Assembly (NCBI RefSeq): GCF_002959855.1
Contig: NZ_PPDB01000003.1
Location: 248,001 to 312,000, forward strand
DNA from: Veillonella denticariosi JCM 15641
GTDB taxonomy: Bacteria; Bacillota; Negativicutes; Veillonellales; Veillonellaceae
Direction of reading: 5' to 3'
Length of the DNA stretch: 64,000 nt
This document shows, in pieces, positions 1 to 64,000 of this stretch (positions are counted from its first letter, which is position 1; every line of letters starts with the position of its first letter). The notes below the pieces were generated by a model. It made no database searches. It was not told the origin of the DNA and was given only the letters and a program-made list of their open reading frames with translations. The position numbers were made by a program, and so were the translations under genes.

Positions 1-26
1 GCATCAATTACCTCTTGAAAGGCCAT
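1..26 (-). CDS. Start of an unidentified gene, cut by the window edge
   Basis: Only the first eight codons (MAFQEVID) and two bases of a ninth are inside the window. The start is supported by a strong Shine-Dalgarno sequence (AGGAGGA, 33-39) six bases upstream of the ATG. It follows the glycerol-facilitator gene on the same strand with about 80 bases between, so it is probably the next gene of the pdu operon. Eight residues are too few to name a product. Confidence 0.6.
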
Positions 27-108
27 ATAATCTCCTCCTAATTCAACATGTGTTCTTTAAACTATCCTGACAAACTATAATTCGTTTTATCTTATATACT
101 AGCTAAAG

Positions 109-831
109 TTAAGGTGCCACTAATTGGAAGAATAATACGGCTAAGCCTGCGCCGATCAATGAACCAATAAATGGTACCCACGCATATTGCCAGTTCGCTG
201 TCCCCTTATTAGGAATCGGTAATAAGGAATACGCTAAGCGTGGGCCAAAGTCGCGCGCTGGATTTAATGCGTATCCAGTAGTCGCACCAAAAGACATACC
301 AATAGATGCTACCAAGATACCGATAACCATAGGTGCTAAGCCATCAGCCATTTTCCCTAAGCAGAGAATAGCTAACATGAACATAAACGTAGCTATAATT
401 TCGGATATCAAATTGAATGGTTTATTATCAATAGCTGGACCTGTTGCAAAAATTCCTACACAGTTTCCTTCGTCAGGGCCTGTTACCTTAAAGTGTGGAT
501 AATAGAACAGTGCAGCAATGGCGGCACCTGTAAAACCACCTGCAATTTGAGCTATAGACATTGGAATCACTTGATCCCATGGAAATGTTCCCGCCACAGC
601 AAGAGCAAAAGTAACCGCTGGATTCAAATGACCAGGACCACCAAGAGCAACCCCTACATAGACACCAAAGGCTACGGCAAAAGCCCATCCAAAGATAATG
701 TGTAACCAATTAGTACCAAAAATACTAACGATGGTTTTCTTTAACAAAATTGATGCATTTGTACTATTACCAAATGCAATTAGAACGGCAGTACCAACAA
801 ACTCACTAATATACATTTGCGTTACGTCCAT
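109..831 (-). CDS. pduF: Glycerol/propanediol facilitator (MIP/aquaglyceroporin family)
   Basis: Inner-membrane channel of the major intrinsic protein family, predicted to let glycerol or 1,2-propanediol diffuse into the cell. Six hydrophobic segments and both pore half-helix signatures are visible: HLNPAVT in the first half and ALNPARD in the second. The Asp after NPAR is typical of glycerol facilitators rather than water-only channels. An in-frame GTG lies three codons upstream, but the ATG at 831 is preferred because GAGGTG sits six bases before it. The gene lies 18 bases after pduO and is the last complete gene of the dehydratase operon here. Its position argues for supplying the dehydratase substrate; the substrate itself is inferred. 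Confidence 0.9.
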   Translation of the reverse strand: MDVTQMYISEFVGTAVLIAFGNSTNASILLKKTIVSIFGTNWLHIIFGWAFAVAFGVYVGVALGGPGHLNPAVTFALAVAGTFPWDQVIPMSIAQIAGGFTGAAIAALFYYPHFKVTGPDEGNCVGIFATGPAIDNKPFNLISEIIATFMFMLAILCLGKMADGLAPMVIGILVASIGMSFGATTGYALNPARDFGPRLAYSLLPIPNKGTANWQYAWVPFIGSLIGAGLAVLFFQLVAP

Positions 832-849
832 TGTTTTCACCTCATAAAT

Positions 850-1896
850 CTACAAAGATTGTAATGCGTGAGATGCAATGTCCATATCTTGTACCACGGT
901 ACCACCGCTAATGCCAAGTCCTCCGACTATCTTGCCATTGATGATGATTGGATATCCTCCACCAAAGGTGCAAATTTTACGGTTTACCATGGATTCTATG
1001 TTGAATAGATCGCCATCAGGCTGTGTGCTTGGATATATTTCATGAGTTGCTGATTTAAGCGCCACTGCGGTGTACGCCTTTGCCTGTGCGATGTCGTTAC
1101 TGATGAGCAATGCATCTGACATACGTTGGAAATACATTAATACACCGTTTGCATCTACTATAGATACAACGATAGGTACGCCAATGGACTGAGCGTAGTC
1201 CATTGCCGCTTGTGAAAGTTTCGTCATAATATGCTCTAACTCGATTCCAGTTGTCATATCATTAACTTGATTTTCAACATTATGCTCTATATGACCTAAG
1301 CTTTGATTCGTTTCTGTTAGTATTTCCGCATGTCTAGTTACAACACGTTCTGAAACGCGTTCTACAATTGTTTCTACAAATTGTACATAGTCTTCCAAGC
1401 GAGCCATGATATACAGAGCATCAGATAGTCGATTAATAAATTTTCGAACCTCATCGCGGATAGGTTCCACGGAACCTAAGCTAATAAGCAACCGTTCACC
1501 ACGACGACAAATTGTACGTGCCACATGTAGCTCTGCAGCAGACAGGTAATTTCCACTTAATATAAAGCTATGTTGCTGTGGCAATCGCTTCGTATAGTCA
1601 TCGATTATACGTTCCAAGTCACTAATATCTTGTTGTGAAATTAAATTGCTACTTTCACTAAGATTTTCCACATGAGGTGTTGCTATCTCCGCACATAAGC
1701 GGAATAGCTGATGTTGTAATGTGTGAAGCACATGTTTATTGTCTGATGAGACGACTATTTTCTCACATACACTAACCTGTGCATTTAATTCATCAAAGGT
1801 TCCATATGTGTCCACACGAAGTGAATTTTTAGGTACCCTCGTCCCATCAAACAAGGCCGTTGTACCTGCATCACCAGTTTTCGTATAAATAGCCAT
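850..1896 (-). CDS. pduO: PduO-type ATP:cob(I)alamin adenosyltransferase with C-terminal GlcG/HbpS-like domain
   Basis: Makes adenosylcobalamin, the cofactor of the diol dehydratase, by transferring the adenosyl group of ATP to cob(I)alamin. Residues 1 to about 185 form the PduO-type transferase domain, with N-terminal IYTKTGDAGTT and RRGER further on. From about residue 210 a second domain of the GlcG/HbpS type (DUF336) follows, with LGISGGTVVQDMDIA near the end. This two-domain order is that of Salmonella PduO. A GTG lies two codons upstream of the chosen ATG at 1896; the ATG has the better spacing to GAGAGG. The gene follows pduH by 27 bases. The family role is well established; activity here is inferred. 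Confidence 0.93.
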   Translation of the reverse strand: MAIYTKTGDAGTTALFDGTRVPKNSLRVDTYGTFDELNAQVSVCEKIVVSSDNKHVLHTLQHQLFRLCAEIATPHVENLSESSNLISQQDISDLERIIDDYTKRLPQQHSFILSGNYLSAAELHVARTICRRGERLLISLGSVEPIRDEVRKFINRLSDALYIMARLEDYVQFVETIVERVSERVVTRHAEILTETNQSLGHIEHNVENQVNDMTTGIELEHIMTKLSQAAMDYAQSIGVPIVVSIVDANGVLMYFQRMSDALLISNDIAQAKAYTAVALKSATHEIYPSTQPDGDLFNIESMVNRKICTFGGGYPIIINGKIVGGLGISGGTVVQDMDIASHALQSL

Positions 1897-1923
1897 ATGC
1901 ACTACCTCTCAAGTTAATTGTAT

Positions 1924-2298
1924 TTAAAAGGCTACTTCCAATCGTTTATCTGAAACGAAAGGATTTCCTTTTACAAGGCGAGCTGCATTGACACCTAAGG
2001 TGCGTAAACTATCTGGATATTGACTATAACCGCTAAGTCGGTAGATAAATTGATGAGCTGGTATATTTTTATAGGTCAATACAATAGCCTGATCATCAAC
2101 GCCAATACCTACAGACAAAGCCGAATTACGAGATGCTAAGTCAGCTAATGCAATATGAGTACCGCTATGGGACTCAATTACCACAGGAAGGTCTTCCTCT
2201 TCAATACCGTATAAGAGGGGCTTTAATACGTCCTCACTGATATGCTGTGTTGTATAAAGCAAGATGGTCGGTTTACTAATGATACTTTGATCCATCAT
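1924..2298 (-). CDS. pduH: Diol dehydratase reactivase small subunit
   Basis: Small subunit of the reactivating factor that exchanges damaged cobalamin out of diol/glycerol dehydratase. The 124-residue length and the segment LLYGIEEEDLPV, followed by a basic and hydrophobic C-terminal half, match PduH/DdrB. The start codon overlaps the stop of pduG (ATGATG over TGA) and AAAGGAGG lies just upstream inside pduG, so the two subunits are translationally coupled. The second ATG at 2295 is an alternative start. Coupling fits the fixed stoichiometry known for the large and small reactivase subunits. Confidence 0.92.
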   Translation of the reverse strand: MMDQSIISKPTILLYTTQHISEDVLKPLLYGIEEEDLPVVIESHSGTHIALADLASRNSALSVGIGVDDQAIVLTYKNIPAHQFIYRLSGYSQYPDSLRTLGVNAARLVKGNPFVSDKRLEVAF

Positions 2299-4121
2299 CG
2301 GCCTCCTTTCTGTACATAAGATAGAACAAGTCCTGTTGCTACCGCATTACGCGCCCCTTCAATGCCTCGAATATTGCCGCGGCCAGCTACTAATGCATAT
2401 TGTGAAAGTGCATCAGTCACAAGTTGAGGAATTTCAAAATCTAGTGCGGAACCGCCTACAATAACTACAAATGGAATGTCTCGTACATTATGAGTGGGGC
2501 TTACAGATGCCAAGGCACGAAGTGAATTTGTTACAAATACCCGTTTCTTTGCTGTTTGGCGTACGCGCTTAATCGTTTCTAATGGTATATCTCGTTCTAT
2601 AGGAACGAGACCATCAGGAGTGACGATAACTACACGACCAAATAATTCCGCAGATAGCGGCTCGTTGAAAAATTGTACTGTACCATCTTCGTGACGAATA
2701 TGATATACACTGAGTACTTGAGCTAATGGATCTCGTTTAATAGCCTCCGCAATATATACATCTTCAAGTCCAAGTTCAGAATTGATGAGCATAGTTACCA
2801 TGTTTCCTGCACCTGCAAGATGAATGGCCTTAATTTTACCTTCTCGGTTAATGATAGATGCATCGGTAGAGCCTGCACCTAAGTCAAGTATGGCCATCGG
2901 TTTCGCTGTTCCTGGTGTTGTCAAGGCACCTAGGATAGCTGATTCAGCCTCTTCACCCCCGATTTCAACAGGAACGCCTAGCTCTTTCTCCACCTGCTTC
3001 GCAATGATTTCCATTTGTAGATGATCTGATTTAACCATGGATGCAATGCCTACAGCTTGTTCCATAGAGAATTCACCTGCGAGTCCACCTTTTACATTAA
3101 TAGGAACAGCCACATCTACAGCCAGTAAATCTTGGATATACACGTCTTGAGGTGATTTATTTGTCAATTGCGCCATAGTGAGACGAACCTTTTCCAGCAT
3201 GCCCCCCACATTCGTACCTGCTTCGCCGCTAATATCCTCAATAGGATGAACAGATTCAAGGGTTTCCATGATTTTCTCCGCCCCAGCAGATACATCAACG
3301 GATACAGTTCGGTCATTACCCATAACAATGATGGAACCAGCCGGTATTACACGCTCCTTAACGTCCCCTGCAGGAGTTTTGATAACAACGGCGGAGCGAT
3401 TGCCGATAATGGCTCTAGCAATAGGCACAATATTTTTTGTCTCTTCTGGTGAAAGCTCAAATACAGTAGCAATCCCATAAGGATTCGATAATTGTGATAC
3501 TACCTGCCCTGGTTCTACGACCTCTACGGCAGAAAGCATGTCCATTGGAATTTTATCGATATACGCAACCTCGTCTACGATAGGAATTTTGTTATCTAAT
3601 CGATTGTTGACGAGTACTCCATCATCAGCCTGAAGGATCGCAGCCCGAATATCATAACCTCGTTTACAATACGCATTGATAAGCTGTGCTACCAATTCAA
3701 AATCGATAATCTTTGAAACTACCACGATATATGGCTGACCTTGTGGCTTATCGATAAGCTGCTCAATGGGAACAGTATACCCTACGCCAAGGCCTAAGCC
3801 ACCTGGTGTTTTAGGATTGTGACCTATCATAGTAGATTCTGTGATAATCGTTTCCGTAATAGTTTCCATGGCCACATCGCCAATAACTGGTGTAGCCTCA
3901 TTAATGCGAACCAAGTCAATATCTCGTAATGTAAGATTAGCAGACCTGATTAGCGACTTGAGGGCATCCATGAGGCCCACGATATTTTCTCGTGTCCCTT
4001 TAATACCAGTTGTATTGGCAATCGCGGAAGATAAGAACTTTACCTCCCCATTGCTATGAATTTCGGCCAAGGCCGCTTCTGTTGTAGAATTTCCGATATC
4101 GATGCCAACAATTCGTTTCAT
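2295..4121 (-). CDS. pduG: Diol dehydratase reactivase ATPase large subunit
   Basis: Chaperone-like ATPase that binds inactivated dehydratase and drives release of the damaged cofactor. The 608-residue length equals that of the PduG/DdrA family. The N-terminus IVGIDIGNSTTEAALAE and the later LDLGAGSTDAS are the phosphate-binding loops of the actin/Hsp70-like ATPase fold. The gene lies 18 bases after pduE and overlaps pduH by four bases. No gap, frameshift or missing motif is seen. Confidence 0.95.
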   Translation of the reverse strand: MKRIVGIDIGNSTTEAALAEIHSNGEVKFLSSAIANTTGIKGTRENIVGLMDALKSLIRSANLTLRDIDLVRINEATPVIGDVAMETITETIITESTMIGHNPKTPGGLGLGVGYTVPIEQLIDKPQGQPYIVVVSKIIDFELVAQLINAYCKRGYDIRAAILQADDGVLVNNRLDNKIPIVDEVAYIDKIPMDMLSAVEVVEPGQVVSQLSNPYGIATVFELSPEETKNIVPIARAIIGNRSAVVIKTPAGDVKERVIPAGSIIVMGNDRTVSVDVSAGAEKIMETLESVHPIEDISGEAGTNVGGMLEKVRLTMAQLTNKSPQDVYIQDLLAVDVAVPINVKGGLAGEFSMEQAVGIASMVKSDHLQMEIIAKQVEKELGVPVEIGGEEAESAILGALTTPGTAKPMAILDLGAGSTDASIINREGKIKAIHLAGAGNMVTMLINSELGLEDVYIAEAIKRDPLAQVLSVYHIRHEDGTVQFFNEPLSAELFGRVVIVTPDGLVPIERDIPLETIKRVRQTAKKRVFVTNSLRALASVSPTHNVRDIPFVVIVGGSALDFEIPQLVTDALSQYALVAGRGNIRGIEGARNAVATGLVLSYVQKGGR

Positions 4122-4139
4122 AATGACATCTCCTATTGG

Positions 4140-4661
4140 TTAATTATCACCTTTCAGTTTTTTACGACGTTCGTAGTTTTCTGCAGCTTCTCGTACAAAG
4201 GTTGCACAAATTGGAGCTCCCAGCCCATCAAGTTCATTAGCAATATCCAATAACTCTTGTTTAGAGGAACGATATGGACGAAGTGCATTGTACATTTCAA
4301 GTAAGCGTTTATCACTAACCTTCGTCATTTCTGCAGCGCGAGAAAAGTTGAGTTCAATTTGATCACGTCCGCCAGCCTTAGCGATTTGCCCTTGAGCTTT
4401 CAAAATAGAAGGAGAAATTTTCAAATCATCCATTGTAATATGGCCTGCCATTACGTTATCCATTGTAATATAGCTTAGGTCACGACCTTGACCAAGATCA
4501 ATCCATTCAGGATGTTTCTTCGCAATCGGGTAATCTTCGATTGTAACTACACTATCTACAGTAGTTGTTGTATGTGGAGTAGAGTAATGAGTAGTATTGC
4601 CCTTTGCATCTTCTAGTTCAGATACAATCTGCCGAATTAAGGTTTCTAATTCATTAGCCAT
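4140..4661 (-). CDS. pduE: Propanediol/glycerol dehydratase small subunit
   Basis: Gamma subunit of the adenosylcobalamin-dependent diol dehydratase. It is 173 residues, as in PduE, with conserved C-terminal blocks RAAEMTKVSDKRLLEMYN and ICATFVREAAENYERR. The first 18 residues (MANELETLIRQIVSELED) look like an amphipathic helix joined by a variable linker to the core. In PduD and PduE such extensions are linked to packing the enzyme into the microcompartment. The gene is 11 bases downstream of pduD and 18 bases before pduG, with GGAGG at its start. Confidence 0.94.
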   Translation of the reverse strand: MANELETLIRQIVSELEDAKGNTTHYSTPHTTTTVDSVVTIEDYPIAKKHPEWIDLGQGRDLSYITMDNVMAGHITMDDLKISPSILKAQGQIAKAGGRDQIELNFSRAAEMTKVSDKRLLEMYNALRPYRSSKQELLDIANELDGLGAPICATFVREAAENYERRKKLKGDN

Positions 4662-4672
4662 AGTAAACCTCC

Positions 4673-5371
4673 TTATACAGTGACACGAACTTCATCAGCC
4701 GGCTTACCTTTTACTACATGCTTAGTTTCTTTAATATGAAGCAATGCAGACAATGCTTGGTATTTCGGTCGAGCCATTTGATCGTTCAAGGTGGGTACTG
4801 GTGTTGGTGATTCGCCCTTAGCGTATTTAGCAGCATTTTTACCGATAGCACGGTATGTTTCAGCCGTTAATAGTGGTGCTTGAGGGAATAATTCCAAGTT
4901 TGAAAGTGGTTGTAAGTCGCGTTGATGAATCAATGTTGTACCTTTAGATTGAATACCGATACATACACCAGATCCAGAAATAGAATCGCCTTCAACGGCT
5001 ACGGCCGCTACGTCAGAGGATCGATATACACGAATCACGCGAGCTTTAAGTCCTTCCTCTTCAATGCCTGCTACCACTTGGCGAATTACTTCTTGATGCG
5101 GTACACCAACAATGGTTTGTCGTTGACTACGACCAAAGGCAGGGCCTACAGCAATAACTACTTCATCGGCGCTTGTACCAGCTTGTGCTGGGCCACCAGT
5201 TTGTAGCCAACTATCGTCACCAGTTGGGTCTTCATGTCTAGATGCCGCACTTGGTGCGGTGCTTTCACCAACATTAGCCTTGAATTGTGGTGCCTCATGA
5301 ACACCACCCATTTCTTGTAATACGTCCAGGATAATAGAGCGTAATACATCTCTGTTAATTTCAGCCATCAT
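4673..5371 (-). CDS. pduD: Propanediol/glycerol dehydratase medium subunit
   Basis: Beta subunit of the coenzyme B12-dependent diol dehydratase, 232 residues. The N-terminus ([18 protein letters not shown]) is a short amphipathic helix like the microcompartment-targeting peptide of Salmonella PduD. A low-complexity linker follows to about residue 65, then the conserved core. Within the core, [20 protein letters not shown] is characteristic of the family. Two adjacent ATG codons (5371 and 5368) follow GGAGG; either could initiate. The gene ends 11 bases before pduE and starts 9 bases after pduC. Confidence 0.94.
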
Positions 5372-5380
5372 GACACCTCC

Positions 5381-7042
5381 TTATATATCCCGTGGATCAA
5401 TGGCATTTGGAATATCTTTAATACGTTCCCAATCTTCACCTTCCACACGATACCCTGTGCCAACACCTTGATAGTCATTTCTATTATTAATCGCAGAAAT
5501 AACGTTGAAATCACGGTCAAAAATGGCCGATGTTTGTAAGTAATCGCCGGTGATTTTTTGTTTTAATAGACTCAAAACACTTTGTGCTACATCAGTATGA
5601 CCTTCTTTAGCTAATCCTTTTACAAAGTCAACGCCTGTAACACCGCGATTCAACAAGTCTTGAGCCGCTTTAATATCTGCAACCTTGTCGCGAGGAGGCA
5701 TATCTTTAGACCCATTCGCATAGGTAGCAGCCTCTACCTCTTGATCTGTAATTGGAGGCAAACCTAATGATTTGAACAAAGCTTGAAGCGCACGAGCAGC
5801 TTTATTTCGAACTTCCACCACTTCTTCTTCACGAGCAGGAATAAGACCACCATTTACCTTAAGGTCACGTTGAATAACTGTCCAGTCATCATAGTCCTCT
5901 GCATCCCAGTTGGAACCAGCAAACATGTTGTCATAGTTTGGTGTAGAGCTATAACCAGAGCAGATAAAATCAGTACCAGGTGCAAATTGCATCAATGTAC
6001 GTGCTGTTCTGCGCAAATCAGAGTGACTGAATGTTTGGTCATTACTAGATGCACATTCAAGGTCAAGCATAGCCGCTACAAGATTTTCTGCTAATACAGC
6101 GCGGATACCAGAAGGTACAGCTGCAGGAATACCGATACAGCTTACAGAACCATTTTGGATACCTTGTACGCCAGCTCCTTTTGTAATGTATAAACAACGG
6201 ATTTCAAGGTACAACATAGATTTACCTTCCGCTTGGCCCATTTGTACTTCAGAACCCGTACCAGAAGTAAAACGCATTTTTAGGCCCCGAGAAGCATAAG
6301 CAGATGCAAGGAAACCTTTAGACCAAGGTGTATCATCACCATCGGTAAATACGTCTTCAGTACCATATACGGAAATTGTTTCTGCGTAGGCTGTAAAACC
6401 ACGCATGCCAAGTTCCAATTCTGTTGCTTCTTCCAAGGAGCATTGAGTCAATACACCTGGTCGACCACATTGAGAGCCTACAAGTAAGCTAATCGCATTT
6501 AGTGGTGCATAACGAGCAACAGCTACAGTGGTTTCTTCTTCTGCAAAACCACGAAGTGCACCTTCTGCTGCATCTGCTGCAATTTGTACTGGGTTATCGT
6601 TTACGTTCGTTACATGGGCTTGGTTTGCCATTGTACGACGAGCACGCATTTTTTGCATGCATTGCATCATCTCAACAACGTTCATAGAACAAACAACTTC
6701 AAGCATTTTAGCAGGAGTAATAGATTTACAAATCTTAACGATTTCTTCACGAGGTACTGATGGTGTGAGCATCATATTAGCAATCTCTTTTGAGTCTTTT
6801 GACATTGCTTGTTGAGCACCATCGAGAACGATACCGTAATTTGCAATGAATGTATCGATAAGATCAAAGTCTTCGCGGTGTTTACCGTCAAGTTCAACAA
6901 TACGGCCCCCTTCGATTACGAGGCTAGGTTTTGGATCTTGAGGAGATTCCATGGCTATAAAACCTTCCTCCACCCATTCCTTTACATAACCATCCTGATT
7001 GACCGGACGTTGACTTAAGACTTCGAAACGTTTTGATTTCAT
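5381..7042 (-). CDS. pduC: Propanediol/glycerol dehydratase large (catalytic) subunit
   Basis: Catalytic alpha subunit that holds adenosylcobalamin and converts 1,2-propanediol or glycerol to the aldehyde by radical chemistry. The product has 553 residues, close to the family's usual 554. Family blocks include MKSKRFEVLSQRPVNQDG at the N-terminus, ASSNDQTFSHSDLRRTAR and NYDNMFAGSNWDAEDYDDW. An in-frame ATG four codons upstream (7054) would add MVCP, but it touches its own ribosome site; the 7042 start matches relatives. Whether glycerol or propanediol is preferred cannot be read from the sequence. Next to pduB and pduD/E with tight spacing. Confidence 0.96.
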   Translation of the reverse strand: MKSKRFEVLSQRPVNQDGYVKEWVEEGFIAMESPQDPKPSLVIEGGRIVELDGKHREDFDLIDTFIANYGIVLDGAQQAMSKDSKEIANMMLTPSVPREEIVKICKSITPAKMLEVVCSMNVVEMMQCMQKMRARRTMANQAHVTNVNDNPVQIAADAAEGALRGFAEEETTVAVARYAPLNAISLLVGSQCGRPGVLTQCSLEEATELELGMRGFTAYAETISVYGTEDVFTDGDDTPWSKGFLASAYASRGLKMRFTSGTGSEVQMGQAEGKSMLYLEIRCLYITKGAGVQGIQNGSVSCIGIPAAVPSGIRAVLAENLVAAMLDLECASSNDQTFSHSDLRRTARTLMQFAPGTDFICSGYSSTPNYDNMFAGSNWDAEDYDDWTVIQRDLKVNGGLIPAREEEVVEVRNKAARALQALFKSLGLPPITDQEVEAATYANGSKDMPPRDKVADIKAAQDLLNRGVTGVDFVKGLAKEGHTDVAQSVLSLLKQKITGDYLQTSAIFDRDFNVISAINNRNDYQGVGTGYRVEGEDWERIKDIPNAIDPRDI

Positions 7043-7063
7043 AGGGCATACCATCCTTTCAGA

Positions 7064-7765
7064 TTAGATATAGGAAGGGGCTTCGTTCACTGGTTCGTCA
7101 CCCATCGTACCGAGCAATTGTTTACCTACTTCACGAGCAGAGATAACTGCTTGTCGTACAGCCCCAGAATCACCAGAAATCTGTAAAATTACTTCGTTAG
7201 AATTACTTGTGCCTGCAGAAGGAGATGCATAACCAATTACATCAACATTAGCAGATTTAACAGCTACATCAGCCATGACTACACCGATAGCTGCCGGTGC
7301 ACCTACGATAAGGCCAAATGCTTTACCCTCAGGCGCGCCAAATGCTGTATTTACTGCATGGCTGGCACGTGCTGTATATTGTAACTCAATATGCCCCGCA
7401 TCATTTCCATATACATCACCAAAAGTACGTTCCACTTCAGCTAGAGCTACTTCAATAGCACGTTTTACATCAGATACATCATCACCACCAAAAATGATAA
7501 GTGAACCATGTCCTGCACCACCTTTTGTATCACGAGGTAGTTCAATACTAACAATTTCAGTATTTGTTGCCTTGACTGCTTCATCAGCAGCCATAATATG
7601 TGGCCCAGCACCAGTACGAGCACCTAAAATACCAATAGATCGATATTTTTTCTTCAGTTGCATCGCATCTAATACTTGTTGATCTACATTAGCAATTACA
7701 AGACCTATAGTATCACCAGTTTTACTAGTACCTACAAATTCAGTTAATCCACATGTTATCGCCAT
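7064..7765 (-). CDS. pduB: Microcompartment shell protein PduB (tandem BMC domains)
   Basis: Shell protein of the propanediol-utilisation microcompartment, made of two fused BMC domains that form a trimer with a gated pore. It closely resembles PduB over its whole length: YRSIGILGARTGAGPHIMAA, VSIELPRDTKGGAGHGSL and SGDSGAVRQAVISAREVGK. An upstream in-frame ATG at 7783 exists, but AAGGAGG (7771-7777) is correctly spaced for the ATG at 7765. That start begins MAITCGLTEFVG, like the short PduB' form of Salmonella. It is the first gene of the operon. No PduA- or PduJ-type single-domain shell gene precedes it, so further shell genes must lie past the left edge or elsewhere. Confidence 0.94.
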   Translation of the reverse strand: MAITCGLTEFVGTSKTGDTIGLVIANVDQQVLDAMQLKKKYRSIGILGARTGAGPHIMAADEAVKATNTEIVSIELPRDTKGGAGHGSLIIFGGDDVSDVKRAIEVALAEVERTFGDVYGNDAGHIELQYTARASHAVNTAFGAPEGKAFGLIVGAPAAIGVVMADVAVKSANVDVIGYASPSAGTSNSNEVILQISGDSGAVRQAVISAREVGKQLLGTMGDEPVNEAPSYI

Positions 7766-8223
7766 AATACCCTCCTTAGCCATAATGAAAGTATTTTTCT
7801 ATAGGGTTTTTCATTTGTATTTCATATATATACAACAAACCACCCCATACACTATATAACTTTATAGAGCATGCTTTGCTATTCAATCTCTGTCCATTGG
7901 GCTCAATCCTTTCTCAATTTATGTAACGACAGTATTTATCTACTTTTATTATAAAAATTTTGAAATACAACATTTTTATGTATATTCATAAAATGCAATT
8001 TTTCTATTACCAAAATACTATAATCCTGTTATACTTATACATATAAAGGCGAATAAGTATTAATAATAACCTAAAGTTATATGTATATGAATTTTAAGTG
8101 GCATATCACTTTTCTCTTTTCTTAGGCTTATAATTCCCCCTACTAAATAAAGAGTAGGTAGAGCTACTATAGCACAGTACGCTTACCAGACCTCTTAATA
8201 TATTAGTGATTGGAGGTTTCCCT
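7766..8223. promoter_or_regulatory. Divergent intergenic control region between pduB and pocR
   Basis: This 458-bp AT-rich region holds no convincing gene. It must carry the leftward pdu promoter and the rightward pocR promoter. Seen directly: an inverted repeat AAGTG-6-CACTT at 8096-8111, a TATAAT at 8129-8134 on the pocR side, a loose palindrome ATTTTTATG/CATAAAAT around 7970-7993, and TTGGAGG ahead of pocR. By analogy with Salmonella, PocR would activate the pdu operon from here. No cobalamin-riboswitch core was recognised. Confidence 0.55.
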
Positions 8224-9114
8224 ATGATTTGTACACAAGAAGATGCGAAACTTATTAACGAAATCATGCGTGATTTCACAAATATTACAAAAATTGCGGC
8301 TATATTTGTCAATAATCGAGGTAAAGTATTATCTCAAGAATATAATTTTTCACCATTTTGCAAAGTAGTAAGACGTAACCCAGCATATGCACGCCGATGC
8401 AATCAATGTGATCTATATGGTGGTTTAGATGCTACAAAAGAGTTATCTTCATGTCCATACCGATGCCATATGGGACTTATAGACTTCTCTGTTCCTGTTA
8501 TGAAAGATGGTGCTATTTTAGGCTTTATCATGGCAGGCCAAGCAAAAACTGAAGATACTACAATTAAACCTATCTTGCCTACGCAAACAAATTGGCACGA
8601 CAACACAAAACTTCGGACGCTTTACCAATCATTACCAAGCCTGACGGCAGAACAAATCTACAGTGCTACAAAGGTTTTACGTATTCTAGTTGCACACTTC
8701 TTTCCATTCAATGATTTATCAGTAGAAGAACTACCTTACGGGAAATTACCAAACTTTGTTGAAACAGAGCGTCCTATTAATCGTCCAGAAATACGAAAGG
8801 CAATCTTATACATAGAAAAAAACCTGAGTAAACGCGTTTCACTCAGGCGAATTTCAGAACATATTCATTTAAGCGAGTCCTATTTCTCTAAGATTTTTAA
8901 AGATGACACAGGACTTTCAGTAGTTCAATATATAACACTACTACGTATACAGGAAGCAAAAAAATTATTAGTATATTCCCAATTAACGGTCAACCAGATC
9001 AGTAAAACACTAGGCTACAACAGGACCAGTTATTTCTGTAAGATATTTAAAATGGCTACCACTGAAACGCCACATTCATATCGGAAGAAATATGCGAAAC
9101 CAATTGATGCATAA
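8224..9114 (+). CDS. pocR: PocR-type AraC-family activator of the pdu operon
   Basis: Transcription activator predicted to sense propanediol or glycerol and switch on the divergent pdu operon. Residues about 5-160 form the PocR sensory domain with its Cys cluster (CKVVRR, CNQCDLYGG, CPYRCHMG). Residues about 190-290 are two AraC-type helix-turn-helix motifs, with VSLRRISEHIHLSESYFSK and TVNQISKTLGYNRTSYFCK. The ATG at 8224 follows TTGGAGG by seven bases and is preferred over an in-frame start at 8206. It is followed at once by a strong terminator, so it is a single-gene unit. Confidence 0.92.
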   Translation: MICTQEDAKLINEIMRDFTNITKIAAIFVNNRGKVLSQEYNFSPFCKVVRRNPAYARRCNQCDLYGGLDATKELSSCPYRCHMGLIDFSVPVMKDGAILGFIMAGQAKTEDTTIKPILPTQTNWHDNTKLRTLYQSLPSLTAEQIYSATKVLRILVAHFFPFNDLSVEELPYGKLPNFVETERPINRPEIRKAILYIEKNLSKRVSLRRISEHIHLSESYFSKIFKDDTGLSVVQYITLLRIQEAKKLLVYSQLTVNQISKTLGYNRTSYFCKIFKMATTETPHSYRKKYAKPIDA

Positions 9115-9120
9115 TATAAC

Positions 9121-9157
9121 AAAAAGGTGTAACACCAATGGTGCTACACCTTTTTTT
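9121..9157 (+). terminator. Rho-independent terminator of pocR
   Basis: An AAAGGTGTA arm pairs with TACACCTTT, with an inner CACC/GGTG stem and an AAT loop, followed by a run of T. It begins a few bases after the pocR stop codon. The A-run on the other side lets it also work for leftward transcripts. Confidence 0.9.
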
Positions 9158-9223
9158 GTATCTATAAAGTTATGTCATAAGAGAGTATTAAATTTAATAC
9201 ATATATGTTATTACAATCATTGA

Positions 9224-10057
9224 TTAGAACGCTGGGATGATAGCCCCTTTGTAATGTTCTTCAATGAACTTCTTAACTTCTGGAGATTGTAATGCTTTAG
9301 CTAATTTTTGAATAACTGGTTTATTTTCATCACCAGGGTTTACGGAAAGAAGATTTGCATATGGAGAATCCGCTTTTTCTACGAATAAACCATCTTTTGT
9401 AGGATTAAGACCTGCTGGCAATGCATAGTTAGCATTGATTACAGCTGCGTCTAAGTCTTGAATGGAACGAGGAATTTGAGCTGCCTCTAACTCTGTAATT
9501 TGAATGTTTTTAGGGTTGCTAGTTACATCAAATGGTGTGTTAGTCAAACCAGTTGGGTCTTTCAAAGTTACAAGACCTGCACTTTGTAACAAGAGAAGTG
9601 CACGAGCACTATTTGTTGGATCAGATGGAATCGCTACTTTTGCGCCATTTGGCAAGTCTTTCAAATCTTTGATTTTTTGAGAGTAAATAGCCAATGGTTC
9701 GATGTGAACTGGGGCAAAGCTTACGAAGTTTGTGCCATGATCTTTATTGAAGTTATTTTGGTAAGGCACGTTAGCAAAGAAGTTTGCATCTACTTCTTTA
9801 CTGGACAACGCCATATTTGGTTGGATGTAGTCCGTAAATTCAATGATTTGAAGATCTACACCTTCCTTAGCTAATAAAGGCTTAATTTGATTTAAGATTT
9901 CAGCATGAGGTACAGGGTTCGCTGCTACCTTTAACACCTCTGCTTTAGAACTACCAGCACTGCTGGAACTTGTGTCATTTGTGGAAGAGCCACAACCACT
10001 AATCAATAAGGACGCACCTAGTACGGCCGTCGCTGCTAATGCTAACCATTTTTTCAT
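9224..10057 (-). CDS. metQ: MetQ/NlpA-family substrate-binding lipoprotein
   Basis: Membrane-anchored binding protein of a methionine-type ABC importer, 277 residues. The signal peptide ends in a lipobox (LLISGC) with Cys at residue 22, followed by a Ser-rich linker. The NlpA core contains VAANPVPHAEIL and VAIPSDPTNSARALLLLQ, the usual ligand-pocket blocks. AGGAGG lies upstream of the ATG. No metN (ATPase) or metI (permease) is adjacent: pocR lies on one side and a DUF389 gene on the other. It must therefore work with a transporter encoded elsewhere, or it is an orphan. Methionine as ligand is inferred from the family. Confidence 0.85.
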   Translation of the reverse strand: MKKWLALAATAVLGASLLISGCGSSTNDTSSSSAGSSKAEVLKVAANPVPHAEILNQIKPLLAKEGVDLQIIEFTDYIQPNMALSSKEVDANFFANVPYQNNFNKDHGTNFVSFAPVHIEPLAIYSQKIKDLKDLPNGAKVAIPSDPTNSARALLLLQSAGLVTLKDPTGLTNTPFDVTSNPKNIQITELEAAQIPRSIQDLDAAVINANYALPAGLNPTKDGLFVEKADSPYANLLSVNPGDENKPVIQKLAKALQSPEVKKFIEEHYKGAIIPAF

Positions 10058-10105
10058 GTAATCCTCCTATCTACGATGAACACCTACATCTATTGACGAG
10101 GACTC

Positions 10106-10124
10106 ACGCGTATACAACACGCGT
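10106..10124. repeat. Paired ACGCGT palindromes upstream of metQ
   Basis: Two copies of the self-complementary hexamer ACGCGT (10106-10111 and 10119-10124) flank a 7-bp spacer, about 50 bases before the metQ start. This could be an operator or a 5' leader hairpin. No S-box (SAM riboswitch) or T-box core was recognised in this 373-bp gap; apart from this and the hairpin at 10308-10378 nothing else is seen there. Confidence 0.35.
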
Positions 10125-10307
10125 AGATATTGTAATAAATTTATAGTTTCTTATTCATGTATCTACATTTAATTATTTAATAATTTCGATGTTGTAAGTA
10201 TAGCAATTTAAATCCTACTTGCATAATAGATTTTATATATTAATCTTTATAACTAAAATCTATAGCAAGGATAAAATAATAACGTTTAACTATACCAAGT
10301 ACATAAA

Positions 10308-10378
10308 AACGGTACTAAGATGATTTCCCGTACTACTAGGTAATATACCTAATAGCTAAAATCAAACTTAGTACCGTT
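10308..10378 (-). repeat. Long 71-bp hairpin element, possible terminator of the DUF389 gene
   Basis: The outer arms AACGGTACTAAG and CTTAGTACCGTT pair perfectly over 12 bp. Inside them a 6-bp stem (TGATTT/AAATCA) and an imperfect 10-bp stem capped by TAT form one almost continuous rod. On the minus strand it is followed by five T, so it could terminate the DUF389 gene that ends at 10431. Its length and layered stems are more than a terminator needs, so a small structured RNA or repeat element is an alternative. Confidence 0.6.
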
Positions 10379-10430
10379 ATAAATGTCGCTCTATATAATA
10401 AACAATCTAATCAAAATCAAAAAGATCAAA

Positions 10431-11744
10431 TTATAAAGTTGACGTTGTTTGCTCAATAGAAATAGTTACAGGTGCTGATAATTTAGCCTCTAGCCAAGCT
10501 TTTATTCGTTTCGAGTCTACATCAGATACACTAGACGTGGTATGGATAATCACTATATAACGACTCGCTTTAGCCTGTTCAAGATTATCTATCAAAGGCA
10601 TACCTTCCACTTTGCTTACAAACGGGAATAACGCCTTTGCTTCAGCTTCTGTCGTTTTCATAGTGTTTATAGTTTCACTTACTAGTTGATAAGTCGGCTG
10701 GTACAGATTACTCAAGTTTTTATATTTTTCAAGATTTTCCGAAGATTTATTCAAGTTCGTCTTATCCATAGTAGATTTATTCTCATCTACGCTATTAACA
10801 AATCGCAATGTATAAGGCTGCAAGTACTCATCTTTCCGTAACTTGTCATCCAACTGGGATTGTTCCTCTGAAGTCACCGGAGCTCCTATAACTACTATGT
10901 TTACTAGCTTATTTACTCGATCCAATGAATAATCAATCACTTGTCGACGTCCATCTTGATTAATATCGTTTTTAATAAACTGCTCTATATGATTTGACTC
11001 AGAATACTTAGCGATCATATCATAGCCTCCATAAATACTTGGTATAGCCATAATAAGACCAATCACAAGAAATATTAACTGATTCCGACGAATAATCTCT
11101 TCTGCTTGCTTATAGGATGGCAAACCATATACACCCTTTAAAACAATGAAAGATCCAAAGAAGATGAAAAATGCATTTATAAAGAATAGATAGCCAGCCC
11201 CAAAGAAATAGTTCCAATTTCCATTAGCAAGTCCATATCCTGCCGTACATAGTGGTGGCATAAGTGCAGTCGCAATCGCAACCCCTGGTATAACATTATC
11301 TAAGGTCTTACGCGTTTGCCCAATAATCCCGGCTAACCCACCAAATATAGCAATAAATACATCAAAAATACTCGGTTCTGTACGCGCTAACAGTTCAGAT
11401 GTAGCCGTCTGAACGGGAGAAATATAAAAATACAAAGTAGATGCTAAAACAGCAATCGTAATCTGTAAGGACAATCTTAAAATAGCACTTTTTACAACTG
11501 TAAAATTAAGCGTAGCGAAGCCAAAACCAGTTGCTAAAATAGGTCCCATCAACGGCGATATAAGCATAGCACCAATAATAACTGCCGTACTATTCATATT
11601 CAACCCAATAGAGGCAATAAATATGGAGAGGATCAGGATAACTAAAGCAGGTCCCTTAGTCTTAGCCCCACCTATCAGTCTTTTAGCAATGGTTGCATCA
11701 TCAGCTCGCTCAAAATGTATATCAAAGTATTTATTTATTTCCAT
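10431..11744 (-). CDS. DUF389 family integral membrane protein
   Basis: Predicted inner-membrane protein of unknown function. Residues about 20-215 carry the DUF389 domain, with multiple hydrophobic segments and the glycine- and proline-rich signature AVIIGAMLISPLMGPI plus a later GVAIATALMPPLCTAGYGLA. The C-terminal half (about 240-437) is mainly soluble and charged with a helical stretch rich in Asn, Lys and Glu. The gene starts 9 bases after cobT, so the two are probably co-transcribed; that gives no firm clue to function. No biochemical role is assigned here. Confidence 0.85.
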   Translation of the reverse strand: MEINKYFDIHFERADDATIAKRLIGGAKTKGPALVILILSIFIASIGLNMNSTAVIIGAMLISPLMGPILATGFGFATLNFTVVKSAILRLSLQITIAVLASTLYFYISPVQTATSELLARTEPSIFDVFIAIFGGLAGIIGQTRKTLDNVIPGVAIATALMPPLCTAGYGLANGNWNYFFGAGYLFFINAFFIFFGSFIVLKGVYGLPSYKQAEEIIRRNQLIFLVIGLIMAIPSIYGGYDMIAKYSESNHIEQFIKNDINQDGRRQVIDYSLDRVNKLVNIVVIGAPVTSEEQSQLDDKLRKDEYLQPYTLRFVNSVDENKSTMDKTNLNKSSENLEKYKNLSNLYQPTYQLVSETINTMKTTEAEAKALFPFVSKVEGMPLIDNLEQAKASRYIVIIHTTSSVSDVDSKRIKAWLEAKLSAPVTISIEQTTSTL

Positions 11745-11753
11745 TCTTCTTCC

Positions 11754-12791
11754 TTATAATTTCATCAGCTCTGCAAAGGTGCCCACATTTACAAACATAT
11801 GCTGCGTTGTTTTTAGCATTTGCACCATCAAAATGGCTCCTGTGCCTTCCCCCATCGACATTCGTGCTTGAATAGGAACCATGTCTTGAGCGATCCCCAC
11901 CTCAGCTAAAGCGAGTTCCGTACCTTTTTCTTTAGACTGATGCGATGGCAATGCATAGTCCTTAACACGAGCGTTTACGTGCGTTGCACAAGCAGCTGCC
12001 ACAGATGTTATAAAGCCGTCAATGACAAAAGGCTTTTCAAATTCTGCACAAGCTATCATCGCACCAAGAATAGCCGCAATATCAAAGCCCCCTACATGAG
12101 CTACGATTTTACAAACTCGGTCAGGCTCATGTTCAGAAACTATATTGTTCTTATGATGCTCTAAAACAGACCGAACAAAATCAATTTTACGCTTCATCAG
12201 CTCTGGTTTGTCTGGCCAAGAACCAGGTCCTACGGTTTCCGTCGGATCAGCTCCAATTAATGCAGACAACACACACGCAGAGGTTGTTGTATTCCCTAAA
12301 CCCATTTCACCAAAGGAGAGCAGATTGATTCCTTGTTCTACATAATGTTGAACCCGTTCATATCCAGCTTGAAAGGCACGATTAAACTCATCCTCGGTCA
12401 TCGCAGGATGGTTCAAAATATTCTTTGTCCCCTTTGCTACTTTGCGATTCACACCAATACCATCATCTGAGGCAATGCCTACATCGACGACCTCATAAGG
12501 AATATTATTGAAGTTGCAAAACTGTGTTGCAGCTGAACGACCAAGTAACATATTGCGAGACTGCTTTTGGGTCACCTCGTAGTTATAGCCTACATAGCCT
12601 TCAATGTTACAACCATTATCGGCAGAAAATATGATATGCTGTGGTCGGATTTCGCCATTAATCTCGCCCCATGCCGTGCAAATCTTACGGAAATACATTT
12701 CCCATAAACCAAGACCACCTGGGATGAGGCATTTCGCTTGAAGAAATTTATTTAATTGTTTCTCTATCGGTCTTACTGAGTTATCTTTCAT
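11754..12791 (-). CDS. cobT: Nicotinate-nucleotide:dimethylbenzimidazole phosphoribosyltransferase (CobT family)
   Basis: Activates the lower-ligand base of a cobamide by transferring phosphoribose from nicotinate mononucleotide. Family motifs are present: FSADNGCNIEG near residue 56, GEMGLGNTTTSA near 163 and MSMGEGTGAIL near the C-terminus, whose Glu corresponds to the catalytic Glu of Salmonella CobT. Length (345) is normal. Some Negativicutes, including Veillonella, attach phenolic bases with an adjacent ArsA/ArsB pair; here a single gene is present, so the actual base is open. It supports the B12-dependent pdu operon of the same window. Confidence 0.9.
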   Translation of the reverse strand: MKDNSVRPIEKQLNKFLQAKCLIPGGLGLWEMYFRKICTAWGEINGEIRPQHIIFSADNGCNIEGYVGYNYEVTQKQSRNMLLGRSAATQFCNFNNIPYEVVDVGIASDDGIGVNRKVAKGTKNILNHPAMTEDEFNRAFQAGYERVQHYVEQGINLLSFGEMGLGNTTTSACVLSALIGADPTETVGPGSWPDKPELMKRKIDFVRSVLEHHKNNIVSEHEPDRVCKIVAHVGGFDIAAILGAMIACAEFEKPFVIDGFITSVAAACATHVNARVKDYALPSHQSKEKGTELALAEVGIAQDMVPIQARMSMGEGTGAILMVQMLKTTQHMFVNVGTFAELMKL

Positions 12792-12997
12792 TCTCGTCTC
12801 TAGTCCGTACGTAATGTGCCGACTAGCCTTCTATTAATTCGATATTATTCTATATGAAAGTATAACACAAAAAATATATATAGTAATGTGACTATTGTTT
12901 AGTTCTTAAAAGTATAATGTAGCTTTGAATTTTATTCTTTTTACATCTATATTTTTAATCGAAATTATCATTACACAATTACAACCAATCTAGTAGA

Positions 12998-13034
12998 TAA
13001 AAAAAGGTTATTCCCTCACAGGATAATCTTTTAT
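12998..13034 (-). terminator. Terminator after the dicarboxylate symporter gene
   Basis: On the minus strand, AAAAGATTATCC pairs with GGAATAACCTTTT around a short loop, ending in a T-run. It lies about 50 bases beyond the stop codon at 13083. The rest of the 291-bp gap between cobT and the symporter is AT-rich and shows no gene. Confidence 0.8.
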
Positions 13035-13082
13035 TTGAGTTATATAATTAAATATTTTTATTAAGTTATTTGATCTCCAAAA

Positions 13083-14402
13083 TTAAGCACCTTGGAACTG
13101 AGACATATCATCCCCACTGGAGTCGTCCAGTTTACCTTGAAGATCATGATCAACCATGGCACATACAGATGCATCAGACCATACGTTTTCAGCGGTTTCA
13201 ATCATGTCAATAATCGTATAGATTGGCAAGATGATACCGAGCAAGCCGATTGGTGCACCGATGGAGCTCATCAAGGACAAGGTCAAGAAATAGCAGCCCA
13301 TTGGAACCCCCGCATTACCGATAGCGGCGAGAACAGCAATAAATAGCCATGCCACCATCGTACCGATAGTCAACTCAATACCCGCATTTTGCATTACAAA
13401 CAGGGATGTAACGAGAATGAAAGCTGCACAGCCGTTCATATTGATGGTTGTACAGATCGGCAATACGAAGCGCGCCACTGCAGGATGTGCTTTCAGGTTA
13501 TCCTCGGCGGATGCCAATGTTACAGGCAATGTTGCGGCCGATGATTTTGTAAATAATGCAACCGCTACGGCCGGAGACATCTTGCGAAATACGTCAACCG
13601 GGTTTAAACCGCGGAACAGCAGGAACAACGGAATTACGATAAAGAATTGAATCAAGTTCCCGCCGATAACAACAGCAGTGTATTTGCCTAATGCACCTAC
13701 GATGACACCGGCTTCGATTTGTGCGGACAATTGCCCCGCAAAGGCAAGAATACCGATTGGCAACACATAAAGCAACGCTTTAATCAAGGTAAACAATAAT
13801 TCCTGTAAACCGAACAAGACTTTCAATACCGCCTCGCGACCTTCCGTACGAGGCATAAAAGCAAAGGCCAAACCGACAGAAGCGGAAATGAACATCACGG
13901 ACAATACATTTGCCTGCAGGTACGGTTGCAAGATATTGTTAGGGATTACGGATAAAAAGTGATCGTAATACGTTACGGCGCCCAATTTTTCAGGCACCTG
14001 AGCCGCCCCTGCGCCGATTACATCCAATGGTAAATTACCCGGCGCAATCCAGAGGTACAAGCCGAGACCGACGGCGGCGGCACAAATTGTAGTCAACAAC
14101 GTATAAACCACAGCATGACCGAAGATACGGCCCGTATCCTTTTTAGCGCCCAGCATAGACAATGTGGTAATAACCGCTAATGATACGGTCGGTATCGCAA
14201 TAAACTGGAACAACCGCGTAAACACAGCGGCAATGAAATTGAAAAGATCATTGAGCACAGGAATATGCTGCCAGCCCAGAATCGCGCCAATGATGAGCGC
14301 CCCCATCCACAAGATAAACTGGCGCAACTTACCTTGGCCTCGGCTCTTTAAGGTAATCTCCTGCGCTAAAGCATCAACTTTTTTATTATTCTGCTCTGCC
14401 AT
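13083..14402 (-). CDS. Dicarboxylate/amino acid:cation symporter (DAACS family)
   Basis: Secondary transporter that brings in dicarboxylates or acidic or neutral amino acids with Na+ or H+. Eight or so hydrophobic segments are visible. The family's hairpin and TM7 signatures follow: KSSAATLPVTLASAE, then CTTINMNGCAAF, then GNAGVPMGCYF. Exact substrate (C4-dicarboxylate, glutamate, serine or cystine) cannot be told from sequence. The ATG at 14402 is preceded by GAGGTG at 14407-14412; a start four codons upstream is less likely. Codons here end far more often in G/C than in cobT next door, marking a composition boundary near 13 kb. Confidence 0.87.
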   Translation of the reverse strand: MAEQNNKKVDALAQEITLKSRGQGKLRQFILWMGALIIGAILGWQHIPVLNDLFNFIAAVFTRLFQFIAIPTVSLAVITTLSMLGAKKDTGRIFGHAVVYTLLTTICAAAVGLGLYLWIAPGNLPLDVIGAGAAQVPEKLGAVTYYDHFLSVIPNNILQPYLQANVLSVMFISASVGLAFAFMPRTEGREAVLKVLFGLQELLFTLIKALLYVLPIGILAFAGQLSAQIEAGVIVGALGKYTAVVIGGNLIQFFIVIPLFLLFRGLNPVDVFRKMSPAVAVALFTKSSAATLPVTLASAEDNLKAHPAVARFVLPICTTINMNGCAAFILVTSLFVMQNAGIELTIGTMVAWLFIAVLAAIGNAGVPMGCYFLTLSLMSSIGAPIGLLGIILPIYTIIDMIETAENVWSDASVCAMVDHDLQGKLDDSSGDDMSQFQGA

Positions 14403-14534
14403 AAAACACCTCACAATAAACTACTAAGGGAGACTATAAAGCTCCAATCCTATAAACCGGAAAACATAAATTTTTCGGTCTCTTTGTAAAACCTATTATA
14501 AAGATATGCTTTAATGATGTCAATAATAACAAAA

Positions 14535-15707
14535 TCACATCATTTTCTCATACAACATTTCAATATCCTCACGGCTCACATCAGCCATAGTATTTGCCAG
14601 ATTCCCCGCCGCTACGACGTATACATTATCGACGAGCCAGGGGATATCCTGTTTGGTAAATCCTAGTTTCGTAAGGTTCGTGGTTAAGTCCAGCTCATCC
14701 ACCACGCTTCGTAATGCCTCACCGAGTTCAGATCCGTCCCCATGATTAAAAATACGTGCTAAAGCGCCAAATTTCTCCGGATTCCCGTTCCATGTATAGT
14801 CCACCACAACAGGTTCAATCACGGCCAGACCGACGCCATGCGTAATGCCTTTAAGGCCACTGGCCGGATGCTCCATGCCGTGTCCAAGTGTTACACCGGC
14901 CGTATTGATGACCATACCGCCGATCGTGCTGGCAAGGGTCACCGATTCCCACGCATGTTTACATTGTTCATCAGATAGTGTACCGGCCTGTCCGTTAGCA
15001 ACGGCTTTCACATGACGATAAAGAGGCACCAGGCATTGTGCCAACAATGTTACCGCATGGTGTGCCAACGCATCCGTAAAAGGCTGCGCCGTTTTCGATG
15101 TGTACGCCTCGATATTATGACACAACGCATCAAATCCGACAGATGCCAATACATGCGGCGGCATCGTTCCCATTACACCGGGATCCACTATGGATACCTT
15201 CGGTACGATGGCATTGCAACGCAAGGATTTTTTATCACCCGTCTCCGGATTCGTCAATACGCCAAAGCCGTTCCCTTCAGATCCAGTGCCACATGTCGTC
15301 GGGATGACTACGAGGGGAAGTGCATTCTCACTCGTTTTCCGATTGAAAATATAATCGTTAATATCCCCGTCGTTCACCGCCATGAAGGCAATGCCTTTCG
15401 CACAGTCCATGATAGATCCCCCACCGATAGCGAGGACCATGTCACATCCTTCAGACTTGGCTAATGCGGCGCCGTCCAAAGCCGTCGTTGTCAACGGATT
15501 AGCATCGACCTTGTCAAACAGTACATGATCAATATATGCCGCATCAAGCTTTGCCACTACGCGGTCATATAAACCGGACTTTTTGGCACTGGTCCGCCCC
15601 GTCACGATGAGTGCTTTGTTGCCGTATGCTTTCACATACTCGGAAACACTGTCCACCTTATTCCAACCGAATTCAATATGCACCGGCAAAAAATATGAAA
15701 ACTCCAT
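14535..15707 (-). CDS. Iron-containing alcohol dehydrogenase
   Basis: NAD(P)H-dependent group III alcohol dehydrogenase, 390 residues, reducing an aldehyde or ketone to the alcohol or the reverse. The nucleotide loop is AIGGGSIMDCAKGIA. The metal ligands are Asp and His in VGFDALCHNIEAYTS and two His in LGHGMEHPASGLKGITHG. GAGGTAGCGCA precedes the ATG. It resembles butanol/1,3-propanediol-type dehydrogenases, but the substrate is not fixed by sequence. A second, partial enzyme of the same superfamily lies at the right edge of the window. It is a lone gene. Confidence 0.88.
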   Translation of the reverse strand: MEFSYFLPVHIEFGWNKVDSVSEYVKAYGNKALIVTGRTSAKKSGLYDRVVAKLDAAYIDHVLFDKVDANPLTTTALDGAALAKSEGCDMVLAIGGGSIMDCAKGIAFMAVNDGDINDYIFNRKTSENALPLVVIPTTCGTGSEGNGFGVLTNPETGDKKSLRCNAIVPKVSIVDPGVMGTMPPHVLASVGFDALCHNIEAYTSKTAQPFTDALAHHAVTLLAQCLVPLYRHVKAVANGQAGTLSDEQCKHAWESVTLASTIGGMVINTAGVTLGHGMEHPASGLKGITHGVGLAVIEPVVVDYTWNGNPEKFGALARIFNHGDGSELGEALRSVVDELDLTTNLTKLGFTKQDIPWLVDNVYVVAAGNLANTMADVSREDIEMLYEKMM

Positions 15708-15862
15708 TGCGCTACCTCTTTTCTATTAACATCCATGTCTTACCGCTATTGTAATGTAATTCACTATACATGTAAAACCTCAAAAATCTCATAGGACTTT
15801 CACCACAAAACAAGTATACTATGTATAAGCGGGAGACTATATGTTTAGAAGGAGAACAACCT

Positions 15863-17416
15863 ATGAAATTTGCACTGACGCATTTATGGTCATCATTGAA
15901 AAACCTGGCAAAAGATTCGCCCCTGTTATTAATTCTGATCATTCTGTTTTCTTGCACGCCGTTCTACATTAATACTGACTGGTTTGCCCAGATAAATACT
16001 ATATTCTACATAATGTATTCGGTCATCATCATATTACAATCATATATAACGCGCGAACGAAGGTATTCCCTATTATTCACCATAGTCAGTATTATCATCG
16101 CCGCAGGATTACATACAATTTATAAAACATACCAGGATATACCTGGCATTAAAATGGCCATTGAAAACATGACAGCCCTCTGGCTGTATTCCATGATTAC
16201 CCTCTATTTCACGTCCGCCGACGGCCACTATATAGGGGAAATCATCAATCGGCTCAAGCGTATCGGTATCACCATCGTTTCCTCCCTGCTGTACAACATC
16301 ATCATTGCCATGAGTTTGTGGTTCTTATATATCATTTTAGGCGATGTCTTTCCCTTTAAGGAGACCACGTTCAAGATATTGGTATCAATCAACCTGTTTA
16401 TCTGTACGACCATGATCTGCTCGTACAGGGAATCCCCTGAAGGTCCTCCCGAACCGGGTTCATTCTTTACCGTTGTGTTCGGCGTTATTATCCCTAAGGC
16501 GTCAATCATAACGGGCATCCTTGCGAACATCTATCTAGTTTTAATTCTGTTGGGTCTTCGCGATGACACGCGATTCCTCTACACGTATTATCCGTATGTG
16601 TCGCTGTTCTATCTGTTCTACTTGGCCAGTTTCAGATCTACTGAAAGAAGCAAAACACAGCAGCTACTCTGTTTCTTTTTCATTACGTTGACACTGTTGT
16701 GCTTATGCCTCATCGGCAAACGCGTTATTAATGAACCTGTGCTTTGGCTCAACACGATTTACGTTGCCGCCTTCAACTTGATTTTCCTCGCCTACAACCT
16801 CTATTCCCTTGTAAAACGATTAACGCCGTCAGTACATACGTCTATCATGGCACTCGCGTTAGGGGCTGTCCTCTTAATGCCTGCTATCGGTTACACATCC
16901 TATATGGAATTTACCACCTACGATTACGATGGTGAAAGCTGGCAGCCGCATCTGGATATTGCCAGAACCTTCTCACCGGATTACAGTGCCTACAAAGTAC
17001 AAAAAGACGATGAAATGAAAACGAAACAGGAGGAATCTGAAAATACGATCAAGCTGCAAACAATCAACTTCAAAGCGATTGAGCAGCCCGAGGTTGTTTC
17101 CATCGGGGACTACAATAATTTCATTTCCCATAAAGAATTAAAATTATATGAGCCCACCACACGTACAGCGGAAACAGCTACTGTCGACTTCAGTACAATC
17201 AAATTCAATCTGGTCAATGACGGGAAGGATTTAGAGGTATTTTTACCGAACGGCATCATGGAAACTCACCATATCTATGATACGCTCCTTACTGTCGACA
17301 AAAATTCTACAAAACCGGTCGTCATCGAAGGTACCGACTATAGACTTTATATCTATTCCTACTTCTTTAACGAGTACGGAACGCGTAGCATTACATTTAG
17401 TGTATTATATAAATAA
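15863..17416 (+). CDS. DUF4153-like polytopic membrane protein
   Basis: Predicted membrane protein of 517 residues with about ten hydrophobic segments in the first 360 residues, followed by a soluble C-terminal part of about 150 residues. The general plan and weak motifs resemble the DUF4153 family, whose function is unknown. The ATG at 15863 is chosen because AGAAGGAG stands eight bases before it; an upstream ATG at 15821 lacks such a site. It is flanked by a divergent alcohol dehydrogenase gene and a terminator, so it is monocistronic. No function is assigned. Confidence 0.75.
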   Translation: MKFALTHLWSSLKNLAKDSPLLLILIILFSCTPFYINTDWFAQINTIFYIMYSVIIILQSYITRERRYSLLFTIVSIIIAAGLHTIYKTYQDIPGIKMAIENMTALWLYSMITLYFTSADGHYIGEIINRLKRIGITIVSSLLYNIIIAMSLWFLYIILGDVFPFKETTFKILVSINLFICTTMICSYRESPEGPPEPGSFFTVVFGVIIPKASIITGILANIYLVLILLGLRDDTRFLYTYYPYVSLFYLFYLASFRSTERSKTQQLLCFFFITLTLLCLCLIGKRVINEPVLWLNTIYVAAFNLIFLAYNLYSLVKRLTPSVHTSIMALALGAVLLMPAIGYTSYMEFTTYDYDGESWQPHLDIARTFSPDYSAYKVQKDDEMKTKQEESENTIKLQTINFKAIEQPEVVSIGDYNNFISHKELKLYEPTTRTAETATVDFSTIKFNLVNDGKDLEVFLPNGIMETHHIYDTLLTVDKNSTKPVVIEGTDYRLYIYSYFFNEYGTRSITFSVLYK

Positions 17417-17483
17417 ATCTATCTACTCTACTCCCAAAAGAGTAGTGCTAAAAAATTTTTTATTTAACTACTTTCTCAAAACT

Positions 17484-17522
17484 AAAGACCACACAAGGCA
17501 GATTTCCTTCAGTGTGGTCTTT
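17484..17522. terminator. Bidirectional terminator
   Basis: AAAGACCACAC pairs perfectly with GTGTGGTCTTT around a 17-base loop. It lies between the convergent DUF4153-like and DUF2806-like genes and can serve both. Confidence 0.85.
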
Positions 17523-17536
17523 TAAATTATCTATTC

Positions 17537-18475
17537 TTATATAACATTTTCTTCATTACTAGAAATAAACTCTAATAGATTTTTACCATCATGTATCATG
17601 GACTTCTCATCTAAACTAATAATTTTATACACTCCTAAAGTATACTCCTTATTTTCATTAACTATTTCCTTTGCAAGGTCAATAAAATCTTCTACTGATA
17701 TACTTTTAGAAACTAACGTAGCAATTTCATGTCCTGCTTGAGTAAAAGGATATACCTTGATGTGAGCTTTAATATCTTTACCATCTGATGCTGCAATGCT
17801 CATAATCAACTCGCTATTCCAAAATAAAGCTTGGGGATCTTGACTAATACTTAGACTAAAACCAATTGTACCTTCATTAAATATAAGACCTTGTTCATTT
17901 AATTTCATAATATCAGCATAATAAATATTATGCTTTTCAAGATACGTATCATAATGTGGTAAAAAACAACTTTGTCCTCTAGTCATAACAGAATGAGAAC
18001 ATACCAAGCTAAATAGCTCAGCATCCTTTTTACTAAGATTTCTTAATACATCAATTGTTTTAAGCGAAAATGATGATGGTTCAGAAACCTCATCTGCTAA
18101 AAGTTTAGCCCACAACTCTTGCATTGCTTCATCACTAATATTCCCTACAGCTTCATAAAATCTTACAAACCAATCAAAATCATAATTTGCATTGTTATTA
18201 TCATGAGGTATTTCAGAATAATATTTATCAGCTTTTCTAGCGACCTCTAGAAAGTTACTCGCTTGGTAATATTCCACATAGGTCATTTTACCTGCTTTTA
18301 GTAAACTATCAGCAACTTCTTTAAACTGTCCATTTTTAATCTTTTCAAATTCGGCAACTGATGTGTTACGCCTTAAAAAAATAACCGTAAACAATCCACC
18401 TACTACTGAACCAACAGCATTTATTACATTTGGAAAATTATTACCTAGAAAAGAAATTATCTCCGCTCCAGTCAT
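17537..18475 (-). CDS. DUF2806-like membrane-anchored protein of unknown function
   Basis: A 312-residue protein with one hydrophobic N-terminal segment (around VGSVVGGLFTVIFL) and a cytoplasmic helical part. The central block FVRFYEAVGNISDEAMQELW followed by AKLLADEV and LRNLSKKDAELF matches my memory of DUF2806 proteins. Its function is unknown. The ATG at 18475 follows GGGAG by nine bases; an upstream start at 18532 is less likely. The gene is markedly AT-rich beside GC-richer neighbours and sits alone in an island with about 0.5 kb of noncoding AT-rich DNA, which suggests acquisition. A role in phage defence is possible but unsupported here. Confidence 0.7.
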   Translation of the reverse strand: MTGAEIISFLGNNFPNVINAVGSVVGGLFTVIFLRRNTSVAEFEKIKNGQFKEVADSLLKAGKMTYVEYYQASNFLEVARKADKYYSEIPHDNNNANYDFDWFVRFYEAVGNISDEAMQELWAKLLADEVSEPSSFSLKTIDVLRNLSKKDAELFSLVCSHSVMTRGQSCFLPHYDTYLEKHNIYYADIMKLNEQGLIFNEGTIGFSLSISQDPQALFWNSELIMSIAASDGKDIKAHIKVYPFTQAGHEIATLVSKSISVEDFIDLAKEIVNENKEYTLGVYKIISLDEKSMIHDGKNLLEFISSNEENVI

Positions 18476-18983
18476 AAGTTTATTCTCCCTTATAAAGTAA
18501 TTTACTAACTTCATGATATCACAAATTATCAACTTTACTTTTATCTTCTACTTATCCATAAAAATCAAACTCTTTCTGAGTCAGAAAATACCACTATTTA
18601 TTTTTAGTTTTTCTGAAATCCCCACGTCCACATTTCTTTGCTTTAAATCCCCTTTATATAGCATTATTATATCTCAAAATATCAACTTTTCGAATAATAG
18701 CCCTATTAAATATCCGATTTGGACTCACTCCACACCTACCAATTAGAAACAATAAGTTTTCTAAAGCTCTTTCCTAAATATCATACTTACGCTTTCCCAA
18801 TTAAAGATGAAAAATGTATTAAGCAAACTAAAATTCCTAATAACAAACAGTTATTTTTCTATACTAAAATAAGATAAATAAATTGCAATCATTATATTTT
18901 ATCTATTCATATAGAAGTTGTAAGCATTTCTCACCATATTCTCCAAAACCATGTGAGTATATTGATATTTTCTAAATGTCAAT
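18476..18983. other. AT-rich gene-free stretch
   Basis: About 500 bp without a supportable gene. Short open frames on the plus strand lack ribosome-binding sites and look random. Base composition is strongly AT, unlike nrdA to the right. Nothing repeated or structured was seen until the nrd promoter at 18984. Confidence 0.5.
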
Positions 18984-19012
18984 ATTGAATATATAGAATT
19001 TTTTCGCTATAA
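18984..19012 (+). promoter_or_regulatory. Sigma-70-type promoter of the nrdAB operon
   Basis: TTGAAT (18984-18989) and a perfect TATAAT (19007-19012) are separated by exactly 17 bases. The predicted start is near 19019, leaving a leader of about 147 bases before nrdA. Confidence 0.75.
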
Positions 19013-19034
19013 TCATAACATACTGTATAAACCA

Positions 19035-19118
19035 AATAAGAAAACTACCATATATAGTAGTTTTCTTATTTTTCTGATTAGACTTTCATTAAAGATAGTT
19101 TATATCTTTCAGTCTAAT
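19035..19118 (+). promoter_or_regulatory. Two strong hairpins in the nrdAB leader
   Basis: Hairpin 1: a 14-bp perfect stem (19035-19048 with 19057-19070) around an 8-base AT loop, followed by TTT. Hairpin 2: ATTAGACT/AGTCTAAT (19077-19084 with 19111-19118) enclosing AAAGATA/TATCTTT, followed by TTTTAT. They lie between the promoter and the nrdA ribosome site. Each resembles a weak intrinsic terminator, so transcription attenuation is possible; alternatively the first palindrome could bind a repressor such as NrdR, though the known paired-box spacing is not met. Confidence 0.6.
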
Positions 19119-19165
19119 TTTATGTATGCTTTAAATGACAGTTTTAAGACGTAAGGGGAACCATA

Positions 19166-21448
19166 ATGGAGATTATGATCAAGAAACGGGATGGCCACGT
19201 CGAGCCGTTATCCGTTGAAAAAACGAAACGCATGATTGCCTTCGCATGTTTAGGGCTGGACTCTTGTGATCCGCTTGAACTGGAAATGGATGCGAAATTA
19301 CAGTTCGTTGACGGCATGACCACCAAGGAAATTCAAAAAACGCTCGTTCAGACGGCTATCGAAAAGGTTATCTCAAAGAAAGATGACGGTTTCGGCAACC
19401 AAGTCAACAAAATGAATCAGGATTGGCAATTTGTGGCTGCTCGCCTCTTCTTGTTCGATCTCTACAAGGAGGCTGCTATCACACGCCGTTACAAGGCATT
19501 CGGTTACGGCAACTTCCCGAACCTCGTGCAAATGCTGGTGGATGAGAAAAAATACGCCAACTTCTTCGTTACGGAATATACGCCTGATGAATTGCAGGAA
19601 TTAGGCGATTACATCAAGCCGAAACGGGATTATCTCTTCAACTATGAAGGTCTTAAATTGTTGGCAGACCGTTATTTAGTAAAAGGATTCAACAAGGAAA
19701 TCTACGAATTGCCGCAGGAGCGTTTCATGGCTATCGCCATGCATCTCGCACTCGTAGAAGGCGACAAAAAAGTAGAATATGCCAAGAAATTCTACGACTT
19801 GATGAGTCAGTTAAAAATGACGACGGCCACCCCTACATTGGCAAATGCAGGCACGCCGTTCCATCAGTTATCATCCTGCTTCATTTCCGGCGTGGATGAT
19901 AATTTGTGGTCCATTTATGATGTAAACAGCAAATTCTCTCGTGTATCCAAGCACGGCGGCGCCCTCGGTATCTACCTCGGCAAAGTTCGCGCATTAAACT
20001 CCGACATTCGAGGCTTCAAAAACTCCTCCGGCGGCGTTATTCCTTGGATTCGACTGTACAATGATACAGCCGTCGCCGTAGACCAGTTAGGCAAACGTAA
20101 AGGCGGCGCAACGGTAACACTCGACATCTGGCATAAGGACTTCTACGAATTCGTGGAACTTCGCACGAACAATGGCGACGACCGTCGTAAGGCCCATGAT
20201 ATTTTCCCTGCCGTATCCATTCCGAACATCTTCATGGAACGCATGATGGCACGCGAAAACTTCACCCTCTTCGACCCTCATGAAGTATTAACCGTAAAGG
20301 GTTACTCCCTCGAGGACTACTTTGATACGGATGATGAAAAAGAGTTTACGAAACGCTATATCGAGTGCGAACAGGATCCTAACTTACACGGCATCGAAGT
20401 ACCGGCGCTGGACATGATGAAAAAAATCATGCGTTCCGCCGTTGAAACGGGCACGCCGTTCATCTTCTTCCGCGATACGGTAAATGCGGCAAACCCTAAC
20501 AAGCATGCGGGCATGATTTACGCATCCAACTTGTGCCATGAAATCGCTCAAAACGTGGGCTTTACAAATCTCAATGAAGAAATCATCAACGAAGACGACA
20601 GCATCACGACGAAAACAAATACGGGCGACATGGTGACATGTAACTTGAACTCCATCAGCTTGGGACGCATTGCGGACGACGAATTGGAAGCGAACATCGC
20701 CCTTCAGATTCGAATGCTCGATAATGTTATTTCCATCAACCAGGCACCGGTACCGGAATCCCGCATAACATCCGATAAATACCGCGCCATCGGCCTCGGT
20801 ACATCCGGTTATCACCACTACCTCGTCAACCACAAGATTCAATGGGAATCCGACGAGCACATCGAAATAGCGGATAAACTCTTCGAAGATATCGCTTTCT
20901 ATGCGATTAAAGCGTCTATGGAGCTGGCAAAGGAAAAAGGGGCCTACCCTGCTTTCAAAGGGTCCGAATGGGAAACGGGCGAATATTTTACCCGCCGCGG
21001 TTATACGTCCGACCGCTGGAAGCAGTTGGCCAACGATGTAGCTAAATACGGCATCCGCAACGGTTATCTGATGGCGGTGGCCCCTACGGGATCCACTTCG
21101 AACATCGCTAATACCACGGCCGGCATCGACCCGATTTTCAAAAAATTCTTCATCGAAGAGAAAAAGGGTTCTTTCACACCGAAAACGGCGCCGGATTTGA
21201 ACAACGAAACATTCTGGCTCTACAAAGAGGCTCATACAATCGACCAGCAATGGTCCATCAAGGCTTGCGGCGTCCGTCAACGTCACATCGACCAGGCACA
21301 GTCCTTCAACCTGTATATCACTCCGCAAATGAAGGCGAAAGAAATTCTCGATCTTTACATTGAGGCATATAAACAGGGAATCAAAACGATTTACTACATC
21401 CGCAACCAGTCCCTTGAAATGGACGAATGTACGAGCTGCTCTTCTTAA
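19166..21448 (+). CDS. nrdA: Class I ribonucleoside-diphosphate reductase alpha subunit
   Basis: Catalytic subunit that reduces ribonucleotides to deoxyribonucleotides. The 760-residue length matches NrdA. Residues 1 to about 90 form an ATP-cone allosteric domain beginning IKKRDGHVEPLSVEKTKRM. The substrate region contains STPTLANAG-like TATPTLANAGTPFHQLSSCF with the redox Cys, and GDMVTCNLNSISLG with Asn-Leu-Asn. The C-terminus ends in CTSC, the Cys pair that is re-reduced after each turnover. AAGGGG precedes the ATG. It is followed by nrdB after 115 bases. Codons are GC-rich and the gene is intact. Confidence 0.94.
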   Translation: MEIMIKKRDGHVEPLSVEKTKRMIAFACLGLDSCDPLELEMDAKLQFVDGMTTKEIQKTLVQTAIEKVISKKDDGFGNQVNKMNQDWQFVAARLFLFDLYKEAAITRRYKAFGYGNFPNLVQMLVDEKKYANFFVTEYTPDELQELGDYIKPKRDYLFNYEGLKLLADRYLVKGFNKEIYELPQERFMAIAMHLALVEGDKKVEYAKKFYDLMSQLKMTTATPTLANAGTPFHQLSSCFISGVDDNLWSIYDVNSKFSRVSKHGGALGIYLGKVRALNSDIRGFKNSSGGVIPWIRLYNDTAVAVDQLGKRKGGATVTLDIWHKDFYEFVELRTNNGDDRRKAHDIFPAVSIPNIFMERMMARENFTLFDPHEVLTVKGYSLEDYFDTDDEKEFTKRYIECEQDPNLHGIEVPALDMMKKIMRSAVETGTPFIFFRDTVNAANPNKHAGMIYASNLCHEIAQNVGFTNLNEEIINEDDSITTKTNTGDMVTCNLNSISLGRIADDELEANIALQIRMLDNVISINQAPVPESRITSDKYRAIGLGTSGYHHYLVNHKIQWESDEHIEIADKLFEDIAFYAIKASMELAKEKGAYPAFKGSEWETGEYFTRRGYTSDRWKQLANDVAKYGIRNGYLMAVAPTGSTSNIANTTAGIDPIFKKFFIEEKKGSFTPKTAPDLNNETFWLYKEAHTIDQQWSIKACGVRQRHIDQAQSFNLYITPQMKAKEILDLYIEAYKQGIKTIYYIRNQSLEMDECTSCSS

Positions 21449-21513
21449 TCGAGCAGCACCAGTTTCTGTGAAAGCGGCGTTCTATGGATGCTTTCACCCA
21501 TACTATAAATCTG

Positions 21514-21543
21514 ATGACGACCTATATTTCTATAGGTCGCATC
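21514..21543 (+). other. Intercistronic hairpin between nrdA and nrdB
   Basis: CGACCTATA (21518-21526) pairs with TATAGGTCG (21531-21539) around TTTC, extended by GATG/CATC with one bulged base. There is no T-run, so it is more likely an mRNA-stability or processing element than a terminator. It lies 20-50 bases before nrdB. Confidence 0.6.
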
Positions 21544-21563
21544 GCTGTATACAGGAGATTATC

Positions 21564-22592
21564 ATGGATAAAAAACTCATATTTAATGAAAACGGCGACC
21601 GCGGCACACAGGCCATGATTGGCGGCAACACGACCAATCTGCGCGAATGGAACCGTATCAAATACGACTGGGCGAACCAAATGTATCGTACCATGCTCAA
21701 TAATTTCTGGATTCCTGAGGAAATTTCTCTGAACGAGGACGTAAAACAGTTCCCATACTTAACGGACAACGAACGTCGCGCCTTCGATAAAATCATTTCC
21801 TTCCTGAATTTCCTCGACTCTATTCAATCGGAAAACCTGCCTAACTTAAGCCGCTACATCACGGCCGCCGAAGTGGCATCCCTCTTGAACATCCAGGCGT
21901 TCCAGGAGGAAATTCACGCGCAAAGTTATTCCTATATTTTAGATACCGTAACGAATCCGATTACACGCGACAAAATCTATGACGAATGGCGTACGGACAA
22001 AACTCTGCTCGCCCGTAACCGCTTCATCGCCGACGCATACCAACGCTTCAGCGACGATCCGAGCGAAGCAAACCTTATTCACACGATCATTGCGAACTAT
22101 ATCTTGGAGGGCATCTACTTCTACTCCGGATTCAGCTTCTTCTACACCTTAGCACGCCAAGGCAAGATGGCCGCTACATCCACGATTTTTAAATATATCA
22201 ACCGCGATGAAGTGACACATCTTGTATTGTTCCAAAACATCATCCGCGAATTGCGCCGTGAACGTCCCGATCTGTTCACGCCTGAACTGGAATCAAAAAT
22301 TACGGACATGATTCGCCAAGGTGCGGAAAATGAAATCGAATGGGGTCAATACATTACGGACGACAAAATCCTCGGCCTCAACAACGTCCTCATCGAACGC
22401 TACATCAAATACCTTGCGAATATCCGCTTAGAAGCGATCGGTTTGCCTCATCTATATCCTGAAATCAAGGAAAACCCTATGGAATGGATTGAAAGCTTCT
22501 CCAATTTGAACAGTACGAAAACGGACTTCTTTGAAGCAAAAGTGACGAACTATACAAAAGCGGCGGCATTCGATTTCGACGACCTGGAATAA
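21564..22592 (+). CDS. nrdB: Class I ribonucleoside-diphosphate reductase beta subunit
   Basis: Radical-generating dimetal subunit, 342 residues. The metal ligands can be followed: Asp in FLDSIQ, Glu and His in EEIHAQSYSY, Glu in LEGIYFYSGF, and Glu and His in RDEVTHL. The Tyr after EEIHAQS is in the position of the radical tyrosine of the E. coli enzyme, so this is a tyrosyl-radical type and not a Tyr-less variant. AGGAG lies seven bases before the ATG at 21564; an open frame extends further upstream but has no ribosome site. It pairs with nrdA. The nrdI/nrdH genes of class Ib systems are not adjacent. Confidence 0.93.
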   Translation: MDKKLIFNENGDRGTQAMIGGNTTNLREWNRIKYDWANQMYRTMLNNFWIPEEISLNEDVKQFPYLTDNERRAFDKIISFLNFLDSIQSENLPNLSRYITAAEVASLLNIQAFQEEIHAQSYSYILDTVTNPITRDKIYDEWRTDKTLLARNRFIADAYQRFSDDPSEANLIHTIIANYILEGIYFYSGFSFFYTLARQGKMAATSTIFKYINRDEVTHLVLFQNIIRELRRERPDLFTPELESKITDMIRQGAENEIEWGQYITDDKILGLNNVLIERYIKYLANIRLEAIGLPHLYPEIKENPMEWIESFSNLNSTKTDFFEAKVTNYTKAAAFDFDDLE

Positions 22593-22698
22593 TATAGTCT
22601 ATTTCTCCATAAATTAAACGCTTATTAATATAAACAGCATATCAAAAACAAATTAAACTCATAACTACAGAAACGCAGATAAATATATTGAGAAAAAT

Positions 22699-23505
22699 AT
22701 GAAAGAATACATACTACACACCAAATGGGGACCTTTATATTACTGGACCAATGACCCATGGCAATCAGATAAACCGACAATTTTCTTTTTCCACGGATTA
22801 ACGGCAGATCATACTATGTTTGAGCATCAGTTTAGTTTCTTTAATACTTCTCACAATATAATTGCATGGGATGCTCCCGGTCATGGTAAATCAAGGCCTT
22901 TCTCTCAATTCTCTATGGATATTGCGGTAGAAATCGTATGTTCCATTTTACAAAAGCACCAGATTTCACGATTTATTGCCATAGGGCAATCATACGGCGG
23001 CTATATTGCTCAAGCGTTTATGTGCAGATATCCTGATATAATCAGTTTATTTATTGGCATTGGAACTTCTCCTTACGGTACAGATTATTATAGTAAAATG
23101 GACTTCTTTTTATTGCGCAATATGAAGTCAATTATAAAATTCTATCCATGGAAAACATTAAAAACAGCGGCCGCAAAAAAGGCCGCTGTTACAAAAGATG
23201 GATATGATAATATGACACAAATGATCAGTATTTTTTCAAAAGAAGAATATTCGGAACTATTGCAGCAATATTATAATGCAATGATGGTAGATAACAGAAA
23301 TCTACATATTACCTGTCCTGTTCTTATTATGATAGGTGAACACGATAATCTGGGGAAGGTAAAAGAATATTGTCATAAATGGCACAAAAGAACCGGATTC
23401 GATTTAGTAATAATTCCTCATGCAGGTCATAATGCCAACGTTGACAACCCAACTGAAGTAAATAAAATTATCAATGATTTTATAAAACAGTCCCTCCACA
23501 CATAA
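22699..23505 (+). CDS. Alpha/beta hydrolase
   Basis: Soluble hydrolase of 268 residues. The oxyanion region is FFFHGLTADHTMFEHQ, the nucleophile Ser lies in GQSYGG, the acid Asp in GEHDN and the His in HAGHNAN, so the triad is complete. The substrate is unknown. The ribosome site is weak (GAGAAAAA). The gene is AT-richer than nrdAB. A 28-base GC-rich palindrome interrupts the middle of the frame and encodes TAAAKKAAVT (see the separate entry). It converges with the GNAT gene after six bases. Confidence 0.82.
   Translation: MKEYILHTKWGPLYYWTNDPWQSDKPTIFFFHGLTADHTMFEHQFSFFNTSHNIIAWDAPGHGKSRPFSQFSMDIAVEIVCSILQKHQISRFIAIGQSYGGYIAQAFMCRYPDIISLFIGIGTSPYGTDYYSKMDFFLLRNMKSIIKFYPWKTLKTAAAKKAAVTKDGYDNMTQMISIFSKEEYSELLQQYYNAMMVDNRNLHITCPVLIMIGEHDNLGKVKEYCHKWHKRTGFDLVIIPHAGHNANVDNPTEVNKIINDFIKQSLHT
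23163..23190. repeat. GC-rich palindrome inside the hydrolase gene
   Basis: Perfect 10-bp arms AACAGCGGCC and GGCCGCTGTT flank GCAAAAAA. The palindrome stays in frame and stands out against the AT-rich gene. It could be a small inserted repeat or an internal RNA hairpin. Confidence 0.6.
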
Positions 23506-23511
23506 ATTCCC

Positions 23512-23928
23512 CTACAACTCTTTTCTCATCAGAATATGCGGACATCCTTCATCGAGGTATGTATCGCCTTCCGCTACATATCCCAAAGATTCATAAAAGG
23601 GCTGCGCCTGCACTTGTGCCGACAATGAGCATGTTTTATAGCCGTCTCGACGCATGGCCCGTTCCGCGGCCTTCATAATTTTCTCGCCCAGATGTTGGCC
23701 TCGATGGATTTTACGCACCGCCATTCGTCCCACATGCGCTTCTCCCGGTTCCGTCCCCGGAAAAAATCGACAGGTGCCGACCGCTCTGCCGTCACTCCAC
23801 AACAGAATGAATTTAGCTATTGCATCAATTTCATCAAATTCCTCTTCGAAGCCCTGTTCTTTTATAAACACGTCTGTGCGAATCTGCTTAATATCATCGT
23901 TAATCGTATCTAAAATCTGAATAATCAT
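23512..23928 (-). CDS. GNAT family N-acetyltransferase
   Basis: A 138-residue single-domain acetyltransferase. The acetyl-CoA loop is represented by VGRMAVRKIHRGQHLGEKIM, and the C-terminal QPFYESLGYV is the usual second signature; DVFIKEQGFEEEFDEID near the N-terminus resembles the ElaA/YjcF group. The acceptor substrate is unknown. The ATG at 23928 follows GAAGGAAC; an upstream start at 23970 is less likely. It is a single gene, convergent with the alpha/beta hydrolase gene. Confidence 0.85.
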   Translation of the reverse strand: MIIQILDTINDDIKQIRTDVFIKEQGFEEEFDEIDAIAKFILLWSDGRAVGTCRFFPGTEPGEAHVGRMAVRKIHRGQHLGEKIMKAAERAMRRDGYKTCSLSAQVQAQPFYESLGYVAEGDTYLDEGCPHILMRKEL

Positions 23929-24168
23929 AAATGTTCCTTCTCGTATAACGTCCCTATGAAATATGTGCATGAAAGCAGTAACATATATGCTAAGTAAAAT
24001 ATAGGTTAAGTAAAATAAATACGCCTGTAATCATAACGTATTTAACATATCAAAATACACTGTTTCTATTATAGCAAAATCAATATGGCTTTCACATTAA
24101 ATTACATACCGCATAGTATATATTCTTGCACGATTTTTTTAAAAATTAAATGAATTTTAATTTTTAGC

Positions 24169-24198
24169 TTGCATATTGTTCTCAAATGGGTTTATACT
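24169..24198 (+). promoter_or_regulatory. Promoter of the aromatic amino-acid operon
   Basis: TTGCAT (24169-24174) and TATACT (24193-24198) are 18 bases apart. The predicted start near 24205 lies about 27 bases before the leader peptide. The preceding 240 bases are AT-rich with no gene. Confidence 0.7.
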
Positions 24199-24231
24199 GT
24201 ACTCAATAAATTTAGAAAGGAGCAACTAACG

Positions 24232-24318
24232 ATGATTAACCAAATCAACGCAGCAAAACAATACTTTTATTGGTTCTTTATCCAGCGTACGGGTAAGGAA
24301 CTATTTGAGCTGCACTGA
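24232..24318 (+). CDS. Aromatic leader peptide (28 residues) controlling the aro operon
   Basis: A short frame with AAAGGAG ten bases before its ATG encodes 28 residues including the run YFYWFF (codons 24262-24279), six aromatic residues in a row. Two further Phe codons are rare in such a short peptide by chance. It lies directly between the operon promoter and an intrinsic terminator. That is the layout of an attenuator leader: ribosomes stall at the aromatic codons when Tyr, Phe or Trp tRNA is uncharged. The peptide itself probably has no function after release. Assignment rests on sequence and position only. Confidence 0.85.
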   Translation: MINQINAAKQYFYWFFIQRTGKELFELH

Positions 24319-24356
24319 TTTAGATATCATCATTGGTGGCTTGGAATAGTTAAAAG

Positions 24357-24391
24357 GGCTACCCGTATTAGATATACGGGTGGCCTTTTTT
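24357..24391 (+). terminator. Attenuator terminator before aroF
   Basis: GGCTACCCGTAT (24357-24368) pairs over 12 bp with ATACGGGTGGCC (24374-24385), followed by six T. The leader frame contains TACGGGTA (24288-24295), identical to part of the terminator 3' arm and complementary to TACCCGTA (24360-24367). It can therefore act as an antiterminator strand when left uncovered by a stalled ribosome. Confidence 0.88.
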
Positions 24392-24450
24392 ATTTGCCAT
24401 CCCGTATGGTTAGCCCTACTATTCACTGGTAGTCGATAAGGAGGTTTATC

Positions 24451-25467
24451 ATGATTATTACATTGAAACAAAACGCAGCAGCGGAGGAAGTATCCCGTTT
24501 ACGCAGTGAATTAGAGGACCAAGGCTTCATCATCCATCCTGTAGAGGGTACTCGTTACAATATCCTCGGTCTTATCGGCGACACGGCGTCTCTCGATGCG
24601 CGACAGATCGAATCGCTTGATTTTGTAGATAAAGTAACGCGCATACAGGAACCGTACAAAAAGGCGAATCGCAAATTCCATCCGGATGATTCCATCATCA
24701 ACGTTGGGGGCGCCCTCATCGGTGGCGGCCACTTCGCCGTAATGGCGGGCCCTTGCTCCGTAGAAACACCGGAACAGGTTCTAGAAACCGCAAAAGCTTG
24801 TAAGGAAGCGGGGGCCACGATTCTTCGCGGCGGAGCTTTCAAACCTCGTACATCCCCATACTCCTTCCAAGGCATGGGACCCGAAGGTCTCGAATTACTG
24901 GAGCTTGCTAAAAAAGAAACAGGCCTTCCTATCGTTTCGGAAGTAATGGATATTTCCCAACTGCAATACTTCGATAATGTGGATATGCTTCAAATCGGTG
25001 CACGTAACATGCAGAACTTCACACTACTTAAAGAAGTGGGCAAAATGAAGAAACCGATCTTGTTAAAACGCGGTTTGTCCGCTACTTACGAAGAATGGTT
25101 GATGGCTGCCGAATACATCATGAGCGAAGGGAACGAACAAATCGTCCTTTGCGAACGCGGTATTCGTACATTCGAACCTAAAACGAGAAATACATTGGAC
25201 GTAACGGCCATTCCGATGATGCACGAACTGTCCCACTTGCCGATTATCATGGATCCGTCCCATGCAGCGGGCATGAGCCGTATGGTACGGCCGCTTTCAC
25301 TGGCATCCGTAGGCGGTGGAGCGGACGGACTCATGATCGAGGTGCACAACAATCCGGCCAAAGCATTATGCGACGGCCCTCAGGCATTGCGTCCCGATCA
25401 ATTCAACAGCTTAATGAAAGAAGTACAGGCATTACGTAATGCATTAACAGAGTGTATCGACCGCTAA
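24451..25467 (+). CDS. aroF: 3-deoxy-7-phosphoheptulonate (DAHP) synthase, type I-beta
   Basis: First enzyme of the shikimate pathway, condensing phosphoenolpyruvate with erythrose 4-phosphate. Residues 1 to about 70 form a ferredoxin-like regulatory domain and the rest the KDO8P/DAHP barrel. Signatures include AVMAGPCSVET, GGAFKPRTSPYSFQG, LLKRGL and IIMDPSHAAG with metal-site residues. The 338-residue length is normal for the short I-beta type. AAGGAGG precedes the ATG. It is the first enzyme gene after the leader peptide and attenuator, followed 17 bases later by aroB, so aromatic starvation should raise its expression. Confidence 0.94.
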   Translation: MIITLKQNAAAEEVSRLRSELEDQGFIIHPVEGTRYNILGLIGDTASLDARQIESLDFVDKVTRIQEPYKKANRKFHPDDSIINVGGALIGGGHFAVMAGPCSVETPEQVLETAKACKEAGATILRGGAFKPRTSPYSFQGMGPEGLELLELAKKETGLPIVSEVMDISQLQYFDNVDMLQIGARNMQNFTLLKEVGKMKKPILLKRGLSATYEEWLMAAEYIMSEGNEQIVLCERGIRTFEPKTRNTLDVTAIPMMHELSHLPIIMDPSHAAGMSRMVRPLSLASVGGGADGLMIEVHNNPAKALCDGPQALRPDQFNSLMKEVQALRNALTECIDR

Positions 25468-25484
25468 ACCAGAAAGGATTTCCC

Positions 25485-26537
25485 ATGTTTCGCATCCATA
25501 TTAACGCGTCCGAACCGTACGACGTGGTGATTGAAAATAATTCATTATCGCACATTTCCGACTATATTCGCCCCCTCAAGGAACCGTACCGGGTCATCAT
25601 CGTCAGCGATGATAATGTGGCCCCCCTCTACCTGAAAATGGTGAAAGCCAACCTCACCGGGGCGGGATACAGCGTATGTGAGTACGTCTTTCCTCACGGC
25701 GAAGACGAGAAAAATGCAACCCGTCTCATCGATTTGGTAGAGTATATGGCGGATCAGTCCTTAACGCGCAAGGATCTGCTCATCGCCTTGGGCGGCGGTG
25801 TTGTCGGCGATATGGCGGGCTTTGCGGCGGCCACCTATCTACGGGGTATCGATTACGTACAGGTACCGACATCCCTGTTGGCTGCGGTCGATTCCTCCGT
25901 CGGCGGCAAAACAGCGGTCAATCTGAAGGCAGGCAAAAATCTGTGGGGCGCTTTCAAACAGCCTATCCTGGTATTATGCGATACAACGACGCTCGATACA
26001 TTACCGCGAAAAGAATGGATTAATGGATGCGGCGAAATCATCAAATACGGATTCCTCGACGTGCCCGGCCTGTTGACACAGCTGGAAAACAAACCGCTGT
26101 TAGAAAACCGGGAAAAGGCGATTGATATCATCGCTCGCTGCGTACAGGCAAAAGCGGATATCGTCGAACAGGATGAACGGGAATCCGGCGTACGGGCCTT
26201 ACTCAATCTGGGGCATACCTTCGGTCACGGTATCGAAAAGGCGAGCCATTTTAAAATTCCTCATGGAAATGCTGTAGCCATCGGCATGGTCTTAATGGCA
26301 CAAGGGGCCGTACATCATGATAACCTCAATCCTACCGTCGTAACGAAATTAAAAAAACTGTTAGCGGCCCATGAATTACCTACAGAAACATCCATTAGGG
26401 CAGATGAATTACTGGAAGCAGCCAAACACGATAAAAAAAGTCAGGGAGACACTATCAAAATCGTCGTTCCTACCGACTACGGTCACAGTAAGCTCAAGGT
26501 GGTTACGCACGAAGAACTCAGAGGTTATCTTGTATAA
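25485..26537 (+). CDS. aroB: 3-dehydroquinate synthase
   Basis: Second shikimate enzyme, an NAD- and metal-dependent cyclase of 350 residues. Motifs: FPHGEDEKN, ALGGGVVGDMAGFAAA, VPTSLLAAVDSSVGGK and the metal-binding LNLGHTFGHGIE. The ATG at 25485 follows AGAAAGGA; an upstream in-frame start at 25452 would overlap aroF and is rejected. It lies 17 bases after aroF and 40 bases before aroA, within one operon. Confidence 0.95.
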   Translation: MFRIHINASEPYDVVIENNSLSHISDYIRPLKEPYRVIIVSDDNVAPLYLKMVKANLTGAGYSVCEYVFPHGEDEKNATRLIDLVEYMADQSLTRKDLLIALGGGVVGDMAGFAAATYLRGIDYVQVPTSLLAAVDSSVGGKTAVNLKAGKNLWGAFKQPILVLCDTTTLDTLPRKEWINGCGEIIKYGFLDVPGLLTQLENKPLLENREKAIDIIARCVQAKADIVEQDERESGVRALLNLGHTFGHGIEKASHFKIPHGNAVAIGMVLMAQGAVHHDNLNPTVVTKLKKLLAAHELPTETSIRADELLEAAKHDKKSQGDTIKIVVPTDYGHSKLKVVTHEELRGYLV

Positions 26538-26577
26538 TAGATGTTGAATATGATGTATTATCTACAAAGGAGATGCC

Positions 26578-27849
26578 ATGTATTCCGTAACGAACACCCT
26601 CTTGCGAGGCACAATCGACTCCATACCGGCTAAGGCGCACGCCCATCGGGCGCTCATATGCGCCGCATTGGCGCCGACACCGTCTACAATTCTATTGAGC
26701 CGTACCTCAAGGGATATCGATGCTACGATGGATTCATTGCGCGCCCTCGGTGCCGATATAACCTATAAACAGCAAATCGTTACCGTCAATCCCGGTCCGC
26801 CTCCTGCAGTCGGCAAAATACTGCCCCATGAGTCGGGCACCACGCTGCGGCTTCTATTGCCGGTATCCGCCTCTCTGTGCGATACCGTGGATGTCGATGC
26901 AAAGGGCCGCTTGCCGGAACGCCCCCTGGAACCTTTATTAAGCGAAATGAAGCGTCACGGTGTGCAGTTCTCAAAGAATGCGCCGCCGTTCACGATGAAA
27001 GGTCTCCTCAAAGGCGGCGATTTCAATATGGTCGGTGACGTGAGCAGCCAGTTCTTCTCGGGATTACTGTTAGCCGCTCCTCAACTGGGGCATACGGCAA
27101 TTACATCTACCACATCTCTGCAGTCGCGAGATTATGTGACGTTAACATTGACGACGATGGCGGATTTCGGTATCACGGTTGAACATCAGGAAGCAACAGC
27201 CGCACAGAACGAGACTTTCACCATCAATGATATGTCCACGTTCGTAGGACGAAACCATTATCAGATTGAAGGCGATTGGTCCAATGCTGCTATTTGGATG
27301 GTCGCTGCGGCCATGACCGGCGAATCCATTACGATTACGGGCATGAATCCGGACTCCGTACAGGCGGACCGACGCATCATGGATATCATCAGCGCCTCGG
27401 GTGCGACTATTACATGGAACGGATCAAATCTGACCGTATCGGGTCGCGCCACTACGCCATTGACGATCGATCTCGATCAATGTCCCGATTTATTGCCGGT
27501 TCTGTCGGCCCTCGCCTGTTCTATCTCAGGTGAAAGCGCCTTTATCAACGGTGCCAGACTTCGCCTCAAGGAATCGGACAGGCTGAACGCGGTGGCAAAG
27601 CTCGTGTCCGATTTAGGTGGCACGGTGCGCCAGGAAGGTGATAATATATATATTACAGGTACAGGAAGCCTCACAGGAGGCCTTGCAGACTGCGTCAATG
27701 ATCACCGCCTCGTCATGGCCGGCGCATTGATGGCGCTCATCAGTACGAATCCGGTACGACTCAAAGACAGTGAAGCCATCACGAAATCCTATCCGGATTT
27801 CTTCACGGACTGGAATTTGTTAGCCGGTTCGGCAACGGAAGTCTATTAA
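26578..27849 (+). CDS. aroA: 5-enolpyruvylshikimate-3-phosphate synthase
   Basis: Sixth shikimate enzyme, joining shikimate 3-phosphate and phosphoenolpyruvate. Two-lobed fold, 423 residues. Recognisable blocks: SIPAKAHAHRALICAA near residue 15, HESGTTLRLLLPV (the position of the glyphosate-sensitive loop, normally NAGTxxR), VGDVSSQFFSGLLLAAP, and RLRLKESDRLNAV. The SGTTLRLL form fits class II-like enzymes, in which glyphosate tolerance varies. AAAGGAG precedes the ATG. It is the third gene of the operon. Confidence 0.94.
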   Translation: MYSVTNTLLRGTIDSIPAKAHAHRALICAALAPTPSTILLSRTSRDIDATMDSLRALGADITYKQQIVTVNPGPPPAVGKILPHESGTTLRLLLPVSASLCDTVDVDAKGRLPERPLEPLLSEMKRHGVQFSKNAPPFTMKGLLKGGDFNMVGDVSSQFFSGLLLAAPQLGHTAITSTTSLQSRDYVTLTLTTMADFGITVEHQEATAAQNETFTINDMSTFVGRNHYQIEGDWSNAAIWMVAAAMTGESITITGMNPDSVQADRRIMDIISASGATITWNGSNLTVSGRATTPLTIDLDQCPDLLPVLSALACSISGESAFINGARLRLKESDRLNAVAKLVSDLGGTVRQEGDNIYITGTGSLTGGLADCVNDHRLVMAGALMALISTNPVRLKDSEAITKSYPDFFTDWNLLAGSATEVY

Positions 27850-27894
27850 GTCTTATTCAAGCCAAACCGGATTTATAAAATGGTCACATAAAAT

Positions 27895-27924
27895 CATTTA
27901 ATATTTAGTCATTTAATATTTAGT
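27895..27924. repeat. Tandem 15-bp duplication in the aroA-aroC gap
   Basis: CATTTAATATTTAGT occurs twice head to tail in the 161-bp AT-rich gap. No gene is present. An extra promoter for aroC and downstream genes is possible, but no clear -35/-10 pair was chosen. Confidence 0.6.
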
Positions 27925-28010
27925 CGATATTTTAATAGGAATCGCATAATAATAGGGTCTTTATTTCATTCCATATATTCAACATGTTTCAAGTGATATC
28001 AGGAGGACGT

Positions 28011-29105
28011 ATGTCATCGAGTTTCGGTAAAACAATTCAGGTATCCACCTTCGGTGCCTCCCACGGCTATGCCATCGGAGGCGTCGTGGACGGTCTGCCT
28101 TGCGGTTATCACATCGACAGGGATAAACTGCAGGCATTCCTGCGCCGTCGTGCGCCGGGGCAAAACCAATTCCAAACGCAACGTAAAGAAGCGGATGTAC
28201 CGGAATTTTTATCGGGTCTCGTAGATGATACGTTGAGCGGATCCCCGCTGGCCTTCATGATTCGCAATACATCACAGCACTCCGGCGATTACAATAACTT
28301 ACGGGATATTCCTCGCCCATCCCATGCCGATTTTACAGCTCGTATGCGCTACGGAGACAAGGTTGATATGCGCGGCGGCGGACACTTCTCGGCCCGTCTC
28401 ACGGCACCTCTTTGCGTTGCCGGCGGCATTGCATTACAGTTGCTCGCCCGAAAAGGCATCCGCATTCACGGTCATCTGAAACAGGTGGGCCCCATTCAGG
28501 ATGCTTCTGTCGACATGGTACACCCCGATATGGATGCCCTCGCCCATATTGCAACTGAACCGATTACCATGCTGGATGAATCTAAACAACAAGAGGTTGA
28601 AAGTCTCGTACTGAAACTAAAAAGCGAAGGCGATTCCACCGGCGGCATCGTCGAGATCATCGCTACAGGCTTACCGGCAGGGTTGGGAAACCCTAATTTT
28701 GACGGCATCGAAAACCGCCTGGCCCGCGTTATATTCGGAGTGCCGGCCATAAAAGGCGTATCATTCGGAGGCGGCTTTAACATGTGCTCCGCCTTGGGGT
28801 CTGAGGTAAATGATGCTTTCACCATGAACGGCCATACCGTAACGACTACGACGAACAACAGCGGCGGCATCCAGGGCGGCATTACCAACGGTTTACCGCT
28901 CGTCATGCAGGTGGGCATCAAGCCGACCCCGTCCATTTACAAGGAGCAGCGCTCCGTGTCATTGTCAAAAGAAGAGGACACCCTGCTCACCATAAAAGGG
29001 CGCCACGATCCGTGCGTAGCATTACGCGCCGTACCCGTCATCGAAGCCGTTACGGCCCTCGTATTGTTAGATTTCCTAGGAGATATTGACCATGAACTTA
29101 GATGA
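28011..29105 (+). CDS. aroC: Chorismate synthase
   Basis: Last shikimate enzyme, forming chorismate with reduced FMN. The 364-residue protein has the N-terminal FGASHGYAIGGVVDGLP, the central RPSHAD region (IPRPSHADFTARMRYG) and GGRxSAR-like RGGGHFSARLTAP. The ATG at 28011 follows CAGGAGGACGT; an upstream ATG at 27984 has no ribosome site. The 3' end overlaps the start of pheA by 14 bases, so the two are translationally coupled. Confidence 0.95.
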   Translation: MSSSFGKTIQVSTFGASHGYAIGGVVDGLPCGYHIDRDKLQAFLRRRAPGQNQFQTQRKEADVPEFLSGLVDDTLSGSPLAFMIRNTSQHSGDYNNLRDIPRPSHADFTARMRYGDKVDMRGGGHFSARLTAPLCVAGGIALQLLARKGIRIHGHLKQVGPIQDASVDMVHPDMDALAHIATEPITMLDESKQQEVESLVLKLKSEGDSTGGIVEIIATGLPAGLGNPNFDGIENRLARVIFGVPAIKGVSFGGGFNMCSALGSEVNDAFTMNGHTVTTTTNNSGGIQGGITNGLPLVMQVGIKPTPSIYKEQRSVSLSKEEDTLLTIKGRHDPCVALRAVPVIEAVTALVLLDFLGDIDHELR

Positions 29106-30231
29106 AATACGCGTTAAAATCAACGATATCAACGAGCAGATGCTGAGCCTGTTCAAAGAACGCATGGCGCTCTCCAAAGATGTGGCGAAAGCAAAAAAAG
29201 AAATGAACAAAGCCGTATACGATCCGAAACGGGAGCGCGATATTTTAGATAAGGTCACCTTGGAGGCGGGGCCGGACATGGATCTATACGCCCGTCGATT
29301 CTTTGAATCTCTCTTCAGTTTAAGCCGCACCTATCAGGCGGAACAATTATTTCAAAACACGGAATTCACGCAGAAGATGAAAGCCGCCGTCGAAGCATCC
29401 CCTACATTGCCGCCGCAGCGTGGCAGCGTAGCCTGTGCCGGCGTATTCGGCAGCAATGCTCAAATGGCGTGTGACCGCCTGTTGCCGCTCAGCCAGATTC
29501 ATTATGTAACGGGATTTCATGCCGTATTTGATGCGGTCGAATCCGGCGAATGCGAATTCGGCGTGTTGCCTATCGAAAACAGCTCCAACGGTTCCGTCAA
29601 GGAAGTATACGACCTCTTGGAGGAACATAAATGCTATATCGTACGCGGCACACGCCTTTGGATTTCTCACGACTTACTCGTAAAAAAGGGAACTCAATTA
29701 TCCGATATTCACACCATCATTTCACATCCTCAAGCACTGGGGCAATGCAGTCAGTACTTGGAAACCCTAACAGGCGTTACCTTGCGTTCCTTCGATAATA
29801 CGGCACGTGCCGCACAGCTCGTAGCCGCCAGCGATGATCCGGGTGTAGCCGCTATTGCGGCACCGCAATGTGCGGAGCTGTACAATTTAACCCCGATTGC
29901 CCGCAACATTCAGAACAGCGACAATAACTATACACGATTCATCTGCATCAGCAAGAACTTTCATGTATACCCGGGGGCCAACAAAATATCCGTGGTAACC
30001 TCGGCAAACCATGCACCGGGAGGGCTCGGAGCCTTATTGACAAAGTTTGCCAATATCGGTGTCAACTTGACGAAGCTCGAGTCAAGACCGATTGTGGGAC
30101 ATAACTTTGAATTCCTCTTCTACCTCGATTTGGAAGCCTCCTTGGCGGATCCTAAAGTGCTTTCCGTCCTTGCGGAACTGCACACATCACAGGATAAATT
30201 CCGCCTGCTCGGAAACTATCCGGAAAATTAA
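29092..30231 (+). CDS. pheA: Bifunctional chorismate mutase / prephenate dehydratase (P-protein)
   Basis: Converts chorismate to prephenate and then to phenylpyruvate, committing to phenylalanine. Residues 1 to about 85 are an AroQ-type chorismate mutase (MNLDEIRVKINDINEQML, YDPKRERDIL). Residues about 110-285 are the dehydratase (GVFGSNAQMACDRLL, LPIENSSNGSV, ISHPQALGQCSQYL). An ACT domain follows with NLTKLESRPI, the ESRP motif linked to phenylalanine feedback. The ATG at 29092 follows TAGGAG. Tyrosine-branch genes (tyrA) are not in the window. Confidence 0.95.
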   Translation: MNLDEIRVKINDINEQMLSLFKERMALSKDVAKAKKEMNKAVYDPKRERDILDKVTLEAGPDMDLYARRFFESLFSLSRTYQAEQLFQNTEFTQKMKAAVEASPTLPPQRGSVACAGVFGSNAQMACDRLLPLSQIHYVTGFHAVFDAVESGECEFGVLPIENSSNGSVKEVYDLLEEHKCYIVRGTRLWISHDLLVKKGTQLSDIHTIISHPQALGQCSQYLETLTGVTLRSFDNTARAAQLVAASDDPGVAAIAAPQCAELYNLTPIARNIQNSDNNYTRFICISKNFHVYPGANKISVVTSANHAPGGLGALLTKFANIGVNLTKLESRPIVGHNFEFLFYLDLEASLADPKVLSVLAELHTSQDKFRLLGNYPEN

Positions 30232-30249
30232 TGCATACAATAACAACAC

Positions 30250-30283
30250 ATGGCTAATAGAGTTGCCAGTCTCTATTAGCCAT
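30250..30283 (+). other. Intra-operon hairpin between pheA and aroE/aroK
   Basis: ATGGCTAATAGAG pairs perfectly over 13 bp with CTCTATTAGCCAT around an 8-base loop. It has no following T-run, so it may stabilise or process the polycistronic mRNA instead of ending it. Confidence 0.65.
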
Positions 30284-30314
30284 TATCTACTTATAAACCT
30301 GATCAGGAGGTCCT

Positions 30315-31550
30315 ATGAAATTTGGTTTACTCGGCCGCACCTTGGGCCACAGCTATTCCCCACGCATTCACGGAGCATTGGGAAACGATAATTACGAATT
30401 ATTTGAGCGTGAACCCGGTGAGCTGCGGGACTTCTTTAACGACCCAGATTTACAGGGCATCAACATCACCATTCCCTATAAAATCAACGCCCTCGAAGCC
30501 TGTGCTGTCGTAGATCCGCGGGCAGAACGCATCGGATGCGTCAATACCATGGTGCGCCGCCACGGACGCTGGCACGGATACAATACGGACTATGACGGCT
30601 TTGTGTTCACATTACAGCACGCAGGCATCGATGTAAAAGATAAGAAATGTATCATCCTCGGCGACGGTGCTTCATCCAAGACGGTTCATATCGCCCTCGA
30701 GGATTTAGGGGCCCGCGCTATCATCCACGTATCTCGTCATGAACCGCCATTCTATGACGAGATCGATCAATTCAGGGACACCGCTCAGGTCATCATCAAC
30801 TGCACGCCGGTCGGCATGTATCCGAACAGCCCTCAGGCGCTGATTGACATAACAAACTTCACGGTCCTCACCGGCGTGGTGGATCTCATCTACAATCCGC
30901 GCCGCACCGTGCTCCTGTTGCAGGCCGAGATTATGGATATTCCTTACAGCGACGGCCTGCCGTTTCTCGTGGCGCAAGGCGTTGAGGCGGCCAAGCATTT
31001 CCAAGGTGAAAGCTTCGGTTCCGCAGAAATTGAACAGATTTTACGCGACATGCGTCACGAAAAAGAAAACATCATCCTCATCGGTATGCCCGGTGTCGGT
31101 AAAACGACGATGGGCAGGGCCCTCGGCAAGGCTCTGAATCGCAAATGGCTTGACGCAGACAAGGAACTGACAAAGGAAACCGGCAACATCTCCGACTATA
31201 TTACAACTCACGGAGAGGACGCCTTTCGAAGAGAAGAAACAAAAATACTTGCTAAATTGGGACAACAAACAGGACTTGTCATCTCAACCGGAGGCGGCTG
31301 CGTTACAGTGCCTCAGAACTTCACCCATTTGCGCCAAAACGGCCGCATTTACCAACTGACCCAACCGGTCGAAAGACTGTCCACGGAAGGACGTGTACTC
31401 TCCCAAGGCGGTATCGACCGATTGCGCGAATTGGAGGCCGTCCGTACACCTATGTACGAATCCTTCGCACAATGCATCATAAAACATCGGCGCAATATAC
31501 CGGAAACGGTAAAGCGTATCATAGAGGATTTTGAGGCACACTTGCTCTAA
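30315..31550 (+). CDS. aroEK: Fused shikimate dehydrogenase - shikimate kinase
   Basis: One 411-residue frame carries two consecutive shikimate-pathway enzymes. Residues 1 to about 245 are AroE: LGHSYSPRIHGALG, GINITIPYK with the catalytic Lys, CVNTMV and YNTDYDGF with the catalytic Asp. The nucleotide loop reads GDGASSKTV instead of the usual GxGGAxxA. Residues about 253-411 are AroK: Walker A GMPGVGKTTMGRALG, DADKELTKETG and STGGGCVTVP. No stop or frameshift separates the halves. CAGGAGG precedes the ATG. Reaction order (dehydrogenase then kinase) matches domain order. It closes the operon before a terminator. Confidence 0.93.
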   Translation: MKFGLLGRTLGHSYSPRIHGALGNDNYELFEREPGELRDFFNDPDLQGINITIPYKINALEACAVVDPRAERIGCVNTMVRRHGRWHGYNTDYDGFVFTLQHAGIDVKDKKCIILGDGASSKTVHIALEDLGARAIIHVSRHEPPFYDEIDQFRDTAQVIINCTPVGMYPNSPQALIDITNFTVLTGVVDLIYNPRRTVLLLQAEIMDIPYSDGLPFLVAQGVEAAKHFQGESFGSAEIEQILRDMRHEKENIILIGMPGVGKTTMGRALGKALNRKWLDADKELTKETGNISDYITTHGEDAFRREETKILAKLGQQTGLVISTGGGCVTVPQNFTHLRQNGRIYQLTQPVERLSTEGRVLSQGGIDRLRELEAVRTPMYESFAQCIIKHRRNIPETVKRIIEDFEAHLL

Positions 31551-31576
31551 GAGTCTCTACATAGGGCATGAATATA

Positions 31577-31604
31577 TAAAAAGTCGGCTTTCGCCGACTT
31601 TTTT
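31577..31604. terminator. Bidirectional terminator between aroEK and aroD
   Basis: AAAAAGTCGGC and GCCGACTTTTTT form a stem around a TTTC loop. It ends the aro operon on the plus strand and, with the flanking A-run, also serves aroD; it overlaps the aroD stop codon. Confidence 0.92.
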
Positions 31605-32397
31605 AATGCACTTTTACGCGTGTATGTTGTTGTTCGTCAAAGACTCCGTCCACATCAATGGTATCGAGGATACGTTTTAATTCATATACATCGATTTGAC
31701 CGGGTGCAGAGTTCTTCCCTGCAGCGGCGAATGTCATAGCATTACCGAACAGCGCCCCTGCAGTACGTGTCACAGTACCTAAGGGGCCCATCGCAATAGT
31801 AATGATAGGATCAGCCGGATAGAGAGCTTTCACCTCGGCAGTCGCCTCCAAAAGGGTCAACACATCCCCCGTTGTATGTGGCATAATCGCAATTTTAGGC
31901 ACATCCGCCAACAATTCTTTCATCTGTAATAGTCGGTTGACGATGACCTCACGAGGTGGCGTTCCGTTGAAATCATGATTACTCATGACGACCGTAACGT
32001 GATGCATCTTTGCAAATTCAATGGTTTTCAGCATACGATCCTGATCAAAGAAGAGTTCTATATCAATCGCATCGACGAGGCCCGTCGGAATAAGTCGTTC
32101 CAGCATAGTAAAATACGCCTCTGTTGAAATAGCGCGCTCGCCCCCTTCGCCCTTAGTACGCCACGTAAATAACAGCCCGCGACCTTTCAGTTGAGGTTTG
32201 ATGAGCATCAGCAGTTCAATGACGGCATCGATGGAATCGGCCCGTTCATAATAATCAATGCGTAGCTCCACTACATGACAAGGGGCGTTACAAGCCAATG
32301 CCGTCGCATCCAAAATTTCTTTCATGGTCGTACCCACAATGGGCACGCAAATTTTTGTACCCCTTTCACCGAGTACAGCTTGACCGATACGAACCAT
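31603..32397 (-). CDS. aroD: 3-dehydroquinate dehydratase, type I
   Basis: Third shikimate enzyme, a Schiff-base class I dehydratase of 264 residues. Family marks: ELRIDYYERADS near residue 50, LLFTWRTKGEGGE, the catalytic His in VVMSNHDFNGTP and the Schiff-base Lys in VPKIAIMPHT. The ATG at 32397 follows AAAGGAG; a longer open frame upstream overlaps the MFS gene and is not coding. It supplies the step missing from the plus-strand aro operon but is transcribed in the opposite direction, behind an MFS transporter gene, so it is not under the aromatic attenuator. Confidence 0.93.
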   Translation of the reverse strand: MVRIGQAVLGERGTKICVPIVGTTMKEILDATALACNAPCHVVELRIDYYERADSIDAVIELLMLIKPQLKGRGLLFTWRTKGEGGERAISTEAYFTMLERLIPTGLVDAIDIELFFDQDRMLKTIEFAKMHHVTVVMSNHDFNGTPPREVIVNRLLQMKELLADVPKIAIMPHTTGDVLTLLEATAEVKALYPADPIITIAMGPLGTVTRTAGALFGNAMTFAAAGKNSAPGQIDVYELKRILDTIDVDGVFDEQQHTRVKVH

Positions 32398-32429
32398 AAT
32401 AACTCCTTTCCGCGCCGCCACAACACGCA

Positions 32430-33659
32430 TTAATCGTGGTGAACTGATAAGCGTCGCGCCTGAAAGCCTAAATAGAGCAGTAATAATCCGGTAATGCTGA
32501 ACACATAGGCAATCCCCATGTAGGTGGACACAATGCTGGCAAATACAGGACCAACCATAGATCCGAACTGCTGCGCCGTCGTTGTCATACCGAACATCCG
32601 TCCTCTGAAAGTAGGCGCCGTATTGAGCGTTACAGCGGCACTCAGGGACGGATTGATACCTACGATAAAGGACCCAATAAGCACCTGTAAAATACCGAAC
32701 CACCAGATCCCGACAGGTAAACTTTGCAGTAATAAAACAATGCCGCTACCGATCATGCAGTAAGAAATAGTCTGAAAGTACCCTTTCCGCTCACCGATAC
32801 GCACCCAGATATTCGTCGTCAAAGCCCCTGCCAGTCCGCCGATACTGAGGATGGAGCCGGCAATTATGGCAGCCCCTTCCATCGTTCCCTGCATGTCGCC
32901 TACATAGAGCGCCAAAATCGGCTGCAACATCATAATAGCGCATTGCATGAAGAAAAAGATCCATAATAATCGCACCAGCACAGGTTGCTGTCGTACAGTT
33001 TTAAAGTCATCGCGCAAAGACGTCGTTTTAGGGGCGGATTTACTGTCCTGTGTACCATCATTCTCCGCCTGTACCTTCGGTTCTTTCACAAAAAGCCATA
33101 CGGAAACGGTCGCTAGGAATACGGCCACACCGGACACGTAAAATACGAGTCGCATGCCGACGATGCTTTCAACAGCGCCGCCCAAAAACGGTCCCACTAC
33201 ATTGCCGAGAATAAGGCCGGTCTGAAATATGCCGAGAGCACGGCCCACCTTTTTCTCGTCCACGCTGAGGGACACCATGGTCATCGCCGCCGGATAGAAT
33301 CCGTTCGCAAAGCCCTGAAAGGCACGGCCCAGCAAAAGTTGATACTGATCCGTCACCATCCCGATGAGAAAATAAGAAATGGCAATGGCAAAACCCGCGC
33401 GAAGCGCCATCATCTTCTTTCCTTTATTATCGGCGATTTTACCCCAGACAGGAGCCATAATGCCGGCAATGAGAAAGGTAATCCCGAACACCCATCCGGA
33501 CCAGAGCGCCACATCACCCTTCGGCACGCCAAGTTCCAGGAGGTAAATCGGCAGGAACGGAATAATCATGGTATAACAGATGGCAAGTATCGTCATACTG
33601 ATGGTGATAATCCACACATTGCGCATGCCCCCTCGAGCATCTTGTTCTGTTGAATACAT
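32430..33659 (-). CDS. Major facilitator superfamily transporter (multidrug-type)
   Basis: A 409-residue polytopic protein with about 12 hydrophobic segments. The loop GKIADNKGKKMMALRAG is the MFS motif A between helices 2 and 3, and GLILGNVVGPFLGGAV is motif C of drug/H+ antiporters. The substrate is unknown. TAGGAGG stands four bases before the ATG at 33659. It lies 32 bases upstream of aroD and they are probably co-transcribed. A cluster of CTATATCGA repeats lies just upstream and may control it. Confidence 0.86.
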   Translation of the reverse strand: MYSTEQDARGGMRNVWIITISMTILAICYTMIIPFLPIYLLELGVPKGDVALWSGWVFGITFLIAGIMAPVWGKIADNKGKKMMALRAGFAIAISYFLIGMVTDQYQLLLGRAFQGFANGFYPAAMTMVSLSVDEKKVGRALGIFQTGLILGNVVGPFLGGAVESIVGMRLVFYVSGVAVFLATVSVWLFVKEPKVQAENDGTQDSKSAPKTTSLRDDFKTVRQQPVLVRLLWIFFFMQCAIMMLQPILALYVGDMQGTMEGAAIIAGSILSIGGLAGALTTNIWVRIGERKGYFQTISYCMIGSGIVLLLQSLPVGIWWFGILQVLIGSFIVGINPSLSAAVTLNTAPTFRGRMFGMTTTAQQFGSMVGPVFASIVSTYMGIAYVFSITGLLLLYLGFQARRLSVHHD

Positions 33660-33760
33660 AGTGCCTCCTACTCCATGCACATATAAAGAAGAGCCGCATA
33701 AGAATACGCGACTCTTAAGATCTAACAGCCAAAAATTTAAATCCCCATGTAAACACACAC

Positions 33761-33824
33761 ACTATATCGACACATGTAAATACGCACTATATCGACATGT
33801 AATCCACGCTATATCGACATGCAT
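33761..33824. promoter_or_regulatory. Three CTATATCGA repeats upstream of the MFS gene
   Basis: The 9-mer CTATATCGA begins at 33762, 33787 and 33809, each followed by CACATG or CATG. A fourth copy is at 34364-34372 in front of the purine permease gene. They surround the Rrf2-type regulator gene. Candidate operators; which protein binds is unknown. Confidence 0.5.
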
Positions 33825-33858
33825 TTACATGCCATTAATGCCGTCATTATGACTTCCT

Positions 33859-34278
33859 TTATTGATACGGAAGCTTTTGATCCATCACATCTTGCAATGA
33901 AACACGCTCCATTACGTGACGGAACTCATCCTGCAGGTATTTCCAAAGCGGAGCCGTCAGACAGTCGTTGAACATCGGACATGGTTCCACATCATCATCC
34001 AGACAGGATACGAGGGCAATGGAATCCTCGGCAGCATATAAAATTTCATATACATTGTATTCGGACGGCGATTTTACCAAACGATATCCGCCATATTTAC
34101 CGCGTCCGCTCTTAACGAGACCGGCCGCTGACAGGCGAGATACAATGCCTTCTAAATATTTATCGGAAAATCCTTGACGTTCTGCGATTTCACGGATGGA
34201 CACATTTTTCTCCACCCCGTGCTCCGCAATATCCGCCAATATCCGTAAGGCGTAGCGCCCTTTTGTAGATATTTTCAT
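33859..34278 (-). CDS. Rrf2-family transcriptional regulator
   Basis: DNA-binding regulator of 139 residues. It begins MKISTKGRYALRILADIA and contains the winged helix VSIREIAERQGFSDKYLEGI and KSGRGKYGGYRL. Three Cys in SCLDDDVEPCPMFNDC occupy the region that holds the Fe-S cluster in IscR and related proteins, so it may sense iron-sulphur status, redox or nitric oxide; cluster binding is inferred. It is not next to isc/suf or cysteine genes, so its target is not clear from context. A perfect 17-bp palindrome upstream suggests self-control. Confidence 0.87.
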   Translation of the reverse strand: MKISTKGRYALRILADIAEHGVEKNVSIREIAERQGFSDKYLEGIVSRLSAAGLVKSGRGKYGGYRLVKSPSEYNVYEILYAAEDSIALVSCLDDDVEPCPMFNDCLTAPLWKYLQDEFRHVMERVSLQDVMDQKLPYQ

Positions 34279-34302
34279 AACATAACCTCTAAATCGATTA
34301 AA

Positions 34303-34319
34303 ATATACTATTAGTATAT
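34303..34319. promoter_or_regulatory. Perfect palindrome upstream of the Rrf2 gene
   Basis: ATATACTA-T-TAGTATAT is fully symmetric and lies 25-41 bases before the Rrf2 start codon, where an autoregulatory operator would overlap the promoter. Confidence 0.55.
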
Positions 34320-34422
34320 CACAAATTCATACAAAAATTGTTGGGAAATATGGTACACTATAACTATATCGAAATATTTTATTAAGGTATTGTTTTAAAT
34401 TTCATATGGGGGATGTTATCTG

Positions 34423-35790
34423 ATGTTAGATAAGCTTTTTCAACTTAATGAGCGCAATACTACCGTCAAGACCGAGATTCTGGCAGGTATCACCACGTTC
34501 ATCACCATGGCGTACATACTCTTCTTGGCGCCAAATATTTTAAGCCTCGCCGGCATGGATAAGGATGCGGTCCTCATCGCCACAGCTTTAGGCGCTGGGC
34601 TCGTAACGATCGCCATGGGTGTTCTGGTAAATTATCCGATTGCCCTGGCTCCCGGTGTCGGCCTCCTGGCCTTCTATTCGTTTACGGTCGTACTCGGCAT
34701 GGGTATCTCATGGCAAACAGCATTAGGTGCCGTCTTCATTTCCGGGCTCGTATTCCTCGTGCTCACCTTGACATCGGTGCGTCAAATGATTGTTGAAGGC
34801 ATTCCTGCCTCCATGAAGATTGCTATTACCGTTGGTATCGGTCTCTTCATTGCTATCATCGGTTTGAAATTATCTGGCTTGATAGCTATCTCCATTAGTT
34901 TGTCTCCAAACTCCTTAGGTCAAGTCGTGCAAACACATGGTAATTTAGTACCTCCAGCATCCGAAGCACTCTTAACGCTCGGTAATTTGCACAGTAGCGA
35001 AACCTTGTTGGCTCTCTTCTGCCTCATTTTTACGGCTTTATTAATGGCTCGTAAGGTTCAAGGCTCTCTCTTGATTGGTGTTTTGGTAACAACGGTTATC
35101 TCCTATGCGACAGGCCTTTCCACAATGCCTGAGAACTTCACTGTATTGGCAGTACCTGATTTCTCTAAAGCAGCATTTCTTCAATTAGATATTCCTGGCG
35201 CTCTTCACATGGGCTTAATCACGATTATCTTTTCATTCACCTTCGTAGAATTATTCGACTCTATGGGTACATTGATCGGTACTGCTACAGAAGCGAAAAT
35301 CGCGGATCCTAAATCTGGTAAATTCCCAGGTCTTGGGAAAGCCATGACCGTAGATGCTCTTGGTGTAAGTGCAGGCGCATTACTCGGTACTTCTACTATT
35401 ACTGCCTTTGTTGAAAGTGCGGCAGGTGTTGGTGCTGGTGGCCGCACAGGTTTAACAGCTGTAACAACAGGTGTACTATTCTTAATCTGCTTATTTGTTG
35501 CCCCTTTAGTATCTCTTGTACCAAATGCAGCAACATCTCCAATCCTCGTAATCGTTGGGGCCCTCATGTTAGGTGCTATTCGCAACATCGACTTTGATGA
35601 TTGGACAGAAGGCTTCCCTGCATTTCTCGTTATCGTATTAATGCCATTCACATACAGCATCGCTAACGGTATCTCTGCAGGTCTTATTGCATCCCCTCTA
35701 CTAAAAATCATTGCGGGCCGTGCAAAAGAAGTTAACTGGATTATGTACGTATTAGCGGTACTCGTTATCATTCGCTACGTATTCTTCTAA
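34423..35790 (+). CDS. NCS2 adenine/guanine/hypoxanthine permease (AzgA/PbuG type)
   Basis: Purine base importer of 455 residues with about 13 hydrophobic segments. Characteristic blocks: RNTTVKTEILAGITTFITMA at the N-terminus, NYPIALAPGVGLLAFY, FVELFDSMGTLIGTATEA and ESAAGVGAGGRTGLTAV. GGGGGATG precedes the ATG. Composition changes inside the gene: the first roughly 120 codons favour G/C-ending codons like the upstream genes, while from about 34790 they favour A/T like the downstream genes. The reading frame and protein are intact, so this looks like an allele made by homologous recombination. Confidence 0.9.
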   Translation: MLDKLFQLNERNTTVKTEILAGITTFITMAYILFLAPNILSLAGMDKDAVLIATALGAGLVTIAMGVLVNYPIALAPGVGLLAFYSFTVVLGMGISWQTALGAVFISGLVFLVLTLTSVRQMIVEGIPASMKIAITVGIGLFIAIIGLKLSGLIAISISLSPNSLGQVVQTHGNLVPPASEALLTLGNLHSSETLLALFCLIFTALLMARKVQGSLLIGVLVTTVISYATGLSTMPENFTVLAVPDFSKAAFLQLDIPGALHMGLITIIFSFTFVELFDSMGTLIGTATEAKIADPKSGKFPGLGKAMTVDALGVSAGALLGTSTITAFVESAAGVGAGGRTGLTAVTTGVLFLICLFVAPLVSLVPNAATSPILVIVGALMLGAIRNIDFDDWTEGFPAFLVIVLMPFTYSIANGISAGLIASPLLKIIAGRAKEVNWIMYVLAVLVIIRYVFF

Positions 35791-35893
35791 TTAACGTATG
35801 CCCATAATTATGCTATTAGTGAAAGCTGCTTTATATTGATAGCTATAAAATCACTAATACTTAAGAACAAAATATATGTAAATTACATCCACT

Positions 35894-35948
35894 AAAAGAA
35901 CCTATCTCCAAAGATATGACTCTAATATCTAGGAGATAGGTTCTTTTT
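35894..35948. terminator. Terminator after the purine permease
   Basis: AAAAGAACCTATCTCC pairs with GGAGATAGGTTCTTTTT around a 22-base loop. It can end the permease transcript and, less strongly, the convergent secreted-protein gene. Confidence 0.85.
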
Positions 35949-36026
35949 ATTATGTACTCATTTACTAAACGCTAACGTCGTATGGCATTACCGAATCGTG
36001 CTATAGAGTCTTATTAGGGTTTAGTA

Positions 36027-36716
36027 TTAACGAATTGTTTTTACACCGATTAAGTCTGTACGACTTGAATCGATTTCTTTTAATGGCCCTACTGAATCTA
36101 CAATTTTGCTTACATAGTTTTGGTTTCTTGGAGAAGCAAAGTAGAGCATATAAACTTTGTTATCTTTTTCCCAATAAACAATTTGAACAGAATCATTGCT
36201 AAAGCCCAAAGTATGTACAGGGATTCCATTAAGGGTAGTAAAGCTAACCGCATCATCAGCATTGTATTTTGTCTTTTCCAATATAGGCTTTACTACGGTA
36301 TCGATAGCCCAACCCATACGATATACAATATCTGTATTAGAGAAGGTAAGTTTAGGCCCAAACATTCCATGAGCCCCAGTTTCTGTATATACGATTTCTA
36401 ATACGTCATGATCCCTTGACTTTACATCGCGTACTGCATAGTCTTCAGGCATATAAGATGGAATTTGTAAATCATATCCAAAATAATTTGTACTTACGTC
36501 AACATTAAGCTGTACTATATCACCATTATCAACTTGATCATACCATCGATAGCGATTCATTAGCTCTTTATTCTTTTCCACTGTATCGATGGTAACAGTA
36601 TTTCCATTTTCATCCACTAAAGGGGATAACGCACTAACTGGTTGTACTCCAAAGCTACTTAGCACAGCAGCTAATATTCCCATGGTTAATAATGATTTTG
36701 TTGTTTTCAATCTCAT
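36027..36716 (-). CDS. Secreted protein, paralogue of the next gene
   Basis: A 229-residue exported protein with a signal peptide ending near VSALSP (about residue 29). It has no lipobox and no transmembrane segment after that. It shares with the neighbouring gene the blocks IPSYMPEDY (TPSYIPYGY), DVLEIVY (DVLEVVY), YRMGWAIDTV (YRMGYSLDTV) and IDSSRTDLIG (IDSSRYELVG) in the same order. The pattern resembles DUF4367-type extracellular domains, but I am not sure. Function unknown. It lies 109 bases downstream of its paralogue, on the same strand, in the AT-rich block. Confidence 0.8.
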   Translation of the reverse strand: MRLKTTKSLLTMGILAAVLSSFGVQPVSALSPLVDENGNTVTIDTVEKNKELMNRYRWYDQVDNGDIVQLNVDVSTNYFGYDLQIPSYMPEDYAVRDVKSRDHDVLEIVYTETGAHGMFGPKLTFSNTDIVYRMGWAIDTVVKPILEKTKYNADDAVSFTTLNGIPVHTLGFSNDSVQIVYWEKDNKVYMLYFASPRNQNYVSKIVDSVGPLKEIDSSRTDLIGVKTIR

Positions 36717-36825
36717 AATCTCTTCTCTCTAAATTTAGATATTCCATAAGTATATATTACCGAGATAATCACTTATCTATTACATTTTTAACTCAGACAC
36801 TGACTTTCAACAGTACTACGTAATC

Positions 36826-37599
36826 TTAATAAAATACGCCAGTCTTTGCTTTCATAGGCACTATATGTTCCTGTTTTATTTCTTCAATAGTTTTAATCGG
36901 ATAATTACCAACTAGTTCATAACGAGAGCTATCAATACTCTTCAACGGTACCACATTCTCCTTATAGAATTCCGCATCAGCTTCTTTCACCTGTTCTAAG
37001 AAGAATAGGAAGTAAGCCATACCATCCTTCGCCCACGTAATACTGCGAACCATATGCATTTCAGGATTACCTGTATAATAAACCTCACCAGAATCACCTG
37101 ATTTAGACCATTCAAAATCGCCGTACTCAGATGGAACATATGGTGTGTCTCTCACAGTATCCAAGGAATATCCCATTCTATAGGCCATAATACTGTCTAT
37201 ATATTTTTTCCCATCCCGATATATAATCGCACCTTTTTTGTAGTATACAACCTCTAATACATCATTTCGATCTTGACGTGCTGTATAAAGTTGATAACCA
37301 TAAGGTATATAGCTAGGCGTCTTCACCTCATACGGCAATTGCTGTGCAGCTTCTACTATTCCTTTCCAATTACGAGCTCCTTCTTGTGTTTTCATAGGCC
37401 ACTCTAATAAGGTCTTTCTTGGCAATGCTTTAATTGCTGAATCAGGATGAACTCTAGGCATATCATTTGTAACGGTAGCTGAAACACCAATATTATCAGT
37501 AGATATAGAATCATTAACAACATCTGCTGAAACATATCCCGCAGACAATAATCCCACAGCCATAGCAGCTAAAACGGACTTATATAGAAGCTTCTTCAT
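36826..37599 (-). CDS. Secreted protein, paralogue of the preceding gene
   Basis: A 257-residue exported protein with a signal peptide ending near GYVSADVV (about residue 26). The core from about residue 85 repeats the block order of the 229-residue neighbour: TPSYIPYGYQLY, DVLEVVYYKKG, YRMGYSLDTV and LKSIDSSRYELVG. Compared with it, this copy has a longer N-terminal linker and a C-terminal tail of about 25 residues. The two most likely arose by tandem duplication and then diverged strongly. Function unknown; DUF4367-like folding is a guess. AGGAG precedes the ATG. Confidence 0.8.
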   Translation of the reverse strand: MKKLLYKSVLAAMAVGLLSAGYVSADVVNDSISTDNIGVSATVTNDMPRVHPDSAIKALPRKTLLEWPMKTQEGARNWKGIVEAAQQLPYEVKTPSYIPYGYQLYTARQDRNDVLEVVYYKKGAIIYRDGKKYIDSIMAYRMGYSLDTVRDTPYVPSEYGDFEWSKSGDSGEVYYTGNPEMHMVRSITWAKDGMAYFLFFLEQVKEADAEFYKENVVPLKSIDSSRYELVGNYPIKTIEEIKQEHIVPMKAKTGVFY

Positions 37600-37838
37600 G
37601 ATCTCTCCTTTTATAAAGACTTGATATATACTTTACACATATAATGATATATTTTCTTATTTATATCAAAAACATGCCCCCCGGTTCTATTGCCCTAGCT
37701 ACTTCATAAAACTTTTATCTTTCCTATTGTGAAAGTATAGTTATGAGCCAATAGCTGCTTTAATGCTTACTAGTTATACATAATAAAGCATCCTACTAAA
37801 CGCTATATTACAATAGAGTTCAATAGGATGTTTTGCCA

Positions 37839-38351
37839 TTATTTATTTAATGGAGGCATAATAATATCTTGTTCAAGCTGTCTTCGTCTCTTTGCGGTAT
37901 AGTCTACAACTTTAATTTGAACGACACCCACAGAGTTTACCATGGCATCAGTAAAGGTAAATTCTCGACCAGTCTGCTGCTTCATCAACACCTGTAAACC
38001 ATGAGCTTTTTCATCAATATTCGCTAAATAAACGGCCTCTCCTCGTCCCATTACACTGGAATAGACTGAACTATATTTACAAGGAATATCTCCACCTGAA
38101 ACGAGAGCCTCATCATTGCCGTCAATTTCAATAAATACATGAGGGTTCTCTTGAATCAAACTAAACTTCTTCCCCTCATGATGGCCATGTACATAGATGT
38201 AGAGTATATCATCTACAATTTCATAACCAAAATGTAAAGGTACTACATAAGGGTAATCACCATCCATCATGCCTAGGTGAATGATACGCGTGCTGTTTAA
38301 AATATCTTTAATTTCATCTGCATTTGTAACCATACGATCTTGCCGTCTCAT
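37839..38351 (-). CDS. Pyridoxamine 5'-phosphate oxidase-like flavoprotein (NimA-like)
   Basis: A 170-residue FMN-binding split-barrel protein. The N-terminal MRRQDRMVTN, then IIHLGMMDGDYPYVVPLHFGYE and IYVHGHHEGKKFSLI, follow the pattern of the NimA/pyridoxamine-oxidase-like family, some of whose members reduce nitroimidazoles. Resistance activity cannot be inferred from sequence. GTGGAGG precedes the ATG at 38351; an upstream start at 38363 is less well placed. It is the third gene of an operon with a MarR regulator and an SRPBCC protein, which suggests an inducible response to a small molecule. Confidence 0.82.
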   Translation of the reverse strand: MRRQDRMVTNADEIKDILNSTRIIHLGMMDGDYPYVVPLHFGYEIVDDILYIYVHGHHEGKKFSLIQENPHVFIEIDGNDEALVSGGDIPCKYSSVYSSVMGRGEAVYLANIDEKAHGLQVLMKQQTGREFTFTDAMVNSVGVVQIKVVDYTAKRRRQLEQDIIMPPLNK

Positions 38352-38386
38352 TTCAACCTCCACAAGAATTGATGAATTTATACACC

Positions 38387-38830
38387 TTACGCTTCATGTA
38401 ATCTGCCAAGAAGATGTTTAAATTGAGCTTCATCACCCTTTAGCTTTCCGAAAAAGATTTCATCAATTTCTTCAACTAATGGGACTGCCTTTTGTAATAT
38501 TGCACCGCCCTCTTCATTTAAAAGAACCGCTTTCGCACGTGTATCTCTAGCGTGTTCTTTTCGCTCTACAAAACCACGTTTTTCCAATAAACTCAATATT
38601 TGAGATACCGTCATAACATCTATCCCTGAAAGTTTTGAAATCATGACTTGTGTAACTTCGTTATCATGTTGCGATAGATAAGCAAGAGATGTTAGAACAA
38701 CAAATTGAGGATGTGTTAAATTCAAATTTTTTAACTCTTTTTTTATCATAAAATGCCATTTATTGTACACCCTCATGAACAACAATCCTGTTGACTTTTC
38801 TGAGTTATCTTTATACTTTGATACAAACAA
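38387..38830 (-). CDS. MarR-family transcriptional regulator
   Basis: A 147-residue winged-helix repressor. The core is LTHPQFVVLTSLAYLS, then MISKLSGIDVMTVSQILSLL (recognition helix) and the wing RGFVERKEHARDTRAKAVLL, as in MarR. The best start is a TTG at 38830, eight bases after AAGGTG; an ATG 18 codons later has no such site and would cut into helix 1. It lies 12 bases after the SRPBCC gene and 35 before the flavoprotein gene. An inverted repeat at the operon promoter is the likely operator. Confidence 0.88.
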   Translation of the reverse strand: MFVSKYKDNSEKSTGLLFMRVYNKWHFMIKKELKNLNLTHPQFVVLTSLAYLSQHDNEVTQVMISKLSGIDVMTVSQILSLLEKRGFVERKEHARDTRAKAVLLNEEGGAILQKAVPLVEEIDEIFFGKLKGDEAQFKHLLGRLHEA

Positions 38831-38842
38831 ACAGCAGTCACC

Positions 38843-39250
38843 TTATCTTTCTAAACAATTTTTTAGAATGAATATAGATTGAGGAACATCTGAAAAAACT
38901 TGACTTAAAAATTCCAAATGTTGCTTATCTTCACTTTCTAAACTTACAGTATGTTTTACAGTTACACTTCCGTCATGATTATCAATTATTTGATGTCCGA
39001 AAACGATATCGCCAAACGGAGTTTCAGTCTTATCCCAAAACTCTTCAAACGATTTGACAAGGGTAAGTTGATATTCCATTGGCGGCATCCCTTCAAGCTC
39101 CATAGTTCCATGTGATCCGGTCTCAAATTTACCATTTAATGTAATATTTTTTAAATCTTCTTCCCAATCATACCATTTTTCAATATTTGCATAGTACTCC
39201 CAAACCTTTTCTTTTGCTGCTTTTATTTTCAAACTGAAACTGAATTCCAT
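38843..39250 (-). CDS. SRPBCC/START-like domain protein
   Basis: A 135-residue single-domain protein of the polyketide-cyclase/START-like fold: an N-terminal strand with MEFSFSLKIKAAKEKVWEYY, the WYDWEEDL segment, and alternating strands to the end. Members bind small hydrophobic ligands in a central pocket; the ligand is unknown. AGGAGG precedes the ATG. First gene of the operon with MarR and the NimA-like flavoprotein. Confidence 0.78.
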   Translation of the reverse strand: MEFSFSLKIKAAKEKVWEYYANIEKWYDWEEDLKNITLNGKFETGSHGTMELEGMPPMEYQLTLVKSFEEFWDKTETPFGDIVFGHQIIDNHDGSVTVKHTVSLESEDKQHLEFLSQVFSDVPQSIFILKNCLER

Positions 39251-39269
39251 TTTATTTCCTCCTTTTATT

Positions 39270-39310
39270 ATAAGTGTACTTATTATAATTTATTTTATAA
39301 TATTCGTCAA
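39270..39310 (-). promoter_or_regulatory. Promoter and probable MarR operator of the SRPBCC-marR operon
   Basis: On the minus strand TTGACG (39310-39305) and TATAAT (39287-39282) are exactly 17 bases apart. The inverted repeat ATAAGT-GT-ACTTAT (39270-39283) overlaps the -10 and the predicted start site, the usual place for a repressor site. Confidence 0.72.
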
Positions 39311-39410
39311 TATATTTTCATTTTGGAGGATTATTCTTTTGATTTTATAAATGAATAGTATACTTTCATCACAAAAATATCGCCTTGATTTGTCTACTGT
39401 AAAAATACAT

Positions 39411-39439
39411 TTGACATCTTACAATAGATACTGTATGAT
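39411..39439 (+). promoter_or_regulatory. Promoter of the amino-acid permease gene
   Basis: Perfect TTGACA (39411-39416) and TATGAT (39434-39439) with a 17-base spacer. Confidence 0.8.
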
Positions 39440-39474
39440 AAAACAATAGTTTGATATGTCCCATACATTGTGAA

Positions 39475-39498
39475 AGCTATGGCCCTCCATGGCTTTTT
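39475..39498 (+). terminator. Leader terminator (possible attenuator) before the amino-acid permease
   Basis: AGCTATGG (39475-39482) pairs with CCATGGCT (39487-39494), one G-U pair, then five T. It lies between the promoter and the gene start. Upstream CCCATA (39460-39465) can pair with TATGGG (39504-39509) and with part of the terminator arm region, so alternative folding is possible. No T-box signature was seen. Confidence 0.6.
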
Positions 39499-39532
39499 CC
39501 ATTTATGGGTAGTTTAGAAAAGAGGTCTTATT

Positions 39533-40975
39533 ATGTCTGATACGCACCAGTTAAAACGGGGTCTTAAGAATCGACATGTACAGTTGCTCGCCATCGGCGG
39601 CGCCATCGGTACAGGTCTATTCTTGGGCTCCGGCCGCGCCATTCATCTGGCGGGTCCCTCCATCGTATTCGCCTATCTCATCACGGGTATCATCTGTTTC
39701 TTTGTCATGAGAGCCCTCGGCGAATTACTGTTGTCCAACCTAAATCATCATTCCTTTATCGACTTTGTCGAGGAATATTTAGGTGATCGCGCAGCATTTA
39801 TTACAGGATGGACTTACTGGTTCTGCTGGCTGTCTCTGGCCATGGCGGATTTAACTGCGGTCGGTCTTTATATGCAGTACTGGATACCTTGGATGCCTCA
39901 ATGGATACCGGCACTGATCGTCTTAATCGCACTGCTGTTAATGAATTTAACAGCCGTAAGACATTTCGGCGAAATGGAGTTCTGGTTCGCCATGATCAAG
40001 GTCATTGCTATCGTATCGCTCATCATAATCGGCATCATCATGATCGCCACAGATTTCTCGACCGATGCAGGTGTTTCCGCATTCAGCAATATGTGGAACT
40101 ACGGAGGATGGTTCCCGAACGGAACCATGGGCTTTATCCTGTCATTCCAGATGGTCGTATTTGCTTTCACAGGTATTGAGCTGGTCGGCCTAACGGCAGG
40201 CGAAACGGAAAATCCTGAAAAAGTCATCCCCATGGCCATCAACAATATTCCGTTGCGCATTATTCTGTTCTATATCGGCTCTCTAGCTATCATCATGAGT
40301 ATTTACCCATGGACCGCCGTTAATCCCGCTTCCAGCCCATTTGTAGCCGTATTTACGGCGGTAGGGATTACGGCCGCTGCAGGGATTGTCAATTTCGTAG
40401 TTCTCACATCCGCCGCATCGGCGACGAATTCCGGCATTTTCAGCACGGGCCGTATGATTTATGCCCTCGCAAAACGCGGGCACGCACCGCGTTCCATGCG
40501 CCGTCTCACACATAGCAGCGTTCCCTACCAGGCGACGATCTTTTCCGCATCGGTATTGCTCATTACAGTCGTATTGAATTACGTAATGCCTGAAGCGGTA
40601 TTCGTTATGATTACATCGATTTCTACATTCTGCTTCATCTTTATCTGGTCCATGATGGTCATCTGTCATCTCAAATATCGTCAGAAAAATCCTAAACTGG
40701 CGGCACAATCTAAATTCAAGATGCCGTTATATCCGTTTATTAACTATCTGATTCTCATCTTCTTTGCATTCATTCTCGTTATCCTCGCCCTCAACGAAGA
40801 TACACGGGTGGCACTGCTCTTTACACCGATTTGGTTTATCATCCTCTGGGCATTCTACTCCATGCTCAATACGGATGATAAGGACTCTCTCGAAGAGGAA
40901 TTAATCGACATGGCAGGCGTCAAAGAACATTATAGAAAAACATCGAATGATGATCACGACGATTATGTAATCTGA
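39533..40975 (+). CDS. Amino acid permease (APC superfamily, AAT family)
   Basis: Proton-coupled amino-acid importer of 480 residues with 12 predicted transmembrane helices. The N-terminus GLKNRHVQLLAIGGAIGTGLFLGSG is the AAT-family signature and includes the backbone-binding GGAIGTG of helix 1; FTGIELVGLTAGE is the helix 6 block. The family takes up amino acids such as proline, GABA, aromatic residues, or D-serine/D-alanine/glycine; this member cannot be assigned. AGAGGTC precedes the ATG. It is monocistronic, with a terminator hairpin in its leader and a strong one behind it. Confidence 0.88.
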   Translation: MSDTHQLKRGLKNRHVQLLAIGGAIGTGLFLGSGRAIHLAGPSIVFAYLITGIICFFVMRALGELLLSNLNHHSFIDFVEEYLGDRAAFITGWTYWFCWLSLAMADLTAVGLYMQYWIPWMPQWIPALIVLIALLLMNLTAVRHFGEMEFWFAMIKVIAIVSLIIIGIIMIATDFSTDAGVSAFSNMWNYGGWFPNGTMGFILSFQMVVFAFTGIELVGLTAGETENPEKVIPMAINNIPLRIILFYIGSLAIIMSIYPWTAVNPASSPFVAVFTAVGITAAAGIVNFVVLTSAASATNSGIFSTGRMIYALAKRGHAPRSMRRLTHSSVPYQATIFSASVLLITVVLNYVMPEAVFVMITSISTFCFIFIWSMMVICHLKYRQKNPKLAAQSKFKMPLYPFINYLILIFFAFILVILALNEDTRVALLFTPIWFIILWAFYSMLNTDDKDSLEEELIDMAGVKEHYRKTSNDDHDDYVI

Positions 40976-41040
40976 AAAGGAGCCTCCATAAATCGCAATT
41001 ATGCCGAATAGACACGAAGCGAATGTATGGAGGCTCCTTT
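40976..41040. terminator. Bidirectional terminator after the amino-acid permease
   Basis: AAAGGAGCCTCCATA pairs perfectly over 15 bp with TATGGAGGCTCCTTT; the loop is 35 bases. It serves the permease and the convergent secreted-protein gene. Confidence 0.8.
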
Positions 41041-41051
41041 AATCTGTTTTT

Positions 41052-41627
41052 TTACTTTACATCAGGAAAGGTCTCTGATTCATATTGTTGGTAGTACAGC
41101 ATAACATTTGTAGTATCTTCACCGTAATTTAACCGCGTTTTAGTCCGTTGACCACTTTGAGTAACGGTAATATCGATTGAGGACGGCAATTCCTGACCGC
41201 CCTTTTTTAAATGCGTATATAGATTCTGAAGATCCTGCACTTGACGTGAGGCTCCTGTCAGATAATTGTTTTTCGATAGGCCCGTATTCTTAAGTGTTTG
41301 ACCGCTATAAAGCTGACCTGTTCTGTCCGTAAAATAGAAACGGACAGCACCCTTATCCGCTGATAGAACAGCCTTTATATAAATGGTTTTCCAGTCTTTC
41401 TTGATCATCAACTGTGTGGACTCCGCTAATTTAGCGACTAACTTCTGTGTTTTTTTATTAAACTCTCTGGAGGCCCCGTTATTCTGACGGATCTCATCAT
41501 TAAGAGGAACTTCAATCGTCGCCATAACAGGCTCTTCCTGCTGTACCTTTTTCGCATCTGCCGGTTGAACACATACAGTACCGACAACGGCCAACACTGC
41601 TAATGATGTTACAACTAACTTCTTCAT
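41052..41627 (-). CDS. Secreted protein of unknown function
   Basis: A 191-residue protein with a signal peptide ending near QPADAKK (about residue 25). The mature part is hydrophilic and contains FYFTDRTGQLYSG and a C-terminal NYGEDTTNVMLYYQQYESE. I do not recognise the family. The ATG at 41627 follows GGAGCC by four bases; an upstream start at 41645 is unlikely. It is a single gene between two terminators. Confidence 0.72.
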   Translation of the reverse strand: MKKLVVTSLAVLAVVGTVCVQPADAKKVQQEEPVMATIEVPLNDEIRQNNGASREFNKKTQKLVAKLAESTQLMIKKDWKTIYIKAVLSADKGAVRFYFTDRTGQLYSGQTLKNTGLSKNNYLTGASRQVQDLQNLYTHLKKGGQELPSSIDITVTQSGQRTKTRLNYGEDTTNVMLYYQQYESETFPDVK

Positions 41628-41787
41628 TATAGGCTCCTTATACATAATACGGAACTAAATTATATTTTACAAAATATATTATATTCATTTTATATTCATA
41701 AATCAACCCCTAATCTAAGAAAACATGTATAATCGCTTTGTACACATACAATATCCATATATGATTAAATTCCGACCAGTCGAAAAG

Positions 41788-41826
41788 AGACCGTACAGAA
41801 TACCTTCGTAGTATTCCATACGGTCT
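41788..41826 (-). terminator. Terminator after the CDF transporter gene
   Basis: AGACCGTA pairs with TACGGTCT and an inner GAATAC pairs with GTATTC. On the minus strand the stem is followed by CTTTTC. Confidence 0.75.
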
Positions 41827-41835
41827 ATAAATATT

Positions 41836-42963
41836 TTAATTACTGAAATCCGCATCCACAACAGCGAATTGCGTATAGTCAGGGTATCTCTTATGTAATT
41901 CTTCTTTAATTTTCTCTAATGTACCATGAGGATCTTCTTCATCAAAGTTGAAGATAACGTCATAATAAATAACTTTCTTTTCCTGCTGTACGTAAAAAGC
42001 GTGAACCTGCACAACATTCGTATAGAGACTCAATACCTTATCCAGTTCTTTTTTAATTTCCAGAACCTCTACACTCGGTTCATTTTCAGCATACACACCG
42101 ACGGTCATGGCGATGCCGAATTTATTATATAAATGAACTGCAATCCCTTTTGTTAAAGGATGAATCTCACCTACCGTCAAATTCTCCGGCAAAGAAATAT
42201 GTACAGACCCGATTGTTTCCCCCGGGCCGTAACTGTTGAGCACCAAATCGTATACGCCGCCCACTTGAGGATGTTGCGCAATGGTTTCCTTAATTTCACG
42301 AATCAGCTCATCATCGGCACGAACACCGAGAAGATGGTTATACATGTCCCGCAAAATATCAAAGGCCGCTTTCAAAATGAAAAGAGAGATAATCGCCCCC
42401 ACGTATCCCTGAATATCGATATTTAAGAAAAATACGAGACCGGCGGACACCAAGGTTGCAAAGGTAATCACCGCATCAAAAAGGGCATCCACGCCGGATG
42501 CTATGAGCGCACCGGACTGATATTTCTTACCTTGCCCCTTGATGTAATACCCCATTACGATCTTCACAACGATTGCGGCGGCGATAATCGCCAAGCCGGG
42601 AATATCGAAGGTCGACACTGCAGGATGAATTATTTTTTCTATCGATTCCTTAAGTGATCCGATACCGGCACCGAGGATGATAAACGCGATGGCCATCGTC
42701 GTCATATATTCAATACGACCGTGACCGAACGGATGCTCCTTATCCGCTTCCTTCGAAGCCAATTTCGTACCGATAATCGTCAATACCGACGAAAGGACAT
42801 CCGTCAAATTATTAACCGCATCAAGTATAATCGCAATGGAGTTCGATGCGAGTCCGACTATCATCTTAAAAATAACGAGAATAACATTGCCTATAATCCC
42901 TTTGATGCTGGCCAGCGTAATCCCCCGATTACGTGCCGCACCGGCATTTTCCTGTAAAATCAT
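41836..42963 (-). CDS. Cation diffusion facilitator (CDF) metal exporter
   Basis: Membrane metal/H+ antiporter of 375 residues. Metal-site residues can be seen in IILDAVNNLTDVLSS (helix 2) and ASGVDALFDAVITFATL (helix 5), with the family loop KEADKEHPFGHGRIEY between helices 2 and 3. A cytoplasmic metal-binding domain follows (about 215-290). About 80 further residues at the C-terminus exceed the family's usual length of about 300. The unusual Asn-Asn in DAVNNLTD (often DALNNLSD or DSLHNLSD) makes the metal uncertain; Mn, Zn or Fe are possible. AAGGAG precedes the ATG. Confidence 0.88.
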   Translation of the reverse strand: MILQENAGAARNRGITLASIKGIIGNVILVIFKMIVGLASNSIAIILDAVNNLTDVLSSVLTIIGTKLASKEADKEHPFGHGRIEYMTTMAIAFIILGAGIGSLKESIEKIIHPAVSTFDIPGLAIIAAAIVVKIVMGYYIKGQGKKYQSGALIASGVDALFDAVITFATLVSAGLVFFLNIDIQGYVGAIISLFILKAAFDILRDMYNHLLGVRADDELIREIKETIAQHPQVGGVYDLVLNSYGPGETIGSVHISLPENLTVGEIHPLTKGIAVHLYNKFGIAMTVGVYAENEPSVEVLEIKKELDKVLSLYTNVVQVHAFYVQQEKKVIYYDVIFNFDEEDPHGTLEKIKEELHKRYPDYTQFAVVDADFSN

Positions 42964-43171
42964 AACTATACTCCTTACATTTTATATATAATCCCAAATG
43001 AAATCTAACAATATAGATGTATTTCTATATACATTATATCTTATCGATTATCATTTGTCACTCATTTTTAGTAAGAATATTTTAAAAATTACTTGATTTT
43101 ACTGAATTATCAATAATTCTCATTTATCAATTAGATGATTGATGAATATATTTTGAGACTATACTTACAAA
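42964..43171. other. Very AT-rich intergenic segment next to the DnaA-box array
   Basis: Strongly AT-rich, with no gene. It contains a loose inverted repeat around TTATCAATAATTCTCATTTATCAA (in two parts, 43106-43132). Its nearness, about 210 bp, to the DnaA-box array makes it a possible unwinding region, but AT-richness alone is weak evidence. Confidence 0.35.
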
Positions 43172-44242
43172 CTAAGCGGTCACGGTAATTCGTTCTCCGG
43201 TCCGCATATGTGTAAATACAATTTTCTCGGCACGCAACTTGAAAGCAGTTCCTGTCGACGTTGCACCGTACAGCGTATCCCCTGCAAGAGGGTGTCCTAT
43301 ATGACTGAAAGCCACGCGAATCTGATGTGTTTTTCCCGTATATAAGCGCACAGATACCTCCGTATATGCATCCGGCAAACAGTTATCCACCACATTATCC
43401 ACAATTGAACCTGTTTTATCCACATTTCGGTGTGCTATATCCACATTTTCATCTACTCTATCCACAGGTTCTTGACGGTTATTCACAGAGTTATCCACAA
43501 ATTGTGACGCACATCTGTGCAGAACGATAAAATCGGTGCGCGTATTCTTTCCGTTCGGACTGACTTCATAATGAATGCCGTCAGAGGATTTATCCATAGG
43601 AAATTCAAGAGAGCCGGAATCATCGGCTATAATACCTTCCACAGTGGCAACATACCATTTTTCAAATACATCACTATCCATCTGCTGTTGATATAAGCTT
43701 TGCGCCAGACCGCTCTTAGCGATGACGATACATCCCGTCGTATCCCGGTCAAGACGATTTAAAAAACGTACTTTTCGTTTGATACCGTGCGCTTTGAAAT
43801 AATGAGCTACCCCATTCGCAAGTGATACCTGCCCCTTTGAATTCACCGTCATCTCTGCGGGCTTGTCCACAACGAGCAAATCATCGTCTTCATACAAGAT
43901 CACTAGTTCCATAGGAACCGGCTCGTAATCGATTTTCTCCTTCGCCATGGCAATCCGGATTTCATCACCTGCAGCAACCTCATCCCGGGGCGTAGCTTTA
44001 TGTCCGTTGATGTGAATGAGCTTTTCTTCAAAAAGTTTCACGATGGACTTACGCGGGTATTTCGTATCCAGCAGACGACCTAGAGTAACAGTATCTATAA
44101 CATCTGTCTTATTATTACCAACAATACCGGCATCATTTACAGCATGATGTAAATTGTCTCTGTCACCATAGGACGATGCCTGTATATCCGCTGTACTGAC
44201 AGTCCATAATATATCATCGGGACGATGAGTTTTTCGCGCCAT
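43172..44242 (-). CDS. RluA-family pseudouridine synthase with an in-frame DnaA-box insertion
   Basis: RNA uridine isomerase of 356 residues. An S4-like N-terminal RNA-binding part (KSIVKLFEEKLIHINGH) is followed by the catalytic domain with FLNRLDRDTTGCIVIAKS (catalytic Asp) and YTGKTHQIRVAFSHIGHPLAGD. Between TDFIVLH and the YTGKTHQIR motif lie about 57 residues, where the second RluA in this window has about 15. The extra block holds seven Val-Asp/Val-Asn repeats (VDN, VNN, VDR, VDI, VDK, VDN, VDN) encoded by DnaA-box-like 9-mers. An N-terminal extension of about 45 residues is also unusual. The start codon overlaps the helicase stop (TAATG), with AAAGGAG inside that gene. Confidence 0.85.
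   Translation of the reverse strand: MARKTHRPDDILWTVSTADIQASSYGDRDNLHHAVNDAGIVGNNKTDVIDTVTLGRLLDTKYPRKSIVKLFEEKLIHINGHKATPRDEVAAGDEIRIAMAKEKIDYEPVPMELVILYEDDDLLVVDKPAEMTVNSKGQVSLANGVAHYFKAHGIKRKVRFLNRLDRDTTGCIVIAKSGLAQSLYQQQMDSDVFEKWYVATVEGIIADDSGSLEFPMDKSSDGIHYEVSPNGKNTRTDFIVLHRCASQFVDNSVNNRQEPVDRVDENVDIAHRNVDKTGSIVDNVVDNCLPDAYTEVSVRLYTGKTHQIRVAFSHIGHPLAGDTLYGATSTGTAFKLRAEKIVFTHMRTGERITVTA
43383..43499. repeat. Phased array of seven DnaA-box-like 9-mers
   Basis: All seven lie in the same orientation. Starts and sequences: 43383 TTATCCACC; 43395 TTATCCACA; 43416 TTATCCACA; 43437 ATATCCACA; 43458 CTATCCACA; 43479 TTATTCACA; 43491 TTATCCACA. Three are exact consensus boxes and four differ at one base. 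Start-to-start spacing is 12, 21, 21, 21, 21, 12; 21 bp is two helical turns. The 12-base linkers are unrelated to each other, so only the boxes are conserved. A single further exact box was noticed elsewhere, at 62868-62876. Confidence 0.88.
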
Positions 44243-46830
44243 TAACTGCTCCTTTCCACGAGATCCGCATCTGTCGGCATATAATTCAGCAATATGCTCG
44301 GTTGAACGCCACGACCCCGCTCATTTTCATGTTTATAGGTGATGACCAATTCCCGTTTCGGTCGCGTAATCGCTACATAGAACAGGCGTTTCTCCTCATC
44401 TTCACGACCTTCGTCAACAGCAAAAGGACTCGGGAATACACCTTGATTCATCCCCGCCAGGAATACGTAATCAAACTCGCTGCCCTTTGCCTGATGAACC
44501 GTGATAATCGGAATCCGCTCATCATTTCTCACCTGTTGAGCCGGTTCACCGGCCGTAAGAGCCGCCATCTGCAGGATCTGATTCAATCGCGCCAATCCGG
44601 GCGGTCCGTCATAATCGGCGTCCAGCTTTTCCATGATGCGGTATAAATCTCGAATATGCTCCACCTTGGCCGCTTCTCCATGAGATTTATAATATTCAAG
44701 AACGCCCATATGATTCATGATATACGCCAAGAGTTGTGTGGGGATCTCCGTCAACGCCTTACGGCGCAATGTCGCCATTTGCGAGGCGATATTGGTGAAA
44801 GCCGCCTTATACTTATTGATTGCCACCATACGTCCCGTCGTGGTAGGCATGATGTTTTCTTTCACCGCATAGATTAAAAGCTGAGCCGTCGCCAGAATAT
44901 CATCCATCGCATTATGTGTCGGCTCATGATGAATAGGAAAATGAGATGCCAGAAACCCCAGCTTATGATTCGGAAGATTCGGATAGAAGCGCCGGAATAT
45001 ATCCAATGTATCATACACGGCCTTGAACTCGGGCTGACCTAAATTATGGCGGGCCAGTTCATTCGTAAAAATGCTGATATCGTAATTCACATTATGTCCC
45101 ACGATAACGGCATTTCTGGAAAACTCCTTAAATGCGCCAAGAACGGTTACAGGATCTTCGCCATTCTCCGCCAAATACACATCGGAAAAGCCGTGAACCT
45201 CTTCGGACTGCCCTACCGGCCGTCCCGGATTGATAAAGCGCTCAAATGTCTCTAATACATGCCCCTCCTCGTCAATGCGAATCGCCGCGATCTGTATGAT
45301 ACGGTCCTGCGTCGTATCCGTACCGGTACTTTCAACATCATACACGATTACTTCTCGGCGCTCTAAACCTTGTACGAGCTTGGCGTACGGTTCATCTTCG
45401 AAAATAGGCATATCCATAAAATCCGTTAACTTTAAGCCTACCTGCCTTGTTTCAGGGCTTTCAATAGCGGCGATACGATTATCGCCGATGCCCGCCACAT
45501 ATCGCTTGATAATGCGCTTGGCGCTGACCGAATCATTAGGATTCATAAGAAGCTTGAAATAGGCCATCACATCTTTAATTTCCTGTCTGCGGAAGAATTT
45601 ATACTCGTCGATAATCATAAAATGACGTCGTTCCGCTTCCGGCCTCTCCGCATTGAGCCTTTCAAAGGACGAGCTGAGGCGTTGCGCCGTCTTATTATCC
45701 CGCACGAGGACACCGATATTCGCATCCTTCGGCAACGTGCAGATGGACTCGTAAATATATCGCCCCTCCTGATACTCATTTTTACAACCCTTGATGAGCA
45801 CAGGTTTACCCGTGCTTTCACTATTGGCACGCGGCAGCACATTATAGACGGAGTCCACTAAATCGGGGAACATGGCCTGTAATGTCCTGAAGGCCATCAT
45901 AAAGAGCGTCCGATTCGACCGGTAATTCTCGTAGAATATGATTTTCAAAGGCTTAAAATCTTCATCGAACCGCTTTAACAGGCGAAACGGGTCTGAACCG
46001 CGCCATTCGTAAATAGTCTGAAAGTAATCGCCGCATAACAGCACGTGATTGCCTTGCCACAGCATTTCAAGAACCTTATACTCCAAAAGTCCCGTATCCT
46101 GCATTTCATCAACCGAAATATAGCTATAACGACTGCGCCATCGCTCGCGCACCACAGGCTCCTGAAAGAGGCGATGTACGCCGCAGATAAGGTCCGTAAA
46201 ATCCACACCGTGAACGGCACGTAAACTTTCATCATAAGCACTCAACCATTGATGACCTTCGGCCCAGAATAGCGACAACTCATCGTAGAGAACCTTATTA
46301 AAGCTGCTGAACTGCGCCTCTACGGCCTTATAATTCTCCATGCGGAGGCGATAAATCGTATTCTTGTAATCCGCCGCCGTATCATCCGTATAAAATCCGT
46401 ACAGCGAGCGGTATTCTTTCACCATAGCGATTACATTAGCGAAATTAATATCCCGCAGCTGTTTCGGCTTGTACGGCCCGTATAATTCCTTGCAGTCCTC
46501 TTCATCAAATATGGTCACATCCGTATATAAGGACTCGTTCCGCTTTCCTTCCTGCTGCAACACGAAAAAGCAAAAGCTGTGGAATGTACTAATTTCCACA
46601 GCCTTTGCGGGGCTGCCTACAAGGGATCGGATGCGGTCCTTCATCTCATTGGCCGCCTTATTTGTAAAGGTCATGCACAAGATGTTATCCGCCTCTGCAA
46701 AGCCACCTTCGATAAGATGCGCCACCCGATAGGCAAGTGTATTCGTTTTTCCCGTCCCGGCGGACGCCAACAGGAGGATATTCCGTTCTACCTCATCAAT
46801 AACGCGTTGCTGCTCACGATTGATAATCAT
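44242..46830 (-). CDS. UvrD/PcrA-type helicase with an internal DnaQ-like 3'-5' exonuclease domain
   Basis: Superfamily I helicase of 862 residues. Helicase motifs in order: INREQQRVIDEV, LASAGTGKTNTLAYR (Walker A), MTFTNKAANEMKDR, YISVDEMQDTG (Walker B), LLCGDYFQTIYEWRG, then IPIITVHQAKGSEFDYVFLAG and RLFYVAITRPKRELVIT. Between the halves, about residues 490-660, lies a DEDDh exonuclease: Asp/Glu in VIVYDVESTGTD, Asp in HNVNYDISIF, and His/Asp in THNAMDDILATAQLL. The fusion should unwind DNA and degrade a 3' end. It lies after bofA and is translationally coupled to the pseudouridine synthase. No frameshift is seen. Confidence 0.92.
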   Translation of the reverse strand: MIINREQQRVIDEVERNILLLASAGTGKTNTLAYRVAHLIEGGFAEADNILCMTFTNKAANEMKDRIRSLVGSPAKAVEISTFHSFCFFVLQQEGKRNESLYTDVTIFDEEDCKELYGPYKPKQLRDINFANVIAMVKEYRSLYGFYTDDTAADYKNTIYRLRMENYKAVEAQFSSFNKVLYDELSLFWAEGHQWLSAYDESLRAVHGVDFTDLICGVHRLFQEPVVRERWRSRYSYISVDEMQDTGLLEYKVLEMLWQGNHVLLCGDYFQTIYEWRGSDPFRLLKRFDEDFKPLKIIFYENYRSNRTLFMMAFRTLQAMFPDLVDSVYNVLPRANSESTGKPVLIKGCKNEYQEGRYIYESICTLPKDANIGVLVRDNKTAQRLSSSFERLNAERPEAERRHFMIIDEYKFFRRQEIKDVMAYFKLLMNPNDSVSAKRIIKRYVAGIGDNRIAAIESPETRQVGLKLTDFMDMPIFEDEPYAKLVQGLERREVIVYDVESTGTDTTQDRIIQIAAIRIDEEGHVLETFERFINPGRPVGQSEEVHGFSDVYLAENGEDPVTVLGAFKEFSRNAVIVGHNVNYDISIFTNELARHNLGQPEFKAVYDTLDIFRRFYPNLPNHKLGFLASHFPIHHEPTHNAMDDILATAQLLIYAVKENIMPTTTGRMVAINKYKAAFTNIASQMATLRRKALTEIPTQLLAYIMNHMGVLEYYKSHGEAAKVEHIRDLYRIMEKLDADYDGPPGLARLNQILQMAALTAGEPAQQVRNDERIPIITVHQAKGSEFDYVFLAGMNQGVFPSPFAVDEGREDEEKRLFYVAITRPKRELVITYKHENERGRGVQPSILLNYMPTDADLVERSS

Positions 46831-46845
46831 AGACTCCTCCCCATC

Positions 46846-47097
46846 TTATAATAAGCCGTACCATAAAGCGGCAATAACCATCGGTATAGGTCCTAAAATA
46901 GCCGTCAACACCCATACGCCCCAACCGATATCCATCGGGATGTGTAGGACATTAACGCATACCCAATAGGTAGCAAAGCCTGCTATCACGTTGAAAGCGA
47001 CACTCTTAATCGTAAAAAATGCCACCTTAAAAAGAATATAGGCCACAACGATTGAAATTACCACAGATATAATCGGCGATGCTAATAGCACTTCCAT
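46846..47097 (-). CDS. bofA: BofA-family (pro-sigma-K processing inhibitor-like) membrane protein
   Basis: An 83-residue protein with two or three hydrophobic segments and the BofA-like C-terminus ILGPIPMVIAALWYGLL. In Bacillus, BofA restrains the protease that activates sigma-K late in sporulation. Here it keeps the Bacillus position after recR. No other sporulation genes are in the window. In a probably non-sporulating host the role is unknown, so this is likely a relic or repurposed gene. Only one base separates it from recR. Confidence 0.82.
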   Translation of the reverse strand: MEVLLASPIISVVISIVVAYILFKVAFFTIKSVAFNVIAGFATYWVCVNVLHIPMDIGWGVWVLTAILGPIPMVIAALWYGLL

Positions 47098-47098
47098 A

Positions 47099-47695
47099 TT
47101 ATCCTTTCATTTCCTGACGGTTTACAACGGCACCGCCAAGAGTTAACTCATCGGCATACTCAATATCGCCGCCCACAGGAACACCGCGTGCGATACGCGT
47201 TACCTTGATACCGCTCGGCGCCAAGAGACGCGCCAGATAGAGAGCTGTCGCTTCCCCTTCCACATCGGGATCCGTAGCGAGAATCACCTCTTGCACCACG
47301 CCATCCCGCAAGCGGGCAATAAGTTCTTTCACGCGAATATCATCGGCACCGATGCCCTCCATAGGGGACAAGGCGCCTTCCAGCACGTGATAAAGGCCCT
47401 TGTAATCACCGCTGCGCTCAATGGCGATGACGTCACGAGATGTTTCCACCACCATAATCGTCGTCCGGTCCCGATTCGGATTGCTGCAGAACTCGCACGG
47501 ATCCTGTGCAGATAAATTAAAGCATATAGAACAGTGTCGCGTAGCGCCCTTCGCTTCGACGATGGTTTCCACAAGACGATTCACCTCCTCCTGAGGCATC
47601 TCCACCAGGTGATAAGCCAAGCGTCTCGCCGACTTCGAGCCGATGCCCGGCAAACGGCGCAACTGTTCTACAAGCCGTTCCAACGCATTTGTCAT
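47099..47695 (-). CDS. recR: Recombination mediator RecR
   Basis: RecFOR-pathway protein of 198 residues that helps load RecA at gaps. A helix-hairpin-helix LRRLPGIGSKSARRLAYHL is followed by a C4 zinc finger (CSICFNLSAQDPCEFC) and a Toprim domain (IMVVETSRDVIAIE, EVILATDPDVEGEATALYL). Its ATG abuts the ebfC stop codon. The order dnaX-ebfC-recR-bofA is the standard Firmicutes arrangement. Confidence 0.96.
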   Translation of the reverse strand: MTNALERLVEQLRRLPGIGSKSARRLAYHLVEMPQEEVNRLVETIVEAKGATRHCSICFNLSAQDPCEFCSNPNRDRTTIMVVETSRDVIAIERSGDYKGLYHVLEGALSPMEGIGADDIRVKELIARLRDGVVQEVILATDPDVEGEATALYLARLLAPSGIKVTRIARGVPVGGDIEYADELTLGGAVVNRQEMKG

Positions 47696-48025
47696 TTAGA
47701 ATAAACCTGTAGGCAAGTTAAGACCGCCCGTTACTTTGCCCATTTCCTGCGCCAAGAGATCATCAACCTTTTTACCGGCTTCATTTACGGCGGCCATCAC
47801 CAAATCCTCAAGCATTTCCACATCCTCCGGATCTACGGCGGACGGATTCAATTTCAAGGATTCGATGATCTTTTCACCATTCATGACAACCGTAACGGCA
47901 CCACCGCCTACAGTCGCTTCTACAGTGCGGGTCTTTAGCTCTTCCTGCATCTTCTTCATATCGTCCTGCATCTTTTGGACCTTCTTCATCATGCCCGCCA
48001 TATTGCCCATACCTTTACCAAACAT
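47696..48025 (-). CDS. ebfC: YbaB/EbfC-family nucleoid-associated protein
   Basis: Small DNA-binding protein of 109 residues. The N-terminal Gly/Met/Lys-rich MFGKGMGNMAGMMKKVQKMQ leads to a helical tweezer dimer core with GGGAVTVVMNGEKIIESLKL and a C-terminal helix. The ATG at 48025 follows AAGGAGG; a start at 48058 lacks a ribosome site. It lies between dnaX and recR as in most bacteria. Function is thought to be nucleoid organisation or gene control. Confidence 0.94.
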   Translation of the reverse strand: MFGKGMGNMAGMMKKVQKMQDDMKKMQEELKTRTVEATVGGGAVTVVMNGEKIIESLKLNPSAVDPEDVEMLEDLVMAAVNEAGKKVDDLLAQEMGKVTGGLNLPTGLF

Positions 48026-48126
48026 TATGTTCCTCCTTCCGGACTTCATCGTCCTCATTACAATCGGATTCGCTCGTCGGAATACCGTGAAAGCATTCCT
48101 ATCCAGTCGAACCGGTCTTATCTATA

Positions 48127-50802
48127 CTATTCTTCAATGACCTCGACGATGATGTCGTGGTCTTCTGATAACTTACCTAATGTTTCCGCCAATAAGGGAT
48201 TCCTTTTTTCCTCATCGGTCATATGCTCCGGGTCCCACGGATATTCCCGCGCCACCTCTACACTGTCAATAGGCTCCACCTCTACGGTCTTTTGTGAAAG
48301 CTGAATGTTTTCACCGTTCGCCGATAGCATTTTATCCCCGGCGGAACCAGACGACCTGTTACCGTTTGCGGCTTCCGTTACACGGCTGCCGCGCTCAGGC
48401 TTTGGGACAGCTTCCACCTCGATATGTGCACCGCTGTCCATAGGCCGTTCCAGCACTTCACCGTCATCACTGATAACGGTGACACCGGCCAAGTCATGAG
48501 GCGGCACATCATCTAAGGACGGTATATACTCCTCATCCAGAGATTCAATGGGGATACCATCAAAGGAACTGACAGGTATATCGTCCTCAGAACTTTCCGG
48601 TCTCTGAGAATATCCATCAGTGTTACTACCGTTGGAATTATCAACCTTTTCAGCTTTACCCGAACCATCGGATTGAACTTTTTCATCAACCCCTGTTACA
48701 TCTACATGCCGTAACGAAGCCGGCTCTGTCGCCGATGATGAATCAGCGGCTTCCTGCAGTACTGCCTTCGGCTGTTGTTGCACACTGCTTGCACTTTGCT
48801 GCTGTTGTGCGCTATCGGCACTTTGCTGTTGTTGTGCGCTGCCGGCACTTTGCTGTTGTTGTGCACTGCCGGCCCTTTGCTGTCCTCGTGTGCTGCCGAC
48901 ACTTTGCTTTCCTTGTGCACTGCCGGCCCTTTTATAATCTTTATAGGCCTGTGTGAGTGCATCTACAACCTCGACGCGAACGGCATATCCCAGCATATAC
49001 GCAAATGCATCGGCCACCTCGGCAAGATTGTTTTCATTGCTCAATACATTGAGATGCAATTTATTTTTAAAGGCCATAACCGCTTTCGTCGAATCCACAT
49101 AGACCAGCTGACCTTGACCCAACACGGTTGAAGTCATATTGCGATTGCTGTCCTTTAAATACTTGATAACATTGGCCTGTACATTCCGATACTCCTTAGC
49201 GGACAGGATATTATCGCCAATAACCGCCTCCGTACTGATACCGGAACTATTTTTCCGTCCCGTCGTCTGACTCTTACTTGCCGCTATCGGGCTCCCCGTC
49301 GGAGGCACCATCCCAGGAGGCGGAGTCATGCCCACCGCTCCATGAGGTGGAGGAGTCATCCCCACTGTACTGCGAGGTGGCAATGCAGCCCCTGCTCTAC
49401 CATTCGAAGGTGGCGGAACAGCACCGACTCGGCCTTGTGGAGGTGGCGTCCGCCCTACATCAGGTGTAGTCACCGGATCCATAGCGGATGCAGACATACC
49501 ATTATCACTATGATAAGCCTCTACAGGTTCTTGCAAAAAATCTTTACCCATAGGGACCTGAGGCGCTACAGAATCGGAACTTCCATATGTCGGCATAACG
49601 GGGACCGCAGGCCCCCTCTGCTCCAACCGGGCTATTCTGTTAAGTAAGTCTTCACGCTCGGTTCGTTCCGCCGATTCAAGAGCATACACGCGCTCCTCTA
49701 AGCTTTCATCGGCACCGCCTAGCTGCGCACAAAGAGCAAGAAGCCCCATCTCAATGATGGTTCGCGGATTATCCACCTGTTTTGCGTCATTCATGATGGA
49801 CTGAGCGCTGCGGATATATCGATTGAGCCGATTAAAATCTATGGACTCGGCCTGTGCCGAAAATTCACCCTTGAACGCATCATATACCTTTAATTCATCC
49901 GCATCAGGAGCCACCTTGCCCACGAGCAGGGCTCGCACATGCTGAATTAAAGCCTCCATAATCTGCGTTGCATCGCGACCTTCCGAAATCGCGTCCTGAA
50001 TATAGGACAACAACTTAGGCCCGTCACCATTCTGCAGGGCATCGAGGAAGCGAATAATCCATTCCTTGCTGACGAGACCGATGAGCTCCTCTACAACTTT
50101 CGGTGTAATGTCACCGGTCGCCATACCTGCACATTGATCCAGGATGCTCAACGCATCACGCAAACCGCCGTCCGCATGCACCGCAATAAGCTGTGCCGCC
50201 GCCGGTTCAAGGCCGAAGCCTTCTTTATCCGCCACATAGGATAAGCGCTGTGCGATATCATCGGACGTAATTCGTCTGAATGTATACCGTTGACAACGGG
50301 ATACGATAGTAACCGGCAATTTTTCAATTTCCGTAGTGGCAAAGATAAACATCACATGTGCCGGAGGTTCCTCAATGGTTTTTAACAACGCATTCCATGC
50401 CTCCGTCGTGAGCATATGGGCTTCGTCGATGATGAATACCTTTTTGCGCCCCTCAACAGGCATAAATTTGACGCTTTCACGAAGAGCACGAACCTCATCG
50501 ATACCACGATTCGATGCGGCATCGATTTCAAGGACATCCATGGACTGACCGCTCAAAATTGACTTGCAGACACTGCATTCATTACAGGGGTGATCCGTCG
50601 GACCATGTTCGCAGTTAATAGCACGTGCAAAAATCTTCGCCATACTCGTCTTACCTGTCCCACGCGGACCGGCAAACAGATACGCATGGGCCACCTTATC
50701 CTCGCGGATAGCGCGCATCAACGTATCCGACACCTGATTTTGTCCCACTACATCGGTAAACGTCTGCGGACGGTACTTGCGGTATAATGCGATATACGCC
50801 AT
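48127..50802 (-). CDS. dnaX: DNA polymerase III subunit gamma/tau
   Basis: Clamp-loader ATPase, 891 residues, longer than the Bacillus protein (about 560). Residues 1 to about 220 are the AAA+ module: LFAGPRGTGKTSMAKIFARA (Walker A), the zinc Cys set CEHGPTDHPCNECSVCK, IDEAHML (Walker B) and sensor region FATTEIEKLPVTIVSRCQRY. Domains II-III run to about 370. The rest is a long low-complexity linker with Pro-rich repeats (about 430-530) and six 9-residue Gln/Ser/Ala repeats, then an acidic C-terminus. AAAGGAGG precedes the ATG at 50802. No obvious frameshift site for a short gamma form was found. SRP RNA lies upstream. Confidence 0.94.
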   Translation of the reverse strand: MAYIALYRKYRPQTFTDVVGQNQVSDTLMRAIREDKVAHAYLFAGPRGTGKTSMAKIFARAINCEHGPTDHPCNECSVCKSILSGQSMDVLEIDAASNRGIDEVRALRESVKFMPVEGRKKVFIIDEAHMLTTEAWNALLKTIEEPPAHVMFIFATTEIEKLPVTIVSRCQRYTFRRITSDDIAQRLSYVADKEGFGLEPAAAQLIAVHADGGLRDALSILDQCAGMATGDITPKVVEELIGLVSKEWIIRFLDALQNGDGPKLLSYIQDAISEGRDATQIMEALIQHVRALLVGKVAPDADELKVYDAFKGEFSAQAESIDFNRLNRYIRSAQSIMNDAKQVDNPRTIIEMGLLALCAQLGGADESLEERVYALESAERTEREDLLNRIARLEQRGPAVPVMPTYGSSDSVAPQVPMGKDFLQEPVEAYHSDNGMSASAMDPVTTPDVGRTPPPQGRVGAVPPPSNGRAGAALPPRSTVGMTPPPHGAVGMTPPPGMVPPTGSPIAASKSQTTGRKNSSGISTEAVIGDNILSAKEYRNVQANVIKYLKDSNRNMTSTVLGQGQLVYVDSTKAVMAFKNKLHLNVLSNENNLAEVADAFAYMLGYAVRVEVVDALTQAYKDYKRAGSAQGKQSVGSTRGQQRAGSAQQQQSAGSAQQQQSADSAQQQQSASSVQQQPKAVLQEAADSSSATEPASLRHVDVTGVDEKVQSDGSGKAEKVDNSNGSNTDGYSQRPESSEDDIPVSSFDGIPIESLDEEYIPSLDDVPPHDLAGVTVISDDGEVLERPMDSGAHIEVEAVPKPERGSRVTEAANGNRSSGSAGDKMLSANGENIQLSQKTVEVEPIDSVEVAREYPWDPEHMTDEEKRNPLLAETLGKLSEDHDIIVEVIEE
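48766..48927. repeat. Six 27-bp tandem repeats in dnaX
   Basis: Consecutive 27-bp units encode 9-residue repeats of the form GSAQQQQSA; the three central copies are nearly identical and the outer ones diverged. A slippage-prone minisatellite that keeps the frame. Confidence 0.85.
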
Positions 50803-50908
50803 GAGAACACCTCCTTTCGTATAATGTGAAAAAACATAAAAATAACATACAAAAAACATCAAAATAATATAAAAAACAATACTTTATTATACCATATAAA
50901 TATAAAAG

Positions 50909-50966
50909 GCGGGCCGTTTTCAAACGACTCGCCTGAGTTAGATGTCACTCGCCTGAGTTAGATGTC
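50909..50966 (-). repeat. Tandem 20-bp duplication overlapping a terminator-like hairpin
   Basis: ACTCGCCTGAGTTAGATGTC occurs twice head to tail (50927-50946, 50947-50966). On the minus strand AGGCGAGTCGTTT/AAACGGCCCGCCT folds into a hairpin (about 50908-50934) followed by TTTTATATTT. It lies about 105 bases upstream of dnaX, after the SRP RNA gene, and either copy of AGGCG could form the stem. Confidence 0.65.
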
Positions 50967-51037
50967 ATAAGTCTATCAATGATTTATTCATCGATTTCCA
51001 ATATGCCAATATGATTGATTCTATATAGCGACATATA

Positions 51038-51058
51038 AAAAAGCGACCTTTCGGTCGC
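51038..51058 (-). terminator. Terminator of the SRP RNA gene
   Basis: On the minus strand GCGACC-GAAA-GGTCGC is followed by six T. It begins a few bases after the 3' end of the SRP RNA fold. Confidence 0.92.
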
Positions 51059-51062
51059 CCCT

Positions 51063-51199
51063 GCAATATTCGATCACGACAGCCCCCGGGGGCCCCGTGG
51101 CACATGAAAGTTACCGCTTAGTGCTGCTACCTCTCAGTCCTGACACGATTCACAGGCCTCCATTGCACGGGCCCGAGAACTGCCATGATCCAATATTGC
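51063..51199 (-). ncRNA. ffs: Signal recognition particle RNA (4.5S/scRNA)
   Basis: RNA partner of Ffh in co-translational membrane targeting. The minus strand holds the conserved apical domain TGTCAGG-11-AGCAGCACTAAGCGG in the expected order. The ends close into a long rod: GCAATATT with AATATTGC, GATCA with TGATC, GGCAG with CTGTC, and GGGCCC with GGGCCC-type pairing further in. A TATAAT lies just upstream (51214-51209 region) and a strong terminator follows. Its place upstream of dnaX is the same as scr in Bacillus. The ends are estimated from pairing and may be off by several bases. Confidence 0.88.
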
Positions 51200-51369
51200 A
51201 ATATAAATATTATACATTACGCAATACAGGAAGTCCAGTAAGACACATTAACCTCTATCTACTTTTCATAAACCTTTATATATCGCTTTTTGAGAAAAAT
51301 CAATTCAGCTATACTATATTTGAGAGTCATCGACGTGAGTTAGGTTCATCACCGAAAGGTGGTGATACT

Positions 51370-51447
51370 ATGAACAATTATGAAATTTCTATGATTTTAA
51401 TTTCTCTATTGTCATTAGTAGTATCCATCATTACTCTTTCTAAATAG
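51370..51447 (+). CDS. Putative holin-like type I toxin (25 residues)
   Basis: A tiny frame encoding one hydrophobic helix, with start MNNYEIS, a Leu/Ile/Ser/Val core and a C-terminal Lys. It has a very strong ribosome site (AAAGGTGGTGA) seven bases before the ATG, which is unlikely for a random frame of this size. Size, single helix and charge pattern fit the small membrane toxins of type I toxin-antitoxin loci (Hol_Tox-like). An opposing promoter lies just downstream. It is divergent from the SRP RNA gene and convergent with gltB. Toxicity is inferred. Confidence 0.75.
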   Translation: MNNYEISMILISLLSLVVSIITLSK

Positions 51448-51458
51448 AGTAATGAAAA

Positions 51459-51584
51459 CGCCTAACGTAAAAGCATTCGCAGTGCTTACACGTTAGGCGA
51501 AATCATGTTTTCTGAATTCAGATGAGCCTAACGCCACCACACGTTAATGGCTCTCTTTATATTTATATAGTAACACATACTCAA
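51459..51584 (-). ncRNA. Candidate antisense antitoxin RNA of the type I locus
   Basis: On the minus strand TTGAGT (51584-51579) and TATAAA (51561-51556) are 17 bases apart and point toward the toxin gene. The transcript would begin near 51549 and run through two hairpins (51524-51553 and 51459-51499) that share GCCTAACG and its complement. It would be antisense to the toxin mRNA 3' part. Its 3' end cannot be placed. Confidence 0.5.
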
Positions 51585-51639
51585 TATAATCGCAAAATTA
51601 CAATAGTTAAATAAGTAATATCAAATCACCCATTTTTAA

Positions 51640-54600
51640 CTACTTCGCATATTTCTCTTTAAATGCCTGTAATTGTGCTTCTTCAAGGGACAATCCTTGG
51701 CTCAAGAAGCGTTCAATCGCCGCATGCATTTCTTCATATGCTACAGGTACGACCTTCGTAAAGCGACCGGTATAGGTATTCCAGTTTTCCAGAATATGAC
51801 GGCCTTTTGTGGAGCCCGTATGCAACACATGTTGTTCCACCAGTTCCTTGATGCGTTTTAGATCATCATTATTGGCAGAACGTAATTCTACAAGGCCGGT
51901 ATTGACATAGCGTTCATCGCAATCGAGGATATACGCATAGCCGCCGGACATGCCGGCACCGAAGTTACGGCCGATGTTACCGAGCACGAGGACTTCACCG
52001 CCGGTCATGTATTCACAACCGTGGTCACCAAGACCTTCTACAACGGCGGTAATACCGCTGTTACGAACGGCAAAGCGTTCACCGGCCACACCGTTGATAT
52101 ATGCGGTACCCGACGTAGCGCCATAAAAGGAGACATTGCCGATAAGGATATTTTCATCCGCTTCAAAGATTGAATTTTTAGGCGGATAAACCGTAATCGT
52201 ACCGCCGGACAAGCCCTTGCCGAGATAATCATTCGCATCCCCTTCAAGTTCAAGGGTCATGCCTTTCGGAATGAAAGCACCGAACGACTGCCCCGCAGAG
52301 CCTTCGAAATTCAATTTGATAGTGTTGTCCGGAAGTCCGCTTTCACCATATTTACGAGTCACCTCGGACCCCACCAACGTGCCTACGACGCGATTGATAT
52401 TGGTGATGGCCAATTTTGCGCGAATCGGTTTCTGTTCCTCAATGGCAGGACGACACATACGCAAGAGCTTGGACATATCCAAGGTGCGTTTCAATTCATG
52501 ATCCTGGTCGATCATATGCATATGTCCTACCGATGCATCAATGTACGGACGGAACAGGATGCGCTTTAAATCAACGCGGGACAATTTAAAATTATCGCCT
52601 TGCGATTTCTGGCGTACGAGGTCGATACGACCGACGAGTTCGCGTACAGAGCGAATACCCAAGCGTGCCATGATTTCACGCAGTTCGCGCGCGATGAAAA
52701 GCATCAGATTCTCGACATACTCAGGTTTACCCGTAAAGCGGGCACGCAATTTTTCATCCTGTGTCGCTACGCCGTAAGGGCACGTATTGAGATTACATAC
52801 ACGAGCCATTTTACATCCCACGGCTACGAGCGGCAACGTACCGAATCCGAAGAGCTCCGCCCCGAGCATAGCCGCTACGGCCACATCGAAGCCGGTCATC
52901 AATTTAGAGTCAACCTCCAATTGAACACGGTCGCGCAAACGGTTGAGCATCAGTGTCTGATGGGTTTCTGAAAGGCCCAACTCCCAAGGCACGCCGGCAT
53001 GCTTCACGGACGTACGACCTGCCGCACCGGTACCGCCGTCATAACCGGAGATCAGGATGTTATCCGCTTTTGCCTTCGCCACACCGGCGGCAATAGTGCC
53101 GACACCGGCTTCGGATGTCAATTTAACGGAGATACGGGCATCTTTATTGATGCATTTCAAGTCATAAATCAGTTCAGCCAGATCTTCGATAGAGTAAATA
53201 TCGTGATGCGGAGGCGGAGATACGAGTTCAACGCCCGGTGTGGAGTGACGAGCCTTCGCAATTTCAGGATATACCTTCTTGCCCGGCAACTGACCGCCCT
53301 CGCCCGGTTTCGCCCCCTGGGCGCATTTGATTTGCAATTCTTTTGCATGGATTAAATAATTCGCCGTTACCCCGAAACGTCCCGATGCGATCTGTTTTAC
53401 TTCGGAGTTCATGCTGTCGCCGTTCGGCAACGGTTTAAATCGCGCCACATCTTCGCCGCCTTCACCGGAGTTCGAGGTGGAACCTAGACGATTCATGGCG
53501 ATCGCAATCGTTTCATGCGCTTCCTTACTGATGGCACCGTAACTCATCGCCCCCGCTTTAAAGCGCTTAACGATGGATTCTTCGGACTCAACCTCTTCAA
53601 GAGGAATACCGCCGCCTACAGGATAATTCAATTCCATCAGGGACCGCAATGTAACGTGGTAATCGTTCCGAATCGCATTGGAATATTCCTTATATTTCGC
53701 ATAATCGTTGTTGATAAGGGATTCCTGCAACAAATCGATAGTCTTAGGATTGAACAAATGCTCTTCCCCGTCTTTCACAGGACCATACCAGCCGCCCGGT
53801 TCGAGCACTTTTTCTTCCGATTTGAAAGCACGGTTAAAGCGCTCCAAGGCTTCGTGCGCCACCCCGCCGAGACCGATACCGCCGATGCGGGTCGGCGTAT
53901 TCACGAAGAATCTGTTGATAAAGTCCGAATTCAAGCCGAGGGCTTCAAAGATTTGCGCCCCGTGATAGGAACGGACCGTGGAAATCCCCATTTTGGACAT
54001 AACCTTCATGATACCGCCCACGGCCGCTTTGATATAGTTCTTTTCAGCCTCTTCAGCCGTAATATTGCCGAGGCGTTTACGGGCCTGTAAATCACGAACC
54101 GTTTCAAGCGCCAAATACGGATTGACAGCCGTTACGCCGTAACCGATCAATGTACAGAAATGATGTACTTCACGAGGTTCACCGGATTCGAGGATAAGCC
54201 CCATCTCCGTGCGCAACACCTTGCGGATCAAGTGATTGTGAACGGCCGCTACCGCCAGCAAAGCGGGAATCGGAGCATGATTTTCATCAACGCCGCGGTC
54301 GGACAAAATCAATACATTCTGATCCGTACGCGCCGCCTCTTCCGCCTTTTCGCATAATTCCAGCAATGCATCGCGGAGGCCTTCCGCGCCCTTGGACGGG
54401 TCGAATAGAATCGACAAGGTCACGGATTTCATACGACGGCAATCAAGGGCCTTAATCGATGCCAGTTCCTGATTCGTAAGAATCGGCGTGCGCATCGATA
54501 ACGCATAGGTGCCCGTCTTATTAGGATCCGTTAAGTTCCCCGAATTACCGAGCATCACGCGCGTAGACGTAACCATTTCCTCCCGGATGGAGTCAATCGG

Positions 54601-56223
54601 AGGGTTCGTTACTTGCGCGAACATCTGCTTGAAGTAGCTATACAACAATTGCGGTTTATCGGACAGAATCGCAAGCGGCGCATCGGCACCCATAGCGCCT
54701 ACAGGATCCTTGCCGTCCTTCGCCATAGGTGCGATCATGCGTACAAGGTCTTCCTGTGTATAACCGAAAGCCTGTTGTTCCTTAAACAAGTCATGTACGG
54801 TAGGAATAGCGCTTTCATCGGCCTGAGTAATTTCAGACAGATGAATAACATGTTCCTTTACCAATTCATGATATGGAAGTTCAGTGGCAACACGCTGTTT
54901 AATTTCTTCATCGGAAATAATGCGTTGTTCCTCCGTATCGATAAGGAGCATTTTCCCCGGTTCCAAACGCCCTTTTGCACGGATATTTCCAGCATTTTCG
55001 TTTACGACACCGACCTCGGATGCCATGATTACACGGTCATCGGTGGTCACATAGTATCGAGCAGGACGCAAGCCGTTACGGTCAAGGACACCGCCGATAA
55101 CGGTGCCGTCCGTAAAGCCTATCGCCGCAGGGCCGTCCCACGGCTCCATCATAAAGCTGTTGAACTCGTAGAAATCGTGTTTTTCCTGGCTCATGAGATT
55201 ATTGCGTTCCCAAGGTTCAGGGATCATCATCATAATCGCATGAGGCAAGGAGCGCCCCGTCATATGAAGGAACTCCAATGTATTATCGAACATGGCCGAA
55301 TCGGAACCGCTGTCATCTACAACAGGAAACACCTTTTTAATATCCGGGAACAACGGAGATTCCGCCTTGCCTTCGCGGGCGTTGATCCAGTTTACATTAC
55401 CGCGAATCGTATTAATTTCGCCATTATGCACGAGGAACCGGTTAGGATGCGCCCGGGCCCAGCTTGGAAATGTATTCGTACTGAAACGGGAGTGAACCAT
55501 CGCCAACGCCGATGTGAAATCGAGGTCGCTCAAATCAAGGTAGAAATCCCGTAACTGTCCCGGCGTCAACATCCCTTTATATACGATTGTCTTGGACGAC
55601 AGGGACGCAATATAGAAGTCGCTGGATAACTCCTTACTCAACGGAATGATACGCTTTTCGGCCACCTTACGGATAACGTACAGTTTGCGTTCAAACTCTT
55701 TATCATTCATTACATCCGGGCCTTTGCCGATGAGGATTTGAATCATCCACGGACGGATGAGTGCCGCCTCCTGACCGACTGCGGAGGAATCTACAGGAAC
55801 TTCACGCCAGCCGAGAACGATTTGACCCTCTTCTCGTACAACCTCTTCAAAAATACGCTTTTGCTCGTTACGAAGACTTTCATATTTATGGGCAAAAACC
55901 ATCCCTACGCCATAGGAACCGGCCGGCGGCAGATTAATCCCCAGCACTTCACATTCGCGTTTGAAGAATTCATGAGGGATCTGCAGCAGAATACCGGCAC
56001 CGTCGCCGGTATCTTTGTCCGCACCGGCGCCGCCGCGATGTTCGAGTCTCTCCAAAATCCGCAGTCCGTCATCGATAATATCATGGGATTTCTTACCCTT
56101 TATATTAACGACGAAACCCATGCCGCATGCATCCTTTTCAAATCGGCTGCTGTACATGCCGTTGGCTTCCATGTTCGCCTGCTCTAATCGCTGCTGTTCA
56201 ATTGTGCTCTGTTTCATATCCAT
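51640..56223 (-). CDS. gltB: Glutamate synthase large subunit
   Basis: Makes two glutamates from glutamine and 2-oxoglutarate. Length 1527 residues, normal for the large subunit. The N-terminal class II amidotransferase starts at the Cys in EKDACGMGFVV, which becomes the mature N-terminus after propeptide removal. The central and FMN domains follow with GEGGEDVARFKPL and GGQLPGKKVYPEIA, then SPPPHHDIYSIEDLAELI. Cys for the 3Fe-4S cluster lie in MARVCNLNTCPYGVA. The C-terminal GXGXG beta-helix domain is complete. The ATG at 56223 follows AAGGGGTG; the frame upstream is not coding. The small subunit gene gltD is not adjacent. Confidence 0.94.
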   Translation of the reverse strand: MDMKQSTIEQQRLEQANMEANGMYSSRFEKDACGMGFVVNIKGKKSHDIIDDGLRILERLEHRGGAGADKDTGDGAGILLQIPHEFFKRECEVLGINLPPAGSYGVGMVFAHKYESLRNEQKRIFEEVVREEGQIVLGWREVPVDSSAVGQEAALIRPWMIQILIGKGPDVMNDKEFERKLYVIRKVAEKRIIPLSKELSSDFYIASLSSKTIVYKGMLTPGQLRDFYLDLSDLDFTSALAMVHSRFSTNTFPSWARAHPNRFLVHNGEINTIRGNVNWINAREGKAESPLFPDIKKVFPVVDDSGSDSAMFDNTLEFLHMTGRSLPHAIMMMIPEPWERNNLMSQEKHDFYEFNSFMMEPWDGPAAIGFTDGTVIGGVLDRNGLRPARYYVTTDDRVIMASEVGVVNENAGNIRAKGRLEPGKMLLIDTEEQRIISDEEIKQRVATELPYHELVKEHVIHLSEITQADESAIPTVHDLFKEQQAFGYTQEDLVRMIAPMAKDGKDPVGAMGADAPLAILSDKPQLLYSYFKQMFAQVTNPPIDSIREEMVTSTRVMLGNSGNLTDPNKTGTYALSMRTPILTNQELASIKALDCRRMKSVTLSILFDPSKGAEGLRDALLELCEKAEEAARTDQNVLILSDRGVDENHAPIPALLAVAAVHNHLIRKVLRTEMGLILESGEPREVHHFCTLIGYGVTAVNPYLALETVRDLQARKRLGNITAEEAEKNYIKAAVGGIMKVMSKMGISTVRSYHGAQIFEALGLNSDFINRFFVNTPTRIGGIGLGGVAHEALERFNRAFKSEEKVLEPGGWYGPVKDGEEHLFNPKTIDLLQESLINNDYAKYKEYSNAIRNDYHVTLRSLMELNYPVGGGIPLEEVESEESIVKRFKAGAMSYGAISKEAHETIAIAMNRLGSTSNSGEGGEDVARFKPLPNGDSMNSEVKQIASGRFGVTANYLIHAKELQIKCAQGAKPGEGGQLPGKKVYPEIAKARHSTPGVELVSPPPHHDIYSIEDLAELIYDLKCINKDARISVKLTSEAGVGTIAAGVAKAKADNILISGYDGGTGAAGRTSVKHAGVPWELGLSETHQTLMLNRLRDRVQLEVDSKLMTGFDVAVAAMLGAELFGFGTLPLVAVGCKMARVCNLNTCPYGVATQDEKLRARFTGKPEYVENLMLFIARELREIMARLGIRSVRELVGRIDLVRQKSQGDNFKLSRVDLKRILFRPYIDASVGHMHMIDQDHELKRTLDMSKLLRMCRPAIEEQKPIRAKLAITNINRVVGTLVGSEVTRKYGESGLPDNTIKLNFEGSAGQSFGAFIPKGMTLELEGDANDYLGKGLSGGTITVYPPKNSIFEADENILIGNVSFYGATSGTAYINGVAGERFAVRNSGITAVVEGLGDHGCEYMTGGEVLVLGNIGRNFGAGMSGGYAYILDCDERYVNTGLVELRSANNDDLKRIKELVEQHVLHTGSTKGRHILENWNTYTGRFTKVVPVAYEEMHAAIERFLSQGLSLEEAQLQAFKEKYAK

Positions 56224-56323
56224 AACGTGCACCCCTTCGTATATCACTTGATTGATCCCAAGCACTGCGGCATCGTTCCGTTCGGTCTTGGTGAAAGTAA
56301 AACTACAAACCATTCTGTAAATT

Positions 56324-56341
56324 AAAATTCTATAGAATTTT
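56324..56341. promoter_or_regulatory. Perfect 18-bp palindrome upstream of gltB
   Basis: AAAATTCTATAGAATTTT lies 101-118 bases before the gltB start codon. A likely operator or part of the promoter; the binding protein is unknown. Confidence 0.5.
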
Positions 56342-56386
56342 TTGTCTATGCACAGTATACCACTGTCCATTGGGAAATGATAATAT

Positions 56387-56431
56387 AAAAAAAACATGGT
56401 CTATGCATTGAACGCATAGACCATGACTTTT
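56387..56431. terminator. Bidirectional terminator between the second rluA and gltB
   Basis: CATGGTCTATGC pairs perfectly with GCATAGACCATG around a 7-base loop, with eight T on the minus-strand side and TTTTT on the plus side. It ends transcription from the 56.5-59.6 kb genes. Confidence 0.92.
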
Positions 56432-56560
56432 TATCAAGGTTGTTTTTTGTATACAAAGGCACTTCATTCAAAATAATGCCGCTATTTCAATATAATATGT
56501 ACCTTCAAAATAATAGCGAGTTAATAACAGCGTCTTAAACAGCATTAACTGTGTAAAAGC

Positions 56561-57427
56561 TTACTCACGTCCGAAGTTCTCAGGCACATCACTGAAAATC
56601 GTTACCGCCTCATTCCTGCCATACGGCACAAACGTTAATTCCGATGCATGTAAACATTGTCTCGTATAAGGTTTAGTACGGGTGCCATACATAGCATCCC
56701 CCACGATGGGATGACCCATATAAGCCATATGAACGCGAATCTGATGGGTTCGACCGGTGAACAATTTAAATCGCAACAAGGTATGATTCTCTTCATAACC
56801 CAATACGGTATATTCCGTTTGAGCAGGCTGCCCGAATTCATCGATAATACGGCGATTATCAAATACAGGGTCTACACCTATGGGCGCATCCACAGTACCG
56901 GATGTATCAATTTGCCTCTCCACAAGACCCGTATATATACGGTCAATACGTCCCGCTTTCAGTTCATCAGCATAATATTGCTGAGCTGTCTTCGTCTTGC
57001 CGAACAGAATACATCCCGATGTATCACGATCGAGGCGATGGACGGGCCGCACCTTATGAACCACACCTTTTTTAGCATAATATCCCGCCACATAATTGCT
57101 CAATGTGGAGGACTTTGTCTGTCTCGTCGGGTGAACAAGCATGAATGGAGGCTTATCGACTACAAGAGTATGCTCATCCTCAAAGAGTACAGTGAGAGGA
57201 CCGTTTTCAGCCTCTACACCGTAATCCCTGTCCTGCGGCAGTTCAAGCGTAAGGACATCGCCCTTTTTCAACAAACGCTGCGAATGAGCCACACGACTGT
57301 TAACTTTCACCCGTTTCTTGCGAAACAGCATCTGAATATCACGGGACGACAGAGAAAAGCGCTCTTTCACATATTTAGATACGGTCAGTTCCGTCGGTTC
57401 TTTTACCGTATAGGTTTTCCAACTCAT
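56561..57427 (-). CDS. RluA/RluD-family pseudouridine synthase
   Basis: RNA uridine isomerase of 288 residues. An S4 domain (about 15-75; VSKYVKERFSLSSRDIQML, KGDVLTLELP) is followed by the catalytic domain with VRPVHRLDRDTSGCILFGKT (catalytic Asp) and FTGRTHQIRVHMAYMGHPIVGD. It has no insertion between TEYTVL and FTGRTHQIR, in contrast to the homologue at 43.2-44.2 kb. The ATG at 57427 follows TGGAG by five bases; a start at 57445 is weaker. The target RNA site is unknown. Confidence 0.9.
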   Translation of the reverse strand: MSWKTYTVKEPTELTVSKYVKERFSLSSRDIQMLFRKKRVKVNSRVAHSQRLLKKGDVLTLELPQDRDYGVEAENGPLTVLFEDEHTLVVDKPPFMLVHPTRQTKSSTLSNYVAGYYAKKGVVHKVRPVHRLDRDTSGCILFGKTKTAQQYYADELKAGRIDRIYTGLVERQIDTSGTVDAPIGVDPVFDNRRIIDEFGQPAQTEYTVLGYEENHTLLRFKLFTGRTHQIRVHMAYMGHPIVGDAMYGTRTKPYTRQCLHASELTFVPYGRNEAVTIFSDVPENFGRE

Positions 57428-57511
57428 ATAGACTCCATATAGCAATTAATTTACACCGTACAGAGAATAATGCACATAATATATCAGATATATTATGTGC
57501 ATTACTGCATA

Positions 57512-58705
57512 TTACCACCATTCGTTGATATATGTTTTTTGTATCGGATAGAGAATATCGAAATAATCGAGCCATTCCGCTCCGCCTTCCAGTTTGCCTT
57601 CAAAGGCGAGATCGCGGGCGCTCAATGTGCCCATAAGTAATTGACTCAAAGCGCCGACCTCTATGGTGATATCACCTTTTTCATCGACTACTTTGCTAAG
57701 TTTTTTCACAGACGGAGTCAACGACGCCCCGAACTGAACCTCATACAGCCCTTTGTTCCAAGGACAGAGGGAATCTTTCACGGCAAAGGTGAGAGAAATA
57801 GGCATCATCACCGCATCAAGGTTGACAGGGATCGCCTCAAGCGCCGTTTTCACATCGACGATACGGCTCATCATGTACGGCATCGTCGTATGACCCGTTT
57901 TACCATCCGGATAGAACCGGTAATACGTATCATGCAGGCCTTCATTCCAGCGAATCGTCGTCCCCTGAGAGCGATGGTTATAAAAATAATTCAGCAATGC
58001 CCGTTGAGCACGACGCGTAGTGTATACAAATTCCGTTACGGGAATCTCAGGCTGGCCCAAACGATACACCGCATACCCTTCAACGACACCTTCATCATTA
58101 TGAACGACGGCCACATTGACACCTTCCGCAAAGAAACTGCCCAACAGACGCGTCCATTCCTTTTCACCGCGCTCCGCATAGCCGCAAAGCCCCTTAGTAT
58201 ACGCTTTGTATACGGGGTCGAGCAAAGTCCATTGATCAACACTGTTGAGCAATCCGAATTGCAATGATTTGTCCGTCAAAGGACGCAACTCTTCAAGCGG
58301 CATGGTCTGTACCCACTGATGAGCGTACAATTCCCAGCCGTACTGTTGATAGAAGGACGCTTTCGACGGCATCAGAATGGTCATCGCCTGACCGCGTTTG
58401 CGCAACTCTTCAAGGGCTGCGGTCAACAAAGCACCGCCTACACCGCCCCTGCGAGCAGCGGGATGTGTCGCCACCCCCACCATATAACTCGTCGGCAATA
58501 CGGCGCCGCGAACATTGAGATTGTATTGTCGCAAGTGAACCGTGCTGAGCAGTTGCCCCTGCTCAACACCGATAACCGTATTCTCCGGTTCATAGCAATT
58601 AGAAAAATAATATTGAAAAAAAGGATCTTCCTTCGGTTCAAAGCAGTACGCCCACAAATTCTCTACATGGGACGTATCCTGAACCGTAGCAATTCTAAAC
58701 TCCAT
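57512..58705 (-). CDS. Eis-like GNAT acetyltransferase with C-terminal sterol-carrier-like domain
   Basis: A 397-residue protein with the Eis layout: an N-terminal GNAT domain (GVATHPAARRGGVGGALLTAAL is the acetyl-CoA loop; ILMPSKASFYQQYGWELY follows), a second GNAT-like domain in the middle, and a C-terminal SCP2-like domain (about 285-390). Eis enzymes acetylate amines, including aminoglycosides in mycobacteria; the substrate here is unknown. It starts 2 bases after the DUF2156 gene on the same strand, so the two are co-translated. Confidence 0.85.
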   Translation of the reverse strand: MEFRIATVQDTSHVENLWAYCFEPKEDPFFQYYFSNCYEPENTVIGVEQGQLLSTVHLRQYNLNVRGAVLPTSYMVGVATHPAARRGGVGGALLTAALEELRKRGQAMTILMPSKASFYQQYGWELYAHQWVQTMPLEELRPLTDKSLQFGLLNSVDQWTLLDPVYKAYTKGLCGYAERGEKEWTRLLGSFFAEGVNVAVVHNDEGVVEGYAVYRLGQPEIPVTEFVYTTRRAQRALLNYFYNHRSQGTTIRWNEGLHDTYYRFYPDGKTGHTTMPYMMSRIVDVKTALEAIPVNLDAVMMPISLTFAVKDSLCPWNKGLYEVQFGASLTPSVKKLSKVVDEKGDITIEVGALSQLLMGTLSARDLAFEGKLEGGAEWLDYFDILYPIQKTYINEWW

Positions 58706-58707
58706 AA

Positions 58708-59625
58708 TTATTTACCGCCTGTCGCATTGTCCGCTTCATTCGCATATACCGCATCATACTTTTCCGCAAAGTGATCCGGATTATAAGACTCTTTGGCCTG
58801 ACGTAAACCCGGCAAGCCCATATCCTCTTCACGATTAATAAATTCGGTATCGCTGAATTCATGACGAATGAACTCGTTATTAATCGCCTGATATAGACCT
58901 CGAATATCCGGATTTGCCTTTTCAATATGAATAAGCGCGATTTTTTCATTCAATAATTCGCCGATGCTGAAAGCTTCAACACGTCCGAATAATTTGATGG
59001 CACCGCCTTTTAGGCCTAATACATCCCAATTGTCGAAAAGCAGATTGATCGCTGCCAATTCGTCTTCGATACCTTCTTCATGATGAGTTTCTACCCAGGA
59101 TTCCGCCGTTTCACGGCATAATGGAATGATATCTTCCGTAATCGGCACATACTCATAATTAGAATATTGCATGCGGAACTGATTCAAATGATTTTTCTTC
59201 TGTCGGAATTTCTTACCCGATAAATTGATGAGGTCTTCCGTTTTATAAATATATTCGTAATTATCGCGGTCCGGTGTAAATTCATATCGCCCCGGACAGA
59301 GTTCCTCCATCCGTTCTTTCATAATCTTGCTGATACCCTTAAAACGGAACGGCAAATTGTTTTCTACAAACCACTCTTTAGCACGCAATAATCCGTCTAA
59401 AAATTTAGCGTCCTTGCCGGCGAACGGAGGCAACAGAAACGGTTCGCGCTTCCCGCCGCCCTGAATATACAACACACCTTTTTCTTCAGCCCAACGAATC
59501 CCGTACGGATCCTGCCACATATATAATGTGGTAAAACAATTATCCGACGCTTCATAATGATGTTGCTCAAAGTATGAGTCAATCAGCGGCTTATCACTCA
59601 ATTCAAAACGTTTAAATTCTAAAAT
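58708..59625 (-). CDS. DUF2156 (phosphatidylglycerol lysyltransferase C-terminal-like) protein, probable ATT start
   Basis: A soluble 305-residue protein resembling the GNAT-fold C-terminal domain of lysyl-phosphatidylglycerol synthases, without the membrane flippase part. Blocks seen: DKPLIDSYFEQHHYEASD, GKKFRQKKNHLNQF and NREEDMGLPGLRQAKESY. In the family the first residues are usually M-x-FK. Here the matching codon is ATT (59625), six bases after GGGAGGG (59632-59638). No ATG, GTG or TTG lies downstream of that ribosome site near the N-terminus; upstream TTG codons (59643, 59673) have none. The substrate is unknown. Coupled to the Eis-like gene. Confidence 0.8.
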   Translation of the reverse strand: MLEFKRFELSDKPLIDSYFEQHHYEASDNCFTTLYMWQDPYGIRWAEEKGVLYIQGGGKREPFLLPPFAGKDAKFLDGLLRAKEWFVENNLPFRFKGISKIMKERMEELCPGRYEFTPDRDNYEYIYKTEDLINLSGKKFRQKKNHLNQFRMQYSNYEYVPITEDIIPLCRETAESWVETHHEEGIEDELAAINLLFDNWDVLGLKGGAIKLFGRVEAFSIGELLNEKIALIHIEKANPDIRGLYQAINNEFIRHEFSDTEFINREEDMGLPGLRQAKESYNPDHFAEKYDAVYANEADNATGGK

Positions 59626-59698
59626 AATAATCCCTCCCGTCAAATAGCGCCCGCGGCTTATGTAATAATTCAATTACATAATGACCACAGACTTCATG

Positions 59699-60811
59699 TT
59701 ATATTTTTACAGATTCGCCCAATTCAAAGGTTCCGCCGGTTGTAATAACCCGATCCCCCTCATTGAGCCCCGAAACGATAGCGACTGTATCATCTTCAGT
59801 GATACCGACCTCAACGACACGAACGTCAACGGTGTTGTTTTCCGTCACCACATAGACATATTTGCCGTCCTGATTCTCTCGAATCGCCGCAGCCGGCACT
59901 GTGAGCATTTTCGCTTTCACATCGGATTCTATCACCAATGTATAGAATTCACCGGCTTTAATGAGACCCTTATCATTGTTGAAAGTAGCTTTTACCAGCA
60001 CACTCGGTACCGATTCCGGCTGATTCGTATCTATATACGTGAGCTCGCCGGGTATTTCCTGGTCGCTCACCTTTAAGAATACCTTCATACCGTTTTTCGC
60101 GTCCGCACCGGACAATTTCATCGCCGCGTCGCGCGGAATGCTGAGGGACGCCACCATCGGAGTCGTTTGCTGAATCATCATAAACGGACGGTCCGCGATT
60201 GCCATCTGACGATCTTCATTATAAATAGCCGTTACGGTTCCCTCCATCGGTGCCACAATTGTAGAAGCCCCGATTTGAGCGGATACCTGTGCGATCTGCG
60301 CCTCTATAGCGGCCGTATTGGCACCTCCGCCACCGCCGGACGAAGTAACAGTCGTCTGTGGTTGAGACCGCTCTACAATACGGTCATATTCCTTCTGTGT
60401 AATCACGCCCGCTTCACGCATGCGCTGTGCCTGCGCCAATTGTTCACTCCCAACGGATGGAGCCGTCGTCGTTGTCGTTACAGCCGGCGCATATGACTGA
60501 GCTTGTACCAGTTGTTCCTGAAGGGCCGCTAACGATTGCTGCAGTGACGATGTATCCACGGTCGCCAAGGTCTGCCCCTGCTCGACGTGGTCGCCTACTT
60601 TCACGGCATATACGACCTGCCCCGTTAAAGTCGGCGTTACCGTCGCCTTGTTCAGGGCCGTTACATTCGCGTCATTATGGATCTGTAAAGGCATATCCTT
60701 ATATGTCACATCCGCAACGGATACATTTTTTGCACCGCAACCGGCAATGGCAAGAGCCATACATACAACACATAAAATAGCCAGTACAGAATATATACGA
60801 TTTCGTTTCAT
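59699..60811 (-). CDS. Efflux pump periplasmic adaptor lipoprotein (HlyD/RND MFP family)
   Basis: Membrane fusion protein of 370 residues, linking an inner-membrane pump to an outer-membrane channel. The signal peptide ends in a lipobox (LAIAGC, Cys about residue 25). A split lipoyl domain (GQVVYAVKVGDHVEQGQTLA and ASTIVAPMEGTVTAI) flanks a helical hairpin (about 85-170) with a Thr- and Gly-rich stretch. A beta-barrel and a membrane-proximal domain follow. The need for an outer-membrane partner fits a diderm Negativicute. No pump or TolC-like gene is adjacent, so the partner is elsewhere. Confidence 0.87.
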   Translation of the reverse strand: MKRNRIYSVLAILCVVCMALAIAGCGAKNVSVADVTYKDMPLQIHNDANVTALNKATVTPTLTGQVVYAVKVGDHVEQGQTLATVDTSSLQQSLAALQEQLVQAQSYAPAVTTTTTAPSVGSEQLAQAQRMREAGVITQKEYDRIVERSQPQTTVTSSGGGGGANTAAIEAQIAQVSAQIGASTIVAPMEGTVTAIYNEDRQMAIADRPFMMIQQTTPMVASLSIPRDAAMKLSGADAKNGMKVFLKVSDQEIPGELTYIDTNQPESVPSVLVKATFNNDKGLIKAGEFYTLVIESDVKAKMLTVPAAAIRENQDGKYVYVVTENNTVDVRVVEVGITEDDTVAIVSGLNEGDRVITTGGTFELGESVKI

Positions 60812-61005
60812 TCTGTCACATCCTGTCTAATATTGATTTTTATCAATATCTTAGTATATCACAAATTCGATTAGAATTATATGAAGGTCCGGTCACTTTC
60901 CCTTCACAGCATCATCTGGAATTAATTTGTTATAATAGTAATAGAATCTAAAATATCAATATCAAAGACTATACCATTCATATACTCAATATAGAGGAGG
61001 CTCCC

Positions 61006-61857
61006 ATGGAAGAACGCATGGATTTCAGAATTTTAAATAACGGCAGCTTCATCCCGTCTATCGGCTTCGGCACGTACAGGACGGGAACTGTCGATGAAAC
61101 GGAACAGGCCGTGACGAATGCACTCTCCGCAGGATATCGCCTGCTCGATACGGCGGCCTACTACGACAACGAAGAAGCCGTCGGCAAAGCCATCAAAGCA
61201 TCCGATATTAAGCGCACCGATATTATCATCACGACCAAGATATGGCACTCCGATGCGGGCTATGACAATACGATGCGTGCCGTTGAAAGCTCTCTGAAGA
61301 AACTGGACACCAACTATATCGACATCATGCTCATCCATCAACCGATCGGCGATTACTACGGATCATGGCGCGCCATGGAGGAATTATACGATCAAAACGT
61401 ATTGCGCGGACTCGGTCTTTCCAATTTCTACGAAGACCGCCTCATCGATCTACTCTATCACTGCAATATAAAGCCGGTTGTAAATCAGATTGAATGTCAT
61501 CCGTTTAATCAACGCCAATCCCTCTTACAGGTCATGAGAAAACATCAAGTTGTCGGTATGGCATGGTCTCCGTTCACAAGAGACAGGCAACCGATTTTTG
61601 ACCATCCGATTATCAAAAGCCTCGCTGAAAAATATAATGTCACAAAACACCAGGTCATCCTCCGCTGGCATATCCAGCGCGGCATCATTCCATTACCTAA
61701 GGCAAGCACGTTAAGTCATATGGAATCAAACTTCGACGTGTTCGATTTCAAGCTCACAAATATCGACATGGATGTAATGGAGCTGTTGGATCAGCGGTCA
61801 TTTTTAGAAAATCATCATACCGCAGAAGGGCTTGAGCGCATTTTGAAGCTTAAATAG
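61006..61857 (+). CDS. Aldo/keto reductase
   Basis: NADPH-dependent carbonyl reductase of 283 residues with a TIM-barrel fold. The tetrad can be read: Asp in LLDTAAYYDNEEAVGKAI, Tyr in the same block, Lys in IIITTKIW and His in IMLIHQP. LPKASTLSHMESN carries the cofactor-binding Lys/Ser region. The substrate is unknown; the group resembles 2,5-diketogluconate reductases. GAGGAGG precedes the ATG. A single gene, followed by a large palindromic element. Confidence 0.9.
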   Translation: MEERMDFRILNNGSFIPSIGFGTYRTGTVDETEQAVTNALSAGYRLLDTAAYYDNEEAVGKAIKASDIKRTDIIITTKIWHSDAGYDNTMRAVESSLKKLDTNYIDIMLIHQPIGDYYGSWRAMEELYDQNVLRGLGLSNFYEDRLIDLLYHCNIKPVVNQIECHPFNQRQSLLQVMRKHQVVGMAWSPFTRDRQPIFDHPIIKSLAEKYNVTKHQVILRWHIQRGIIPLPKASTLSHMESNFDVFDFKLTNIDMDVMELLDQRSFLENHHTAEGLERILKLK

Positions 61858-61867
61858 ATTGTTACTT

Positions 61868-62037
61868 ATGATGACCTGCTTTCCTATCCGAACACTATTA
61901 CAAAACTAATAAACTCCCCCCTCCGTCAAGCCTCCAAGGCCACCGGCTTCGCGTTGCGAAGCCGCGCCAAGTCGTTTGACGAAAAGGGGGATTTCATTTT
62001 TATAAAATACTTTTCCCACATGAAAGCAGGTCATCAT
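61868..62037. repeat. 170-bp nested palindromic element
   Basis: Perfect 16-bp terminal inverted repeats (61868-61883 and 62022-62037). Inside lie CCCCC/GGGGG and CGTCAA/TTGACG stems and a central GGCTTCGC-GTT-GCGAAGCC hairpin (61945-61963). It has no open frame. It looks like a MITE or palindromic intergenic repeat and similar GC-rich palindromes are common in Firmicutes, as I recall. Only one copy is in the window. Confidence 0.7.
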
Positions 62038-62130
62038 TATTGTTCAAACTATATGCCTTAAAGTCCGCTCGGTGTCCAATATGCTTTCATACATCATTAT
62101 CTAAAAATATCCGCTAATCCTATTAATAGA

Positions 62131-62205
62131 AAAAAGAACCGACTGATATTCAAAATACTTCGACTCCGAGAAGCACATAACTTTGAAAATCAATCGGTTC
62201 TTTTT
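62131..62205. terminator. Long terminator hairpin after azlD
   Basis: AAAGAACCGA pairs with TCGGTTCTTT, with a further TTCAAA/TTTGAA stem and a CTTC/GAAG tip. T-runs on both strands make it bidirectional. It lies four bases from the azlD stop. Confidence 0.8.
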
Positions 62206-62208
62206 ACT

Positions 62209-62547
62209 TTATTTCGGCACATTAAATACGAGTTGCACGAGCACCATATAAACAATGGTACCCGCCGCGATGGAGAGGAACATATTACGTTTCCACAGGT
62301 GCAGCCCCACCGTAATCATAACAGTGATAAGTTCCGGTATGCCGTATGGATAGGAAAGTACTTTGGTTTCTTTCACGGTATAAACCACAAGCATACCCAT
62401 TACGGCAGACGGCAATGCCCGTCCCAAAAACAGAACAAACGGTGGCGCCGTCTTGCCGGACGGAAATATGAGAAAAGCGCCGAAGCGGGTCAATAAGGTA
62501 CCCGCCACGACGATGGCGACGGTCATAACCATTTCCATATCAGTCAA
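62209..62547 (-). CDS. azlD: AzlD-family branched-chain amino acid exporter subunit
   Basis: Small membrane partner of AzlC, about 112 residues with four hydrophobic segments; RFGAFLIFPSGKTAPPFVLFLGRALPSAVMGML is split here as RFGAFLIFPSG and LPSAVMGMLVVYTV. Start choice: a TTG at 62547 lies eight bases after GGAGG and overlaps the azlC end; the next ATG (62538) is 17 bases from that site. The overlap implies coupled translation with azlC. Together they are predicted to export branched-chain amino acids. Confidence 0.85.
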   Translation of the reverse strand: MTDMEMVMTVAIVVAGTLLTRFGAFLIFPSGKTAPPFVLFLGRALPSAVMGMLVVYTVKETKVLSYPYGIPELITVMITVGLHLWKRNMFLSIAAGTIVYMVLVQLVFNVPK

Positions 62548-63283
62548 GGCGTACACCTCCCCACTTATACGCCACATAGCAGGCGATGAGCATCGCGGTC
62601 ATCGATAACAGCATAAATGCCGATTTGCCAAAGAGGATCAGCATTACGGTAGCTACCACGGCACCACACAATCCAAAGATTTTAATGGTCCTGTTTTTAG
62701 CGTTTAACAGCATTTCTAAAAAGACCACGATAAACAGTCCGGGCAGCACGAAGTCGATACCGCGCAAGTCAACGGTGGACAATAAGTTCCCAAAAAGTCC
62801 ACCGACAAAGGTGCTGAACACCCAAAACACATAATTCAACCAGGACACGTGAAAGTAAAACCACTTTTTATCCACATCATCAGGTAATGTTGTGGTCGCA
62901 TTGATAGCGAAGCTTTCATCACACATCCAGGCCACCGTAGGAAACCATTTCCACCCCATATCGGTATAGCGCTGTAACATCGACAGGCCGTAGAAAAAGT
63001 GACGACCATTCACAAACATGGTCAACAGAAATGCATTAAACGGATCAAAGCCGGCCATGAGCATTCCGATGGTAACAAATTCCATCGATCCTGCAAAAAT
63101 AGTTGCCGCCATAACGGGTGGAACCCACCACGGAAAACCTTGACTCGTCGCATACAGACCGAAGCCGAGCCCGATAAAGAAAAAGCTGATACCCATGGGA
63201 ATCATAATGGGCAGTGCAAAGGAAAAGGAACTGCGTTTTTTCACAGTCGCCTCATGATGTTCATCGGGCTGAGATATATTCAT
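62540..63283 (-). CDS. azlC: AzlC-family branched-chain amino acid exporter subunit
   Basis: Large membrane subunit of a branched-chain amino acid exporter, 247 residues. Family blocks: ALPIMIPMGISFFFIGLGFG, IFAGSMEFVTIGML and VNGRHFFYGLSML, then TVAWMCDESFAI. The ATG at 63283 follows TGGAG by eight bases; a start at 63307 is weaker. It overlaps azlD. A single exact DnaA box lies inside the gene and is probably chance. Confidence 0.88.
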   Translation of the reverse strand: MNISQPDEHHEATVKKRSSFSFALPIMIPMGISFFFIGLGFGLYATSQGFPWWVPPVMAATIFAGSMEFVTIGMLMAGFDPFNAFLLTMFVNGRHFFYGLSMLQRYTDMGWKWFPTVAWMCDESFAINATTTLPDDVDKKWFYFHVSWLNYVFWVFSTFVGGLFGNLLSTVDLRGIDFVLPGLFIVVFLEMLLNAKNRTIKIFGLCGAVVATVMLILFGKSAFMLLSMTAMLIACYVAYKWGGVRLD

Positions 63284-63316
63284 CGTCTCGACTCCATTTT
63301 TTAACATAAAATATTA

Positions 63317-64000
63317 TTACAAAGCACGTTTCAAAATTTCCCGCGTTACATCCGACGTAATGTCACCATGTTCGCCAAGGGCTACCATTCCATGCTCTTC
63401 CAGTTGCTTAACGATGCGTTCAATGGACGTTTCGTCCAAATCGTAATCTTTCAAATGTGTAGACACACCGAGCAATTCAAAGAACTCGCGGGTCTTCGCA
63501 ATAGCCGCATCAGCCTTTTCATCCTTCGACCCCTCGTCGATATGCCATACACGCTCCGCATATTGAACCAATTTATCGAGCTTGTCCGCCTTTTTCACCG
63601 TTAACAGTGCAGGCAACACGATTGCCAGTGTTATACCGTGGTCCAAATGATATGCGGCGGTCAATTCATGTCCGATGAGATGTGTCGCCCAATCTTGCGG
63701 CACACCGGCACCGATGAGGCTGTTCAGCGCCAAGGTCGACGCCCACACATGATTCGCTCGAACATCGTAATTTTCCGGCTCTTCGACGGTTTGACGTCCG
63801 ATTTCAATCATGGTTTGCAAAATACCTTCCGCAAATCGGTCCTGAATGCGCCCGTCCACGGGATATGTCAAATATTGTTCCGTCGTATGTACAAACGTAT
63901 CAATAACACCGTTTTTCACCTGTTTCTCCGGCAATGTGAAAGTAAGTGTCGGATCAAGCATGGAGAATTTCGGAAACACCAAATCACTGAATACCGGGAA
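63317..64000 (-). CDS. Iron-containing alcohol dehydrogenase (YqhD/BDH type), N-terminus beyond the window
   Basis: The C-terminal 227 residues or so of a group III alcohol dehydrogenase. The frame stays open to the right edge, so no start is given. VWASTLALNSLIGAGVP and DWATHLIGHELTAAYHLDHGITLA hold the two metal-binding His. The closest general type is the NADPH-dependent YqhD/butanol dehydrogenase group acting on short aldehydes. The stop at 63317 lies 34 bases before azlC. Confidence 0.9.
   Translation of the reverse strand, partial: FPVFSDLVFPKFSMLDPTLTFTLPEKQVKNGVIDTFVHTTEQYLTYPVDGRIQDRFAEGILQTMIEIGRQTVEEPENYDVRANHVWASTLALNSLIGAGVPQDWATHLIGHELTAAYHLDHGITLAIVLPALLTVKKADKLDKLVQYAERVWHIDEGSKDEKADAAIAKTREFFELLGVSTHLKDYDLDETSIERIVKQLEEHGMVALGEHGDITSDVTREILKRAL

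Follow-up and report, generated by a model that had tools for sequence, protein, structure and literature searches.

A predicted ribosome-mediated attenuator with a mixed aromatic leader peptide upstream of the Veillonella aroF operon, and its relatives in Bacillota

What controls transcription of the aroF operon in Veillonella denticariosi, and does the short reading frame with six consecutive aromatic codons in front of it take part in this control? The region lies within the window (the whole stretch of 64,000 nucleotides that was analysed) and comprises the following elements:

24169..24198 (+), putative promoter read from the sequence: TTGCAT (24169-24174), 18 nt, TATACT (24193-24198)
24218..24223 (+), Shine-Dalgarno sequence AAGGAG of the leader ORF, from the sequence
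24220..24342 (+), outer helices that the untranslated leader forms over long range in the MFE fold: 24220-24254 with 24309-24342
24232..24318 (+), leader ORF MINQINAAKQYFYWFFIQRTGKELFELH, 28 codons plus TGA, from the sequence and relatives
24262..24279 (+), aromatic regulatory codons Tyr-Phe-Tyr-Trp-Phe-Phe (Y11-F16, YFYWFF)
24271..24283 (+), strand 1, UGGUUCUUUAUCC, overlapping the W-F-F codons and pairing with 24291-24303 (anti-antiterminator 1:2)
24287..24306 (+), strand 2, GUACGGGUA plus AACUAUUU, partner of strand 1 or strand 3
24344..24368 (+), strand 3, GAAUAGUU plus UACCCGUAU, including the 5' arm of the terminator and pairing with strand 2 or 4
24352..24391 (+), intrinsic terminator (3:4) with U run, from its energy (-26.2 kcal/mol) and covariation
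24451..25467 (+), aroF, DAHP synthase with an N-terminal ferredoxin-like domain (PF00793, PF18152)
25485..31550 (+), aroB, aroA, aroC, pheA (chorismate mutase-prephenate dehydratase) and an aroE-aroK fusion, from Pfam

The original prediction of a 28-codon frame with YFYWFF before aroF was confirmed: the frame extends from the ATG at 24232 to the TGA at 24316-24318, with a Shine-Dalgarno sequence just upstream, the GGAG of which is invariant in 24 aligned leaders. Together they make up a candidate short ORF with its own ribosome-binding site and a run of codons for the products of the pathway, situated between a promoter and an intrinsic terminator that lies 60 nt before aroF; a divergent GNAT gene is found on the other side of the leader region. 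The promoter, which had been described as good, deserves this description in so far as the TTGCAT-18-TATACT layout is kept in Veillonella relatives, but its -35 element is weak, for which reason it is absent from the sites returned by a consensus promoter scan. A pattern search of the same genome revealed no second copy of the leader, as the aroF site was the sole mismatch-free match (seven sites in total vs 14 in the control).

The leader has the classic four-strand design with the alternative hairpins 1:2, 2:3 and 3:4, and its overall fold (-68.9 kcal/mol) is far more stable than that of shuffled sequences (-37.0 +/- 4.3, z -7.4). Hairpin 3:4 is the intrinsic terminator between the ORF and the first structural gene; of the 12-bp stem and six T initially described, the six T stand (24386-24391), whereas the stem is somewhat longer, with 17 pairs including an A tract paired with the U run, and a core of about 13 bp. 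The automatic terminator scan did not list it. The segment TACGGGTA (24288-24295) had been proposed to pair with the 5' arm of the terminator, and it is indeed the exact complement of TACCCGTA at 24360-24367; the corresponding antiterminator 2:3 folds with -24.8 kcal/mol and excludes the terminator. Hairpin 1:2, absent from the original prediction, which had only 2:3 and 3:4, joins 24271-24283 to 24291-24303 by 13 bp (-15.5 kcal/mol, z -4.7); it uses the aromatic codons as its 5' arm, i.e. strand 1 overlaps the regulatory codons, and it is the piece that makes the switch. The outer helix, in which 78% of the cells are paired, shows 29 double changes vs 21.3 +/- 3.8 in shuffles, and the GGAG of the Shine-Dalgarno sequence is paired with a conserved downstream partner in 24 of 24 relatives. 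These data lend moderate support to the view that the outer helix would hide the leader's own Shine-Dalgarno sequence and start codon in untranslated RNA, and it may also limit translation of the finished leader RNA.

Analysis of relatives, the closest of which are loci of Veillonella species, bears out the expected conservation of stems and aromatic runs. Leader and terminator are present in all 27 Veillonellaceae aroF loci obtained from genome searches in four genera (13 in the genus itself and 14 in three others), and both were also found in 11 of 11 loci from named contigs, partly from the same species, i.e. in every Veillonellaceae locus examined. The terminator covaries clearly, with 15 double-change cells vs 5.0 in shuffles (0/500). 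In the 24 relatives, 89% of the cells of 2:3 are paired, with four doubly changed pairs, only mildly above shuffles (39/500), and 97.7% of those of 1:2, mostly with U-A/U-G half-changes and one compensatory cell. In strands 1 and 2 the codons hardly vary at synonymous sites (TTC, TTT, ATC, GGT, CTA and TTT in 22/22 leaders), the flanks of the peptide are free to vary, and the codon between the arms of 1:2, next to the run, varies among R, H, S, A and T. Diverged leaders include VYAYFNFISLY (L012 and L122; L numbers denote aroF loci unless stated otherwise), PYFFWYYFF (L121) and AYAYFWYFTQSTGKGYLSC (L094), the last of which looks like an intermediate towards the clostridial ...AGYLSCEK type.

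To relate these pairings to translation, folding was restricted to the RNA beyond a ribosome whose 3' edge was placed 15 nt past the first base of the P site, and the transcript was cut off at 24370-24378, ahead of strand 4. The probability of 2:3 was 1.00 with codons F12-F15 in the A site, 0.97-1.00 with F16, 0.29-0.81 with Y11, at most 0.56 with earlier codons, and 0.00 from I17 on; in the ribosome-free fold 1:2 had a probability of 1.00 and the terminator was free. Moving the 3' edge between P+10 and P+18 kept the antiterminator window within Y11-Q18. Stalling at the regulatory codons, and not at other positions, is thus predicted by folding to favour 2:3. In most of 22 relatives the antiterminator window likewise falls on the aromatic run; in L008, L009, L010, L094 and L112 2:3 also forms when the ribosome occupies certain positions ahead of the run, the window of L116, L117 and L120 is narrower and lies within the run, and L121 does not fit, as it lacks the expected window. 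When strand 4 was included, the terminator won at equilibrium for every ribosome position, the behaviour to be expected if the switch is kinetic; the switch therefore depends on kinetics, which lie outside these folds. Judging from the general size of the footprint, a ribosome that has reached the stop codon would protect about 24298-24330. The original prediction had this ribosome cover TACGGGTA, but because the protected zone misses 24288-24295 the segment would stay uncovered, and this role passes to 1:2 as soon as strand 1 is free.

The anatomy of the leader, its conservation, the alternative pairings and the dependence of the folds on ribosome position, all of them observed here, strongly support attenuation by stalling on aromatic codons, as originally proposed, and the aroF operon is very probably controlled by a ribosome-mediated transcription attenuator of the trpL/pheL type. 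The stalling itself, its kinetics, the amino acids that matter and the extent of the operon are parts of the model that we infer. RNA polymerase would transcribe the leader with a ribosome behind it; when aromatic aminoacyl-tRNA is short, the ribosome would stall on YFYWFF (A site at F12-F16) and mask strand 1, strand 2 would pair with strand 3 before strand 4 emerges, and, with 2:3 formed and no terminator, aroF-aroB-aroA-aroC-pheA-aroEK would be transcribed. With charged tRNAs in ample supply, the ribosome would pass I17, covering and then leaving strand 2, the freed strand 1 would allow 1:2 to re-form, and strand 3 would be left free for the terminator at 24352-24391 to end transcription, yielding a leader RNA of about 187 nt. 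Untranslated RNA would likewise form 1:2 and terminate.

As to the amino acids, Phe is present in every case, Trp has been lost from the run in L112, L118 and L012, and Tyr in L116-L120. That one leader reads Phe, Tyr and Trp at once, as originally proposed, is plausible and would suit a single common-pathway DAHP synthase, but Trp or Tyr is missing from the run of some relatives. A single DAHP synthase is encoded in the genome; a second match, with 33% identity, is adjacent to a kdsB-like gene and presumably represents the related KDO8P synthase. The claim that the leader governs the whole shikimate operon may hold for the co-directional genes aroF-aroB-aroA-aroC-pheA-aroE/aroK, among which the terminator scan found no plus-strand terminator-like site from 24440 to 31800, but not for aroD, located downstream on the opposite strand. 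A 13-bp inverted repeat, ATGGCTAATAGAG...CTCTATTAGCCAT (30250-30283), occurs between pheA and the aroE-aroK fusion and was reported by the scan on the minus strand only. The tyrA and trpE genes are elsewhere in the genome. In another genome of the same genus (G001, listed as 99% complete) we found only a KdsA-like match and no AroF, possibly owing to aromatic auxotrophy or to an assembly gap.

Beyond the family, ORFs with at least six F/W/Y among eight residues are found upstream of aroF at 33 of 67 distant loci, vs 1/240 for other genes there and 0.4% of shuffles, so that their position upstream of aroF is not due to chance. With a looser cut (five in eight) an aromatic ORF was found in 67 of 99 further loci from Negativicutes and other Bacillota. 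The notion of a leader in all Bacillota was rejected, as the phylum sample of more distant AroF proteins (L225-L264) provided about four convincing leaders in 40 loci. Long aromatic leaders before aroF occur in other Negativicutes (L124/L064/L192 and L125/L205, MNVTNAYGFSYQSYYFFSFGYFAWEN... and MHNLAIFSFIFAYVYFSWSYYYSFGF...). A simple duplex energy of the whole leader against strand 3 was abandoned, as noise was excessive in AT-rich genomes (mean z -0.33). When only the ORF segment beyond the aromatic run was compared, with strand 4 as control, a strand 2 copy complementary to strand 3 was detected in 26 of 85 loci at p<=0.05 and in 10 at p<=0.01 (control: 7 and 2), and the complementary pairs differ in sequence between unrelated clades (TAATGAGT/ACTCATTA, CTAATGAGC/GCTCATTAG, TTTGCTGC/GCAGCAAA). 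In folds of these loci, predicted pairing of strand 3 into the ORF was 0.50 with a stalled ribosome vs 0.31 without a ribosome (Wilcoxon p about 1e-8 over 85 loci, which are phylogenetically non-independent).

These data bear on the alternative that the terminator is real but the ORF merely couples translation to transcription, or senses the general rate of translation, the aromatic run being a by-product of U-rich pairing strands. RNA pairing alone would yield some Phe, as strand 1 is U-rich and UUY encodes Phe, and the codons in strands 1 and 2 are indeed constrained at the nucleotide level; however, Y11-F12-Y13 lie outside strand 1 and are aromatic nonetheless, distant leaders with different RNA strands retain a high density of F, Y and W, and the aromatic ORFs are specific to the upstream regions of aroF. 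We therefore regard this alternative as highly improbable.

Many of the distant leaders share the peptide motif FS-x-GYFFS-x-GYF, with Ser nearly always encoded by AGC. At the RNA level we observed a tandem motif, UUUAGC-N4-GGCUAYUUU / UUUAGC-GYYG-GYUAUUUU, in the leader ORFs of L157, L190, L195-L197, L210, L216 and others, each half of which can make a small hairpin (UAGC...GCUA). The common peptide motif, together with the good conservation of the leader peptide, would agree with a nascent peptide that senses a free aromatic metabolite and itself arrests the ribosome (TnaC or arrest-peptide type). Such an arrest is nevertheless extremely unlikely here: the residue adjoining the run varies within Veillonellaceae, where conservation tracks the nucleotide strands, and an arrest triggered by excess product would switch the operon the wrong way, since a ribosome stalled on the run yields the antiterminator.

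T-boxes are the other device found in front of aroF. Searches with Rfam models identified them in 13 of 20 leaderless aroF loci of a first set, and in none of 20 clostridial leaderless loci of a second. A third set of 40 loci, most of them leaderless, gave six; its stretches were stored in both orientations, and some of the six T-boxes lie on the complementary strand of the stretch as stored. In 20 loci with a leader, the strand carrying aroF showed no T-box immediately upstream of the gene. They are located close upstream of leaderless aroF in several of L165-L181, L129, L191, L230 and L264 (Selenomonadaceae and others), and about 1 kb upstream in L166, L171, L174, L178 and L181. In the genome studied here, a T-box match directly precedes trpE (G000:C1:110621-110896, L275/L283; 63.8 bits, E 1e-13, below the Rfam cutoff), and this leader has the motif AAGGTGGTACCGCG and a terminator; aroF and trp therefore seem to use different sensors of tRNA charge in one genome. 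That the aroF operon itself is controlled by a T-box or a small-molecule riboswitch, with the ORF incidental, is scarcely credible in spite of the T-box-like leader of trpE and the T-boxes before aroF in many other Negativicutes, as no Rfam family reaches its gathering score in 24150-24460, the region upstream of aroF gives no match to the T-box model (RF00230), and a whole-genome T-box search returned no site at the aroF leader.

When the leader label is mapped on a 155-row AroF tree, it requires 19 changes vs 44 in shuffles; one clade of 25 contains 12 T-boxes and no leader, and a group of 123 contains 95 leaders and one T-box. From these sequence comparisons, aromatic leaders appear to be frequent across Bacillota in front of the genes of one large AroF clade, with T-boxes in the sister clade instead. 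We somewhat favour the interpretation that the Veillonella attenuator is a branch of an old, undescribed family of Bacillota aroF leaders (with members in Treponema MAGs), inherited with the large AroF clade, in which the UUUAGC-N4-GGCUAYUUU... (FS-x-GYFFS-x-GYF) motif recurs and strands 2 and 3 covary rapidly, which replaces the T-box of the sister clade, and in which several lineages read Phe, Tyr and Trp in one leader.

The principle of attenuation is textbook knowledge (trpL, pheL), and its use before aroF is also known. In E. coli, pheL-pheA, pheM-pheST and trpL-trpE have the four-strand arrangement 1:2/2:3/3:4, with regulatory codons overlapping strand 1 and an intrinsic terminator. Unlike the mixed run of Veillonella, pheL, pheM and trpL each read one amino acid, and their target genes are different; the Rfam model Phe_leader (RF01859) did not match our leader (14.2 bits vs a gathering cutoff of 55), and Trp_leader was not listed. 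The position before aroF, as originally proposed, is correct, but this is not the first aromatic attenuator described there: aroR-aroF of C. glutamicum, with an aromatic leader peptide and ribosome-mediated attenuation, precedes it (Neshat et al. 2014, via PMC11802643 and PMC4046766). Going by the published description, both have consecutive aromatic codons in a leader peptide before the aroF operon; aroR differs in that it comes from another phylum and has a Phe-Tyr-Phe run without Trp, and, as summarised in PMC11802643, Phe limitation matters there, Tyr availability being without effect. An aromatic leader has also been suspected for E. coli aroF (Camakaris 1980, as cited in PMC8632094). Similar by description is uORFC-13-1 of Acholeplasma, a predicted uORF that has Phe codons and a terminator immediately ahead of aroF; its 24 reported representatives come only from Acholeplasma and from environmental sequences without assignment, and Phe is emphasised. 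Other motifs from Veillonella appear in that study, but its main text describes no Veillonella aroF leader (PMC8632094). Leader peptides in Firmicutes have been argued for hisS (PMC2965389) and later for his operons (PMC9413887). In the main texts of the open-access literature searched, we found no description of the aroF leader of Veillonella or of the wider set, and a wider family, which is likely, is worth describing. The Veillonella leader represents a complete, testable candidate switch at the start of the aromatic amino acid pathway in a genus abundant in the human mouth and gut. The aroF T-boxes of Selenomonadaceae and other Negativicutes (RF00230) resemble it in serving the same gene and in the logic by which low charged tRNA would lead to antitermination, but they sense tRNA directly, without an ORF, and belong to the sister AroF clade, in which no aromatic leader was found. 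The apparently widespread leader family offers a swap between leader peptide and T-box at one gene that can be traced along the tree.
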